From positions 1 to 52,231 of the forward strand of contig JAFEEH010000194.1 of assembly GCA_018241185.1 (NCBI GenBank): a DNA stretch of 52,231 nucleotides, given 5' to 3'. Each line of letters begins with the position of its first letter. Position 1 is the first letter of the stretch. This document shows, one piece after another, positions 1 to 52,231 of the stretch. The position numbers and the translations under genes were made by a program. This DNA comes from Pseudomonadota bacterium. Lineage in GTDB: Bacteria > Pseudomonadota > Gammaproteobacteria > Burkholderiales > Burkholderiaceae_C. The notes under the pieces were generated by a model. The model saw only the letters and a list, made by a program, of their open reading frames with translations, was not told the origin of the DNA and made no database searches.

Positions 1-267
1 CCCGGTCCAGGCCGGTGGTGCCGGTGTGCGGGCGCAGGCGCCATTCGCGGCGCCGTGCAGTGCCGAAAGCACGTCGATTCCAGGCGAGCACATCCGTCGC
101 ACCGCACGACAGTCAGCGCGAGCCTGAGCCGGAGAACGCACACCGGCGCCGCCGGCCGGGTTCAGACCCACAGCGCTCGTACCGACCGGCCGACCCACCG
201 ACCCACCGACCAGCCGAAGAGCCGAAGAGCCGAAGAAGCCCGGACGATCCGACAGCCCAAAAATCCC

Positions 268-338
268 AAAGTGCAATCACCCGCCAGCGCAAGCCAGCTG
301 GGCGCTGCAGCCGAATTCGTCACGTTTGTTACGATCGA
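268..338 (+). repeat. Dispersed palindromic repeat, family A (copy 1)
   Basis: It shares the opening AAAGTGCAATC, the core GGGCGCTGCAGCCGAATTCG and the tail TCACG-N2-TGTTACGATC-like segment with copies at 13149-13217 (same orientation) and 48327-48396 (opposite orientation). In this copy the central stem is degraded (CCAGCGCAAGCCAGCTGGGCG), whereas copy 2 keeps a 9-bp perfect stem. It lies outside genes. Confidence 0.75.
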
Positions 339-412
339 CCCGGCTGGCTGCAGTGAACGCAGGCCAAGCTCAGGGCACCCGCGGAACTGGCTCTGCCAGG
401 CCGCTGGGTGCG

Positions 413-440
413 CCCCCTTCCCGCGTGCGGGATAAGGGGG
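413..440. terminator. Strong hairpin downstream of the TetR gene
   Basis: Outer arms CCCCCTT (413-419) and AAGGGGG (434-440) enclose inner arms CCCGC and GCGGG, giving a nearly continuous stem with a tiny loop. It begins about 25 nt beyond the stop codon of the minus-strand TetR gene. There is no clear U tract, so this may be a REP-like element rather than a classical intrinsic terminator. Confidence 0.45.
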
Positions 441-464
441 AGCGGCGAAGCCGCCTGGGGATGC

Positions 465-1148
465 TTACTGGATCCCGCACCCCGCCAGCACGAACGCGAT
501 CAGCTCCCGTGCCACCGGCTCGCGGTCCACGTGCGCGTCCTCGGGCAGGCCGCCCATCGCGCGCACCTGCAGCGCGTAGTCGGCGTGGTACTGGGTCATG
601 GCCCAGATGTGCTGCAGCAGCAGGCGCGCGTCGAGCGGGCGCACCAGGCCGCGCGCGATCCAGCCGTTGATGATGTCGATCTTCTTCTGCGTCCACAGCC
701 GCGAATTGGGCCAGTAGCGCTCCAGGTTGCGCCCGCCGTCGAGCACCTCGCGCGTGAAGATGCGCGACATCTCCGGCTTGTCGAAGGCATGGTCCAGCTT
801 CTGGCGGATGTAGGCGGCCAGCACGCTGCCGGGATCATTGGCGTTCTCGTCGAATGAGAACACCACCTTCCAGTCGTGCAGCACCTGCATCAGCAACTCG
901 GCGTAGAGCTCTTCCTTGCCGGTGATGTAGTAGTGCAGCTGCGGCTTGGTCAGCCCGGCCCGGTCGGCGATCGCCTGGGTCGATGTCCCTTTCAGGCCAT
1001 GCAGGCTGAACTCGGTGATCGCCGCGGCGCGGATGGCCGCCAGGATGCGCTCGCGCCCCGGACGCGCCCGCGACAGCGGCCCCTCGGGCGCCGGCATCTC
1101 GGGCGCGACGGCAGGAACGGCGAGGGGCAGGGCGGCTTCGGCAGGCAT
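465..1148 (-). CDS. TetR family transcriptional regulator, RutR-like
   Basis: Predicted 227-aa DNA-binding repressor. After a low-complexity Ala/Pro leader (residues 1-28), residues 32-80 form the TetR N-terminal domain, with the helix-turn-helix around TQAIADRAGLTKPQLHYYI (57-75). The rest, including SRIFTREVLDGG and AMTQYHADYALQVRAM, resembles the ligand-binding domain of RutR, the pyrimidine-responsive regulator. I chose the ATG at 1148 because the longer frame upstream is Arg/Cys-rich and unlike a protein. The gene is divergent from the asparaginase gene with a 252-nt gap, so control of that gene is plausible but unproven. A hairpin follows its stop codon. Family is confident; the RutR-like label rests on resemblance only and the ligand is unknown. 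Confidence 0.85.
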   Translation of the reverse strand: MPAEAALPLAVPAVAPEMPAPEGPLSRARPGRERILAAIRAAAITEFSLHGLKGTSTQAIADRAGLTKPQLHYYITGKEELYAELLMQVLHDWKVVFSFDENANDPGSVLAAYIRQKLDHAFDKPEMSRIFTREVLDGGRNLERYWPNSRLWTQKKIDIINGWIARGLVRPLDARLLLQHIWAMTQYHADYALQVRAMGGLPEDAHVDREPVARELIAFVLAGCGIQ

Positions 1149-1367
1149 GGGCGATCGGCGTGGCAGGCGGTCGATGGTACTGCGCAGGCCCCACGTCGTC
1201 CGCCTGGGCGGCGGCTGCGCTGCGCGCGCCCGGCATCGCCGCATGCGGACACGGCATCGCGCGGGCGTGCAGGGCGGCACGCTTCCTGTATCTTTCCGCG
1301 CGGCTGCCGGGACCGCGCCACGCGGTGCACCGCGATGAAGCATGCACTCGCATCGTGCGGCTGGTAG

Positions 1368-2471
<1,104 letters not shown>

Positions 2472-2484
2472 CCCACCCCCGTTT

Positions 2485-2529
2485 GGCCGGCCTCACTTCG
2501 TGTGGCCGGCCGATACCCCCTCTAGGGGG
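2485..2529. terminator. Tandem hairpins between convergent genes
   Basis: Two GGCCGGCC arms (2485-2492 and 2504-2511) pair across an 11-nt loop, followed directly by CCCCCTCTAGGGGG (about 2516-2529). They lie 14 nt after the asparaginase stop, in the 119-nt gap before the convergent PAP2 gene, so a bidirectional terminator is likely. The CCCCCTCTAGGGGG part looks like a dispersed intergenic element rather than a U-tract terminator. Confidence 0.5.
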
Positions 2530-2590
2530 CAACCCCGACGGCCCGGCAAAGCCGGTTCCGTGGGTTTCCCCTGAACGAACAGCCCTCACC

Positions 2591-3433
2591 TCAAGCGCTG
2601 GTGGCCTGCGACGCCCTGTGCGCCCTCATCCGCCTGCGGTGCCGCGCGGCTTCGAGGCTGGCGATGCACACGGCGAGCCAGGCGGTGCCGGAGCACAGGC
2701 CGGCGAGGATGTCGGTGAGGTAGTGCACCTGCAGGAAGACGCGGCTGGCGGCGATGGACAGGGCCATGGCCACGGCGAGCACCAGCACCGGGACCTGCCA
2801 GCGCGCAGGCGCCAGGCGCAGCGCCAAGTAGGCCAGCATGCCCCACATCACCACCGCGCTGGAGGTGTGGCCGCTCGGAAAGCTGAAGCCTGGGGCCTGT
2901 GCCAGTGCGGTGTCGTGCACCGGCCGCACGCGCTCGAACACGTTCTTGAGCGACAGGTTCAGCGCCGCATTGCCGCCGTTGGCCAGCACCCAGCCCACGG
3001 CAAAGCTGCGGTGCCCGTGGCGCCACAGCAGCAAGGCCGCGGCGGTGCAGTAGACGACCATCGGCCACGGGTCGCCCAGGTGGGTGAACCACGCGAAGCC
3101 CTGGCGCACGGCCATCGGCGTGTGCAAGCCGATGGCGCGGCTCAGCGCATCATCCATCTCGCCCATGGGCCGGCCATCGCCCAGGCCGGCGGCCAACCGT
3201 GCGAACAGCATCGACAGCACGACGATGGCGCCGAAGCCCAGCACCAGGCCGATGACGAGGTCGCGCGGCCGGGGCTCGGCGCGCCCTGCACGCTCGCGCA
3301 GCGGCCCTTCGAGGCGGCGGCCGGTGAGCGCGAGCACCGCGACGAGCACGGCCAGTGCGATCGGAAAGCCCGGCCAGGCCAGGGTGCCGATGCGTTCGCC
3401 CAGCGCCGCCCAGTCGGCGTGCTCAGGCGGCAT
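2591..3433 (-). CDS. PAP2 family membrane phosphatase
   Basis: Membrane phosphatase of the type-2 phosphatidic acid phosphatase superfamily, expected to dephosphorylate a lipid phosphate or undecaprenyl pyrophosphate. All three motifs are intact: KX6RP at 163-171 (KNVFERVRP), PSGH at 186-189, and SRX5HX3D at 230-241. About six hydrophobic segments span the 280 residues. The ATG at 3433 gives an 11-nt overlap with the upstream metallophosphoesterase gene; the Pro/Arg-rich extension upstream was rejected. It is the last gene of a three-gene operon after a lipid kinase and a metallophosphoesterase, so phospholipid or isoprenoid-phosphate turnover is the likely common theme. The substrate cannot be read from sequence. 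Confidence 0.88.
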   Translation of the reverse strand: MPPEHADWAALGERIGTLAWPGFPIALAVLVAVLALTGRRLEGPLRERAGRAEPRPRDLVIGLVLGFGAIVVLSMLFARLAAGLGDGRPMGEMDDALSRAIGLHTPMAVRQGFAWFTHLGDPWPMVVYCTAAALLLWRHGHRSFAVGWVLANGGNAALNLSLKNVFERVRPVHDTALAQAPGFSFPSGHTSSAVVMWGMLAYLALRLAPARWQVPVLVLAVAMALSIAASRVFLQVHYLTDILAGLCSGTAWLAVCIASLEAARHRRRMRAHRASQATSA

Positions 3434-4265
3434 GATGCGATGGGGCGGCGGACACGGCGGATGGCATGGGCGACAACTCCAGGGTGCGGACCTGCGCCGG
3501 CTCGAAGCGGCCCGTGTGCGCATCGTGGTCCCAGCGCTCCAGCGTACAGGAGCGTGCGCCGCCGGCGCCGAAGACCGGCCCCCGGATGAGGTTGACCGAG
3601 TTGGGCGCGCCGGCGCGCACGCGCGACGACACGGCGGTGCCGGCCTGCACGGCCCAGGCTGGGCGCGCCATCCCCAATCGCAGTGCGTAGGGCAGGTGGA
3701 TGTGGCCGCCGAGGATCAGGTCAGCGCCGGCCTCGGACGCCTGCCGCGCGAACGCCGCGTGGCCGCGCAGCAGGTTCTTCTCGTCCTCGCGGCGCGTCAC
3801 GGCCACCGGCTGGTGCACGGCCACGATGCGCAGTTGCGCGGGCGAGGCCCGGGCCAGGCGCCGCGTGAGGTCGGCGATCTGCCGCTGCGAGACCTCGCCG
3901 TTCTCATGTCGCCACCAACGCGTGGTGTTCAGTCCCAGCACCAAGCAGTCGGGCCGCTCGATGACTGGCGCCAGATCGGCGTCGAAGGCCGTGGCATAAC
4001 GGCCGTAGGGTGAGAAGAGCCGCGCCCACAGCGCGAAGAGCGGGATGTCGTGGTTGCCGGGGATCGTGAGGCACTGCGGCACGCCCAGCCCGTCGACGAA
4101 GGCGCGTGCGGCCGCGAACTGCGCCGCCGTCGCGCGCTGCGTGATGTCGCCGGTCAGCAGCAGCAGGTCGGGCGCCTGGGCGCGCACCCAGTCCGCGAGC
4201 GCACGCACGACGGGGGGCTGCTCGGTGCCGAAATGCGGGTCGGAGATCTGCACCAGCACCGTCAT
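3423..4265 (-). CDS. Metallophosphoesterase, Icc/CpdA-like
   Basis: Predicted cytoplasmic binuclear-metal phosphodiesterase or phosphatase of 280 aa. The calcineurin-like metal motifs appear in order: SDPHFG near residue 8, LLTGDIT, IPGNHD, AVHQPV and GGHIHLP. This pattern is like the class III cyclic-nucleotide phosphodiesterase (Icc/CpdA) group, but the substrate is uncertain. Its ATG overlaps the stop codon of the upstream lipid kinase by 4 nt (ATGA), and its end overlaps the PAP2 gene by 11 nt, which indicates translational coupling. No signal peptide is visible. Confidence 0.88.
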
Positions 4266-5221
4266 GCGGCGCGCTCCCGCTGCACGGTGTCGGGCTTGAC
4301 CAGCCACAGCGGCCGTGGCGACACCTCGAAGCGCAGCGGCATCTGCATCCACTGCACCTCGCCGTCGGTGGCCACGCGCACGCGGCGCCGCGCCGGGCCA
4401 CGGGCCGGGGCGACCTCGAGCCGGCGGAAGGAGAAGCTGTCGACCTCTTCGGCCTCGCCCAGGCGGCCCATCGCGGCCTGTGCCAGCAGGCCCAGCATCG
4501 CGAGCCGACCCAGCGGCCGCAATGCGATCGCGCCCAGCTCGCCGCCTTCCACCGACTCGGCTTCGGGCACACCCACCTGCTCGAATTGCAGCGGGTTGTT
4601 GCCGACGAAGAGGGTGGGCGTACGCAGGCGCCTGGGCTGGCCGTCGTCGACGACCTGCAGGTCCCACAGCCGGAAGCCTTTGAGCATCGTGAGCAGCGCC
4701 GCCCCCATGGCCACGCTGCGGCTGCGGCCGTAGCGGGCCTTGAAGGTCTCGCGCTCCTCCAGCAGGCGCGCATACAGGCCCAGGCTGGCATTGACCAGGA
4801 AGATGCGGCCGTTGACCTGCCCCACCTGCACCGCGCGCGGCTGGCCGGACAGCAGCAGGGCCAGCGCTTCGTCCACCGGCGCCGGCAAACCGTGGGCGCG
4901 GCTGAAATAGTTGAAGGTGCCTTGCGGCAGCACGCCGAAGGCGCAGCCGCGCGCCACGGCCTGCTGGGCCACGGCATTGATGGTGCCGTCGCCGCCCGCC
5001 GCCACCGCGACGCCGCCGGCCTCCAGTGCGCCCTGCACCGCGCGCTCGACGGTGGCGGGCAGCGGATGCGCGCCGTCCAGCGTCAGCAGAGTCAGGGCCC
5101 GTCCGGCGTCGTGGCAGCCGGCCTCGATCGCGGCGCGCGTGCGCTGGGCATCGCCGCGACCGGAGCCCGGGTTGAAGACGACGAAGAGCGGCGCGTCGGG
5201 CGCCAGGCGAGGAGGGGTCAT
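4262..5221 (-). CDS. Diacylglycerol/lipid kinase family protein
   Basis: The 319-aa product belongs to the DGK catalytic-domain/YegS-type family that phosphorylates lipid substrates with ATP. Visible features are the NPGSGRGD nucleotide-loop motif at 17-24, the signature [11 protein letters not shown] from residue 76, and [11 protein letters not shown], a variant of the more usual LPLGTGNDFAR loop. The C-terminal half has the beta-sandwich typical of the family. The ATG at 5221 was chosen because upstream codons match no family sequence. It heads the operon with the metallophosphoesterase (4-nt overlap) and PAP2 phosphatase, so kinase and phosphatases for related lipids are co-expressed. It is divergent from glyQ. 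Confidence 0.88.
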
Positions 5222-5452
5222 GGGCAAGCGAAGGGGCGGCGTCGCCGCGACGCGCCATTGTGGGCAGCACGTCGCGCGCTGCGGCTGGGACAACGGCGAC
5301 TGCCTCTGTCGGCGCGCGGCGCCCCGTCGGCCGGCCGGGCGCGAGGCCTGCGCCCGGGCCGCGCTCCTAAAATGACCGGTTCGCCGCTTTCCCACCCGTT
5401 CGCACCGCCCGCGCGGCGGGTGCCCGATGCGCGGCCCCGATCCGGCCCATCC

Positions 5453-6367
<915 letters not shown>

Positions 6368-6370
6368 GCG

Positions 6371-8503
6371 ATGACCATGGATTCCAAGAACCTTCTCGTC
6401 GAACTCTTCGTCGAAGAGCTCCCGCCCAAGGCGCTGAAGAAGCTCGGCCAGGCCTTCGGCGACGTGCTGCTGGCGCAGTTGCGCGCGCAGGGGCTGGCCG
6501 ATGCCGGCTCGCTGCTCACGCCGTACGCCTCGCCGCGCCGGCTGGCCGCGCACGTCACGCAGGTGGCGGCGCGCGCGGCCGACAAGGCCGTGTCGCAGAA
6601 GCTCATGCCGGTGTCGGTGGGGCTCGACGCCGCGGGCAACGCCACACCGGCGCTGCTCAAGAAGCTGGCCGCGCTGGGCGCCGATGCGTCGGTCGTGGCG
6701 TCGCTCAAGCGCACCATGGACGGCAAGGCGGAGGCGCTCTTCTACGAAAGCGTGGCGCCCGGCGCGACGCTCGCCGAAGGGCTGCAGAAGGCGCTGGCCG
6801 AAGCCATCGCAAAGTTGCCGATCCCCAAGGTGATGAGCTACCAGCTCGAAACGAACTGCGAGCTGCCGGGCTGGACCAGCGTGAGCTTCGTGCGCCCGGC
6901 GCACGGCCTGGTCGCGCTGCATGGCGACGCCGTCGTGTCCGTCACCGCGCTGGGCCTTTCGGCCGGCCGCGAGACGCACGGCCACCGCTTCGAGGCGGCG
7001 GTCGACCCGGTGGTGCTGCGCAATGCCGACAGCTATGCGCTGCAGCTGCAGGACGAGGGCGCCGTCATCGCCGGCTTCGAGGCGCGCCGTGCCGAGATCG
7101 CGCGCCAGCTGGCCGAGGCGGCTGTGGCGGTGGGCGGCGGTGCCGAGCCGATCCAGGACGAGGCGCTGCTCGACGAAGTCACGGCGCTGGTCGAGCGTCC
7201 CAACGTGCTGGTGTGCCAGTTCGAGCCCGAGTTCCTCGAGGTGCCGCAGGAATGCCTCATTCTCACGATGAAGGCCAACCAGAAGTACTTCCCGCTGCTC
7301 GACGCCAAGGGCCGGCTCACCCACCGTTTCCTGGTGGTGAGCAACATCCGGCCCGACGACGCCAGCGCCGTCATCGGCGGCAACGAGCGCGTGGTGCGTC
7401 CGCGCCTGGCGGATGCCAAGTTCTTCTTCGACCAGGACCGCAAGAAGACGCTGGCCTCGCGCGTCGAAGCACTGGGCAAGGTCGTCTACCACAACAAGCT
7501 GGGCACGCAGGGCGAGCGCGTCGAGCGCGTGCGAGCCATCGCCAAGGCCATTGCGGCCGAACTCGGTGACGCCACCTTGGTCACGCAGGCCGACCAGGCC
7601 GCGCAACTGGCCAAGACCGACCTCGTGACCGACATGGTGGGCGAGTTCCCTGAGCTGCAGGGCACCATGGGCCGCTACTACGCGCTCAACGATGGCCTGC
7701 CCGCCGCGGTGGCCGATGCCATCGAGGACCACTACAAGCCCCGCTTCGCCGGCGACGAACTGCCTCGCGGCCACGTCGGCCTGGCCGTCGCGCTGGCCGA
7801 CAAACTCGAGACGCTGGTCGGCATGTTCGGCATCGGCAACCTGCCCACCGGCGACCGCGACCCCTTCGCGCTGCGGCGCCATGCGCTGGGTGTGGTGCGC
7901 ATGCTGATCGAGCGCGACCTGCCGCTGGCGCTGTCACGGCTCGTCGGCATCGCCGCTGATGCGATGGGGCCGCTGCTGACCCAGGCCGACGCGCAGGTTC
8001 AATTGCTGGACTTCATCTACGACCGCCTCGCCGGCAGCCTGCGCGAGCAGGGCGCCAGCGCACAGGAAGTGGACGCCGTGCTGGGCAACCGTCCCGAGCG
8101 CCTGGCCGAGGTGCCGAAGCGCCTCGCGGCCGTGCGCGCCTTCGCGCAGCTGCCCGAGGCGCCCGCGCTGGCCGCGGCCAACAAGCGCATCGGCAACATC
8201 CTGAAGAAATCGCCTGAAGCGCATGCGCACGTCAATCCGGCGCTATTGCCGGAGCCCGCGGAGAAAGGGCTCTATCAGGTTATGCAGCATTTGCTGCCTA
8301 TCGCAGATGGTCAGTTCGATCAGGGCAACTACACGGGTTCATTGCAGACGTTGGCGCAACTGCGTATTCCTGTCGACGCCTTCTTCGACGGCGTGATGGT
8401 CAACGCCGAAGAGGCCGACCTGCGCCTGAACCGCCTGGGCCTGCTCGCGTCGCTGCACCGCGCGATGAACCGCGTGGCACTGCTGGAGCGGCTGGCGGCT
8501 TGA
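6371..8503 (+). CDS. glyS: Glycyl-tRNA synthetase beta subunit
   Basis: The 710-aa beta subunit is needed for tRNA binding by the tetrameric glycyl-tRNA synthetase. The start MTMDSKNLLVELFVEELPPKAL has the conserved LVELFVEELPPKAL segment, and NQKYFPLLD, ADAKFFFDQDRK and KTDLVTDMVGEFPELQG are further family landmarks. The C-terminal part corresponds to the DALR anticodon-binding region. It begins 3 nt after the glyQ stop. Long open frames exist antisense to it, but they are compositional shadows. Confidence 0.97.
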   Translation: MTMDSKNLLVELFVEELPPKALKKLGQAFGDVLLAQLRAQGLADAGSLLTPYASPRRLAAHVTQVAARAADKAVSQKLMPVSVGLDAAGNATPALLKKLAALGADASVVASLKRTMDGKAEALFYESVAPGATLAEGLQKALAEAIAKLPIPKVMSYQLETNCELPGWTSVSFVRPAHGLVALHGDAVVSVTALGLSAGRETHGHRFEAAVDPVVLRNADSYALQLQDEGAVIAGFEARRAEIARQLAEAAVAVGGGAEPIQDEALLDEVTALVERPNVLVCQFEPEFLEVPQECLILTMKANQKYFPLLDAKGRLTHRFLVVSNIRPDDASAVIGGNERVVRPRLADAKFFFDQDRKKTLASRVEALGKVVYHNKLGTQGERVERVRAIAKAIAAELGDATLVTQADQAAQLAKTDLVTDMVGEFPELQGTMGRYYALNDGLPAAVADAIEDHYKPRFAGDELPRGHVGLAVALADKLETLVGMFGIGNLPTGDRDPFALRRHALGVVRMLIERDLPLALSRLVGIAADAMGPLLTQADAQVQLLDFIYDRLAGSLREQGASAQEVDAVLGNRPERLAEVPKRLAAVRAFAQLPEAPALAAANKRIGNILKKSPEAHAHVNPALLPEPAEKGLYQVMQHLLPIADGQFDQGNYTGSLQTLAQLRIPVDAFFDGVMVNAEEADLRLNRLGLLASLHRAMNRVALLERLAA

Positions 8504-8552
8504 GGGCGGCGCGTCCATACTCGCCGTGATGCGCAGCAGCCCGGGCCCGGCC

Positions 8553-9131
8553 ATGAAACTCGTCATCCTCGACCGCAACGGCAGCATCAACGTGCACCGC
8601 GAGGACTTCGTCAAGAGCGAGACGGAGTGGACGCCGCTGCCCGGCGCGCTGGAGGCGATCGCGCGGCTCAACCAGGCGGGCTGGCATGTGGTGATCGCGT
8701 CGAACCAGTCCGGGCTGGGCCGCGGACTGTTCGATGTCGCCTCGCTCAACGCCATGCACGCCAAGATGCACAAGATGCTGGCCGCCGTGGGCGGGCGCAT
8801 CGATGCGATCTTCTACTGCCCGCACAGCCCCGACGAGGACTGCGACTGCCGCAAACCCAAGCCGGGGCTGTTCCACCAGATCGGCGAACGCTACGGCATC
8901 GACCTGGCCGGCGTGCCGACGGCCGGCGATTCGCTGCGCGACCTGGTGGCCGGCGCGGCCGCGGGCTGCGAGCCGCACCTGCTGCTTACCGGCATGGGCG
9001 AAGCCTGCCGCGGCGTGCACCCGCTGCCGCCCGAATACCCGGCGGGCACCGTCGTCCACGAGGACCTCGCCGCCTTCGTGAAGCACCTGCTTGCGCGCGA
9101 GGCGCGCGAGTCCCTCGAGATCTCCGTCTGA
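8553..9131 (+). CDS. gmhB: GmhB-like HAD phosphatase (heptose bisphosphate phosphatase)
   Basis: Expected to remove the C7 phosphate of D-glycero-D-manno-heptose 1,7-bisphosphate in the ADP-heptose route to LPS core. The 192-aa product has the GmhB arrangement: motif I at residues 5-12, SNQSGLGRG as motif II, the zinc loop CPHSPDEDCDC followed by RKPKPG, and AGDSLRD as motif IV. Motif I reads LDRNGSIN where the family has LDRDGTIN, so the usual second Asp (general acid/base) is Asn. I chose ATG 8553, the family start; GTG 8526 and ATG 8529 lie just upstream. The stop codon overlaps the plsC start (TGATG). Confidence 0.85.
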   Translation: MKLVILDRNGSINVHREDFVKSETEWTPLPGALEAIARLNQAGWHVVIASNQSGLGRGLFDVASLNAMHAKMHKMLAAVGGRIDAIFYCPHSPDEDCDCRKPKPGLFHQIGERYGIDLAGVPTAGDSLRDLVAGAAAGCEPHLLLTGMGEACRGVHPLPPEYPAGTVVHEDLAAFVKHLLAREARESLEISV

Positions 9132-9865
9132 TGGCCTTCCTGCGCTCCGTTCTGCATCTGCTGTGGATGCTGGTCACCGTCGTGCCCTGGGCGATCGTGC
9201 TGCTGCTGGCGTCTGTCTTCACCCGCGGCGAGCCGCTGTACTGGTTCGCGGCCGGCTGGCTGCGCGTGGCGATGTGGGGCGCGCGCTGGATCCTCGGCAT
9301 CCGCCACCGCGTGCGGGGCATGGAGCACCTGCCGCAGGACAAGCGTGCGGGTGCGGTGCTGCTGGCCAAGCACCAGTCCACCTACGAGACCTTCCTCATG
9401 CCCACGTTGATGCCGCACCCGCTGGCCTACGTGTTCAAGAAGGAGCTGCTGCACGTGCCCTTCTTCGGCTGGGCGATGGGTCGGCTGGACATGATCCACA
9501 TCGACCGTGCCCAGCGCGCGCAGGCCTTCAACAAGGTGGTGCAGCAGGGCAAGCGCCTGCTCGAGCAGGGCGTGTGGATCATCATGTTCCCCGAGGGCAC
9601 GCGCATCCCGCGCGGGCAGCAGGGCCAGTACAAGACCGGCGGCTCGCGCCTGGCCATCGACACCGGCGCGCCGGTGATCCCGATCGCCGTCACCTCGGCC
9701 AAGTGCTGGCCGCGCAAGGCCTTCGTGAAGTACCCGGGCGTGGTGGACGTGTCCATCGGCCCCGCCATCCCGAGCGCGGGCCGCAAGGCCGACGAGCTGA
9801 TGGTCGAGGTCGAGGCGTGGATCGAGGCCGAGATGCGGCGCCTCGACCCCGAGGCCTACCGTTGA
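9131..9865 (+). CDS. plsC: 1-acyl-sn-glycerol-3-phosphate acyltransferase
   Basis: Inner-membrane acyltransferase that converts lysophosphatidic acid to phosphatidic acid in phospholipid synthesis. The 244-aa protein has two N-terminal hydrophobic segments (about 5-30 and 36-55). The acyltransferase motif HX4E appears as HQSTYE at 81-86; Asp is more common at the last position, but Glu is found in this subgroup. FPEGTR at 153-158 is the glycerol-phosphate binding motif. Its ATG overlaps the gmhB stop by one base, so the two genes are translationally coupled and together serve envelope lipid and LPS synthesis. Confidence 0.93.
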   Translation: MAFLRSVLHLLWMLVTVVPWAIVLLLASVFTRGEPLYWFAAGWLRVAMWGARWILGIRHRVRGMEHLPQDKRAGAVLLAKHQSTYETFLMPTLMPHPLAYVFKKELLHVPFFGWAMGRLDMIHIDRAQRAQAFNKVVQQGKRLLEQGVWIIMFPEGTRIPRGQQGQYKTGGSRLAIDTGAPVIPIAVTSAKCWPRKAFVKYPGVVDVSIGPAIPSAGRKADELMVEVEAWIEAEMRRLDPEAYR

Positions 9866-9878
9866 GCCGGGAGTTCGC

Positions 9879-10856
9879 GTGCGCACGCTGGTTCAATTGA
9901 CGCTCGACCTTTTCGACGGCCTGCGCGAAACCGCGCCGTCGGCACCGCCGCCGCCCAAGCGTTCAAAGAAAAAGAAGGCCGTAGCGCCCGTCCCGCCTGC
10001 GCAGAGCGCTCCTGAAAAGATAGCAAACGACCTGCCGCCACTGCTGCCTGCGACCCCTGCGCTGCCGCCGATGGCGCTGCCCGACGCGTTGACGCCGGCG
10101 CACTTCGCGCACCCGCGCGCCAACCGCGAAGTGCGCCTGGGCCACGCGCAGGTGGCCTACGAATTCGCGCGCGGCCAGCGCCGCACCATCGGCTTCCTGG
10201 TCGGTGTCGACGGCCTCACGGTGCGCGCCCCGCGCTGGGTGGCGCTGCGCGACGTCGACGCGGCGCTGCAGGAGAAGTCGGCCTGGATCCTGCGCAAGCT
10301 GGTCGAGGTGCAGCAGCGCGACGCGCAGCAGCAGGCGGGCCGCATCGAGTGGCGCGACGGTGCGATGCTGCCCTTCCTGGGCCAGCCGGTCCAGTTGCGC
10401 ATCGACCCGGGCCACCGCTTCGAGGGCGTGGGCGCGGTGCTCGACGCCGCCGAGGACGACGGCCCGGGAGTGCTGCGCCTGGCGCTGGCGCACAACGCCG
10501 ATGCCTCGCAGGTGCGCGACGCGGCCCAGGCGTGGCTCATGCGCCAGGCGCGGCGCATCTTCATCGAGCGGCTCGAACATTTCGCACCGCAGGTGGGCGT
10601 GCGCTGGACCAAGCTGTCGCTGTCCAACGCCGCCACGCGGTGGGGCAGCGCCAGCGCCGACGGCTCCATTCGCCTCAATTGGCGGCTGGTGCACTTCCGG
10701 CTCGACATCATCGACTACGTGGTGGTGCACGAACTGGCCCACCTGCGCGTGATGGACCACAGCCCGCGCTTCTGGGACCAGGTCGAGCGCGTGCTGCCCG
10801 ACTACGCCCAGCGCCGCAAGGTGCTCAAGGACGAGCCCGCGCCGCGCTGGAGCTGA
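9879..10856 (+). CDS. YgjP-like zinc metallopeptidase (DUF45, WLM/SprT-type)
   Basis: The 325-aa protein has a C-terminal YgjP-like metallopeptidase domain with the zinc motif HELAHLRVMDH (284-294, HEXXH plus a third His) followed by FW. The WGSAS segment upstream (family form RWGS) is also present. Residues 15-60 form a Pro/Lys-rich, probably unstructured linker; within it, bases near 10005-10035 resemble one end of the family B repeat (GAAAAGATAGC), possibly a remnant. The start is GTG at 9879, 13 nt after plsC, so it closes the same operon. It faces the lldD gene with only 15 nt between stops. The physiological substrate is unknown. Confidence 0.85.
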   Translation: MRTLVQLTLDLFDGLRETAPSAPPPPKRSKKKKAVAPVPPAQSAPEKIANDLPPLLPATPALPPMALPDALTPAHFAHPRANREVRLGHAQVAYEFARGQRRTIGFLVGVDGLTVRAPRWVALRDVDAALQEKSAWILRKLVEVQQRDAQQQAGRIEWRDGAMLPFLGQPVQLRIDPGHRFEGVGAVLDAAEDDGPGVLRLALAHNADASQVRDAAQAWLMRQARRIFIERLEHFAPQVGVRWTKLSLSNAATRWGSASADGSIRLNWRLVHFRLDIIDYVVVHELAHLRVMDHSPRFWDQVERVLPDYAQRRKVLKDEPAPRWS

Positions 10857-10871
10857 AGCGGCCGCCCGCGT

Positions 10872-12026
10872 TCAAGCGGTCGGGTAGGTTCCCGGCAGCA
10901 GGATGCTGCGGTCGACGTTCCGGATGTTGGTGTGGCCGCAGAAGGCCATGGTCACGTCCAGTTCCTTGTGGATGATCTGCAGCGCCTTCGTCACGCCCGC
11001 CTCGCCCATCGCACCCAGGCCGTAGGCCATGGCGCGGCCGATCAGGGTGCCGCGCGCGCCCAGGGCCCAGGCCTTGAGCACGTCCTGCCCGCTGCGGATG
11101 CCGCCGTCCATCCACACCTCCAGCCGGTGGCCCACCGCGTCGACGATGGCCGGCAGCGCCGAGATGCTCGAGGGCGCGCCGTCGAGCTGACGGCCGCCGT
11201 GGTTGCTCACCACGATCGCATCGGCGCCGACGTCGGCCGCCAGGCGCGCGTCCTCCTCGACCATGATGCCCTTGAGGATGAGCTTGCCGCCCCACTGCTG
11301 CTTGACCCATTCGATGTCGGCCCACGACAGGCGCGGATCGAACTGCTCGTTGGTCCATGCGGCCAGCGAGCTCATGTCGCTCACGCCCTTCACATGCCCC
11401 ACCAGGTTGCGGAAGGTGCGGCGTTTGGTCTGTGCCATGCCCAGGCACCAGGCCGGCTTGGTCATCAGGTTGAGGATGTTCTTCAGCGTCGGCCGCGGCG
11501 GTGCGGTGAGGCCGTTCTTCAGGTCCTTGTGGCGCTGGCCGATCACCTGCAGGTCGAGCGTGAGCACCAGCGCGCTGCACTTCGCCACCTTGCAGCGATC
11601 GATCATGCGGGCCATGGCGTCGCGGTCGCGCATCATGTACAGCTGGAACCAGAAGGGCGCGGTGGTGTTCTGCGCGATGTCCTCGATCGAGCAGATGCTC
11701 ATCGTCGACAAGGTGAACGGGATGCCGAACTTCTCGGCCGCGCGCGCCGCGTGGATCTCGCCGTCGGCGTGCTGCATGCCCGTGAGGCCCACCGGCGCGA
11801 TCGCCACCGGCATCGTCGCCGCCTGACCGACCATCGTGGTGGCCGTCGTGCGGTTCTCCATGTTCACGGCCACGCGCTGGCGCAGCTTGATCTTGTGGAA
11901 GTCGGCCTCGTTGGCGCGGTAGGTGCCTTCGGTCCACGAGCCGGAATCGGCGTAGTCGTAGAACATGCGCGGCACGCGCTTTTCGGCCTGCACGCGCAGG
12001 TCCTCGATGGTGGTGATCACGGTCAT
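10872..12026 (-). CDS. lldD: FMN-dependent L-lactate dehydrogenase / alpha-hydroxy-acid oxidase
   Basis: Flavoenzyme oxidising an L-2-hydroxy acid, most likely L-lactate, to the 2-oxo acid with transfer of electrons to the respiratory chain. The 384-aa length fits the family. The catalytic histidine is in SNHGGRQLDG (His276), the FMN phosphate-binding segment DGGIRSG is at 307-313, and the N-terminal FYDYADSGSWTE matches the lactate dehydrogenase subgroup. The gene stands alone between a convergent metallopeptidase and the LysR gene on the same strand. A GcvA-like LysR regulator lies directly upstream, but nothing visible ties it to this gene. Mandelate or glycolate specificity cannot be excluded. 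Confidence 0.88.
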   Translation of the reverse strand: MTVITTIEDLRVQAEKRVPRMFYDYADSGSWTEGTYRANEADFHKIKLRQRVAVNMENRTTATTMVGQAATMPVAIAPVGLTGMQHADGEIHAARAAEKFGIPFTLSTMSICSIEDIAQNTTAPFWFQLYMMRDRDAMARMIDRCKVAKCSALVLTLDLQVIGQRHKDLKNGLTAPPRPTLKNILNLMTKPAWCLGMAQTKRRTFRNLVGHVKGVSDMSSLAAWTNEQFDPRLSWADIEWVKQQWGGKLILKGIMVEEDARLAADVGADAIVVSNHGGRQLDGAPSSISALPAIVDAVGHRLEVWMDGGIRSGQDVLKAWALGARGTLIGRAMAYGLGAMGEAGVTKALQIIHKELDVTMAFCGHTNIRNVDRSILLPGTYPTA

Positions 12027-12182
12027 GGGCGGGATTGTCTCCGTTGCTTGTCGAGCGTACGACGCACAGGGTGGGGCGGCATGCTGCCGCGCACTCGACG
12101 CCTGCCGCGTCCGGGGGGACTGTAGGGCCGGCGTGGGTGCGCGTGGATGAAACCCGGCGGCCCGGCGCGTGAAAGTTTTTCA

Positions 12183-12199
12183 GGCGGGGCGCGCCCGCC
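12183..12199. terminator. GC-rich hairpin after the LysR gene
   Basis: GGCGGG (12183-12188) pairs with CCCGCC (12194-12199) across GCGCG, about 10 nt beyond the LysR stop. On the minus strand the stem is followed by TGAAAAACTTT rather than a U tract, so termination is only a possibility. Confidence 0.3.
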
Positions 12200-12209
12200 C
12201 CCCTGCCGC

Positions 12210-13109
12210 TCAGCGCAGCGCCTGCCGGAGCCAGTCGACGAAGGCCGCGCACTCCCAGCGTTCCAGCGTGCCCGGCTTCCAGCACAGGAAGTAGTCGTGC
12301 GGCGAACGCACGCTGCGCCGGGAAAGCCGCACCAGCCGGCCGCTGTCGAGCCAGCCCTGGCCGAGCTTGAGGCGCATCAGCGCGACGCCGAAGCCGGCGA
12401 CCGCGGCGTCGAGCACCAGGCCCAGGTCGTTGAACTGGTTGCCCGAGGCGGGCTCGGGCAGGCCGATGCCACAGGCACGGAACCAGGTGCGCCAGGGCTC
12501 CAGCGGCGAACGGATGAGATGGGCGCGTGCCACCGACTCGGCGCTCTCGAAGCCGTCGTCGAAGGGGCCGGCCTCGCGCAGGTACTCGGGGCTGCACACG
12601 GGGCACACCTCGTCCGACAGCAGGTGCATCGACTCGCGGTCGGGGAAGGGGCCGGTGCCGAAGCGCAGCTCGATGTCGGCCTCCTCGGCCGTCACGTGGT
12701 GGATCGGGATGGCCACCTGCAGCATCAGCTCGATGTCGGGGTAGGCGTGGCGGAACAGCGCCAGTCGTGGCAGCAGCAGCTGGCGCGAGAAGGTGGGCGT
12801 GACGGCCACCCGCACGCGCACTGGGGCAGGGCCGTTGCCCGGGGCGGCGGAAGGATGGTCCTGAAGCGCCGCCAGCGCCTCGCGCACGCGCGCCAGGTAG
12901 GCCGCGCCCTCGGGGGAGGGGACCCAATCGCCGCGGCCGGAGAAGAGCTTGAGCCCGAGCTGCGCCTCGAGCTGGCGGATGCGGTGGCTCACCGCGCTGG
13001 GCGTCACGTTCAGCGCGTCGGCGGCCTGCGTCATGCTGCGCAGCCGCGCCACGGCCTCGAAGGCCAGCAGGGCCTGGATCGGCGGGATGCGGGGGGGCGG
13101 CGCGTTCAT
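12210..13109 (-). CDS. LysR family regulator, GcvA-like
   Basis: The 299-aa LysR-type regulator has an N-terminal winged helix-turn-helix (about residues 10-65) with AVARLRSMTQAADALNVTPS and the turn SAVSHRIRQLEAQLG. The effector domain retains GcvA-type features such as DIELRFGTGPFPD and the aromatic WRTWFRACG segment. I chose ATG 13109, which gives the normal short leader before the helix-turn-helix. Its stop is followed by a GC hairpin (12183-12199). The target is unclear: downstream on the same strand is lldD, upstream a repeat and an SDR gene. Confidence 0.87.
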   Translation of the reverse strand: MNAPPPRIPPIQALLAFEAVARLRSMTQAADALNVTPSAVSHRIRQLEAQLGLKLFSGRGDWVPSPEGAAYLARVREALAALQDHPSAAPGNGPAPVRVRVAVTPTFSRQLLLPRLALFRHAYPDIELMLQVAIPIHHVTAEEADIELRFGTGPFPDRESMHLLSDEVCPVCSPEYLREAGPFDDGFESAESVARAHLIRSPLEPWRTWFRACGIGLPEPASGNQFNDLGLVLDAAVAGFGVALMRLKLGQGWLDSGRLVRLSRRSVRSPHDYFLCWKPGTLERWECAAFVDWLRQALR

Positions 13110-13148
13110 GGGCCGCATTGTGGCGGCCCTCTGGGGGCCCGCGACGCG

Positions 13149-13217
13149 AAAGTGCAATCGGCCTGCAGCGCCCGTCAGGCGGGCGCTGCAGCCGAATTCG
13201 TCACGATCGTTACGATC
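13149..13217 (+). repeat. Dispersed palindromic repeat, family A (copy 2)
   Basis: Best-preserved copy. It opens with AAAGTGCAATCGGCCTG, has a perfect 9-bp stem CAGCGCCCG-TCAGG-CGGGCGCTG, and ends with GAATTCGTCACGATCGTTAC followed by GATC. It lies between the LysR start and the SDR stop. Copies are also at 268-338 and 48327-48396. Confidence 0.8.
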
Positions 13218-13242
13218 TGCCCGAGGTCGACGACGACGACGC

Positions 13243-14013
13243 TCAGCGCCCCCAGGCGCAGCCGCCGTCGACCACCAGCGTCGAGCCCACCACGTAGTCG
13301 CCCGCGCGCGAGGCCAGGTAGACGGCGGCGCCCGCCATGTCCTCGGTGCTGCCGATGCGGCCCAGCGGCACGCGCTCGGCGACCTCGTCGCCGTGGTCGC
13401 GTGCGTCCTTGTTCATGTCCGACGCGAAGGGGCCGGGGGCGATCGCGCTCACCACGATGCGCTCGGGCGCCAGGCGCAGCGCCATGCGCTTGGTCAGGTG
13501 GATCAGGCCGGCCTTGCTGGCAGCGTAGGAGTACGTCTCCCACGGGTTGACCGAGATGCCGTCGATCGAGGCGACATGGATCACCTTGGCCAGGTGGTCG
13601 GTGGCGGCCTTCTTGAGCATCGGCGTGAGCGCCTGCGTGAGGAAGAAGGGCGTCTTCATGTTGAGGTCGGTGACCTTGTCCCAGCCGGCTTCCGGAAACT
13701 CGTCGTACGGCGCGCCCCAGGCGGCGCCGGCGTTGTTGACCAGGATGTCGAGCGAGCCTTCGTGCTTGCCGTAGGCATCGACCAGGCCGCGGATGCCCTC
13801 CATCGTCGACACGTCGGCCGGCAGCGAGACGCAGTGGCCGAGCGCCGAGAGCTCCTTCGCGGTCTGGTCGCAGGCCGCGGCCTTGCGGGCCGAGATGTAC
13901 ACGCGCGCGCCGGCCGCGAGGTAGCCCTCGGCGATCATACGGCCGATGCCGCGCGAGCCGCCGGTGATGAGGGCGGTGCGGCCCTTGAGCGAGAAGAGCT
14001 GGTTCATGTCCAT
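13243..14013 (-). CDS. Short-chain dehydrogenase/reductase
   Basis: Classical SDR oxidoreductase of 256 aa. Residues 17-24 (TGGSRGIG) form the cofactor-binding glycine motif, NNAG is at 93-96, the catalytic Ser is in VASIDG (149) and YxxxK is Tyr163-Lys167. An Arg two residues after the glycine motif and the absence of an acidic residue at the end of beta-2 (ISARK) suggest NADP(H) preference. The start at 14013 has an AGGAGA ribosome binding site 7 nt upstream. It is preceded by the LRR-kinase operon on the same strand with a 182-nt gap that holds a strong hairpin, so it probably has its own promoter. Substrate unknown. Confidence 0.9.
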   Translation of the reverse strand: MDMNQLFSLKGRTALITGGSRGIGRMIAEGYLAAGARVYISARKAAACDQTAKELSALGHCVSLPADVSTMEGIRGLVDAYGKHEGSLDILVNNAGAAWGAPYDEFPEAGWDKVTDLNMKTPFFLTQALTPMLKKAATDHLAKVIHVASIDGISVNPWETYSYAASKAGLIHLTKRMALRLAPERIVVSAIAPGPFASDMNKDARDHGDEVAERVPLGRIGSTEDMAGAAVYLASRAGDYVVGSTLVVDGGCAWGR

Positions 14014-14159
14014 GGGTGTCTCCTGGAGGTGGGGTGCACGCCGGTGGCGGCGTTCGCGGCGCAGCTTAAGCGGCGTGCCGGCCGGCCGGCGTCGCGCAGG
14101 CGCCAGCCGGCCGCTCTCAAGGAAACGCCGGGCCGCCCCCAGTTTTCTTGTCCCCCGCG

Positions 14160-14187
14160 GGGGGCGGGCTGGGCGCAGCCCGCCCCC
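14160..14187. terminator. 12-bp perfect hairpin after the LRR-kinase gene
   Basis: GGGGGCGGGCTG (14160-14171) pairs perfectly with CAGCCCGCCCCC (14176-14187) across GGCG. It lies 8 nt beyond the stop of the minus-strand LRR-kinase gene, between it and the SDR gene. No U tract follows, so it could also be a REP-like element or a barrier to RNA decay. Confidence 0.5.
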
Positions 14188-14195
14188 GGGGGCGC

Positions 14196-15518
14196 TCAGG
14201 ATACGAGGCGGGCGTGCACCTGCGCCATCGTCGGGCGCGCCGCCGGGTCGTCGGCCAGACAGGCGTCGCGCAGCGCGGCGAGGTCGTCCAGCGCGTGCGG
14301 CGCGTCGGAATGGGCCACCAGTTCCTCGAGCAGGCAGCCGAAGGCGCGCAACTCGGTGCGCTGCACGGTGGGCGCCAGGGCCTCGGGCAGCAGCGCGGCG
14401 GCGCCGAAATCGCCCAGCAGCGCCTCGCCCGGGCGCCACAGGATGTTGTGGGCGTAGAGGTCGCCATGCACCATGCCGCGGGCATGCAGGTGCGCCACGG
14501 CGGCGGCGATGTTCCGGGCGATCGCGCGCGCCGTGCCAGCAGGCAACCGCAGGCCTGCGGCGTACACGTCGCGCGTGCAGCTCGCGAAGCTCGGCGGCCC
14601 GGCGAGGTTGCGCCAGTCGGGACCGATGCGTTCGAGCACCAGGCCGTCCGTGCCCGCGGGGTGGCCGGCCACGCGGCCGCGCACGCGCACGGTGTGCGGG
14701 GCAGCGCCGGCGGCCAGGCTGGCCGCCATCTCGCTGAGCGGCCAGCCGTCGCTCGTGACCTCGCCCTTGAAGAGCTTCACGGCGACGGCCGATTCGCCGT
14801 CCGCGTCCCGGTGTTGTGCCGCATGGATGACACCCGATGCGCCTTCGCCCAGGCGCTCGCCCACCGTGAGCTCGGCCCAGGGCACGGCGGCGATGGGCGT
14901 GTCGGCCAGCGCAGCCGCCTCCAGTGCGGCATTGAACGGATTGCCCGCGCAGGCCAGCCAGGCCAGGCGCGGCAGCCGACCGAGCCCGTCGGGCAGCGCC
15001 GCGAAACGGTTCGCCGACAGGCGCAGCAGCTCCAGCTGCTCGCAGCCGGCCAGCGATGCGGGCAAAGCCGCGAGCCGGTTGCCCGCGAGCATCAGCTTCT
15101 GCATGCGCGTGCAGTGCCCCAGCGTGTCGGGCAGGGCCTCGATCGCGTTGTCCGTCAGGATCAGCCAGCGCAGCGCGCTGCCCGCTGCGAAGCACGCGTC
15201 AGGTACCTGCGCAATGCGGTTGGCCTTGAAGCCCACCATCTCCAGCTGCGCGCAGGCGCCGAGCGCGGGCGGCAGCGTGGTGAAGGCGTTGTCGGAGCCA
15301 AAGAGGATGCGCAGGCGGTGCAGCCGATGCAGGTCGTCCGGCAATGCGCTCAGCCGGTTGCCCGAGAGGTCCAGCACTTCGAGGGTGTCGGCGAGCGCGA
15401 AGAGCTCGGGCGGGAATTCGGTCAGGCCGGCGCCGCGCAGGTCGATTCGCTGCGCGCCCACCATGCCGCCTGCCCGCAGCGCGGCGAGCGTCTCGTGTCC
15501 GGTGGGCGTGGCGCTCAC
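14196..15518 (-). CDS. Leucine-rich-repeat protein kinase
   Basis: A 440-aa fusion of two modules. Residues about 25-200 are leucine-rich repeats of the bacterial short type, with units such as LEVLDLSGNRLSALPDDL and LELLRLSANRFAALPDGLG. Residues about 205-440 are a eukaryotic-like protein kinase domain: GEGASGVIH glycine loop, AVKLF with the ATP-binding Lys, VHGDLYAHNIL catalytic loop and LGDFGAA metal loop. The HGDL variant replaces the standard HRD, as in other proteins of this family. No membrane segment is visible. Translation starts at GTG 15518, overlapping the MBL gene's stop by 4 nt, so kinase and hydrolase are coupled. The kinase substrate is unknown. Confidence 0.88.
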   Translation of the reverse strand: MSATPTGHETLAALRAGGMVGAQRIDLRGAGLTEFPPELFALADTLEVLDLSGNRLSALPDDLHRLHRLRILFGSDNAFTTLPPALGACAQLEMVGFKANRIAQVPDACFAAGSALRWLILTDNAIEALPDTLGHCTRMQKLMLAGNRLAALPASLAGCEQLELLRLSANRFAALPDGLGRLPRLAWLACAGNPFNAALEAAALADTPIAAVPWAELTVGERLGEGASGVIHAAQHRDADGESAVAVKLFKGEVTSDGWPLSEMAASLAAGAAPHTVRVRGRVAGHPAGTDGLVLERIGPDWRNLAGPPSFASCTRDVYAAGLRLPAGTARAIARNIAAAVAHLHARGMVHGDLYAHNILWRPGEALLGDFGAAALLPEALAPTVQRTELRAFGCLLEELVAHSDAPHALDDLAALRDACLADDPAARPTMAQVHARLVS

Positions 15519-16576
15519 GCCGCGGCGCTGAAGCGGTAGACGCCGTCCTCGCCCCTGCGCCGCTGCAGCTGGCCGCCGAACCACAGCAGGTGCAGGTGGG
15601 CGATGGTCTCGCCCAGCGCGAAGGTCATCTGGTGCAGGTCGAGTTCTCGCTTGAAGAGGATGGGCAGGGCCTCGGCCGCGGTGTGCGGCTTCTGCGTGCA
15701 GGCGGCCAGCAGCTCGGCCAGGCGGTCGCGGTGGTGCTCCTGCAGCTGCTCAACGCGGCGGTGGATGCCGGTGAAGGGCTTGCCGTGCGAGGGCAGGCCC
15801 AGCGTGTCGCCCGGCAGGTCCATGAACTTCACGATGCTGTCGAGGAAGAGCTTGAGCGAGTTCGCCTCGGGCTCGCCGGCGTGCACGCTCACGTTGGTGG
15901 AGATGCGCGGCAGCATCATGTCGCCGCCCAGCAGCGCCTTGAGCTCGTCGCAGTACAGGGCGATGTGCTCGGGCGCATGGCCGTAGCCCACGATGCAGCG
16001 CCAGTCGCGCCCGCCGATGCGCACGATGTCGCCGTCGAGCAGCCGCACGAAGCGTTCGGGCACGGCCGGCACCATGTTTCGGTAGTAGCTGGTGCGGGCG
16101 CGGATCTTGGCGACCGCCTCGGGGTCGGTGAGGCCGTGCATGGCAAAGAAGTCGGCCGCCGCGTCGCCGCCGGCCAGGGTGTCGCCGGCCTGGGTGAGCA
16201 CGCGCGCGACGTGGTAGTCCGTCGAGCTGATCCACAGCGGCGCGTTCCAGCGTGTGCACAGCCAGTCGGCCAGGCCGATGTGGTCGGGGTGCATGTGGGT
16301 CACGATCACGCGCAGGATCGGCAGGCCCTGCAGCTGGGTGGCGAAGATCTGCTCCCACTGCGCCTGCGCCTCCGGGCGCGCGATGCAGCAGTCCACCACC
16401 GTCCAGCCCTCGACGCCGTCGATGGTGTCGCGCAGCAGCCAGAGGTTGATGTGGTCCAGCGCGAAGGGCAGCGCCATGCGGATCCAGCGCACGCCGGGCA
16501 GCACCTCGAGGGTCTCGCCGATGGCAGGGAGCGTGTCGCCCAGCGGGTAGTGGAGTTCGCGTTCGAGGAGGTTCAT
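15515..16576 (-). CDS. MBL-fold metallo-hydrolase
   Basis: The 353-aa protein has a metallo-beta-lactamase fold with the HMHPDH zinc motif at 94-99, further metal ligands in VGYGHAPEH and GGDMML, and a C-terminal winged-helix-like tail (TAAEALPILFKREL) like the LACTB2-type hydrolases. It may hydrolyse a thioester, lactone or phosphodiester; the substrate cannot be read. It is the first gene of a two-gene operon with the LRR kinase (4-nt overlap). It is divergent from a LiuR-like MerR regulator, and the 191-nt gap contains a perfect 20-bp palindrome, so regulation by that regulator is likely. Confidence 0.85.
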   Translation of the reverse strand: MNLLERELHYPLGDTLPAIGETLEVLPGVRWIRMALPFALDHINLWLLRDTIDGVEGWTVVDCCIARPEAQAQWEQIFATQLQGLPILRVIVTHMHPDHIGLADWLCTRWNAPLWISSTDYHVARVLTQAGDTLAGGDAAADFFAMHGLTDPEAVAKIRARTSYYRNMVPAVPERFVRLLDGDIVRIGGRDWRCIVGYGHAPEHIALYCDELKALLGGDMMLPRISTNVSVHAGEPEANSLKLFLDSIVKFMDLPGDTLGLPSHGKPFTGIHRRVEQLQEHHRDRLAELLAACTQKPHTAAEALPILFKRELDLHQMTFALGETIAHLHLLWFGGQLQRRRGEDGVYRFSAAA

Positions 16577-16669
16577 CGGTGGGGTCCGGTCGCTGTGGGT
16601 GCGGGCCGCGCGCTGAGGAAGGGGGAAGGCAGGGATGCGTTGTCGCGGGCGGCCGGATTCGGGTACGAT

Positions 16670-16689
16670 TGACGTTTACGTAAACGTCA
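16670..16689. promoter_or_regulatory. Perfect 20-bp palindrome, probable MerR (LiuR-like) operator
   Basis: TGACGTTTACGTAAACGTCA is identical to its own reverse complement. It lies in the gap between the divergent MBL and MerR genes. LiuR-type MerR regulators are known to bind palindromes of this ACGTTTACGTAAACGT kind. A TTGACG hexamer (16669-16674) overlaps its left arm and could be a -35 box for merR, but I find no good -10 at 16-19 nt. I see no second copy in the window. Confidence 0.75.
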
Positions 16690-16767
16690 TCAGGCGAGCC
16701 TCATTGTAGGCACCCGCCGCCGTCCGCGTTGTCGCGTCGGGTACCCGGCGCCAAGCCCCCTCCACCG

Positions 16768-17223
16768 ATGCCTGCCCAGACCTTCACCATCAGCGAGCTC
16801 GCCAGGGAGTTCGACCTCACGACGCGGGCGATCCGCTTCTACGAGGACATGGGGCTCATCACGCCCGAGCGCGCCGGCCTGCAGCGGGTGTACAGCGCGC
16901 GCGACCGGGCGCGGCTGCTGCTCACGCTGCGCGCCAAGCGCCTGGGCCTGAGCCTGAACGAGGCCAAGGCGATTCTCGACATGTACGACAGCCCGCGCGA
17001 CACCGTGCCGCAGCTCGAGGAGTTCCTGCGCGTGCTGGGCGACCACCGTGCCCAGCTCGAGGCGCAGATGGCCGAGTTGCAGGCCAACCTGGTCGAGGTG
17101 CGGGCGCAGGAGGCGCAGGCGCGCGCCGTGCTTACGCGGGCCCGCAAGGGCGCTGCCGCCGACGCGCCCAGGCCGCCACGCAAGCCCCGGAAGGCCCCGC
17201 CCGAGAGCGCCACCGCGCGCTGA
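16768..17223 (+). CDS. liuR: MerR family regulator, LiuR-like
   Basis: The 151-aa regulator has an N-terminal MerR helix-turn-helix (FTISELAREFDLTTRAIRFYEDMGL, residues 5-30) and the wing RVYSARDRARLLLTLRAKRLGL typical of LiuR, the repressor/activator of branched-chain amino acid and isovalerate degradation in Proteobacteria. Residues 80-120 form a coiled-coil dimerisation helix; the C-terminus is a Lys/Pro/Arg-rich tail. No metal-binding cysteines are seen, as in LiuR. I chose ATG 16768 over an upstream TTG. The adjacent palindrome fits autoregulation. The liu genes themselves lie 17 kb away beside an AraC-type regulator, so assignment of its regulon is uncertain. Confidence 0.82.
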   Translation: MPAQTFTISELAREFDLTTRAIRFYEDMGLITPERAGLQRVYSARDRARLLLTLRAKRLGLSLNEAKAILDMYDSPRDTVPQLEEFLRVLGDHRAQLEAQMAELQANLVEVRAQEAQARAVLTRARKGAAADAPRPPRKPRKAPPESATAR

Positions 17224-17293
17224 CCCTGATGCCGTCCCGTTCTCCCTTTCGTTCCGTTCGCCAACCGTCATCCAAATACAGAAAATCGACGCC

Positions 17294-17989
17294 ATGACCG
17301 CTTCCATCCAAGACCTCTTCGTCCACAACCGCGCCTGGGCGGCCCAGATGGAACGCGATCGCCCGGGCTTCTTCACCAGCCTGGTCAAGCAGCAGACGCC
17401 CAAGTACATGTGGATCGGCTGCTCCGACAGCCGCGTGCCGGCCAACCAGATCACCGGCCTGGACCCGGGCGAGGTGTTCGTGCACCGCAACGTGGCCAAC
17501 ATCGTGGTGCACTCGGACCTCAACGCGCTGTCGGCCATCCAGTTCGCGGTCGACATGCTCAAGGTCGAGGACATCATGGTGGTGGGCCACTACGGCTGCG
17601 GCGGCGTGAAGGCCGCGCTCGACGGCATCCGCGTCGGGCTGGCCGACAACTGGATCCGCCACATCCAGGACGTGCGCGACCGCCACCACGTCATGCTCGA
17701 GTCGCTGCCCGAAGAAGTGCGCGCCGACGCGCTGGTCGAGCTCAACGTGGCCGAGCAGGTCGTCAACGTCGCGGTGAGCACCGTCATGGTCGACGCCTGG
17801 AGCCGCGGCCAGAAGGTCACCATCCACGGCTGGGCCTTCGGCGTGCACGACGGCCTGCTGCAGGACCTGGGCATCACCGTCGACGGCAGCAAGCCGCTCG
17901 AAGCCATCTACAAGTCGGCCGTGCAGCGCATCCGCCACAAGTGGAGCGCGCCCTCCGAAGCGACGCCGGCGCCGCGCAGCGCGAAATGA
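17294..17989 (+). CDS. can: Beta-class carbonic anhydrase
   Basis: Zinc enzyme interconverting CO2 and bicarbonate in the cytoplasm. The 231-aa protein has the complete beta-class zinc site: CSDSR with Cys43 and the Asp45-Arg47 dyad, then HYGCGG with His99 and Cys102. VHRNVANIV and the GWAFGVHDGLL segment are family landmarks. Bicarbonate supply would suit the biotin-dependent carboxylase encoded elsewhere in the window, but the linkage is only conceptual. It starts 70 nt after the MerR gene and is followed 3 nt after its stop by a long hairpin repeat. Confidence 0.95.
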   Translation: MTASIQDLFVHNRAWAAQMERDRPGFFTSLVKQQTPKYMWIGCSDSRVPANQITGLDPGEVFVHRNVANIVVHSDLNALSAIQFAVDMLKVEDIMVVGHYGCGGVKAALDGIRVGLADNWIRHIQDVRDRHHVMLESLPEEVRADALVELNVAEQVVNVAVSTVMVDAWSRGQKVTIHGWAFGVHDGLLQDLGITVDGSKPLEAIYKSAVQRIRHKWSAPSEATPAPRSAK

Positions 17990-17992
17990 ACA

Positions 17993-18114
17993 CGGACTTC
18001 CGGACGCAGAGGACGCAAAGATCACGCAGAGGACGCAAAAGAACAGCCCATTCAATGGAATGTCTTTTTTGCGTCCTCTGCGAAACCTCTGCGCCCTCTG
18101 CGTCCGGAAGCCCG
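17993..18114 (+). repeat. Long CGCAGAGGACGC hairpin, family C (copy 1)
   Basis: The left arm (from CGGACTTCCGGACGCAGAGG) and the right arm (ending CTCTGCGTCCGGAAGCCCG) are long imperfect inverted repeats, each holding two tandem CGCAGAGGACGCAAA-type units. The AT-richer loop includes CCATTCAATGG. The element begins 3 nt after the carbonic anhydrase stop and ends 30 nt before the thiolase start. Four more copies are at 34179-34301, 35504-35605, 37310-37442 and 40425-40548. Confidence 0.92.
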
Positions 18115-18144
18115 ATTCCCTGACCCCCTTTCCAGGAGACCCTC

Positions 18145-19329
18145 ATGTCCGAATCCATCGTCATCCTCGGTGCCGCACGCACCCCCATGGGCAGCTTCCA
18201 GGGCGACTTCGCGTCGCTGGCCGCGCACGACCTCGGCGGCGTTGCGATCCAGGCCGCGGTCGAACGCGCCGGCATCGCGCCCGACGCCGTGGGTGAAGTG
18301 CTGTTCGGTAACTGCCTGATGGCCGGCCAGGGCCAGGCGCCCGCGCGCCAGGCGGCCTACAAGGGCGGCCTGCCCGACAGCGCGGGCGCGGTCACGCTCA
18401 GCAAGATGTGCGGCTCGGCCATGAAGGCCGCGATGCTGGCGCACGACCTGCTGCTGGCCGGCACGCACGACGTCATGGTGGCGGGCGGCATGGAGAGCAT
18501 GACCAACGCGCCCTACCTCATGCTCAAGGGCCGCGGTGGCTACCGCATGGGCCACGACCGCATCTTCGACCACATGATGCTCGACGGCCTGGAAGACGCC
18601 TACCAGCCCGGACGCAGCATGGGCACCTTCGGCGAGGATTGCGCCGCCAAGTACAGCTTCACGCGCGAGCAGCAGGACGCCTTCGCCATCGCCAGCGTGC
18701 AGCGCGCGCAGCATGCGACGAAGGACGGCCTCTTCAAGGCCGAGATCGCGCCGGTGACCGTGAAGGGCCGCGGAGGCGACACCGTCGTGTCGATCGACGA
18801 AGGTCCGGGCAAGGTCAAGCTCGACAAGATCCCCACGCTCAAGCCGGCCTTCAAGAAGGACGGCGGCACCATCACCGCGGCCTCGAGCTCGTCCATCAAC
18901 GACGGCGCCGCCGCGCTGGTGATGAGCACCGCCTCGCACGCGCAGAAGATCGGCGCGAAGCCCATCGCGCGCATCGTCGCGCACAGCACCCATGCGCAGC
19001 AGCCCGAATGGTTCTCCACCGCGCCCGTGGGCGCCGTGCAGAAGCTCTTCGCCAAGACCGGCTGGGGCGTGAAGGACGTCGACCTCTGGGAAGTCAACGA
19101 GGCCTTCGCGGTCGTGCCGATGGCGCTGATGGCCGAGCTGGGCGTGTCGCACGACATCGTCAACGTGCACGGCGGCGCCTGCGCGCTGGGCCACCCGATC
19201 GGCGCCAGCGGCGCGCGCATCATGGTCACGCTGATCCACGCGCTGCAATCGCGGGGCCTGAAGCGTGGCGTCGCCACGCTGTGCATCGGCGGCGGCGAAG
19301 GCACGGCCGTGGCCATCGAAATGCTCTGA
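18145..19329 (+). CDS. Acetyl-CoA C-acetyltransferase (thiolase)
   Basis: Biosynthetic/degradative thiolase II that interconverts two acetyl-CoA and acetoacetyl-CoA. The 394-aa protein carries the acyl-accepting Cys89 (SKMCGSAMKA), His350 in GGACALGHPIGASGAR and the general base Cys380 in CIGGGEGTA, the same spacing as in well-studied thiolases. AGGAGA lies 7 nt before the ATG. In this context it could process acetoacetyl-CoA from leucine breakdown or supply polyhydroxybutyrate synthesis; no phaB or phaC is in the window, so the role is open. The family C hairpin fills the gap before it and a family B repeat follows its stop. Confidence 0.93.
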   Translation: MSESIVILGAARTPMGSFQGDFASLAAHDLGGVAIQAAVERAGIAPDAVGEVLFGNCLMAGQGQAPARQAAYKGGLPDSAGAVTLSKMCGSAMKAAMLAHDLLLAGTHDVMVAGGMESMTNAPYLMLKGRGGYRMGHDRIFDHMMLDGLEDAYQPGRSMGTFGEDCAAKYSFTREQQDAFAIASVQRAQHATKDGLFKAEIAPVTVKGRGGDTVVSIDEGPGKVKLDKIPTLKPAFKKDGGTITAASSSSINDGAAALVMSTASHAQKIGAKPIARIVAHSTHAQQPEWFSTAPVGAVQKLFAKTGWGVKDVDLWEVNEAFAVVPMALMAELGVSHDIVNVHGGACALGHPIGASGARIMVTLIHALQSRGLKRGVATLCIGGGEGTAVAIEML

Positions 19330-19388
19330 TTTTGATAGCTGCCCGCACCCGCCGGACGGGCGCTGCAGCCACTTTTCCTTCATAAAAC
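19330..19388 (-). repeat. Dispersed palindromic repeat, family B (copy 1)
   Basis: Reverse-oriented copy: TTTTGATAGCTGCCCGC, then a stem-forming CCCGCCGGACGGGCG, then GCAGCCACTTTTCCTT. It starts directly after the thiolase stop. Forward copies are at 21321-21388 and 29086-29154. Elements of this ATAGCTG-N-AAAAGTGC-like type are common between genes in Comamonadaceae, from memory rather than a search. Confidence 0.7.
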
Positions 19389-19412
19389 TGCGATGCACAA
19401 GGGAGACACCGC

Positions 19413-20663
19413 ATGTCCACGTTCCGCCCCCACCGTTCCGTCCTCGTCGGCCTGCTGGCCACCGCCTTCGTGGCGCCCGGCGCGTTCGCGCAGCAGCGCG
19501 ACGACGCGCTCTTCAAGGCCGCCACCGACGAGCAGCCTGCCGTCGTGAAGACGCTGGAGCAACTGGTCAACATCGAGACCGGCACCGGCGACGCCGAAGG
19601 CATGGCCGCCGCCGGCAAGTACTTCGAGGACCAGCTCAAGGCGCTGGGCTTCACCGTCACGCGCAGCAAGTCGGCCGGCCTGGTGGTGGGCGACAACATC
19701 GTCGGCAAGCTCCAGGGCAAGGGCGGCAAGAACCTGCTGCTGATCTCGCACATGGACACGGTCTACCTCAAGGGCATCCTGGCCAAGGCACCCTTTCGCG
19801 TCGAGGGCGACAAGGCCTACGGCCCGGGCATCGCCGACGACAAGGGCGGCAACGCCGTCATCCTGCACAGCCTCAAGCTGCTCAAGGCGCGCGGCTTCCA
19901 GGACTTCGGCACGATCACCGTGCTGTTCAACACCGACGAGGAAAAAGGCTCCTTCGGTTCGCGCGACCTGATCCAGGCCGAGTCCGCGAAGGCCGACTAC
20001 GTGCTGTCCTACGAGCCGACCTCGGCGCTCAAGGAAAGCTTCACGCTGGGCACCTCGGGCATCGCCTACGTGCAGGCCAACATCAAGGGCAAGGCCTCTC
20101 ACGCCGGCGCCGCGCCCGAACTGGGCGTCAACGCGCTGGTCGAGGCGGCCGACCTCGTGCAGCGCACGATGGACATCGACGACAAGGCCAAGGGCCTGCG
20201 CTTCAACTGGACCATCGCCAAGGCCGGGGCGGTGAGCAACATCATTCCCGACAGCGCCACGCTCAATGCCGACGTGCGCTATGCGAAGAACGAGGACTTC
20301 GAAGCCGCGATGAAGACGTTGGAAGAGCGCGCGCAGAAGAAGAAGCTGCCCGACGCCGAGGTCAAGCTGCTGATCACGCGCGGCCGTCCGGCCTTCGATG
20401 CCGGCGCGGCCGGCAAGGTGCTGGTCGACAAGGCCGTGGGCTACTACAAGGAGGCCGGCGGCTCGCTGGCGATCGAGGAGCGCACCGGCGGCGGCACCGA
20501 CGCCGCGTACGCCGCGCTGTCGGGCAAGCCGACCATCGAGAGCCTCGGCTTGCCGGGCTTTGGTTACCACAGCGACAAGGCCGAGTACGTGCAGATCGAC
20601 GCCATCCCGCGCCGGCTGTACATGTCCACGCGCTTGATCATGGACCTGGGCCAGGGCAAGTAA
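19413..20663 (+). CDS. M20 family metallopeptidase, glutamate carboxypeptidase-like, secreted
   Basis: Secreted zinc exopeptidase of 416 aa resembling the glutamate carboxypeptidases (carboxypeptidase G2 type). A signal peptide (hydrophobic 9-22, likely cleavage after AFA) precedes the catalytic domain. The dinuclear site is visible: ISHMDTVYL, GPGIADDKGG, the Glu pair in NTDEEKGSFG, and the C-terminal GFGYHSDKAEYV histidine. The central dimerisation domain includes GKASHAGAAPELG. It releases a C-terminal acidic residue in characterised relatives; the substrate here is inferred. The PPOX-type gene follows after 14 nt. Confidence 0.9.
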   Translation: MSTFRPHRSVLVGLLATAFVAPGAFAQQRDDALFKAATDEQPAVVKTLEQLVNIETGTGDAEGMAAAGKYFEDQLKALGFTVTRSKSAGLVVGDNIVGKLQGKGGKNLLLISHMDTVYLKGILAKAPFRVEGDKAYGPGIADDKGGNAVILHSLKLLKARGFQDFGTITVLFNTDEEKGSFGSRDLIQAESAKADYVLSYEPTSALKESFTLGTSGIAYVQANIKGKASHAGAAPELGVNALVEAADLVQRTMDIDDKAKGLRFNWTIAKAGAVSNIIPDSATLNADVRYAKNEDFEAAMKTLEERAQKKKLPDAEVKLLITRGRPAFDAGAAGKVLVDKAVGYYKEAGGSLAIEERTGGGTDAAYAALSGKPTIESLGLPGFGYHSDKAEYVQIDAIPRRLYMSTRLIMDLGQGK

Positions 20664-20677
20664 GGGGCGGCGCGCAC

Positions 20678-21313
20678 GTGATCATCGACCTCGCCCAACT
20701 GCGCAAGCTGTACGCCCAGCCCGGCGAGCGCGCCGTGCGCAAGCAGCTCGACCGGCTCGACGTGCACGGCCGGCGCTTCGTGGCGCTCGCGCCCTTCTGC
20801 GTCATCGCCAGCGCGGGGCAGGGCGCGTCGCTGCTCGACGCCTCGCCGCGCGGCGGTGCGCCGGGCTTCGTCAAGACTTCCCAGGATGGCGCCACCGTGC
20901 TGCTGCCCGACTCGGGCGGCAACAACCGGCTCGACACGCTGGAGAACCTGCTGGCTGATCCGCGCGTGGCGCTGATCTTCCTCGTCCCCGGTGTGGACGA
21001 GACGCTGCGCATCAACGGCACGGCGCGGCTTCGCGACGAGGCCGAATTCGTCGATGCCTTCGCGCACGAGCGTCAACGTCCCAAACTGGTGATCGAGGTC
21101 GCGGTGCGCGAGGCCTACCTGCACTGCGCCAAGGCCTTCATGCGCTCGCAGCTGTGGCAGCCGGCGAGCTGGGGCCCGCGCGATGCGCTGCCGAGCATGG
21201 GTCAGATGATCCGCGACCAGATCGGCGGCGGCTTCACGGGCGAGACCGAGGCGCAGACGCTCGCGCGTTACCGCGCGCAGCTCGCCGACGAGCAGACGCC
21301 CTCGTCGGCCTGA
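20678..21313 (+). CDS. PPOX-type FMN-binding flavoprotein (MSMEG_1061-like)
   Basis: The 211-aa protein resembles the pyridoxamine 5'-phosphate oxidase-like flavoproteins of the MSMEG_1061 group. Typical segments are SPRGGAPGFVK, LLPDSGGNNRLDTLENLL and GVDETLRINGTARL, which form the FMN-binding split barrel, and the C-terminal HCAKAFMRSQLW. A true pyridoxamine phosphate oxidase role is unlikely. The GTG at 20678 was chosen because it lies 14 nt after the peptidase stop and gives the family N-terminus; no stronger start is present. It is followed by a family B repeat. Confidence 0.82.
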   Translation: MIIDLAQLRKLYAQPGERAVRKQLDRLDVHGRRFVALAPFCVIASAGQGASLLDASPRGGAPGFVKTSQDGATVLLPDSGGNNRLDTLENLLADPRVALIFLVPGVDETLRINGTARLRDEAEFVDAFAHERQRPKLVIEVAVREAYLHCAKAFMRSQLWQPASWGPRDALPSMGQMIRDQIGGGFTGETEAQTLARYRAQLADEQTPSSA

Positions 21314-21320
21314 CGCCCAG

Positions 21321-21388
21321 GATTTCAAGCCAAAAGTGCCTGCAACGCCCGTCCCGCGGGCGCGGGCAGCTATCGAAACCATAGCGCC
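21321..21388 (+). repeat. Dispersed palindromic repeat, family B (copy 2)
   Basis: Runs from ATTTCAAGCCAAAAGTGCCT through a GC stem (ACGCCCGTCCCGCGGGCGCGGGC) to AGCTATCGAAACCATAGCGC. It starts 8 nt after the flavoprotein stop and ends 27 nt before the acyl-CoA dehydrogenase start. Copies are at 19330-19388 (reverse) and 29086-29154. Confidence 0.8.
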
Positions 21389-21414
21389 CCACGGCGCACC
21401 CCGGAGACTGTCCC

Positions 21415-22545
21415 ATGCTGCTGACCCCCGACCAGGAAGCCATCCGCGACGCGGTGCGCGAGTTCGCCCAGGCCGAGCTGTGGCCTCACGCCGCGCAGTG
21501 GGACCGCGAGCACCGCTTCCCGAAGGAAGTGCACCAGGGCCTCGCCGCGCTGGGCGCCTACGGCATCTGCGTGCCCGAAGAGCACGGCGGCGCGGGGCTG
21601 GACTACCTCACGCTCGCGCTGGTGCTCGAGGAGATCGCGGCCGGTGACGGCGGCACCAGCACCGCGATCAGCGTGACCAACTGCCCCGTCAACGCGATCC
21701 TCATGCGCTACGGCAACGTGCAGCAGAAGAAGGAATGGCTCGAGCCGCTGGCGCAGGGGCAGATGCTCGGCGCCTTCTGCCTCACCGAGCCGCAGGCCGG
21801 CAGCGATGCGTCGAGCCTGCGTACAACCGCGAGGAAGGATGCCGACGGCTACGTCATCGACGGCACCAAGCAGTTCATCACCAGCGGCAAGAACGGCCAG
21901 GTGGCGATCGTCATCGCCATGACCGACAAGGCCGCGGGCAAGCGCGGCATGAGCGCTTTCCTGGTGCCCACCGACGCACCCGGCTACACCGTGGCGCGGC
22001 TCGAAGACAAGCTGGGCCAGCACAGCAGCGACACCGCGCTGATCCAGTTCGACGGCTGCCGCATCCCGGCCGAGAATCTCATCGGCCAGGAGGGTGAGGG
22101 CTACAAGATCGCGCTTGGCGCGCTCGAAGGCGGGCGCATCGGCATCGCGGCGCAGAGCGTGGGCATGGCGCGCAGCGCCTTCGAATTTGCCGTCAACTAC
22201 GCCAAGGAACGCACGGCCTTCGGCGGCCCGATCTTCGAGCAGCAGGCCGTGGGCTTTCGCCTCGCCGACTGCGCCACGCAGATCGAAGCCGCGCGCCAGC
22301 TCATCTGGCATGCCGCCGCGCTGCGCGACGCGGGCCGGCCCTGCCTCAAGGAAGCGGCCATGGCCAAGCTCTTCGCCAGCGAGATGGCCGAGCGCGTCTG
22401 CAGCGCCGCCATCCAGACGCTGGGCGGGTACGGCTACGTCAACGACTTCCCGCTGGAGCGCATCTACCGCGACGTGCGCGTGTGCCAGATCTACGAAGGC
22501 ACGTCGGACATCCAGAAGCTGTTGATCCAGCGGGCGCTGGCGTAA
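21415..22545 (+). CDS. Acyl-CoA dehydrogenase
   Basis: FAD enzyme introducing a trans-2,3 double bond into an acyl-CoA. The 376-aa protein has the signatures LTEPQAGSDASSL and GGYGYVNDFPLERIYRDVRVCQIYEGTSDIQ. The catalytic Glu is the one in YEGTSDIQ, the position used by short/medium-chain and 2-methylacyl dehydrogenases, unlike the isovaleryl enzyme at 34.3 kb. Short branched acyl-CoA (2-methylbutanoyl- or isobutyryl-CoA) or butyryl-CoA are plausible substrates. It lies between a family B repeat and the mini-HNH gene, with the latter starting 22 nt downstream. Confidence 0.92.
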   Translation: MLLTPDQEAIRDAVREFAQAELWPHAAQWDREHRFPKEVHQGLAALGAYGICVPEEHGGAGLDYLTLALVLEEIAAGDGGTSTAISVTNCPVNAILMRYGNVQQKKEWLEPLAQGQMLGAFCLTEPQAGSDASSLRTTARKDADGYVIDGTKQFITSGKNGQVAIVIAMTDKAAGKRGMSAFLVPTDAPGYTVARLEDKLGQHSSDTALIQFDGCRIPAENLIGQEGEGYKIALGALEGGRIGIAAQSVGMARSAFEFAVNYAKERTAFGGPIFEQQAVGFRLADCATQIEAARQLIWHAAALRDAGRPCLKEAAMAKLFASEMAERVCSAAIQTLGGYGYVNDFPLERIYRDVRVCQIYEGTSDIQKLLIQRALA

Positions 22546-22567
22546 GCGCAACGCGAAGGGATTTCCC

Positions 22568-22834
22568 GTGAGCATCAAGGCGCTGCGCGCCACCTTTGGC
22601 CCGCTGTGCCACTGGTGTGCCTTGCCGATGGACTTCGGCGAGCCGCCGGGCCGACCCGAGTCCGCGACCATCGAGCACCTGAACGACGCCACGCTGGGCA
22701 GCGTGCGCAAGCAGGCGCACCGCCGGCTGGCGCACGGCGCCTGCAACGCGGCGCGCAACGACTTCCGCCAGCAGGCCGAGCGGCAGTTCAGGGCTTGGAT
22801 TGCCGAACGCGCGGTGCAGGCTGGGCCGCACTGA
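22568..22834 (+). CDS. Mini HNH-type zinc protein
   Basis: A small protein of 88 aa with an HNH-like layout: a CHWC knuckle (Cys14/Cys17), the central EHL (36-38) in TIEHLND, and HGACNAARN (56-64), matching the C-x2-C ... (D/E)-H-L ... H-x-x-C-N-x-x-R pattern of small HNH endonucleases. The normal second CxxC pair is incomplete (only Cys59 is seen), so zinc binding may be partial. GTG at 22568 has GAAGGGA about 8 nt upstream. Codon use is GC-rich like the neighbours. Nuclease activity is not proven and no partner restriction or phage gene is nearby. Confidence 0.72.
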   Translation: MSIKALRATFGPLCHWCALPMDFGEPPGRPESATIEHLNDATLGSVRKQAHRRLAHGACNAARNDFRQQAERQFRAWIAERAVQAGPH

Positions 22835-22941
22835 AGCACGGCAGGGCGGCGGGCAGGCGCTGTCATCGGTTTCGAGGACATACACCGTCGGCAAGGCGGC
22901 GCACGATGGCGGTCATCCATTCATCCATCGAGTTCGGCGCC

Positions 22942-24588
22942 ATGCACCCTCATACCCAATTGCGATTGGAAGCTACCGTTCGGGCTGAGCTTGTCGAAGC
23001 CTCTGCGCAGCGCTTCGACAAGCTCAGCGTGAACGGCTCTAGGTCTTCGAGCGCGAACCGACGCCGGTCCTTCGCCCCGCCGCGCCATTGCCAAGGGGTG
23101 GTCGCTACCCTGCTGGCCCTCGCCGCTTTCGGGGCCGATGCGCAGCAGCCGCCGCCTGTTGCATCCGACCTCACCCACCTCACCGCCACCGAGGCCGTTC
23201 GAGAACTCTGTGCCGGACGTCTGACGAGCGAACAGCTCGTGTCCGCGTACCTCGCGCAGGCCAAGGCCCAGCCCGCGCTCAACGCCTTCGTCACCCTCGA
23301 CGAGGCCGGCGCTCTGGCGGCCGCGCGTGCCGCCGATGCCGCACGCAAGCCGGGCGCGGCCTGCAGGCCGCTCGAAGGCCTGCCAATCGCCATCAAGGAC
23401 AACATCCAGGTGCGCGGCCTGCCCGCCACCGCGGGCACGCCGGCGTTGAAGAACTTCGTGCCAACGGCCGATGCGCCGGTCGTGGCCAGGCTGCGCGCGG
23501 CCGGCGCCATCGTGCTGGGCAAGACGAACATGCACGAGCTGGCCTTCGGCGTCACCGGCTACAACCCGGCCTTCAACACCGGCCCCGAGGTGGGCGTGCG
23601 CAACGCCTACGACCCGAAGCGCGTCGCGGGCGGCTCGTCCTCGGGCAACGGCGCGGCGCTGGGCGCGCGCATGGTGTCTGCCGCACTGGGCACCGACACG
23701 GGCGGCTCGGTGCGCATTCCCTGCGCCTTCAACGGCTGCGCGTCGCTGCGGCCATCGATGGGGCGCTACCCGCAGGCCGGCATCGCGCCGATCTCGCACA
23801 CCCGCGACACGGCCGGCCCGATGGCGCGTGCGGTGGCCGACCTGGTGCCCATGGACCGCGCCATCGCCGGCGGCGCTGCGGTGAAGCCCGCTGCGCTCAA
23901 GGGCGTGCGCCTGGGCGTGGTGCCCTACTTCTACGAACACCTCGATGCCGACACCCGCGCCGCCACCGACGCCGCGCTGGCCAAGCTGCGCGCCGCGGGC
24001 GTCACGCTGGTCGATGTGGACATGCCGAAGCTGGCAGAACTCAATGGCGCGGTGGGCTTCCCGGTCGCGCTGTACGAAGCCAACGACGACATGGCCGCCT
24101 ACCTGGCGAAATACGCGACCGGCATCGACCTGAAGCAACTGGCCGCGGGCATCGCCAGCCCGGACGTCAAGGGCACCTTCGATGGCCTGGTGCTGCCGCG
24201 CAAGCTGCCGGCTCCCAAGGGCGTGGTCGATGCGAAGCCGGTCTACGACCAGGCGATGCGCGTGGCGCGCCCGGCCCTGCAGAAGCTGTATGCCGACACC
24301 TTCAAGCAGCACCGGCTCGATGCGCTGGTCTTCCCCACGGTGCCGCAGGTGGCGCCGGTGGCCGCGCCCGAGGCCAGCAGCCCGGAGAACTTCGGGGCGC
24401 TGATCCAGAACACCGACCCCGGCAGCAACGCCGGCATTCCGGGCCTGCAGTTGCCCGCCGGCCTGGGCGCCTCGACCGGCCTGCCCGTGGGGCTGGAGCT
24501 CGACGGGCCGGCCGGCAGCGACCGGCGCCTGCTGGCCATCGGCCTGGCGATCGAGCCGGTGCTCGGGCGCTTGCCCGCACCGAAGTAG
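22942..24588 (+). CDS. Amidase signature family amidase, secreted (start uncertain)
   Basis: Hydrolyses an amide, substrate unknown. The Ser-cisSer-Lys triad is intact: Lys152 in IAIKDNIQ, the serine-rich GGSSSGNG at 230-237, and the nucleophile Ser256 in TDTGGSVRIP (numbering from 22942). The hydrophobic VVATLLALAAFGADAQ (53-68) looks like a signal peptide with cleavage after ADA, but it begins 50 residues into the frame. The 61-bp family D palindrome (22976-23036) encodes residues 12-32, so it lies over the expected 5' end. Alternative starts are ATG 22906 or a GTG near 23092; the original start may have been displaced. Convergent with the LuxR gene, 6 nt apart. Confidence 0.82.
   Translation: MHPHTQLRLEATVRAELVEASAQRFDKLSVNGSRSSSANRRRSFAPPRHCQGVVATLLALAAFGADAQQPPPVASDLTHLTATEAVRELCAGRLTSEQLVSAYLAQAKAQPALNAFVTLDEAGALAAARAADAARKPGAACRPLEGLPIAIKDNIQVRGLPATAGTPALKNFVPTADAPVVARLRAAGAIVLGKTNMHELAFGVTGYNPAFNTGPEVGVRNAYDPKRVAGGSSSGNGAALGARMVSAALGTDTGGSVRIPCAFNGCASLRPSMGRYPQAGIAPISHTRDTAGPMARAVADLVPMDRAIAGGAAVKPAALKGVRLGVVPYFYEHLDADTRAATDAALAKLRAAGVTLVDVDMPKLAELNGAVGFPVALYEANDDMAAYLAKYATGIDLKQLAAGIASPDVKGTFDGLVLPRKLPAPKGVVDAKPVYDQAMRVARPALQKLYADTFKQHRLDALVFPTVPQVAPVAAPEASSPENFGALIQNTDPGSNAGIPGLQLPAGLGASTGLPVGLELDGPAGSDRRLLAIGLAIEPVLGRLPAPK
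22976..23036. repeat. TGAGC-TGTCGAAG palindrome, family D (copy 1)
   Basis: Two 24-nt arms (22976-22999 and 23013-23036) match as an inverted repeat at 22 of 24 positions around a 13-nt loop. The arm core is GGGCTGAGCTTGTCGAAG. The second copy is at 38268-38327 inside a carboxylase gene. The element overlaps the proposed N-terminal coding region of the amidase. Confidence 0.92.
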
Positions 24589-24594
24589 GCGTCC

Positions 24595-25350
24595 TCAGCG
24601 CGGGGCGGGCGGCACGGCGGCCGCCAGCGCCGAGCGCCGCTCGATGCCCAGCTTGTCGAAGATGCGCCGCAGGTAGGTGCGCACGGTGGGCACGCCCACC
24701 GCGAGGCGGCGTGCGATGTCCTTGTCGGTCAGGCCCTCGCGCACGGCGCGTGCCACCTCCTGCTCGCGCGCGCTGAGGCCGAGCCAGGCATCGCGATCCC
24801 GCTGCATCGCGGCGTCGTTCGACGGCCTGCGGTGCTGCGCCCGCCGCAGGGCGCCTGCGAAGGCCGGCTCGATCAGGTCGAGCATCAGCGTCTCGCGCTC
24901 GCCGAAGTCGCCGCTCGCCTTGCGGCGCCAGATGCGCAGGTCGCCCAGCGCCCGGTCGCCGTCGAAGCTGTGCAGGTTGAGGCCCCAGTGCAGGCCGTCG
25001 CGCGCGAGGAAATCGTTGAAGAAGGGCGTGCGTATCAGCTCGCGCTGCGGCATGACCTCGGTCACGCGTGTCGCGCGGCGGCGCGACTGCAGCACGAAGG
25101 TGATCGGGTCGTGATGCTGGTGCCACTGCCCATAGGTGTCGAGGTTGGACGGCGCCATGTTGATCGCGACCCGGGCGCCGAAGCTGCCGCGCTCGGCATC
25201 CCAGACGTAAGACGCGAACTGGTCGGCTCGCAGCAGGCCGAGCAGGGCATGGCCCAGACGCTCGCGAATCTCCTGCTCGTCGCAGTCGTCGCGCGTCAGC
25301 AGCGTCAGGACGCCGCGCAGCGATTGCTGTTCCGATGCGCTGAGGTACAT
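24595..25350 (-). CDS. LuxR family transcriptional regulator
   Basis: The 251-aa regulator carries a C-terminal LuxR helix-turn-helix at about 185-245 (LSAREQEVARAVREGLTDKDIARRL followed by VRTYLRRIFDKLGI). The N-terminal 170 residues form a domain without a recognisable receiver signature (no phosphorylatable Asp pattern), perhaps a GAF/PAS-like or autoinducer-like sensor. The ATG at 25350 gives a conventional start; the long upstream frame was rejected. It faces the amidase gene and is divergent from the thiC transcription unit. Its target is unknown. Confidence 0.85.
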   Translation of the reverse strand: MYLSASEQQSLRGVLTLLTRDDCDEQEIRERLGHALLGLLRADQFASYVWDAERGSFGARVAINMAPSNLDTYGQWHQHHDPITFVLQSRRRATRVTEVMPQRELIRTPFFNDFLARDGLHWGLNLHSFDGDRALGDLRIWRRKASGDFGERETLMLDLIEPAFAGALRRAQHRRPSNDAAMQRDRDAWLGLSAREQEVARAVREGLTDKDIARRLAVGVPTVRTYLRRIFDKLGIERRSALAAAVPPAPR

Positions 25351-25463
25351 GGAGGGTGCCTTTCGGGAGGGGATGCGAGCCGGCGAGGCGGCCGGCAGCG
25401 CGAACTTAGCCGGAAGCAAGCACCACGCCAAGCGCGCTTGCCCGCAGGGGCGGTGCCTGCGGG

Positions 25464-25492
25464 TTGACGCTGCCGCGCACCGTCCGCACAAT
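25464..25492 (+). promoter_or_regulatory. Probable sigma-70 promoter for thiC
   Basis: TTGACG (25464-25469) is followed by a 17-nt spacer and CACAAT (25487-25492), five of six and four of six consensus matches. The predicted start near 25499 falls at the 5' edge of the TPP riboswitch, which supports the assignment. Confidence 0.65.
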
Positions 25493-25495
25493 CGG

Positions 25496-27583
<2,088 letters not shown>

Positions 27584-27645
27584 ACGGCCACCGTTGAAAG
27601 GGCGCGCGTGCGCCTCCATCTGTGCGCTTCAAGCAGGACACGGCC

Positions 27646-28602
27646 ATGGGCGCACGCGACGACTTCTTTCCCGACTCCTACTCCGCCACCGTCACCCGCG
27701 TGGCGGAGACCGCCAGCGCGGCGGTGGCGCACATCAAGGTGCGTCGCAAGGGGCGCGACGGCGCGACCGCAGCGGGCGGCAGCGGCTCGGGCTTCCTGTT
27801 CACACCCGACGGCTTCGCACTGACCAACGCGCACGTGGTGGAGGGTGCGGGCGAGCTGCGCGCCGCCTTTGCCGACGGCAGCGAGGGCACGGCGCGGCTG
27901 GTGGGGCAGGACGCCTCGACCGACATCGCCGTGCTGCGCCTCGAATCGCATCCGGCCGCCTTTCTGCCGCTGGGCAGCTCGGCGCAGCTGCGGCCGGGCC
28001 AGCTCGCCGTGGCGGTCGGCAATCCGCTGGGCTTCGACTTCACCGTCACCGCCGGCATCGTGAGCGCGCTGGGCCGCAGCCTGCCCGCGCGCGGCGGCCG
28101 GATGATCGAGGACGTGGTGCAGACCGACGTGGCGCTGAACCCGGGCAACTCCGGCGGTCCGCTGCTCGACGGGGCGGCGCAGGTCATCGGCGTCAACACC
28201 GCGGTGATTCCTTCGGCTCAGGGCCTGAGCTTCGCGGTGTCGGTCGACACCGCGCGCTGGGTGGCCGGCGAGCTGATGCGCCACGGCGCGGTGCGCCGCG
28301 GCCGCCTGGGTGTGCAGTGCGCGGCGGTGCCGCTGCCGCGGCGCTGGGTGCGCGAGAACGATTGGCCGGTGGCCACCGGCGTGCGCCTGATGGGCGTGGC
28401 GGCCGGCTCGGCGGCGGCGCGCGGCGGCCTGCGCGAGGGCGACATCCTGGTCGGTTGCGACGGCGTGCCGCTGGCGCAGCTGTCGGACCTGCTCAAGCGC
28501 CTGGCGGGCGAAGGCTATGGCCGGCCGCTGCTGCTCAAGCTGCTGCGCCCCGTGGCGGGTACGCTCACGGCCATGGTTCTGACAGTGACTCCCGGTGGCT
28601 GA
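27646..28602 (+). CDS. HtrA/DegP-like S1C serine protease with PDZ domain
   Basis: The 318-aa protein has a trypsin-like domain with His63 (LTNAHVVEG), Asp93 (STDIAVLRL) and Ser169 (LNPGNSGGPLL), followed by a single C-terminal PDZ domain (about 225-318, GVAAGSAAARGGLREGDILVG). Unlike most DegP/DegQ proteins it has no signal peptide or membrane anchor from either ATG 27646 or the upstream GTG 27622, so it may act in the cytoplasm. An AGGA lies 8 nt before 27646. The stop codon overlaps the GTG start of the YchJ-like gene by 8 nt, indicating a two-gene operon. Confidence 0.88.
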   Translation: MGARDDFFPDSYSATVTRVAETASAAVAHIKVRRKGRDGATAAGGSGSGFLFTPDGFALTNAHVVEGAGELRAAFADGSEGTARLVGQDASTDIAVLRLESHPAAFLPLGSSAQLRPGQLAVAVGNPLGFDFTVTAGIVSALGRSLPARGGRMIEDVVQTDVALNPGNSGGPLLDGAAQVIGVNTAVIPSAQGLSFAVSVDTARWVAGELMRHGAVRRGRLGVQCAAVPLPRRWVRENDWPVATGVRLMGVAAGSAAARGGLREGDILVGCDGVPLAQLSDLLKRLAGEGYGRPLLLKLLRPVAGTLTAMVLTVTPGG

Positions 28603-29071
28603 GCAAGGCGCCACCTCTCCCCATCCCTCCCATGAGGGGTGGCCACGACCTGCGCCGGCGGACCCGTGCCCCTGCGGTCGCCCGGCCGCGGCCGGCAAAG
28701 GCAAGGTGCGGGTCTTCGGCGATTGCTGCGGCCGCTTCGTCGGGCCGATGGCGGACAAGGGCGCGGGCGCGCCCGATGCGGAAGCGCTCATGCGCTCGCG
28801 CTACACCGCCTTCGTGCTGGGCGATGCCGACTACCTGCTCACCACCTGGCACCCGGACACGCGCCCGGCCACGCTCTCGCTCGACCCGGCGCAGCAGTGG
28901 CTGGGGCTGCAGGTCAAGGCGCACCTGCCCATCGACGCCACGCATGCCGAGGTCGCGTTCGTCGCCCGTTCGCGCGATGTGACGGGCCGGGCCTCGCGCC
29001 TGGTCGAGCGCAGTCGCTTCGTGCGCGAAGGCGGACGCTGGTACTACGTTGACGGACGGCTCGGCGGCTGA
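28595..29071 (+). CDS. YchJ family protein (SEC-C-type zinc motif)
   Basis: The 158-aa protein matches the YchJ/UPF0225 family: an N-terminal metal-binding CPCG (Cys25/Cys27) with paired cysteines at 44-45 (DCCGRF), the conserved LMRSRYTAFVLGDADYLLTTWHP segment, and the WLGLQV and FVARSR strands of an NTF2-like fold. Function is unknown; SEC-C motifs often mediate zinc and protein contacts. The GTG start at 28595 overlaps the protease stop. A family B repeat starts 15 nt after its stop. Confidence 0.88.
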   Translation: MAEQGATSPHPSHEGWPRPAPADPCPCGRPAAAGKGKVRVFGDCCGRFVGPMADKGAGAPDAEALMRSRYTAFVLGDADYLLTTWHPDTRPATLSLDPAQQWLGLQVKAHLPIDATHAEVAFVARSRDVTGRASRLVERSRFVREGGRWYYVDGRLGG

Positions 29072-29085
29072 ATCGGCCGCGACCG

Positions 29086-29154
29086 GTTTCAAGCCAAATC
29101 GGCCTGCAACGCCCGTGGGGCGGGCGCGGGCAGCTATGAAAAAGAGAGCGCCCT
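29086..29154 (+). repeat. Dispersed palindromic repeat, family B (copy 3)
   Basis: Runs from GTTTCAAGCCAAATCGGCCT through ACGCCCGTGGGGCGGGCGCG to AGCTATGAAAAAGAGAGCGC, matching the copy at 21321-21388. It lies in the 240-nt gap between the YchJ-like gene and the DUF3047 gene. Confidence 0.78.
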
Positions 29155-29312
29155 GCGGCGGATTGTCCGCACCAGGGAGACAAAGTGATTCCTTTTGGGG
29201 GATTTATCCGCGTGCTGCGCTGCGGCACACTTTCTCTCATGCTCGCGCGCGGTCCCTTCCGGGCCGCGCCAACGCAACAACACCAAGAACCGCCATCGCC
29301 AGGGACCCGACC

Positions 29313-30146
29313 ATGCAACCCGCCGCCGCTCTCGCCTCCGCCCGTCGCGCTGCCTCCCGCTGCACGGGTCTGCTCCTCGGTGCCTGGCTGGTCCTGGGCG
29401 CGGCCGTACCGCATGCGCGGGCCGACGAGCCGCATTCGCTGACGCCCTTCTCCGCCGCGGCAGGGGCCGCGCCTCCGGCCCTCTGGCACTTCAGCACGTT
29501 GCCGAACAAGACGCCGACGCGCTTCGACGTCGTGTCCGAGGACGGCCGCCGCGTGCTCAAGGTGGAAGCCAGCGACTCCTATGGCCTGCTCTCGCACCGT
29601 GTGCAGATGCCGCTGAACGAATCGACGGTGCTCAGTTGGCGCTGGCGCGTCGACCAGTTCGTCGAAGGGGCCGACCTGCACACCCGCGCCGGCGACGACG
29701 GCGCGGCCAAGCTGTGCGTGTTCTTCGACTTTCCGCCCGACCGCCTCCCGCTGATGGAGCGTACGCGCCTGGCGGTGGCGCGCAGCGTGTCGGGTGAGGA
29801 CGTGCCGAGCGAAGCGTTGTGCTACGTGTGGGACGGCAAGGAGGCCAAGGGCCAGATGCTGGTCAACGCCTTCACCAACCGCATGCACATGGTGGTGCTG
29901 GAGTCCGGCCCCGCCGCGCGGCCCGGCACCTGGGTGGGCGAGCGCCGCAACCTGCTGGCCGACTACCGCCGTGCCTTCGGCGGCGAGGCGCAGGGCGCCA
30001 CGCCCGATGTGGTGGCGGTCGTCGTCTCGGCCGATGCCGACAACACGCACGGCCACGGCCTCGCCTACTTCTCCGACCTGAGCCTGGTCGGCTCGACCGC
30101 GCTGCGTGCCGAGGCGCGGCCGATGGGCAACGGCACGGCCGAATAG
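29313..30146 (+). CDS. DUF3047 family secreted protein
   Basis: The 277-aa protein starts with a Sec signal peptide (basic residues to 17, hydrophobic 19-31, likely cleavage after ARA). The rest matches the DUF3047 family: LKVEASDSYGLLSHRV, STVLSWRWRVDQF, DDGAAKLCVFFDF and NLLADYRRAFG. The fold is probably a periplasmic beta-sandwich; no catalytic motif is recognisable. I chose ATG 29313 because the longer frame upstream runs through a repeat. The DedA-rhodanese gene starts 10 nt after its stop. Confidence 0.82.
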   Translation: MQPAAALASARRAASRCTGLLLGAWLVLGAAVPHARADEPHSLTPFSAAAGAAPPALWHFSTLPNKTPTRFDVVSEDGRRVLKVEASDSYGLLSHRVQMPLNESTVLSWRWRVDQFVEGADLHTRAGDDGAAKLCVFFDFPPDRLPLMERTRLAVARSVSGEDVPSEALCYVWDGKEAKGQMLVNAFTNRMHMVVLESGPAARPGTWVGERRNLLADYRRAFGGEAQGATPDVVAVVVSADADNTHGHGLAYFSDLSLVGSTALRAEARPMGNGTAE

Positions 30147-30156
30147 CGGGACGACC

Positions 30157-31128
30157 ATGAACGATCTCGTCTCGCTGCTCGCCACCCAGGGGCCCGCCGT
30201 GGTCTTCCTGGTGACGCTGGCCGCGCGGCTGGGCGCACCGGTGCCGGCGGTGCCCTTCCTGGTGCTCGCCGGCGGGCTGGCGGTGGGCGGCACGGCGCTG
30301 AACGCCGTGGCCATCGTCGCCGCCTCGCTGCTGGGCAATCTCCTGGGCGACGGTGCCTGGTTCCTCGCCGGGCGGCGCTGGGGCTATGGCGTGATGCGGC
30401 TGCTGTGCCGCGTCTCGCTCTCGGCCGATACCTGCGTGTCGCGCAGCGAATCGATCCTCGGACGCTGGGGCGGGCTGTCGCTGATCGCGGCGAAGTACGT
30501 GCCGGGCGTGTCGGTGGTGGCGCCGCCGATGGCCGGTGCGATCGGCATGTCGAACGCCCGCTTCCTCGCCTACGAAACGGCCGGCGCCCTGGTCTGGACG
30601 CTGGGCTATCTGTTGCTGGGCGCGGTATTCCATGCGGCGATCCGCGACGTGCTGGCGGTGCTGGCCAACATCGGTCTGGCGGCCACCGCGGTGGGCGCAG
30701 CGCTGCTGCTGGTCTTCCTGGTCTGGCGCTATCGGCAGCGCCGGCTGGCGCGCCGAGCCGACGACATCGTGACCGTCAGCGTGGATGCGCTGCGCAGTGC
30801 ATTGGCGCAGGGGCGCGGGCCGACGTTGATCGATGTGCGGGGCGATCAGGTGCGGGCGCTCGACCCGAGAGCCATTCCGGGGGCGGTCGGCTTCGGGCTG
30901 CGCGAGCTCCCGCACGCGCTCGGGCCGCTGGCCGATGGCCGTGAACTGGTGCTGTTCTGCGATTGCCCGGACGATGCATCGGCCGTGGCTGCCGCACGGG
31001 TGCTCATGGCGGCGGGCTTGCCGCGCGTGCGCGTGCTGGCGGGCGGCCTGTCGGCCTGGACGGCCTCGGACGCGGCCGACGCGGTGCCGGTCGCGCCCGC
31101 ATCTCTGCACGCTGCCGGCGCTGCCTGA
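30157..31128 (+). CDS. DedA family membrane protein fused to a rhodanese domain
   Basis: Residues 1-200 form a DedA (SNARE-associated/VTT) membrane domain with about five hydrophobic segments and family features AARLGAPVPAVPFLVLAGGLA, GNLLGDGAWFLAGRRWG and KYVPGVSVVAPPMAGA. Residues about 205-305 form a cytoplasmic rhodanese-like domain with DVRGDQVR and FCDCPDDASAV; a Cys in this loop is the likely persulfide carrier. DedA proteins translocate or flip membrane phospholipids and support envelope integrity; the fused rhodanese role is unknown, though such fusions recur in Proteobacteria. It follows the DUF3047 gene by 10 nt. Confidence 0.88.
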   Translation: MNDLVSLLATQGPAVVFLVTLAARLGAPVPAVPFLVLAGGLAVGGTALNAVAIVAASLLGNLLGDGAWFLAGRRWGYGVMRLLCRVSLSADTCVSRSESILGRWGGLSLIAAKYVPGVSVVAPPMAGAIGMSNARFLAYETAGALVWTLGYLLLGAVFHAAIRDVLAVLANIGLAATAVGAALLLVFLVWRYRQRRLARRADDIVTVSVDALRSALAQGRGPTLIDVRGDQVRALDPRAIPGAVGFGLRELPHALGPLADGRELVLFCDCPDDASAVAAARVLMAAGLPRVRVLAGGLSAWTASDAADAVPVAPASLHAAGAA

Positions 31129-31266
31129 GTCGGCCTCGGCGGGCCGGCCGCCCGGCGATGAGTGGTGCGGCTGCCGCGCGCGGTACGATGCCGAAGCCCC
31201 GCGGGCCGGCATGCCCGGTGCACGGCGGGGCCCCGATCCCGACCTTCTGCAAGGAGCCCTCACGCG

Positions 31267-31962
31267 ATGGCCGCGCTTTCCTTCGATGCCGTCCTCTTCG
31301 ACTGCGACGGCGTGCTCGTCGACTCCGAGCCCATCACCAACCGCGTGCTCACCGAGATGCTCGGCGAGCTCGGGTGGCATCTGACGGTCGAGGAGACCAT
31401 GCGCATCTTCGTCGGCAAGGCGGTGAAGGACGAGATGGGCCTGATCGAGGAGAAGACCGGCTTCACCCTGACGCAGGACTGGCTCGCGATGTTCTGGGCG
31501 CGGCGCAACGAGGCGCTCGAGCGTGAACTCACCGCCATCCCTGGCGCCGCGGAGGCGGTGCGCGCGCTGCACGTGCAGCTGGACGGCCGCATCGCCTGCG
31601 CTTCGGGTGCCGATCGCCGCAAGGTCGAACTGCAGCTGGCCAAGATCGGCCTGCTCGATGCTTTCGAAGGGCGGATCTTCAGCGGCCACGAAACACCGCG
31701 CAGCAAGCCGCACCCGGACGTCTACCTGGCCGCCGCCCGCGCGCTGGGCGTCGAGCCTTCGCGCTGCGCCGTGGTCGAGGACACGGTGACCGGCGCCAGC
31801 GCCGGCATCGCCGCCGGCGCCACGGTCTTCGGCTACAGCCCGGGCGGGCTCGGCCACAGCGGCGCCGATGCGATGCGCGCCATCGGCGTGGCGCGCGTGT
31901 TCACCGACATGGCGCGGCTGCCGGCCGAACTGGCCGCCTTCCGGCCCGCCCAGCGGGCCTGA
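31267..31962 (+). CDS. HAD family phosphatase, phosphoglycolate/beta-phosphoglucomutase-like
   Basis: The 231-aa HAD-superfamily hydrolase has motif I FDCDGVLVDSEP (nucleophile Asp12, acid/base Asp14), motif II within CASGADRRKVE, the lysine motif SKPHPDVYLAA and motif IV VVEDTVTGASAGIAAG. The cap is helical, as in beta-phosphoglucomutase and phosphoglycolate phosphatase relatives. Substrate not assignable. The ATG at 31267 is preceded by AAGGAG about 15 nt upstream. The DUF1428 gene follows after 28 nt. Confidence 0.88.
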   Translation: MAALSFDAVLFDCDGVLVDSEPITNRVLTEMLGELGWHLTVEETMRIFVGKAVKDEMGLIEEKTGFTLTQDWLAMFWARRNEALERELTAIPGAAEAVRALHVQLDGRIACASGADRRKVELQLAKIGLLDAFEGRIFSGHETPRSKPHPDVYLAAARALGVEPSRCAVVEDTVTGASAGIAAGATVFGYSPGGLGHSGADAMRAIGVARVFTDMARLPAELAAFRPAQRA

Positions 31963-31990
31963 CCCTGCGATCCCCACTAGGAGACACACG

Positions 31991-32347
31991 ATGAGCTATG
32001 TCGACGGTTTTGTGGTGCCGGTGCCCAAGGACAAGGTGGAGGCCTATCGCCAGCTGGCCACCACCGCCGGCCAGGTGTGGCGCGAGCACGGCGCGCTGGA
32101 GTACCGCGAATGCATCGCCGACGACGTGCAGGTCGGCGAGCTCACCTCGTTCCCGCGCAGCGTGCAGCTCAAGGACGACGAGGTGGTCGTGTTCGCATGG
32201 ATCACCTATGAATCGCGCCAGCACCGCGACGTCGTCAATGCCAAGGTGATGGCCGACCCGCGCATCGCGGGCATGGACACCGCGGGCATGCCCTTCGACA
32301 GCAAACGCATGATCTGGGGCGGCTTCGAGACCTTGGTCCAGGCCTGA
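31991..32347 (+). CDS. DUF1428 family protein
   Basis: The 118-aa protein matches DUF1428 (dimeric alpha-beta barrel-like): MSYVDGFVVPVPKDKVEAY at the start, ALEYRECIADD, FAWITYESRQHRDVVNAKVM and the end FDSKRMIWGGFE. Function unknown. The start codon has TAGGAGA about 9 nt upstream. It lies 28 nt after the HAD phosphatase gene, so co-transcription is likely. Confidence 0.87.
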   Translation: MSYVDGFVVPVPKDKVEAYRQLATTAGQVWREHGALEYRECIADDVQVGELTSFPRSVQLKDDEVVVFAWITYESRQHRDVVNAKVMADPRIAGMDTAGMPFDSKRMIWGGFETLVQA

Positions 32348-32411
32348 ACCCACGCCCGCGCCAGGTGCGGCGCGCAGCGCGTGGAGCGAGCGCTAACACC
32401 TATGGCTTATC

Positions 32412-32440
32412 TTGATTCGGTGGATGAAGCGCAGAAGAAT
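32412..32440 (+). promoter_or_regulatory. Probable promoter for the 100-aa small gene
   Basis: TTGATT (32412-32417), a 17-nt spacer and AAGAAT (32435-32440) give a reasonable sigma-70 promoter. The predicted start near 32447 is 19 nt upstream of ATG 32466 and just before GAGGAG (32453-32458). Confidence 0.5.
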
Positions 32441-32465
32441 CGTGGCTCCTGCGAGGAGAACACGC

Positions 32466-32768
32466 ATGCCTCTGGAACTGCTCCATGCACTGGCCCGCGC
32501 GCCGCTGCCGGTGCGCATCACGGACCCCGGCGATATCGACAAACTGCGCGCCTTGCAGGCCGCAGGGCAGGTGCGTGCGCAAATCCCGCCGGCGCGGCAG
32601 GGGCTGGGCGGCCAGGAGGAACAGCCACCCGCAGTGGTGTTCGAGATCACGCGCCTGGGGATGATGGCGGTCCAGACCTTTCGTCCGCCCCCGCACGATC
32701 CGGCGGCCTGGGCACCGGGAATGCCATTGCCAGCGGCCCAGCCTCCCTTCCAGGCCTCGCTGCGTTGA
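32466..32768 (+). CDS. Hypothetical small protein (100 aa)
   Basis: I do not recognise the family. Residues 1-50 (MPLELLHALARAPLPVRIT followed by a DKLRALQAAGQVRAQIPP segment) look like a compact helical, perhaps winged-helix-like domain; residues about 60-75 (VVFEITRLGMMAVQTF) form a beta-like core, and the tail is Pro-rich. Support for a real gene comes from a strong GAGGAG ribosome binding site 7 nt before the ATG and a promoter-like sequence just upstream. It is not part of the DUF1428 transcription unit by spacing (118 nt). Confidence 0.65.
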   Translation: MPLELLHALARAPLPVRITDPGDIDKLRALQAAGQVRAQIPPARQGLGGQEEQPPAVVFEITRLGMMAVQTFRPPPHDPAAWAPGMPLPAAQPPFQASLR

Positions 32769-32847
32769 GGTCCGTCCTCGCGCCCATCGCGCACAGCGGC
32801 GAATTCGGCTGACAGCCAGGCCGCGGCTCGGCGCTCAAGATGGTGCC

Positions 32848-33054
32848 ATGACCCATCCATCCGTTCGACTCCAGGTGCAGGAAGCCGGCCCCGGCGCTTT
32901 CCTGTGGACCCTGATGGAAACCGATGCCGACGGCACGCCGACGCAGGTCGCGCGCCGCGCGGAAGACTCGTTTGAGTCTTACGAGGCCGCTCTGGCGGCC
33001 GGCACGCGCGCACTCAACGCGCAGTTGCACCCGCACACCGAATCCGGCGCCTGA
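32848..33054 (+). CDS. Hypothetical small protein (68 aa)
   Basis: Unrecognised. The acidic product (MTHPSVRLQVQEAGPGAFLW, then a D/E-rich turn and FESYEAALAAGTRAL helix) has the look of a small alpha-beta protein with regular codon use, and the Ser-Tyr-Glu-Ala segment resembles the C-terminal helix of small DUF1508-like or stress proteins, but the match is too weak to name. It stands alone before the convergent AraC gene, 11 nt from its stop. Confidence 0.55.
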   Translation: MTHPSVRLQVQEAGPGAFLWTLMETDADGTPTQVARRAEDSFESYEAALAAGTRALNAQLHPHTESGA

Positions 33055-33065
33055 GGCGCGGGCAT

Positions 33066-34091
33066 TCAGGCGCCGCCGCGGCGCATTTCGCCGGGCGTCA
33101 TGCCGGTCCACTGGCGGAAGGCGCGCGCGAAGCTCTTCTCGTTGCGAAATCCCACCGCCAGCGCGATCTGCTTGATCGGCCGTTCGCTGCGTCGCAACTG
33201 GTCGACGGCCGTCTCGTGCCGCACTTCGTCCTTGAGCGTCTGCAGCGACAGCCCTTCGGCCTGCAATTGCCGGTGCAGCGTACGGATCGAGACGTGCAGC
33301 GCCGTGGCGATGGCCTCCGCGTTCGTCAGCTCCATGCCATGGGTGCGCAGCAGCTCGCGCACGCGCTGGCCCAGCAGCCGGTCGCGCCGGTACTGCAACA
33401 CCGTCAGGGGCAGGGCGCGGCGCAGCATGGTGCGCAGCGCGCGTTCGTCTCGCATCATGGGCAGCGCCAGGTAACGTTCGTCGAAGCTGAAGCTCGCCTG
33501 GTCGGCATCGAACTGCACACGACCGGTGAACATGAGCGGGTAGGCCTCCGCATGCGGAGGTGCCGGGTACGGAAAGCGCGCGGCGCGCAGCGACACGCGC
33601 GAATCGATGGCCCAGCTCGCGTAGCCGTGCAGGAAGCGCAGGCTCGACACCAGGCAGAACTCGCGGAAGGCGCCGAGGTCGCGCCGTTCGCCGATGCGCA
33701 CCGTGGCTTCGCCGTCCGCCACCGTGAGCGAGAGCGCAATGTCGTCCACCAGGAGGCGATGGTGGCGGCACCAGCGGTGGATCGCCACGCCCAGGTTCGG
33801 CGACGTGAGCGAGGCGCGGCAGAGCATGCCGTAGCTGCCCCAGGGCAGCTTGCGGCCGAACCAACCCAGCGCTTCGTCGTCGAGTTCCTGCATCGCATGC
33901 TCGTTCAGCGCCTCGAACTGGGCCGCCGTCACGCGGGCGCCCGGTCGCCACAGCTCACGCGGCGTGATCTGTGCCGCCCGCAGGGCCCCGCCCGGATCGA
34001 CGCCGTACCGCGCGTACCCCTTCACGATCGCCTGCACGAAGGCCATCGGCGTGGCGGCGCGGGGCGGTTTGACGAGTGTGGATGCAGTCAT
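33066..34091 (-). CDS. AraC family regulator, probable activator of leucine catabolism
   Basis: The 341-aa regulator has an N-terminal sensor domain of the arabinose-binding/OruR-like type (residues 15-210; [20 protein letters not shown] is a landmark) and a C-terminal AraC DNA-binding domain (about 235-338) with two helix-turn-helix units, ending [33 protein letters not shown]. It is divergent from the isovaleryl-CoA dehydrogenase gene with a 236-nt gap containing 21-bp-spaced half sites that recur upstream of the HMG-CoA lyase gene, so it is a good candidate activator of leucine/isovalerate breakdown. Its inducer is not known. Confidence 0.88.
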
Positions 34092-34108
34092 TCCGGGGCG
34101 GTTGGATG

Positions 34109-34162
34109 TGGCGCGATTTGCAACCATTGTGGCGCCAAATGCGGGCATGGGCGGCGTAAGCT
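34109..34162 (+). promoter_or_regulatory. Predicted AraC-type operator and promoter of isovaleryl-CoA dehydrogenase
   Basis: TGGC half sites begin at 34109 and 34130, exactly 21 bp apart, with ATTTGCAACC (34116-34125) inside the first. A -10-like TAAGCT ends at 34162. The same layout occurs without gaps at 47260-47313 upstream of HMG-CoA lyase: 32 of 54 positions match, including ATTTGCAACC, TGGC, AATG and GGCGTA-N-GCT. The regulator gene is adjacent and divergent. Confidence 0.6.
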
Positions 34163-34178
34163 GCAGGACTTCCGAATG

Positions 34179-34301
34179 CGGACATCCGGACGCAGAGGAC
34201 GCAAAGGTTCCGCAGAGAACGCAAAGGAAAACAGAAAAATCTTCTTTGGATTCTTTTGCGCCCTCTGCGAAATCTTTGCGTCCTCTGCGTCCGGATGTCC
34301 G
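34179..34301 (+). repeat. Long CGCAGAGGACGC hairpin, family C (copy 2)
   Basis: Arms start with CGGACATCCGGACGCAGAGG and end with CTCTGCGTCCGGATGTCCG, each with two CGCAGAGGACGCAAAGG-like units around an AT-rich loop. The element lies between the predicted promoter (ending 34162) and the isovaleryl-CoA dehydrogenase start (34328), so it should be transcribed as the 5' untranslated leader. Confidence 0.93.
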
Positions 34302-34327
34302 ATTCCTGAACCCCAAGGAGACAACGC

Positions 34328-35500
34328 ATGAGCCAGATCGGCCTGAACTTCGACCTGGGCGAGACCATCGATTCGCTGCGCGATGCGGTGGCCGATTTCT
34401 GTGCCCACGAGATCGCGCCACGCGCCGCCGAGATCGATCGCGACAACCTGTTCCCCCACGACCTCTGGGCCAAGCTGGGCAGCCTGGGCCTGCACGGCAT
34501 GACGGTGAAAGAGGAGTACGGCGGCACCGAGCTGGGCTACCTCGCGCACATCGTGGCCATGGAAGAGGTGTCGCGTGCGTCGGCCTCCGTCGGCCTGTCT
34601 TATGGCGCGCATTCCAACCTGTGCGTGAACCAGATCCATCGCAACGGCAGCGAGGCGCAGAAGAAGAAGTACCTGCCCAAGCTGGTGAGCGGCGAGCATG
34701 TCGGCGCGCTGGCCATGAGCGAGCCCAACGCCGGCTCCGACGTGGTGAGCATGAAGCTCCGGGCCGAGAAGAAGGACGGCTACTACGTGCTCAACGGCGG
34801 CAAGATGTGGATCACCAACGGCGGCGATGCCGACACGCTGGTCATCTATGCCAAGACCGAGCCCGAGATGGGCGCGCGCGGCATGACGGCCTTCATTGTC
34901 GAGAAAGGCTTCAAGGGCTTCTCGGCCGGCACCAAGCTCGACAAGCTGGGCATGCGCGGCAGCAACACCTTCCCGCTGTTCTTCGACAACTGCGAGGTGC
35001 CCGAAGAGAACATCCTCGGCGGCGAAGGCAACGGCGCCAAGGTGCTCATGAGCGGGCTGGACTACGAGCGCGCCGTGCTCTCGGGCGGCCCGCTGGGCAT
35101 CATGGCGGCCTGCATGGACGCGGTGATCCCCTTCATCCACGACCGCAAGCAGTTCGGCCAGAGCATCGGCGAGTTCCAACTCATGCAGGGCAAGATCGCC
35201 GACATGTATTCCACCTGGCAGGCCACGCGCGCCTATGTGTACGCCGTGGGCAAGGCCTGCGACCGCAACGACCATGCGCGCACCTTCCGCAAGGACGCGG
35301 CCGGCGCCATCCTGTACTCGGCCGAGAAAGCCACCTGGATGGCCGGCGAGGCGATCCAGGCGCTGGGCGGCGTGGGCTACACCAAGGAGTTCCCGGTCGA
35401 GCGGCTGTGGCGCGATGCCAAGCTCTACGAGATCGGCGCGGGCACCTCGGAGATCCGGCGCATGCTGATCGGGCGCGAGTTGTTTGCCGAAACGTCCTGA
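34328..35500 (+). CDS. liuA: Isovaleryl-CoA dehydrogenase
   Basis: FAD enzyme oxidising isovaleryl-CoA to 3-methylcrotonyl-CoA, the first committed step after leucine transamination and decarboxylation. The 390-aa length fits. The subfamily signature is clear: the catalytic Glu is in [11 protein letters not shown] (Glu247), and the usual catalytic position near the C-terminus is Gly ([12 protein letters not shown]), as in known isovaleryl-CoA dehydrogenases. [13 protein letters not shown] and [17 protein letters not shown] are also typical. AAGGAGA precedes the ATG by 7 nt. It opens the plus-strand liu cluster and is followed 3 nt later by a family C hairpin. Confidence 0.97.
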
Positions 35501-35503
35501 ATA

Positions 35504-35605
35504 CGGACAGCCGAACGCAGAGGGCGCAGAGGTTTCGCAGAGGGCGCAAAGAAGAATTCAAAAAATTCTTTGGACTTTTTTGCGACCTCTGCGTTCGGCT
35601 GCCCG
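35504..35605 (+). repeat. Long CGCAGAGGACGC hairpin, family C (copy 3)
   Basis: Shorter copy with arms beginning CGGACAGCCGAACGCAGAGG and ending ACCTCTGCGTTCGGCTGCCCG; the paired changes (GCCGAAC/GTTCGGC) keep the stem intact relative to other copies, so base pairing looks conserved. Loop contains AATTC-AAAAA-ATTC. It starts 3 nt after the isovaleryl-CoA dehydrogenase stop and ends 23 nt before the ligase start. Confidence 0.92.
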
Positions 35606-35628
35606 ATTCCGCTTTTGGAGACGTCACG

Positions 35629-37305
<1,677 letters not shown>

Positions 37306-37309
37306 AAAG

Positions 37310-37442
37310 CGGACTTCCGGACGCAGAGGACGCAAAGGATTCGCAGAGGACGCAAAAGGGAGAAATGAATGAAGAGGAAATCTTTGGCTGTTCCTTTTGC
37401 GACTTCTGCGGAATCTTTGCGTCCTCTGCGTCCGGCTGTCCG
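37310..37442 (+). repeat. Long CGCAGAGGACGC hairpin, family C (copy 4)
   Basis: Longest copy (133 bp). Left arm starts CGGACTTCCGGACGCAGAGG; right arm ends CTCTGCGTCCGGCTGTCCG. It starts 4 nt after the ligase stop and ends 14 nt before the carboxylase beta-subunit start, so the normal ribosome binding region of that gene lies at its right edge (TTTGAGATTTCC). Confidence 0.92.
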
Positions 37443-37456
37443 AATTTGAGATTTCC

Positions 37457-39106
37457 ATGACCCAACTCGAATCCAAACTCAACCCCCGCAGCGCCGAATT
37501 CCAGGCCAACGCCACCGCGATGCGCGCGCTGGTCGACGACCTGCGCGGCCAGTTCGCCCAGGTGGAGCAGGGCGGCGGCGACGCCGCTCGGGCCAAGCAC
37601 ACGGCCCGCGGCAAGCTGCTGCCGCGCGAGCGCGTGAACCAGCTGCTCGACCCGGGAACGCCCTTCCTCGAGCTGTCGCCGCTGGCGGCTCACGGCATGT
37701 ACGACGGGGCTGCGCCCGGCGCGGGCGTCATCACCGGCATCGGCCGCGTCAATGGCGTGGACTGCGTCATCGTCTGCAACGACGCGACGGTCAAGGGCGG
37801 CACCTACTACCCCATGACGGTCAAGAAGCACCTGCGCGCCCAGGAGATCGCGGAACAGAACCGCCTGCCCTGCATCTACCTGGTCGACTCGGGCGGCGCC
37901 AATCTGCCGAACCAGGACGAGGTGTTTCCCGACCGCGAGCACTTCGGCCGCATCTTCTACAACCAGGCCAACATGAGCGCCCAGGGCATCGCGCAGATCG
38001 CGGTGGTGATGGGCTCGTGCACGGCGGGCGGCGCCTACGTGCCGGCGATGAGCGACGAGTCGATCATCGTGAAGAACCAGGGCACGATCTTCCTGGGCGG
38101 CCCGCCGCTGGTGAAGGCCGCGACCGGCGAGGTCGTCACGGCCGAAGACCTGGGCGGTGGTGACGTGCACACGCGCCTGTCGGGCGTGGCCGACCACTTG
38201 GCGCAGAACGACCTGCACGCGTTGGCGCTGGCGCGTTCGGCGGTGGCCAACCTCAATGCCCAACGAACCGTTCGCACTGAGCCTGTCGAAGTGCCGGCCC
38301 CGGCTTCGACAGGCTCAGCCCGAACGGATGGTGTGGCACCGCCCGCCTTCGACGCAGAAGAGCTGTACGGCGTGATCCCCACCGACACCCGCAAGCCCTT
38401 CGACGTGCGCGAGATCATTGCCCGCATCGTCGACGACAGCGAGTTCCACGAGTTCAAGGCGCGCTTCGGCGCCACGCTGGTCTGCGGCTTCGCGGCCATC
38501 GAGGGCATGCCGGTGGGCATCGTGGCCAACAACGGCATCCTGTTCAGCGAATCGGCGCAGAAGGGCGCGCACTTCATCGAGCTGTGCGGCCAGCGCAAGA
38601 TCCCGCTCGTGTTCCTGCAGAACATCACCGGCTTCATGGTCGGGCGCAAGTACGAGAACGAAGGCATCGCGCGCCACGGCGCCAAGATGGTGACGGCCGT
38701 CGCGACCGTGAACGTGCCCAAGTTCACCATCATCATCGGCGGCAGCTTCGGCGCAGGCAACTACGGCATGTGCGGCCGCGCGTACAGCCCGCGCTTCCTC
38801 TGGATGTGGCCCAACGCGCGCATCAGCGTGATGGGCGGCGAGCAGGCCGCGAGCGTGCTGGCCACCGTCAAGCGCGATGGCATCGAGGGCAAGGGCGGCC
38901 AGTGGAGTGCCGAGGAAGAGGAGGCCTTCAAGGCGCCGATCCGCCAGCAGTACGAAGAGCAGGGCCACCCGTATTACGCGACGGCGCGGCTGTGGGACGA
39001 CGGGATCATCGACCCGGCCGACACGCGGCGTGTGCTGGCGCTGGGCCTGGCCGCCGCGCGGCATGCGCTGATCCCGGAGCCGAAGTTCGGCGTGTTCCGC
39101 ATGTGA
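37457..39106 (+). CDS. liuB: Methylcrotonyl-CoA carboxylase, carboxyltransferase (beta) subunit
   Basis: Transfers CO2 from carboxybiotin to 3-methylcrotonyl-CoA, giving 3-methylglutaconyl-CoA. The 549-aa protein has the two crotonase-like halves of acyl-CoA carboxyltransferases: [20 protein letters not shown] and [16 protein letters not shown] in the N-terminal half, [15 protein letters not shown] and [18 protein letters not shown] in the C-terminal half. It is slightly longer than the ~535 aa typical of the family. The excess is residues about 271-291 ([20 protein letters not shown]), exactly encoded by the 60-bp family D palindrome between ANLN and [10 protein letters not shown]. The reading frame is kept. 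It is separated from the alpha subunit gene by dinB-like, liuC and DUF4126 genes. Confidence 0.96.
38268..38327. repeat. TGAGCCTGTCGAAG palindrome inside liuB, family D (copy 2)
   Basis: Two 24-nt arms (38268-38291, 38304-38327) match as an inverted repeat at 22 of 24 positions around a 12-nt loop. The total length is 60 bp, a multiple of three, and the insertion is read through in frame within liuB. The same element occurs at 22976-23036. Confidence 0.95.
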
Positions 39107-39116
39107 GGCCCGACCG

Positions 39117-39632
39117 GTGCAGCTCGCGACCTACTTCGCCGCCCTCGCGCGCTACCACGCGTGGGCCACGCACAAGCTGCTGACGCAGGACCTGGCGAGC
39201 CTGAGTGACGAGGACTGGCACCGCGACGTGCGGCTGTTCTTCGGCTCCGTGCATCGCACGGTGAACCACCTGTTGGTGGCCGACCACCTCTGGTACGCGC
39301 GCTTCGCCGACAACACCTCGCTGCAGCTCGCGCTCGATGCCGAGCTGCACAGCGACCGCGCTGAGCTCGTCGCCGCGCTGGGCGCCGTGGCGGACCGCTG
39401 GGCGCCCTGGGCCGAGGCCATCGACCCGGCGCGGCTCGACGGCGACCTGGTCTACACGCGCACCGACGGCCAGGTGGCGCGCATCCCCTATGCGCCGGCC
39501 CTCGGCCATGTGTTCAATCATGCGACCCATCACCGCGGCCAGATCACGGCCGGGGTGACGGCGATGGGCCACGAAGGCCCGTCGCTGGACTGGTCGCGCT
39601 TCCTGCAACTCGACGCGAAAACCAAGGCATGA
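39117..39632 (+). CDS. DinB family putative metal-dependent hydrolase
   Basis: The 171-aa protein resembles DinB/YfiT-like four-helix metal-binding proteins: YHAWATHKLL near the N-terminus, VNHLLVADHLWYARF with the first His ligand, and the C-terminal FNHATHHRGQITAGV with paired His ligands. Characterised relatives include thiol transferases and hydrolases; the role here is unknown. GTG start at 39117 is 10 nt after liuB, and its stop overlaps liuC by 4 nt, so it is fully embedded in the liu operon. Confidence 0.85.
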   Translation: MQLATYFAALARYHAWATHKLLTQDLASLSDEDWHRDVRLFFGSVHRTVNHLLVADHLWYARFADNTSLQLALDAELHSDRAELVAALGAVADRWAPWAEAIDPARLDGDLVYTRTDGQVARIPYAPALGHVFNHATHHRGQITAGVTAMGHEGPSLDWSRFLQLDAKTKA

Positions 39633-40420
39633 GCGACTTCACCACCCTCGAACTGCACCTGGATGGCGCCGTCGCGCGCATCTGGCTCAACCGGCCCGAG
39701 ATGCGCAACGCCATCGACGACGTGTTCATCCGCGAACTCTCGGCCGCTTTCGCGCAGGCCGAGGCCGCGCCCGAGGTGCGTGTGGTCGTACTCGGTGGCC
39801 GCGGGCCGGCGTTCTGCGCCGGCGCGAATCTGAACTGGATGAAGAAGGCGGCCGAGTACACGCAGGAACAGAACCTGCAGGACGCCGGTGGCCTGGCGAC
39901 CATGCTGCACACGCTGCACCACAGCAGCAAGCCGGTGGTCGCGCGCATCCAGGGCGACGTGTACGCGGGCGGCATGGGCATCGTGTCGGCCTGCGATATC
40001 GCCATCTCGGTCGACACGGCGAACTTTTGCCTCAGCGAGGTCAAGATCGGCCTCATCCCGGCCACCATCAGCCCCTACGTGATCCGCGCCATGGGCGCGC
40101 GTGCCGCGCAGCGCTACTTCCTCACGGCCGAGCGCTTCGGCGCGGCCGAGGCGCACCGCATCGGCCTCGTGCACGAGGTGGTTGCGGCCGACGCGCTCGA
40201 TGCGAAGGTAGCCGACATCGTCAAGTCGCTCTCGGGCGCTGCACCCGCCGCGCTGGGCGAATGCAAGCGCCTGCTGCGGGACGTGACCGGCCAGCCCATC
40301 ACCGACGAGCTGACGCAGGAGACAGTGCGCCGCATCGCCGCCATCCGCGCCACCGACGAGGCGCGCGAGGGGCTGCGGTCCTTCCTCGAAAAGCGCAAGC
40401 CGTCGTGGTTGCTTTCCTGA
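39629..40420 (+). CDS. liuC: Methylglutaconyl-CoA hydratase (enoyl-CoA hydratase family)
   Basis: Crotonase-fold enzyme expected to hydrate 3-methylglutaconyl-CoA to HMG-CoA. The 263-aa protein shows the oxyanion-hole segments AFCAGANLNWMK and GDVYAGGMGIVSACDIAIS, and SEVKIGLIPATISPYV with a candidate catalytic Glu in SEVK. The first catalytic Glu of mitochondrial crotonase is not at its usual place, as in other LiuC proteins that read GGxGLVxACD. Function is assigned from context between both carboxylase subunit genes. It overlaps the DinB-like gene by 4 nt and is followed 4 nt later by a family C hairpin. Confidence 0.9.
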   Translation: MSDFTTLELHLDGAVARIWLNRPEMRNAIDDVFIRELSAAFAQAEAAPEVRVVVLGGRGPAFCAGANLNWMKKAAEYTQEQNLQDAGGLATMLHTLHHSSKPVVARIQGDVYAGGMGIVSACDIAISVDTANFCLSEVKIGLIPATISPYVIRAMGARAAQRYFLTAERFGAAEAHRIGLVHEVVAADALDAKVADIVKSLSGAAPAALGECKRLLRDVTGQPITDELTQETVRRIAAIRATDEAREGLRSFLEKRKPSWLLS

Positions 40421-40424
40421 AATG

Positions 40425-40548
40425 CGGACATCCGGACGCAGAGGACGCAAAGGTTTCGCAGAGGCCGCAAAAGGACATCCAAAGCATGAATCGGTTTCTT
40501 ATGCGTCCTCTGCGTCACTTTGGTTTTTCTTCTGCGTCCGGTAGTCCG
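40425..40548 (+). repeat. Long CGCAGAGGACGC hairpin, family C (copy 5)
   Basis: The left arm begins CGGACATCCGGACGCAGAGG; the right arm is more diverged (TTCTGCGTCCGGTAGTCCG at the end). It starts 4 nt after liuC and ends 20 nt before the DUF4126 gene. Confidence 0.9.
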
Positions 40549-40568
40549 TATTCGACAGGGCCCCAACG

Positions 40569-41232
40569 ATGACCAACCTCGACATGCCCCAGCTCATCGC
40601 CCTGGCCGGCGCCATCGGCTGGGCCAGCGGCGTGCGGCTGTACCTCGTGGTGCTGCTCACAGGGCTGGCCGGCTACCTCGGCTGGGTGGCGCTGCCGGGC
40701 GGGCTGCAGGTGTTGGCCCATCCCGTGGTGCTCGGTGTGGCGGGCTTCATGGTCTTCATCGAGTTCTTCGCCGACAAGATTCCCGGCCTCGACTCGCTCT
40801 GGGACATGGTGCACACGGTGATCCGCATCCCGGCCGGCGCGGCGCTGGCGGCCGCGGTCTTCGGCACCGACCACACGGTGATGGCGCTGGTCGCCGCGCT
40901 GCTGGGCGGTGGCTTCGCGGCCACGGCGCATGCGGCCAAGGCCACCACGCGCGCGGCCATCAACACCTCGCCCGAGCCCTTCAGCAACGTCGGCGCGTCG
41001 CTGGTCGAGGACGCGGCCGTGCCGACGGGTCTGTGGCTGGCGGTGGCCCACCCGCTCGTGTTCCTCGTCGTCCTTGTGCTGCTGCTCGTGCTCAGCGTCT
41101 GGCTCATCCGCAAGAGCTGGCGTTTCCTGCGCGGGCTGGTGTCGCGCGTCACACGCATCTTCAGCGGCCGACCCGACCCCGGCGTCGAGCCCGCCTTCCG
41201 ACTCAAGAAATCATCCACGGGAGACACCCCGA

Positions 41233-41240
<8 letters not shown>
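40569..41240 (+). CDS. DUF4126 family membrane protein
   Basis: The 223-aa protein has about five hydrophobic helices (for example 8-36, 50-66, 86-118 and 155-182) and a basic C-terminal tail. ASGVRLYLVVLLTGL, FADKIPGLDSLWD and AKATTRAAINTSPEP match DUF4126. Function unknown. It ends inside the start region of the carboxylase alpha gene (8-nt overlap), so it is translationally coupled to liuD even though it has no obvious link to leucine breakdown. Confidence 0.87.
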
Positions 41241-43251
<2,011 letters not shown>

Positions 43252-43275
43252 TCGCGCGAGCGCGGCGCACCGACC

Positions 43276-44025
43276 TCAGACCTGCGCCATCCCGCCGTCG
43301 ACGAAGAACTCGATCCCGTTGACGAAGCTGGCCGCGTCCGAGGCGAGGAAGGCCACGGCCTTGCCGATCTCCGCCGGTTCGCCCAGGCGGCCGAGCGGCA
43401 CCTGCGAAGCGAGGGCGTCGAACAGGCCCTGGCGCGCCTCGTCGGGTACCAGCCCGCCCAGACCGGGCGTGCGGACCGGGCCGGGGCTCACGGCGTTGAC
43501 GCGGATGCCGCGGTCCTTCAGGTCCAGCGCCCACGACCGCGCGAAGTTGCGCACCGCGGCCTTGCTGGCGCTGTAGACGCTGAAGGCCGCCGTGCCCTGG
43601 ATCGACGTGGTCGACGAGGTGAGGATGACCGACGCCCCGTTGCTCAGCAGCGGCAGCGCCTTCTGCACGGTGAACAGCACGCCTCGCACGTTGGTGCCGA
43701 AGATGCGGTCGAAGTGCTCTTCGGTGATCGCGCCCAGCGGCAGCATGTCGCCGCCGCCCGCATTGGCGAAAAGGATGTCGAGCCGGCCCGCGCTCTTCGC
43801 GATCTGTGCATAGACCGTGTCGAGTTCGGCCAGCACCGATGCATCCGCACGGATGCCCGTCGCAGCGGGGCCGAGCGTCGCCACCGCGGCGTCGAGTTCC
43901 GCCTGCCGGCGGCCGGTGATGAAGACGCGGGCGCCCTGGGCTACCAGTTCTTGTGCGGCGCCCAGGCCGATGCCGGTGCTGCCGCCAGTGACCAGTGCGA
44001 TCTTTCCGTCGAGGGGCTTGTTCAT
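43276..44025 (-). CDS. Short-chain dehydrogenase/reductase
   Basis: The 249-aa SDR has TGGSTGIG at 13-20, a TGRRQ basic patch after beta-2 that suggests NADP(H) use, FANAGGGD (NAG motif), the catalytic Ser in LTSSTTS and YSASK. The C-terminal [14 protein letters not shown] is typical of the glucose/ribitol-type SDRs. ATG 44025 has AAGGAA 8 nt upstream. It is divergent from a LysR gene with a palindrome between them, so that regulator probably controls it. Substrate unknown. Confidence 0.9.
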
Positions 44026-44154
44026 GGTGTGTTCCTTTCGTCGATGTGGGTGGGCGCGTGCATGGCCTGCCGGTCCGGCTCGGTCTGCGTGCAACGCATG
44101 GCCATGAATGTAGGCATCGATCATTCGAAGAAAAATGACGGCCAATGGAATGAC

Positions 44155-44172
44155 TATCCATGTGCATGGATA
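44155..44172. promoter_or_regulatory. Inverted repeat, candidate LysR operator
   Basis: TATCCATG (44155-44162) and CATGGATA (44165-44172) form a perfect 8-bp inverted repeat around TG; extended arms agree at 9 of 10. It lies 28 nt upstream of the LysR start, in the 175-nt gap shared with the divergent SDR gene. The surrounding sequence is AT-richer than the window average, as expected for a promoter. Confidence 0.6.
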
Positions 44173-44200
44173 ATCCGCGCGACGCCGGGAAGGGACACCG

Positions 44201-45118
44201 ATGGATCAACTGCAGGCCATGCGCGCCTTCACCCGCGTCGTCGAGGCGGGCAGCTTCACGCGCGCCGCCGACTCGCTGGACATGCCCAATGCCACGGTGA
44301 GCAAGCTGGTCCAGGACCTCGAGGCGCACCTGGGCGCACGGCTGCTGCAGCGGACCACGCGCAAGCTCACCGTCACGCGCGAGGGGCACGACTACTACGC
44401 CAAGGCACTGCGCGTGCTGCGCGACCTGGACGACATCGACGCCTCCTTCAACCTCGCGCGCGGCAAGCCGCGCGGACAGCTGCGCATCGATGTGGGCGGC
44501 TCGACGGCGCGCGACGTGCTCATCCCGCTGCTGCCCGATTTCGTGGCGCGCTTCCCGGACATCCGCATCGACCTGGGCGTGTCCGACCGTGCTGTCGACC
44601 TGGTCGGCGACAACGTCGACTGCGTGATCCGCGGCGGCCCGCTCGACAGCTCCTCGCTCGTGGCGCGTTCGCTGGGCGAGGCGGTGATGGTTACCTGCGC
44701 CGCCCCTCAGTACCTGAAGCAGTACGGCGTGCCGGCCTACCCCGAGGAACTCAAGAACGGCCACCGGCTCGTCAGCTATGTCTCGGCGCTCAACGGGCGG
44801 GCCGTGCCCTTTCGCTTCCTGCATCGCGGCGAGAAGTCCGAACTCAAGCTCGAGCACCGTTTCGGCGTCAACGAGAGCAACGCGCACCTGGCTGCAGGCC
44901 TTGCCGGGCTGGGCATCATCCAGACCTTCGCCTACGCCGCCGGGCCTGCGTTGGGGGCAGGCGCCCTGGTGGAGGTCCTGCGCCGCTGGCGGCCATCGCC
45001 GTACCCCTTCCACGTCGTCTATCCGCACCACCGGCATGTGACCCATCGGCTGCGCGTGTTCATCGACTGGCTGGTTGAGCGCTTTCCGGCTGCGGTCGGT
45101 GGCGGCTTGCCGCCTTGA
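44201..45118 (+). CDS. LysR family transcriptional regulator
   Basis: The 305-aa regulator begins [20 protein letters not shown], the CrgA/AaeR-like subgroup start, with the helix-turn-helix in residues 15-60 ([23 protein letters not shown]). The effector domain includes [19 protein letters not shown] and [20 protein letters not shown]. It is divergent from an SDR gene and probably regulates it through the 44155-44172 inverted repeat. Confidence 0.92.
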
Positions 45119-45230
45119 CGCGCGCCCACGCAGCGCGGGTGGGCCGGCGTTTCGCCGACGCGTCCGCCGGCAGCATGGCGGGGCCCGTCACCGCCGGCCG
45201 GTGGCACTGCCGCGCCCGCAGAATCGGGGC

Positions 45231-46160
45231 ATGACGACCAAGATCACCCTCTGCCTCACCGACACCAAGGCCGCCCCCTGGATCGAGGGCTTGCGCGCGG
45301 CGCTGCCCGATGCCGACATCAGCGACTGGCAACCCGGCGCGCCGCAGGCCGACTTCGCGATCGTGTGGGCGCCGCCCCAGGCCTTCATCGACGAACAGGC
45401 CGCGGGCCTGAAGGCCATGTTCAACATCGGCGCCGGCGTCGACGCCATCCTGGCCCGGCAGCTCCCGCCCGACCTGAAGGTGGTGCGCCTGGACGATGCC
45501 GGCATGTCGGTGCAGATGGCGGAGTACGTGTGCCATGCGCTGATCCGCCACTTCCGCGAATTCGACGTGTATGAGGCCGAGGCGCGGCAGGGTCGCTGGG
45601 TCTACCGCAAGCCGCTGGAGCGCTCCGACTTCCCGGTCGGCATCCTGGGGCTGGGCGTGCTGGGCCAACGTGTCGCGAAGGCCGTGCAGCAGTTCGAGTT
45701 CCCGGTGCTGGGCTGGAGCCGCACGCCCAAGGCCATCAAGGGCGTGCGCACCTTCGCGGGCGAGGCGCGCCTGGGCGACTTCCTGGTCGGCACGCGCGTG
45801 CTGGTGAACCTGCTGCCGCTGACCGACGCCACGCGCGGCATCCTCAACCGGCAGACGCTTTCGGCCCTGCGGCCGGGCGGCTACCTGATCCACATCGCGC
45901 GCGGCGGCCATCTGGTCGAGGAAGACCTGATTCCGTTGATCGAGTCCGGCCAGCTCGCCGGCGCCACGCTCGACGTGTTCCAGCAGGAGCCGCTGCCCGC
46001 CGAGCACCCGTTCTGGCGCCACCCGAAGATCGCCGTGACGCCGCATGCCTCGGCCCGCACGCTGCGGCGCGAGACCATCGCGCAGATCGCCGGCAAGATC
46101 GGCGCGCTTTCGCGCGGCGATCCGATTGCGGGCGTGGTGAACCTCGAACGCGGGTATTGA
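45231..46160 (+). CDS. ghrA: Glyoxylate/hydroxypyruvate reductase A
   Basis: NAD(P)H-dependent D-2-hydroxyacid dehydrogenase reducing glyoxylate and hydroxypyruvate. The 309-aa protein matches GhrA rather than GhrB: FNIGAGVDAIL and the GILGLGVLGQRVAKAV dinucleotide motif, IHIARGGHLVEEDL with the catalytic Arg, Glu in FQQEPLP, and the catalytic His in VTPHASART. Start ATG 45231. It lies 112 nt after the LysR gene and is followed by a short hairpin. Confidence 0.92.
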   Translation: MTTKITLCLTDTKAAPWIEGLRAALPDADISDWQPGAPQADFAIVWAPPQAFIDEQAAGLKAMFNIGAGVDAILARQLPPDLKVVRLDDAGMSVQMAEYVCHALIRHFREFDVYEAEARQGRWVYRKPLERSDFPVGILGLGVLGQRVAKAVQQFEFPVLGWSRTPKAIKGVRTFAGEARLGDFLVGTRVLVNLLPLTDATRGILNRQTLSALRPGGYLIHIARGGHLVEEDLIPLIESGQLAGATLDVFQQEPLPAEHPFWRHPKIAVTPHASARTLRRETIAQIAGKIGALSRGDPIAGVVNLERGY

Positions 46161-46172
46161 ACGCTCCCAAGG

Positions 46173-46192
46173 CCGGGCTGTGCCCAGCCCGG
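46173..46192. terminator. Hairpin after ghrA
   Basis: CCGGGCTG pairs with CAGCCCGG around TGCC, starting 12 nt after the ghrA stop. No U tract follows, so termination is only probable. Confidence 0.45.
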
Positions 46193-46211
46193 TCCCCGCG
46201 GCGAACAAGAC

Positions 46212-46276
46212 GACCCGGGGCGGCTCAGCGTTTTGTCGAGAGTCGGCGCAACAAAACCCTTGGCTCGCCCGGGGTC
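46212..46276. repeat. Imperfect long inverted repeat between ghrA and the DUF6152 gene
   Basis: GACCCGGGGCG (46212-46222) and CGCCCGGGGTC (46266-46276) pair with one mismatch; inside, GTTTTGT (46230-46236) pairs with ACAAAAC (46251-46257). It lies about 70 nt before the DUF6152 start and could be an untranslated-leader structure or a small degenerate mobile remnant. Confidence 0.5.
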
Positions 46277-46348
46277 GCCTGACGTGGGCTGGGCAAGCGG
46301 CGCCTGCGCGCACACACTGGCAGTTCCACCGACACGAGGAGCCGCCGC

Positions 46349-46753
46349 ATGAACAACGATCTCTCCCTGCCGAATCCGTCGCGCCGCCGGGTGGGCATCG
46401 CCTGCACTGCCGCCATCTGCCTGGCCATCGCGCCGCTGGCGCAGGCCCACCACGGCTGGTCCTGGGCCGACAGCGAGCAGATGACGCTGGACGGGCAGAT
46501 CGAGCGCATCTCGATGGCCCCGCCGCATCCGACGCTGCACGTGAAGGCCGCCGACGGCGTTTGGCAGGTCGACCTGGGCAACCCGTCGCAGACCGAGCGC
46601 TCCGGCTTCACCGTCACCACCGCCAAGGTCGGTGACGCGATCGTGGTGCTGGGCAACCGCGACAAGGACCGCCAGCAGCGCCACATGAAAGCGGTGCGCA
46701 TCACGCTGGCCGGCAAGAACTACGACATGTACCCGGAAAGGATCAAGGAGTAG
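46349..46753 (+). CDS. DUF6152 family secreted protein
   Basis: The 134-aa protein has a signal peptide (basic R12-R14, hydrophobic 16-31, cleavage after AQA) and a mature part starting HHGWSWADSEQ, the hallmark of DUF6152. A ligand-binding beta-barrel is likely (TLDGQIERISMAPPHPTLHV, VGDAIVVLGNR). The two His residues next to the cleavage site could bind metal. Function unknown. A membrane-protein gene follows after 10 nt and is probably its partner. Confidence 0.85.
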   Translation: MNNDLSLPNPSRRRVGIACTAAICLAIAPLAQAHHGWSWADSEQMTLDGQIERISMAPPHPTLHVKAADGVWQVDLGNPSQTERSGFTVTTAKVGDAIVVLGNRDKDRQQRHMKAVRITLAGKNYDMYPERIKE

Positions 46754-46763
46754 CGCTGGCGCC

Positions 46764-47249
46764 ATGCCCGAGCCGGTGCCGCCCATCCTCGACGCCCTCG
46801 GCCGCTGGCCCGGTGCGCAATGGTTGCAGGGTTCGGGCACGGCCTACCTGGTCGTCAACGCGCTGCACATCCTGGGCATCGGGCTGCTGGTCGGCGCGAT
46901 CCTGCCGCTGGATCTGCGGCTGGCCGGCTTCTTTCGCGGCGTGCCACTGGCGCCGCTGGCCGCTTTCCTGTCGCGCTGCGCCGCCGTGGGCGTGGTGCTG
47001 GCGCTGTCGACCGGCGTCTGGCTCTTCACGGTGAAGCCGGCGGATTACTGGGTCAACACCGCCTTCCGCATCAAGGTGCTGCTGCTCGTGATGGCGCTGC
47101 TCAATGTGGCGTGGCAGCACCGCAGCGGCCTGCTGGCGCGGGCGGCGGCATCGGGTGCGGTGTCGGCGGGCATGCGGCTGCGGGCGCTGGCCTCGTGCGC
47201 GCTGTGGCTCGCGGTGCTGCTGGCGGGGCGCTGGATCGGCTTTCTCTGA
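46764..47249 (+). CDS. Small polytopic membrane protein (DUF6644-like)
   Basis: The 161-aa protein has four hydrophobic helices (about 26-50, 62-86, 100-115, 133-157). NALHILGIGLLVGAILPLDLRLAG contains a His in the first helix like DUF2214/DUF6644 proteins, in which buried His may ligate heme or metal. It is co-encoded with the DUF6152 protein 10 nt upstream, a pairing I recall in related bacteria. Function unknown. Confidence 0.8.
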   Translation: MPEPVPPILDALGRWPGAQWLQGSGTAYLVVNALHILGIGLLVGAILPLDLRLAGFFRGVPLAPLAAFLSRCAAVGVVLALSTGVWLFTVKPADYWVNTAFRIKVLLLVMALLNVAWQHRSGLLARAAASGAVSAGMRLRALASCALWLAVLLAGRWIGFL

Positions 47250-47259
47250 GCCGCCCGAC

Positions 47260-47313
47260 TGGCAGCATTTGCAACCCACTTGGCACGCAATGGCAAGGCA
47301 TTTGGCGTAGGCT
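47260..47313 (+). promoter_or_regulatory. Predicted AraC-type operator and promoter of HMG-CoA lyase
   Basis: TGGC half sites begin at 47260 and 47281 (21 bp apart), with ATTTGCAACC at 47267-47276, AATG at 47289-47292 and GGCGTAGGCT at 47304-47313; the last ends in a -10-like TAGGCT. It aligns without gaps to 34109-34162 upstream of isovaleryl-CoA dehydrogenase. Confidence 0.6.
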
Positions 47314-47373
47314 CGCTTCCCATGCGCCGGTGGCCCGTGGCTGCGCAGGCGCCTGTCCAACGACCTGCGAGAC

Positions 47374-48300
47374 ATGCCCATGCCCCTTCCCACCCGCGTC
47401 CGCCTCATCGACGTCGGCCCGCGCGATGGCCTGCAGAACGAGAAGCAGCCGGTGCCCGCCGCCATCAAGATCGAACTCGTGCACCGCCTGCAGGACGCGG
47501 GCCTGCGCGAGATCGAAGTCACCAGCTTCGTCAGCCCCAAGTGGGTGCCGCAGATGGGCGACAACGCTGAGGTGATGCATGGCATCCGCCGCCGCGAGGG
47601 CGTGCGCTACTCGGTGCTCACGCCCAACATGAAGGGCTTCGAGGCCGCGATCGCCGCGCCGCGCGCCGAGTGGCCCGACGAGATCGTCGTCTTCGGCGCC
47701 GCCAGCGAGGCCTTCAGCCAGAAGAACATCAACTGCTCGATCGCCGAAAGCATCGAGCGCTTCGCGCCCGTGGTCGAGGCCGCGCGCGCCAAGGGCATCG
47801 CGGTGCGCGGCGCGATGAGCTGCACCGTCGGCTGCCCGTACGAGGGCGACATCGCACCCGAGAAGGTGGGCTATCTGGCCGGGCTCATGAAGGGCATCGG
47901 CGTGGCGCGCGTGGACGTGGCCGACACCATCGGCGTCGGCACACCGCGCAAGGTGCAGGCGGCGCTGGAGGCCACGCTGGCGCATTTCTCCGTCGACGAG
48001 GTTTCGGGCCATTTCCACGACACCTACGGCCAGGCGCTGTCGAACACGCTGGCGGCGCTGGAGTTGGGCGTGTGGAACCACCAGTCGTCGGTGGCCGGCC
48101 TGGGCGGCTGCCCGTACGCCAAGGGCGCGACAGGCAACGTCGCGACCGAGGACGTGGTCTACATGCTGCACGGCATGGGCATCGACACCGGCATCGACCT
48201 CGACGCGCTGATCGACACCGGCGTGTTCATCAGCCAGGCGCTGGGCCGCGAGCCCAACTCCCGCGCCTCGAAGGCGATCCGCACCAAGCGAGCGAGCTGA
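47374..48300 (+). CDS. mvaB: Hydroxymethylglutaryl-CoA lyase
   Basis: Cleaves HMG-CoA to acetyl-CoA and acetoacetate, the last step of leucine catabolism. The 308-aa TIM-barrel protein has VGPRDGLQNE with the metal-binding Asp and catalytic Arg, GHFHDTYGQAL with metal His residues, and the signature GGCPYAKGATGN with the active-site Cys246. I chose ATG 47374; ATG 47380 is equally possible. It is called liuE in some liu clusters. Its upstream region shares the putative AraC operator with isovaleryl-CoA dehydrogenase, which ties it to the main cluster 4 kb upstream. Confidence 0.95.
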   Translation: MPMPLPTRVRLIDVGPRDGLQNEKQPVPAAIKIELVHRLQDAGLREIEVTSFVSPKWVPQMGDNAEVMHGIRRREGVRYSVLTPNMKGFEAAIAAPRAEWPDEIVVFGAASEAFSQKNINCSIAESIERFAPVVEAARAKGIAVRGAMSCTVGCPYEGDIAPEKVGYLAGLMKGIGVARVDVADTIGVGTPRKVQAALEATLAHFSVDEVSGHFHDTYGQALSNTLAALELGVWNHQSSVAGLGGCPYAKGATGNVATEDVVYMLHGMGIDTGIDLDALIDTGVFISQALGREPNSRASKAIRTKRAS

Positions 48301-48326
48301 AGGGCCGGGCCGCGCGCGCGGTGCGG

Positions 48327-48396
48327 GATCGTAACGAACGTGACGAATTCGGCCGCAGCGCCCGTCTGGCGGGCGCTGCAGGCCGATTGCACTTTG
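48327..48396 (-). repeat. Dispersed palindromic repeat, family A (copy 3)
   Basis: Opposite-strand copy: GATCGTAACGAACGTGACGAATTCGG, then the stem CAGCGCCCG-TCTGG-CGGGCGCTG, then GGCCGATTGCACTTTG. It fills the 100-nt gap between the convergent HMG-CoA lyase and kinase/phosphatase genes. Confidence 0.8.
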
Positions 48397-48400
48397 GCCT

Positions 48401-50137
48401 TCAGCGCCCGAATGCGCGCAGCCCGAGCAGCAATACGACCGCCGCTGCGAGCATCAGCGTGCTCCACTGCCAGAAGCGAACCGGGTGCCGCTCCACCAGC
48501 GGCAGCGTGCCGGTGCGCAGGAAGGCGGGCCCTGGCTGGTGCAGGTCGAACACGAACTCGGACACCGTTTCCTGCCGCCGCACTGGGTCCGGCTGCAGGG
48601 CCTTGTGCAGCACCGCGTCCAGCCAGGGCGGCAGCTCGGGCCGGAACTGCCGCAGCGGCACGTAGCGCAGCCGGCGCACGTCGGCTGGTGTGCGCACGCG
48701 CGCGGCATCCAGGCCGTAGGGCAACTGGCCAGTGAGCAGGTGGTAGGTGAGCACGGCCAGCGCGAACAGGTCCGAGCGCTCGCTGCCGCCGGGGCCGACG
48801 AAGTACTCCGGCGCGGTGTACTGCAGCGTCCCGACCGGCGCAGCCGATTCCGGCGCGGCACCGGCCTCCGCCAGGCCCGCCACATGCACGGCACCGAGGT
48901 CGATGAGGCGCGCGGTGCCGCTGCGGTCGATCATCACGTTCTCCAGGCGCAGGTCCTGGTGCAGCATCTCGCGCCGGTGCAGCGCCTGCAGCCCCTGCGC
49001 GATTTGCGCGACCAGCCTGCGCACGGCATCGAGGGACGGCCGGGGATGGTCCACCTGCCACTGCGCGAGGGTGCTGCCCTCGATGTACGCCATCGCCACG
49101 CAAAGGTGGCGGCGCGGGCGCTCGGCCGCCGCGGCGCGCACTACGTGCGGGCTGTCGATGCGCCGCGCCACCCATTCCTCCAGCGCGAAGCGGTCGAGTT
49201 GCGCCGGCTGCTCGCGCAACTCGGAGGCCGGCACTTTCAGCGCCGCGGGCTCGCCGGTGGCCTCGTCGGTCGCCAGCCAGACCTGGCTGCGCGCGCTCTG
49301 GTGCAGTTCGCGCACGAGCGTGAAGCCCTCGAAGGACTGCCCGGCCGACAGCGCGGGCGGCCACGCCAGGCCTTCGCGGGCGGCGATGTGCAGCGGGGCG
49401 TCGGGCGGCGGCAGTGCGTCCACGCGCAGCAGCTGCACGGTGGCGTCGTCCTCGCTGCCGCGCGCGCGGGCCTGCGCGACCAGCGCCTGCGCCGCGGCAT
49501 CGAGCGCATCGCCGCAGCCCGCGAGCGCCGCCTGCACGGTGGCAACGTCGAGGCCGGCATGAGCGCCGTCGGTGGCCAGCAGGTACAACTCGCCGGCCTC
49601 GGCTTCCCAGCAGTCGTAGTCGATCTCCAGGTGCGGCCCGACGCCGAGCGCGCGGGCCAGGTACGACTCCGCGGATGACAGGTGGACGCGGTGGTCCTGC
49701 GTGAGCTGCTCTAGCGCCTGCGCATGCACCCGGTACACCCGCGCATCGCCCACGTGCAGCAGGTGCAGCCGCCGGCCCTTGAGGACCAGGGCGCTGAAGG
49801 TGCAGACCTGGCCGCGGTCGCGCTCGAAACGGGCATCGCCACGCAGGTTCTGCGCATGCAGCCAGGCGTTGGTGGCGGCCAGCACCTGCTGCGCCGAGCG
49901 GCGCGTGGACCAGGCCTCCGACGTGGCGTAGTAGTCGTCGAGGAAGCAGCGCACCGCCGCGGCGCTCGCGACCTGGCTCACGGCACTGGAGCCGATGCCG
50001 TCGGCCAGCGCGAGCGCAATGCCCTTCGTGGCCAGCAGGTGGCCGGCGGGCAGCATCGCGCCGTGGAAGTCCTGGTTCGGTCCCGCGTGGCCCGCAGCGG
50101 AATGCTGGCCGATGGCGACGCGCAGGCTGTCCGCCAT
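48401..50137 (-). CDS. Bifunctional PP2C phosphatase / Ser-Thr protein kinase
   Basis: The 578-aa protein joins an N-terminal PP2C-type phosphatase (residues 1-245: QDFHGAML, ALADGIGSS, LLHVGDARVYR, LATDGAHAGL, GSEDDATVQLLRV) to a C-terminal protein kinase (about 265-545: AALKVP with the ATP Lys, MLHQDLRLENVMID catalytic loop, RLIDLGAVHV metal loop) and one C-terminal membrane helix (about 556-575). HQD for HRD and DLG for DFG are seen; HQD is usual in this family. It lies in the nitrite assimilation operon, 11 nt after the transporter gene; the orthologous position in Pseudomonas (PA1782) also holds a Ser/Thr kinase. Its substrate is unknown. Confidence 0.9.
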   Translation of the reverse strand: MADSLRVAIGQHSAAGHAGPNQDFHGAMLPAGHLLATKGIALALADGIGSSAVSQVASAAAVRCFLDDYYATSEAWSTRRSAQQVLAATNAWLHAQNLRGDARFERDRGQVCTFSALVLKGRRLHLLHVGDARVYRVHAQALEQLTQDHRVHLSSAESYLARALGVGPHLEIDYDCWEAEAGELYLLATDGAHAGLDVATVQAALAGCGDALDAAAQALVAQARARGSEDDATVQLLRVDALPPPDAPLHIAAREGLAWPPALSAGQSFEGFTLVRELHQSARSQVWLATDEATGEPAALKVPASELREQPAQLDRFALEEWVARRIDSPHVVRAAAAERPRRHLCVAMAYIEGSTLAQWQVDHPRPSLDAVRRLVAQIAQGLQALHRREMLHQDLRLENVMIDRSGTARLIDLGAVHVAGLAEAGAAPESAAPVGTLQYTAPEYFVGPGGSERSDLFALAVLTYHLLTGQLPYGLDAARVRTPADVRRLRYVPLRQFRPELPPWLDAVLHKALQPDPVRRQETVSEFVFDLHQPGPAFLRTGTLPLVERHPVRFWQWSTLMLAAAVVLLLGLRAFGR

Positions 50138-50148
50138 CGTGGCCGGGC

Positions 50149-51009
50149 TCAGGCGGTGGCGCGCGGAGCGGTGCTATGGGCGGCGGTCGGCGCGGTGGTC
50201 GTCACCACCCGCTTGGGCGCCGTCTTGTAGTGCGTGGAGTACAGCGTGGCGCCGACGAAGGTCAGGCCGCCGACCAGGTTGCCCAGCACGGTGGGGATCT
50301 CGTTCCAGATGAAGTAGTCCATCAGCGTGAAGTTGCCGCCCAGCATCAGGCCGGTGGGGAACAGGAACATGTTGACGATGGAGTGTTCGAAGCCCATGTA
50401 GAAGAACACCATGATCGGCATCCACATGGCGATCGCCTTGCCCGACACGCTGGTGGACATCATGGCGGCGACCACGCCGGTGGACACCATCCAGTTGCAC
50501 ATCACCGCGCGGATGAACAGCGTGAGCATGCCGGCCGCGCCATGGGCCGAGTAGCCGAGCGTGCGGCCCTCGCCGATGTGGCCGAGCTTCTGGCCGATGG
50601 CGTTGGGGGCCTCGGAGAAGCCGAAGGTGAAGATGATGGCCATGAACACGGCCACCGTCAGCGCGCCGGCGAAGTTGCCGGCGAAGACCAGCCCCCAGTT
50701 GCGCCACACGCTGCGCCAGGTGGCGCCGGGGCGCTTGTCGATCACGGCCAGCGGCGCCAGCGTGAACACGCCGGTCAGCAGATCGAAGCCCATCAGGTAC
50801 AGCATGATGAAGCCGACCGGGAACAGCATCGCACCGACCAGCGCATTGCCCGTGTTGACGGTCACGGTGACCGCGAAGGCGGCCGCGAGCGCGAGGATGG
50901 CGCCGGCCATGTAGGAACGGATCAGCGTGTCGCGGGTGGACATCAGCAGCTTGGATTCGCCGGCATCGACCATCTTGGTCACGAATTCGGCAGGGGCGAG
51001 GTAGGCCAT
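50149..51009 (-). CDS. Formate/nitrite transporter family channel
   Basis: Pentameric FNT channel moving nitrite (or formate) across the inner membrane. The 286-aa protein has six hydrophobic helices and the family signature FEHSIVNMFLFP, with the central pore His209. GNFAGALTVAVF and GNLVGGLTFVGA contain the conserved Gly/Asn of the selectivity filters. Context with nirB and nirD favours nitrite uptake (NirC-like). AGGAGA lies 8 nt before ATG 51009. It follows nirD by 38 nt. Confidence 0.92.
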   Translation of the reverse strand: MAYLAPAEFVTKMVDAGESKLLMSTRDTLIRSYMAGAILALAAAFAVTVTVNTGNALVGAMLFPVGFIMLYLMGFDLLTGVFTLAPLAVIDKRPGATWRSVWRNWGLVFAGNFAGALTVAVFMAIIFTFGFSEAPNAIGQKLGHIGEGRTLGYSAHGAAGMLTLFIRAVMCNWMVSTGVVAAMMSTSVSGKAIAMWMPIMVFFYMGFEHSIVNMFLFPTGLMLGGNFTLMDYFIWNEIPTVLGNLVGGLTFVGATLYSTHYKTAPKRVVTTTAPTAAHSTAPRATA

Positions 51010-51047
51010 GTGATTTCTCCTGGAGGGGATTGGCAGTGGAATGCCGT

Positions 51048-51419
51048 TCAGGCGGACGGGACGAGCGAGACGAGGACGCGGCCGCCATCGGTGCGCACGG
51101 CGTGGGCGCGGACCGAGTGTTCGGCCGCTTCGAGGCACTCGCCGGTGGCGAGGTCGAAGTGGTTCTTGTAGAGCGGCGAAGCGACGACGATGCGCTCGCC
51201 GAGGTTGCCGACCAGGCCGCGCGACAGCACGCTGGCGCCGGACTTGGGGTCGACGTTGTCGATCGCGTAGAGGCGTTCCGCACCGACGCGGAACACCGCG
51301 ACGTGGCGGCCCTGGACGCGGGCGCAAACGCCGGTGTCGGGCAGGATGTCGTCGACGCGGCACACGGGCGTCCAGCCCGTGGCGGTCTCCAGGGTCCATT
51401 CGGGGGCAGGCATGTTCAT
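51048..51419 (-). CDS. nirD: Nitrite reductase (NADH) small subunit
   Basis: The 123-aa protein has the Rieske-like fold of NirD (TPVCRVDDILPDTGVCARVQG, LYAIDNVDPKSGASVLSRGLVG, VASPLYKNHFDLATGECLE) and lacks the CxH/CxxH iron-sulfur ligands, as is normal for NirD. It works with NirB in cytoplasmic assimilatory nitrite reduction to ammonium. AAGGA lies 9 nt before the ATG at 51419. It follows nirB by 25 nt. Confidence 0.93.
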   Translation of the reverse strand: MNMPAPEWTLETATGWTPVCRVDDILPDTGVCARVQGRHVAVFRVGAERLYAIDNVDPKSGASVLSRGLVGNLGERIVVASPLYKNHFDLATGECLEAAEHSVRAHAVRTDGGRVLVSLVPSA

Positions 51420-51444
51420 GGTGGGGTCCTTTCGGGGCGGTGGC

Positions 51445-52231
51445 TCAGGCCGGCGTGGGCTCGCCGGCGGCGCGCTCTTCGGCGCGGGCGGGGCGGATCT
51501 GCCCGCGCTCGTTGACGAACACGATGTGCTCGTCCGGCTTGTCGCTGTTGACGAAGCTGCGGAAGCGCTGGCGCACCTCGGGCGTGGTCACGGCGGTCTT
51601 CCATTCGCACTGGTAGGTGTCGACCACGTGCTGCATCTGGGCTTCGAGCTCGGCGCCCAGGCCCAGGCTGTCGGCGATCAGCACGTCCTTGAGGTAGTCC
51701 AGCCCGCCTTCGAGCGACTCGCGCCAGGTGCTGGTGCGCTGGAGCCGGTCGGCGGTGCGCACGTAGAACATCAGGAAGCGGTCGATCAGGCGGATCAGCT
51801 CGGCCTTGGAGAGGTCGGACGCGATGAGCTCGGCATGTCGCGGCTTCATGCCGCCGTTGCCGCAGACATACAGGTTCCAGCCCTTGTCGGTGGCGATGAT
51901 GCCCACGTCCTTGCCCTGCGCTTCGGCGCATTCGCGGGTGCAGCCCGAGACGCCGAACTTGATCTTGTGCGGCGCGCGCAGGCCCTTGTAGCGGTTCTCC
52001 AGCTCCACCGCGAGGCCCACCGAGTCGTCCACGCCGTAGCGGCACCAGGTGCTGCCCACGCAGCTCTTCACCGTGCGCAGCGACTTGCCGTAGGCATGGC
52101 CCGACTCGAAGCCGGCGGCGATCAGCTCTTCCCAGATCAGCGGCAGCTGCTCCAGCCGCGCACCGAACATGTCGACCCGCGCGCCGCCCGTCACCTTGGT
52201 GTAGAGGCCGTACTTCTTGGCCACCGTGCCC
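51445..52231 (-). CDS. nirB: Nitrite reductase (NADH) large subunit, C-terminal part
   Basis: Only the last ~262 residues are visible; the gene runs off the right edge, so the start and the FAD and Fe2S2 modules are outside the window. The visible part is the siroheme/Fe4S4 domain that reduces nitrite to ammonium: the four cluster cysteines are in CVGSTWC (CX5C) and GCTREC (CX3C). AKKYGLYTKVTGGARVDMFG matches the NirB family. The frame is open to the edge. It heads the visible operon nirB-nirD-FNT-kinase; its promoter lies beyond the edge. Confidence 0.95.
   Translation of the reverse strand, partial: GTVAKKYGLYTKVTGGARVDMFGARLEQLPLIWEELIAAGFESGHAYGKSLRTVKSCVGSTWCRYGVDDSVGLAVELENRYKGLRAPHKIKFGVSGCTRECAEAQGKDVGIIATDKGWNLYVCGNGGMKPRHAELIASDLSKAELIRLIDRFLMFYVRTADRLQRTSTWRESLEGGLDYLKDVLIADSLGLGAELEAQMQHVVDTYQCEWKTAVTTPEVRQRFRSFVNSDKPDEHIVFVNERGQIRPARAEERAAGEPTPA

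What the first reader, a model, noticed from the sequence alone, without database searches (positions are those of the whole stretch)
34179..40548. Five large hairpin repeats fill gaps around acyl-CoA catabolic genes
Seen: five copies (17993-18114, 34179-34301, 35504-35605, 37310-37442, 40425-40548), each with two arms of tandem CGCAGAGGACGCAAAG-like units. Four begin 3-4 nt after a stop codon and all end 14-30 nt before the next start codon. Copy 3 shows paired changes in both arms, which suggests the RNA stem matters. All five border acyl-CoA genes: thiolase, isovaleryl-CoA dehydrogenase, ligase, liuB and liuC; none is near the other ~35 genes. Inference: a transcribed element controlling mRNA stability, processing or subunit ratios in a coordinated set of catabolic genes, rather than a random REP sequence. 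The exact spacing from stop codons could also reflect a preferred insertion target.
Basis: partly seen in the sequence, partly recalled or inferred. Interest (0 to 1): 0.8.

Follow-up and report, generated by a model that had tools for sequence, protein, structure and literature searches.

The report
Hairpin repeats paired with GxxExxY nuclease
The five hairpins are part of a genome-wide set of at least 60 that sit mostly between genes of operons and may be kept by one small DNA-cutting enzyme whose gene lies inside one of them, a pairing also seen in many other bacteria.

Summary
The five hairpins are real and placed as described, but not tied to acyl-CoA genes. At least 60 copies were located in the genome, mostly between co-directional genes a few nt after a stop codon, beside genes of many families. 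The genome's only PF13366 ("GxxExxY", PD-(D/E)XK nuclease-like) match lies in the loop of one hairpin, between trpE and trpG. In the genus, the 6 of 15 genomes with this gene are exactly those with hairpins. Of 80 GxxExxY loci from many phyla, 42 have such tandem units, inverted, on both sides, against 2 of 505 control windows. In the genus, unit "flavour" follows the nuclease allele, not the species tree, in both arms at shared sites, and the nuclease cassette is exchanged with borders at the element ends. Best reading: a two-component hairpin replicator, analogous to REPIN-RAYT but with an unrelated nuclease, homogenised in place. Cutting, copying and movement are inferred, not shown.

The parts
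17993..18114 (.). solo hairpin element, copy 1 (arms about 17993-18040 and 18067-18114)
   Evidence: I17; 123 bits
34179..34301 (.). solo hairpin element, copy 2; the inverted repeat extends to about 34170-34310
   Evidence: I4; 132 bits; element at the orthologous gap in G300, G305, G306, G307 and G309, none in the five non-carriers compared
35504..35605 (.). solo hairpin element, copy 3, shorter right arm, sub-type CCGAACGCAGAGGGCGC
   Evidence: 63 bits; G307 has the same sub-type here, G300 another, G305/G306 the CGCGAAGG flavour, G309 only a remnant
37310..37442 (.). solo hairpin element, copy 4 (inverted repeat about 37302-37359 and 37393-37450)
   Evidence: I8; 127 bits
40425..40548 (.). 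solo hairpin element, copy 5, partly diverged right arm
   Evidence: (104 bits)

Best explanation
The hairpins are non-autonomous members of a two-component hairpin replicator. The full form is a cassette of about 0.5 kb: two inverted arms of tandem 8-10 nt units (general form C[AG]C[ACG][AG]A[GT]) around a gene for a small PD-(D/E)XK nuclease-like protein (GxxExxY, PF13366/TIGR04256). The solo form has arms and a short loop only, and sits mainly between co-directional genes just after a stop codon. Shown by sequence: the pairing of gene and arms, the co-occurrence of gene and solo hairpins, the position, sites shared by species, and unit flavour that follows the nuclease allele. Inferred: the nuclease recognises the cruciform or hairpin of its own flavour, cuts it or an ill-matched copy, and repair copies a matching hairpin into the site (gene conversion), so that exchange of the cassette is followed by rewriting of the dispersed copies. 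How a copy first enters a new gap is unknown.
For: (1) One PF13366 match in the genome, in the loop of a hairpin of the same flavour. (2) Genus: 6 of 15 genomes have PF13366; the same 6 have 141-150 model hits (both strands counted, candidates capped at 150), the other 9 none (Fisher 2e-4, not corrected for kinship). (3) Order, 300 genomes: at least 5 hits of CGCARAGGN{0,2}CGCARAG in 21 of 44 PF13366+ and 9 of 256 PF13366- genomes; CAGAT flavour in 7 of 44 and 3 of 256; either in 25 of 44 and 12 of 256 (Fisher 6e-16, not corrected for kinship). (4) At least 2 correctly oriented units on both sides of the gene in 26 of 30 loci of the order and 42 of 80 cross-phylum loci, against 2 of 505 control windows; on the wrong strands 0 of 30 and 9 of 80. 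(5) Of 15 randomly drawn sites, a hairpin stands at 12 in G300 and 13 in G305, 12 of the latter 13 in the CGCGAAGG flavour. (6) CGCGAAGGNCGCGAA hits: G305 158, G306 161, G309 126; G000 17, G300 7, G307 6; non-carriers 0-4. G307 and G309 are sisters in an ivd+ligase tree (support 1.0) but differ in nuclease and flavour. (7) G307-G309 identity falls from 94-100% in trpE windows near the border to 63-82% between the trpE stop and the trpG start and returns to 95-100%; for like-flavour pairs it stays 88-97% there (100-column windows). Nuclease dS 0.74-1.0 between flavour groups, 0.26-0.28 within; trpE dS 0.10-0.25 for all pairs. (8) Nuclease dN/dS 0.02-0.30; E, D, E, K invariant in 50 aligned members; confident model (pLDDT 96.6) with weak best PDB matches to a Holliday-junction resolvase and SSO0001, and a viral PD-(D/E)XK nuclease model at E 4.6e-8.
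Against: No cutting, copying or movement was observed. No clean empty site with a target duplication was found: absent sites in carriers look partly like losses with outer-end remnants, and non-carriers are too diverged in the gaps. 12 of 256 PF13366- genomes of the order have at least 5 repeats. 38 of 80 cross-phylum loci fail the both-sides test, and 28 of 79 do not exceed the control 99th percentile in the alignment test. Single copy is not general: 22 of the 44 PF13366+ genomes of the order have one match, the rest 2-5, some of them fragments. G307-G309 sisterhood rests on ivd+ligase and trpE; site-by-site comparison of these two covers only liu gaps 2 and 5. The CGCAGAGG flavour was not counted genome-wide outside G000. 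Genus co-occurrence may be one evolutionary event. PDB fold matches are weak (best E 5.8e-3). Leftover gaps resemble an average co-directional gap (unweighted background median 38 nt, 14-76), so the gap-length result excludes only insertion in proportion to length.
Confidence: 0.6

Rival explanations
1. Host function at RNA level: the hairpins are intercistronic signals in polycistronic mRNA (stability, RNase processing, subunit ratio) and the GxxExxY protein is their processing factor; they stay because they are useful.
For: Position between co-directional genes just after the stop codon; very stable RNA folds; retention at 12 and 13 of 15 sites in two relatives; some paired changes.
Against: Neighbours are of many kinds. 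Coordinated flavour change at many sites between closely related species is hard to reach by point mutation and selection. The gene lies inside a hairpin across phyla, as a mobile element would carry its enzyme.
Confidence: 0.18
2. Ordinary MITE-like repeat moved by some other transposase; GxxExxY is a passenger.
For: Inverted ends, many copies, extragenic; PF13366- genomes with repeats exist (12 of 256).
Against: The same protein family is found inside the arms over many phyla; presence and flavour follow it. The roughly 0.5 kb element of the genus genomes has room for no other gene than GxxExxY.
Confidence: 0.1
3. REP/REPIN of a RAYT (Y1 transposase) system.
For: Palindromic, extragenic, tens of copies. 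The genome has one PF01797 match.
Against: The cassette protein matches only PF13366/TIGR04256 at E 0.001. The PF01797 locus has only scattered one-mismatch CGCAGAGG 8-mers, no tandem arms.
Confidence: 0.03
4. Regulatory RNA of an acyl-CoA catabolic regulon.
For: All five window copies border an acyl-CoA-type gene on at least one side.
Against: Genome-wide neighbours: 163 Pfam families among 110 proteins.
Confidence: 0.01

Closest known systems
REPIN-RAYT system (PMC8049555, PMC3116915; passages seen)
   Same: Population of extragenic hairpins with a varied spacer and no gene of their own, and a chromosomal enzyme gene flanked by the same repeat; enzyme rare on plasmids (here 6 of 72,556 plasmid records with one query protein).
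   Different: Enzyme of an unrelated superfamily (PD-(D/E)XK, not Y1); arms of tandem 8-10 nt units; position between co-directional genes; cassette swap with matching flavour at shared sites.
GxxExxY family, TIGR04256 / PF13366 (PDDEXK_3)
   Same: The cassette protein is a clear member (137.5 and 134.1 bits).
   Different: The searches found three papers that name the family; passages of two give no function or link to repeats; the third was seen as a listing only.
MITEs of insertion sequences (recalled)
   Same: Short elements that share ends with a coding form.
   Different: Coding form carries a nuclease-like gene, no known transposase; no target duplication established.
Homing endonucleases (recalled)
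   Same: A nuclease gene inside its presumed recognition element; cassette exchange with sharp borders.
   Different: Tens of dispersed gene-free copies with matching flavour.
Rpn proteins (PMC5350276, PMC10327210; listing and abstract starts only)
   Same: Called recombination-promoting nucleases there; PD-(D/E)XK membership recalled.
   Different: Not compared by sequence here; no link to hairpin repeats known to me.

Membership tests
GxxExxY (TIGR04256 / PF13366) | score above curated cut-off | tested here: met
   137.5 bits (cut-off 35) and 134.1 bits (cut-off 22)
GxxExxY (TIGR04256 / PF13366) | PD-(D/E)XK-type acidic residues and ExK lysine conserved | tested here: met
   G, E, D, E, K, Q, N, F invariant in 28 sequences; E22, D62, E72, K74 invariant in 50
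REPIN-RAYT | hairpins associated with a Y1 (PF01797) transposase gene | tested here: not met
   enzyme inside the element is PF13366; the one PF01797 match has no tandem-unit arms around it
REPIN-RAYT | single-copy enzyme and a population of extragenic hairpins | tested here: met
   within the genus: one PF13366 match in each of the 6 carriers, same trpE-trpG site, at least 60 elements in G000; not general in the order, where 22 of 44 have a single match
REPIN-RAYT | GTAG-type tetranucleotide at the hairpin foot | not tested
   feature recalled (title of PMC3733652 in the listing); no scan made
MITE | inverted ends shared with a coding element | tested here: met
MITE | target-site duplication | tested here: inconclusive
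   no clean empty site; outer bases are part of the inverted repeat
MITE | mobilised by the enzyme of the coding element | not testable with these tools
   needs an experiment
Rfam RNA family | covariance-model match at gathering score | tested here: not met
   only a TPP riboswitch in the window

The most novel reading that the evidence does not exclude
GxxExxY proteins are the enzymes of an unrecognised class of hairpin elements spread over many bacterial phyla and possibly archaea. Each enzyme keeps tens of dispersed intra-operon hairpins in its own sequence flavour and, when its cassette is replaced by a diverged allele, the dispersed copies are rewritten in place to the new flavour.
Probability: 0.4. 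Interest if true: 0.95.

Novelty: categorically new. Interest (0 to 1): 0.85.

Why it matters
It would give a role to a widespread nuclease-like family for which I found no function in print, explain a class of dispersed hairpins that share unit motifs over distant phyla, and provide a second, unrelated solution to what REPIN-RAYT does. The swap of nuclease allele with matching flavour at shared sites makes the question of how short repeats stay uniform in bacterial genomes directly testable. I rate it categorically new because enzyme class, element build and in-place switching match no known kind together; read only by analogy it would be a new variant of the REPIN-RAYT kind. Absence from print rests on open-access PMC searches only.

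Tried and rejected
Acyl-CoA regulon: rejected on neighbour families. Known RNA family: none at gathering score. RAYT repeat: rejected. Insertion in proportion to intergenic length: rejected (leftover gap median 28.5 nt, 52 sites; length-weighted background 133-190 nt; the unweighted background, 14-76 nt, is compatible). Plasmid or phage carriage as main route: unlikely (6 of 72,556 plasmid records with one query protein; 5 relatives from a pattern scan of viral contigs, not examined further). Target-site duplication: looked for, not resolved. A solved relative by sequence: none up to E 1. Co-direction: 53 to 5 against 45 to 23 background gaps of at least 60 nt (p 0.001), but only p 0.025 against all background gaps, 102 to 29. 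PF13366 also rang in three named control genomes, whose flanks I did not examine.

Paper searches (open-access PMC only): repeat motifs on one strand gave 0 papers and 2 animal papers, on the other strand 0. GxxExxY alone gave 2 papers, with PF13366/PDDEXK_3/TIGR04256 3 papers; one passage was read in each of two, the third was seen as a listing. The word searches were seen as listings with abstract starts, apart from passages of PMC8049555 and PMC3116915.

Limits: genes were called by my own codon-usage script, which gave two artefact distances (-436 for the cassette, whose own gene was taken as upstream gene, and -61 for L212); the 58 placed copies include the cassette, and 2 of 60 lie at contig edges. 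Copy number is a lower bound because at most 150 candidates per genome were scored. The at-least-5-hit genomes were listed by eye and recounted by script; those were counted by eye only, and some of its hits are simple CAGAG repeats, not the unit. One search covered 33 of 34 handles given (L182 not held). In one search one of 80 loci (L122) was dropped for a short flank; L131 and L143 were kept with short flanks. The 80 loci are the best of 592 confirmed by a capped scan. At the G300 site of L222 and the G305 site of L221 were unresolved and counted as without hairpin; for L212 only the right part of the element is shown. The tree has 14 of 15 genomes (no long enough ivd match in G304), is unrooted, and its grouping of G305/G306 with G000/G300 has only 0.72 support. 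In one search a second drop (columns 2500-2700, downstream of trpG) occurs in pairs of G000 with G305, G307 and G309, and the loci differ at their far ends (columns 3200 on). In one search, 15 of 20 stretches gave a paired hairpin by the unit rule and one further pairing (loop 496 nt) was ignored as spurious. For A5, four loci whose translation holds a stop (L119, L127, L177, L188) were left out and 50 of the other 76 used.
Full report
Observation. The five hairpins are present at the stated coordinates and are far beyond chance: 18 unit matches against a shuffle mean of 1.13, and folds with z from -6.6 to -16.8.

Genome-wide census. The window's genome (5.34 Mb, 269 contigs) has 116 hits of the 16-mer with at most one mismatch, none of the reversed control. 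A covariance model from 20 copies gave 146 hits in it, both strands counted, with candidates capped at 150. I located and fetched flanks of 60 distinct elements including the nuclease cassette. Of 58 with two called neighbours, 53 lie between co-directional genes, 3 between divergent and 2 between convergent ones; background gaps of at least 60 nt are 45, 12 and 11 (Fisher p 0.001; against all background gaps p 0.025). The median distance is 9 nt after a stop and 20.5 nt before a start. The gap left after removing the element has a median of 28.5 nt (52 co-directional solo sites), against 133-190 nt for length-weighted and 14-76 nt for unweighted background gaps: the sites look like average operon gaps, not like the long gaps that hold most intergenic DNA. 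The inverted repeat often extends outward as GAATA/TATTC-like bases.

Neighbours. 110 neighbour proteins scanned against Pfam hit 163 families, of which the first 25 are shown; ABC transporter parts lead and acyl-CoA families are a minority. The catabolic-set idea fails.

The nuclease. The single PF13366 match of the genome lies between the arms of one element and belongs to TIGR04256 GxxExxY. It sits between trpE and trpG in all six carrier genomes, with arms in the local flavour. Of 115 GxxExxY loci tested, trpE is directly upstream in six more (L122, L133, L138, L163, L164, L169), and trpG lies about 1 kb upstream in five (L037, L040, L041, L053, L056). Conserved E, D, ExK and Q residues and the fold (pLDDT 96.6; PDB matches to an Archaeoglobus Holliday-junction resolvase at E 5.8e-3 and to SSO0001, which I recall as a Cas4-type nuclease, at E 6.6e-3; a viral PD-(D/E)XK nuclease model at E 4.6e-8) fit a PD-(D/E)XK nuclease. 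Activity is not shown.

Pairing over wider groups. In the order, 44 of 300 genomes have PF13366. At least five CGCARAG-type tandem hits occur in 21 of these 44 and in 9 of the 256 others; CAGAT-type hits in 7 of 44 and 3 of 256; either in 25 of 44 and 12 of 256. Around the gene, at least two correctly oriented units on both sides occur in 26 of 30 loci from the order and in 42 of 80 loci of named records, the best of 592 from a capped scan (by record title Bacteroidetes, Verrucomicrobia, Acidobacteria, Chloroflexi, Planctomycetes, cyanobacteria, Myxococcales, two archaeal bins and others), against 2 of 505 control windows; at least three units on both sides in 19 of 30, 30 of 80 and 0 of 505. 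By alignment, 51 of 79 exceed the 99th percentile of control windows. One archaeal locus (L127) shows arms but its frame holds a stop; the other (L176) shows none. Elsewhere in 33 genomes of these records, 15 have at least five CAGAG-triple hits and one has at least five control hits. In stretches of three genomes of two other families, 15 of 20 held a paired solo hairpin with a loop of 57-138 nt; in G067 and G023 the arms resemble those of the cassette, by eye.

Flavour follows the nuclease. At the four liu gaps, hairpins stand in G300, G305, G306 and G307; in G309 gaps 2 and 5 have one, gap 3 a remnant, gap 4 was not seen. None was seen in the non-carriers compared: five at gap 2, seven at gap 3, one each at gaps 4 and 5. 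At 15 randomly drawn sites G300 has a hairpin in 12 and G305 in 13; 12 of these 13 are in the CGCGAAGG flavour. Genome-wide, CGCGAAGGNCGCGAA gives 158, 161 and 126 hits in G305, G306 and G309, and 17, 7 and 6 in G000, G300 and G307. An ivd+ligase tree of 14 genomes makes G307 and G309 sisters (support 1.0), and trpE dS is lowest for this pair (0.104), yet their nucleases differ (dS 0.74) and their flavours differ. Identity along trpE-element-trpG drops between the trpE stop and the trpG start for pairs of different flavour and not for pairs of like flavour. The nuclease has dN/dS 0.02-0.30. In the own elements the outer variant letter agrees between the arms in 47 of 52 scorable of 60, against 36 expected. 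A few relics of the other flavour exist: one own element (L205:571) is of the CGCGAAGG type, and G305 has a CGCAGAGG-type copy at the L212 site.

Reading. These facts fit a nuclease cassette with a population of gene-free hairpins that are homogenised at shared sites. Recognition, cutting, templated repair and the first insertion are inference. An RNA-level host role stays open because the position is so regular, though the four-species test of pairing at one site was mixed.

Relation to known systems. REPIN-RAYT is the closest in behaviour (passages of PMC8049555 and PMC3116915). Membership fails on the enzyme. My paper searches found no report of the repeat motifs in bacteria or of a link between GxxExxY and repeats, within open-access PMC only.

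Noticed in passing
window 268-342, 13135-13223, 19323-19376, 21323-21396, 29087-29160, 48327-48409: A second, separate repeat family with a GCTGCAGCGCCCGTC...GGGCGCTGCAG-like palindrome (D4, D11, D12, I1, I3, I12); similar sequence stands beside some hairpins, for example L016, L028 and L222.
   Followed up: no
window 25494-25602: TPP riboswitch (60.1 bits) upstream of the gene called at 25697.
   Followed up: no
G000:C106:45602-46078 (L009, L031): The GxxExxY reading frame is open through the left arm and can start at an ATGA overlapping the trpE stop, so the arm may be translated as an N-terminal extension.
   Followed up: partly
L122, L133, L138, L163, L164, L169; L037, L040, L041, L053, L056: GxxExxY recurs in or near the trp operon in other genomes; recurrent insertion or old inheritance not resolved.
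   Followed up: partly
L014/L221, L018/L019, L203: Some hairpins lie only about 1 kb apart, on both sides of a single gene, as in the window's liu cluster.
   Followed up: no
L118, L135: Two Bacteroidota GxxExxY loci do not pass the tandem-unit test but share another inverted repeat (GAGCTACTCTTT-like) in the flanks.
   Followed up: no
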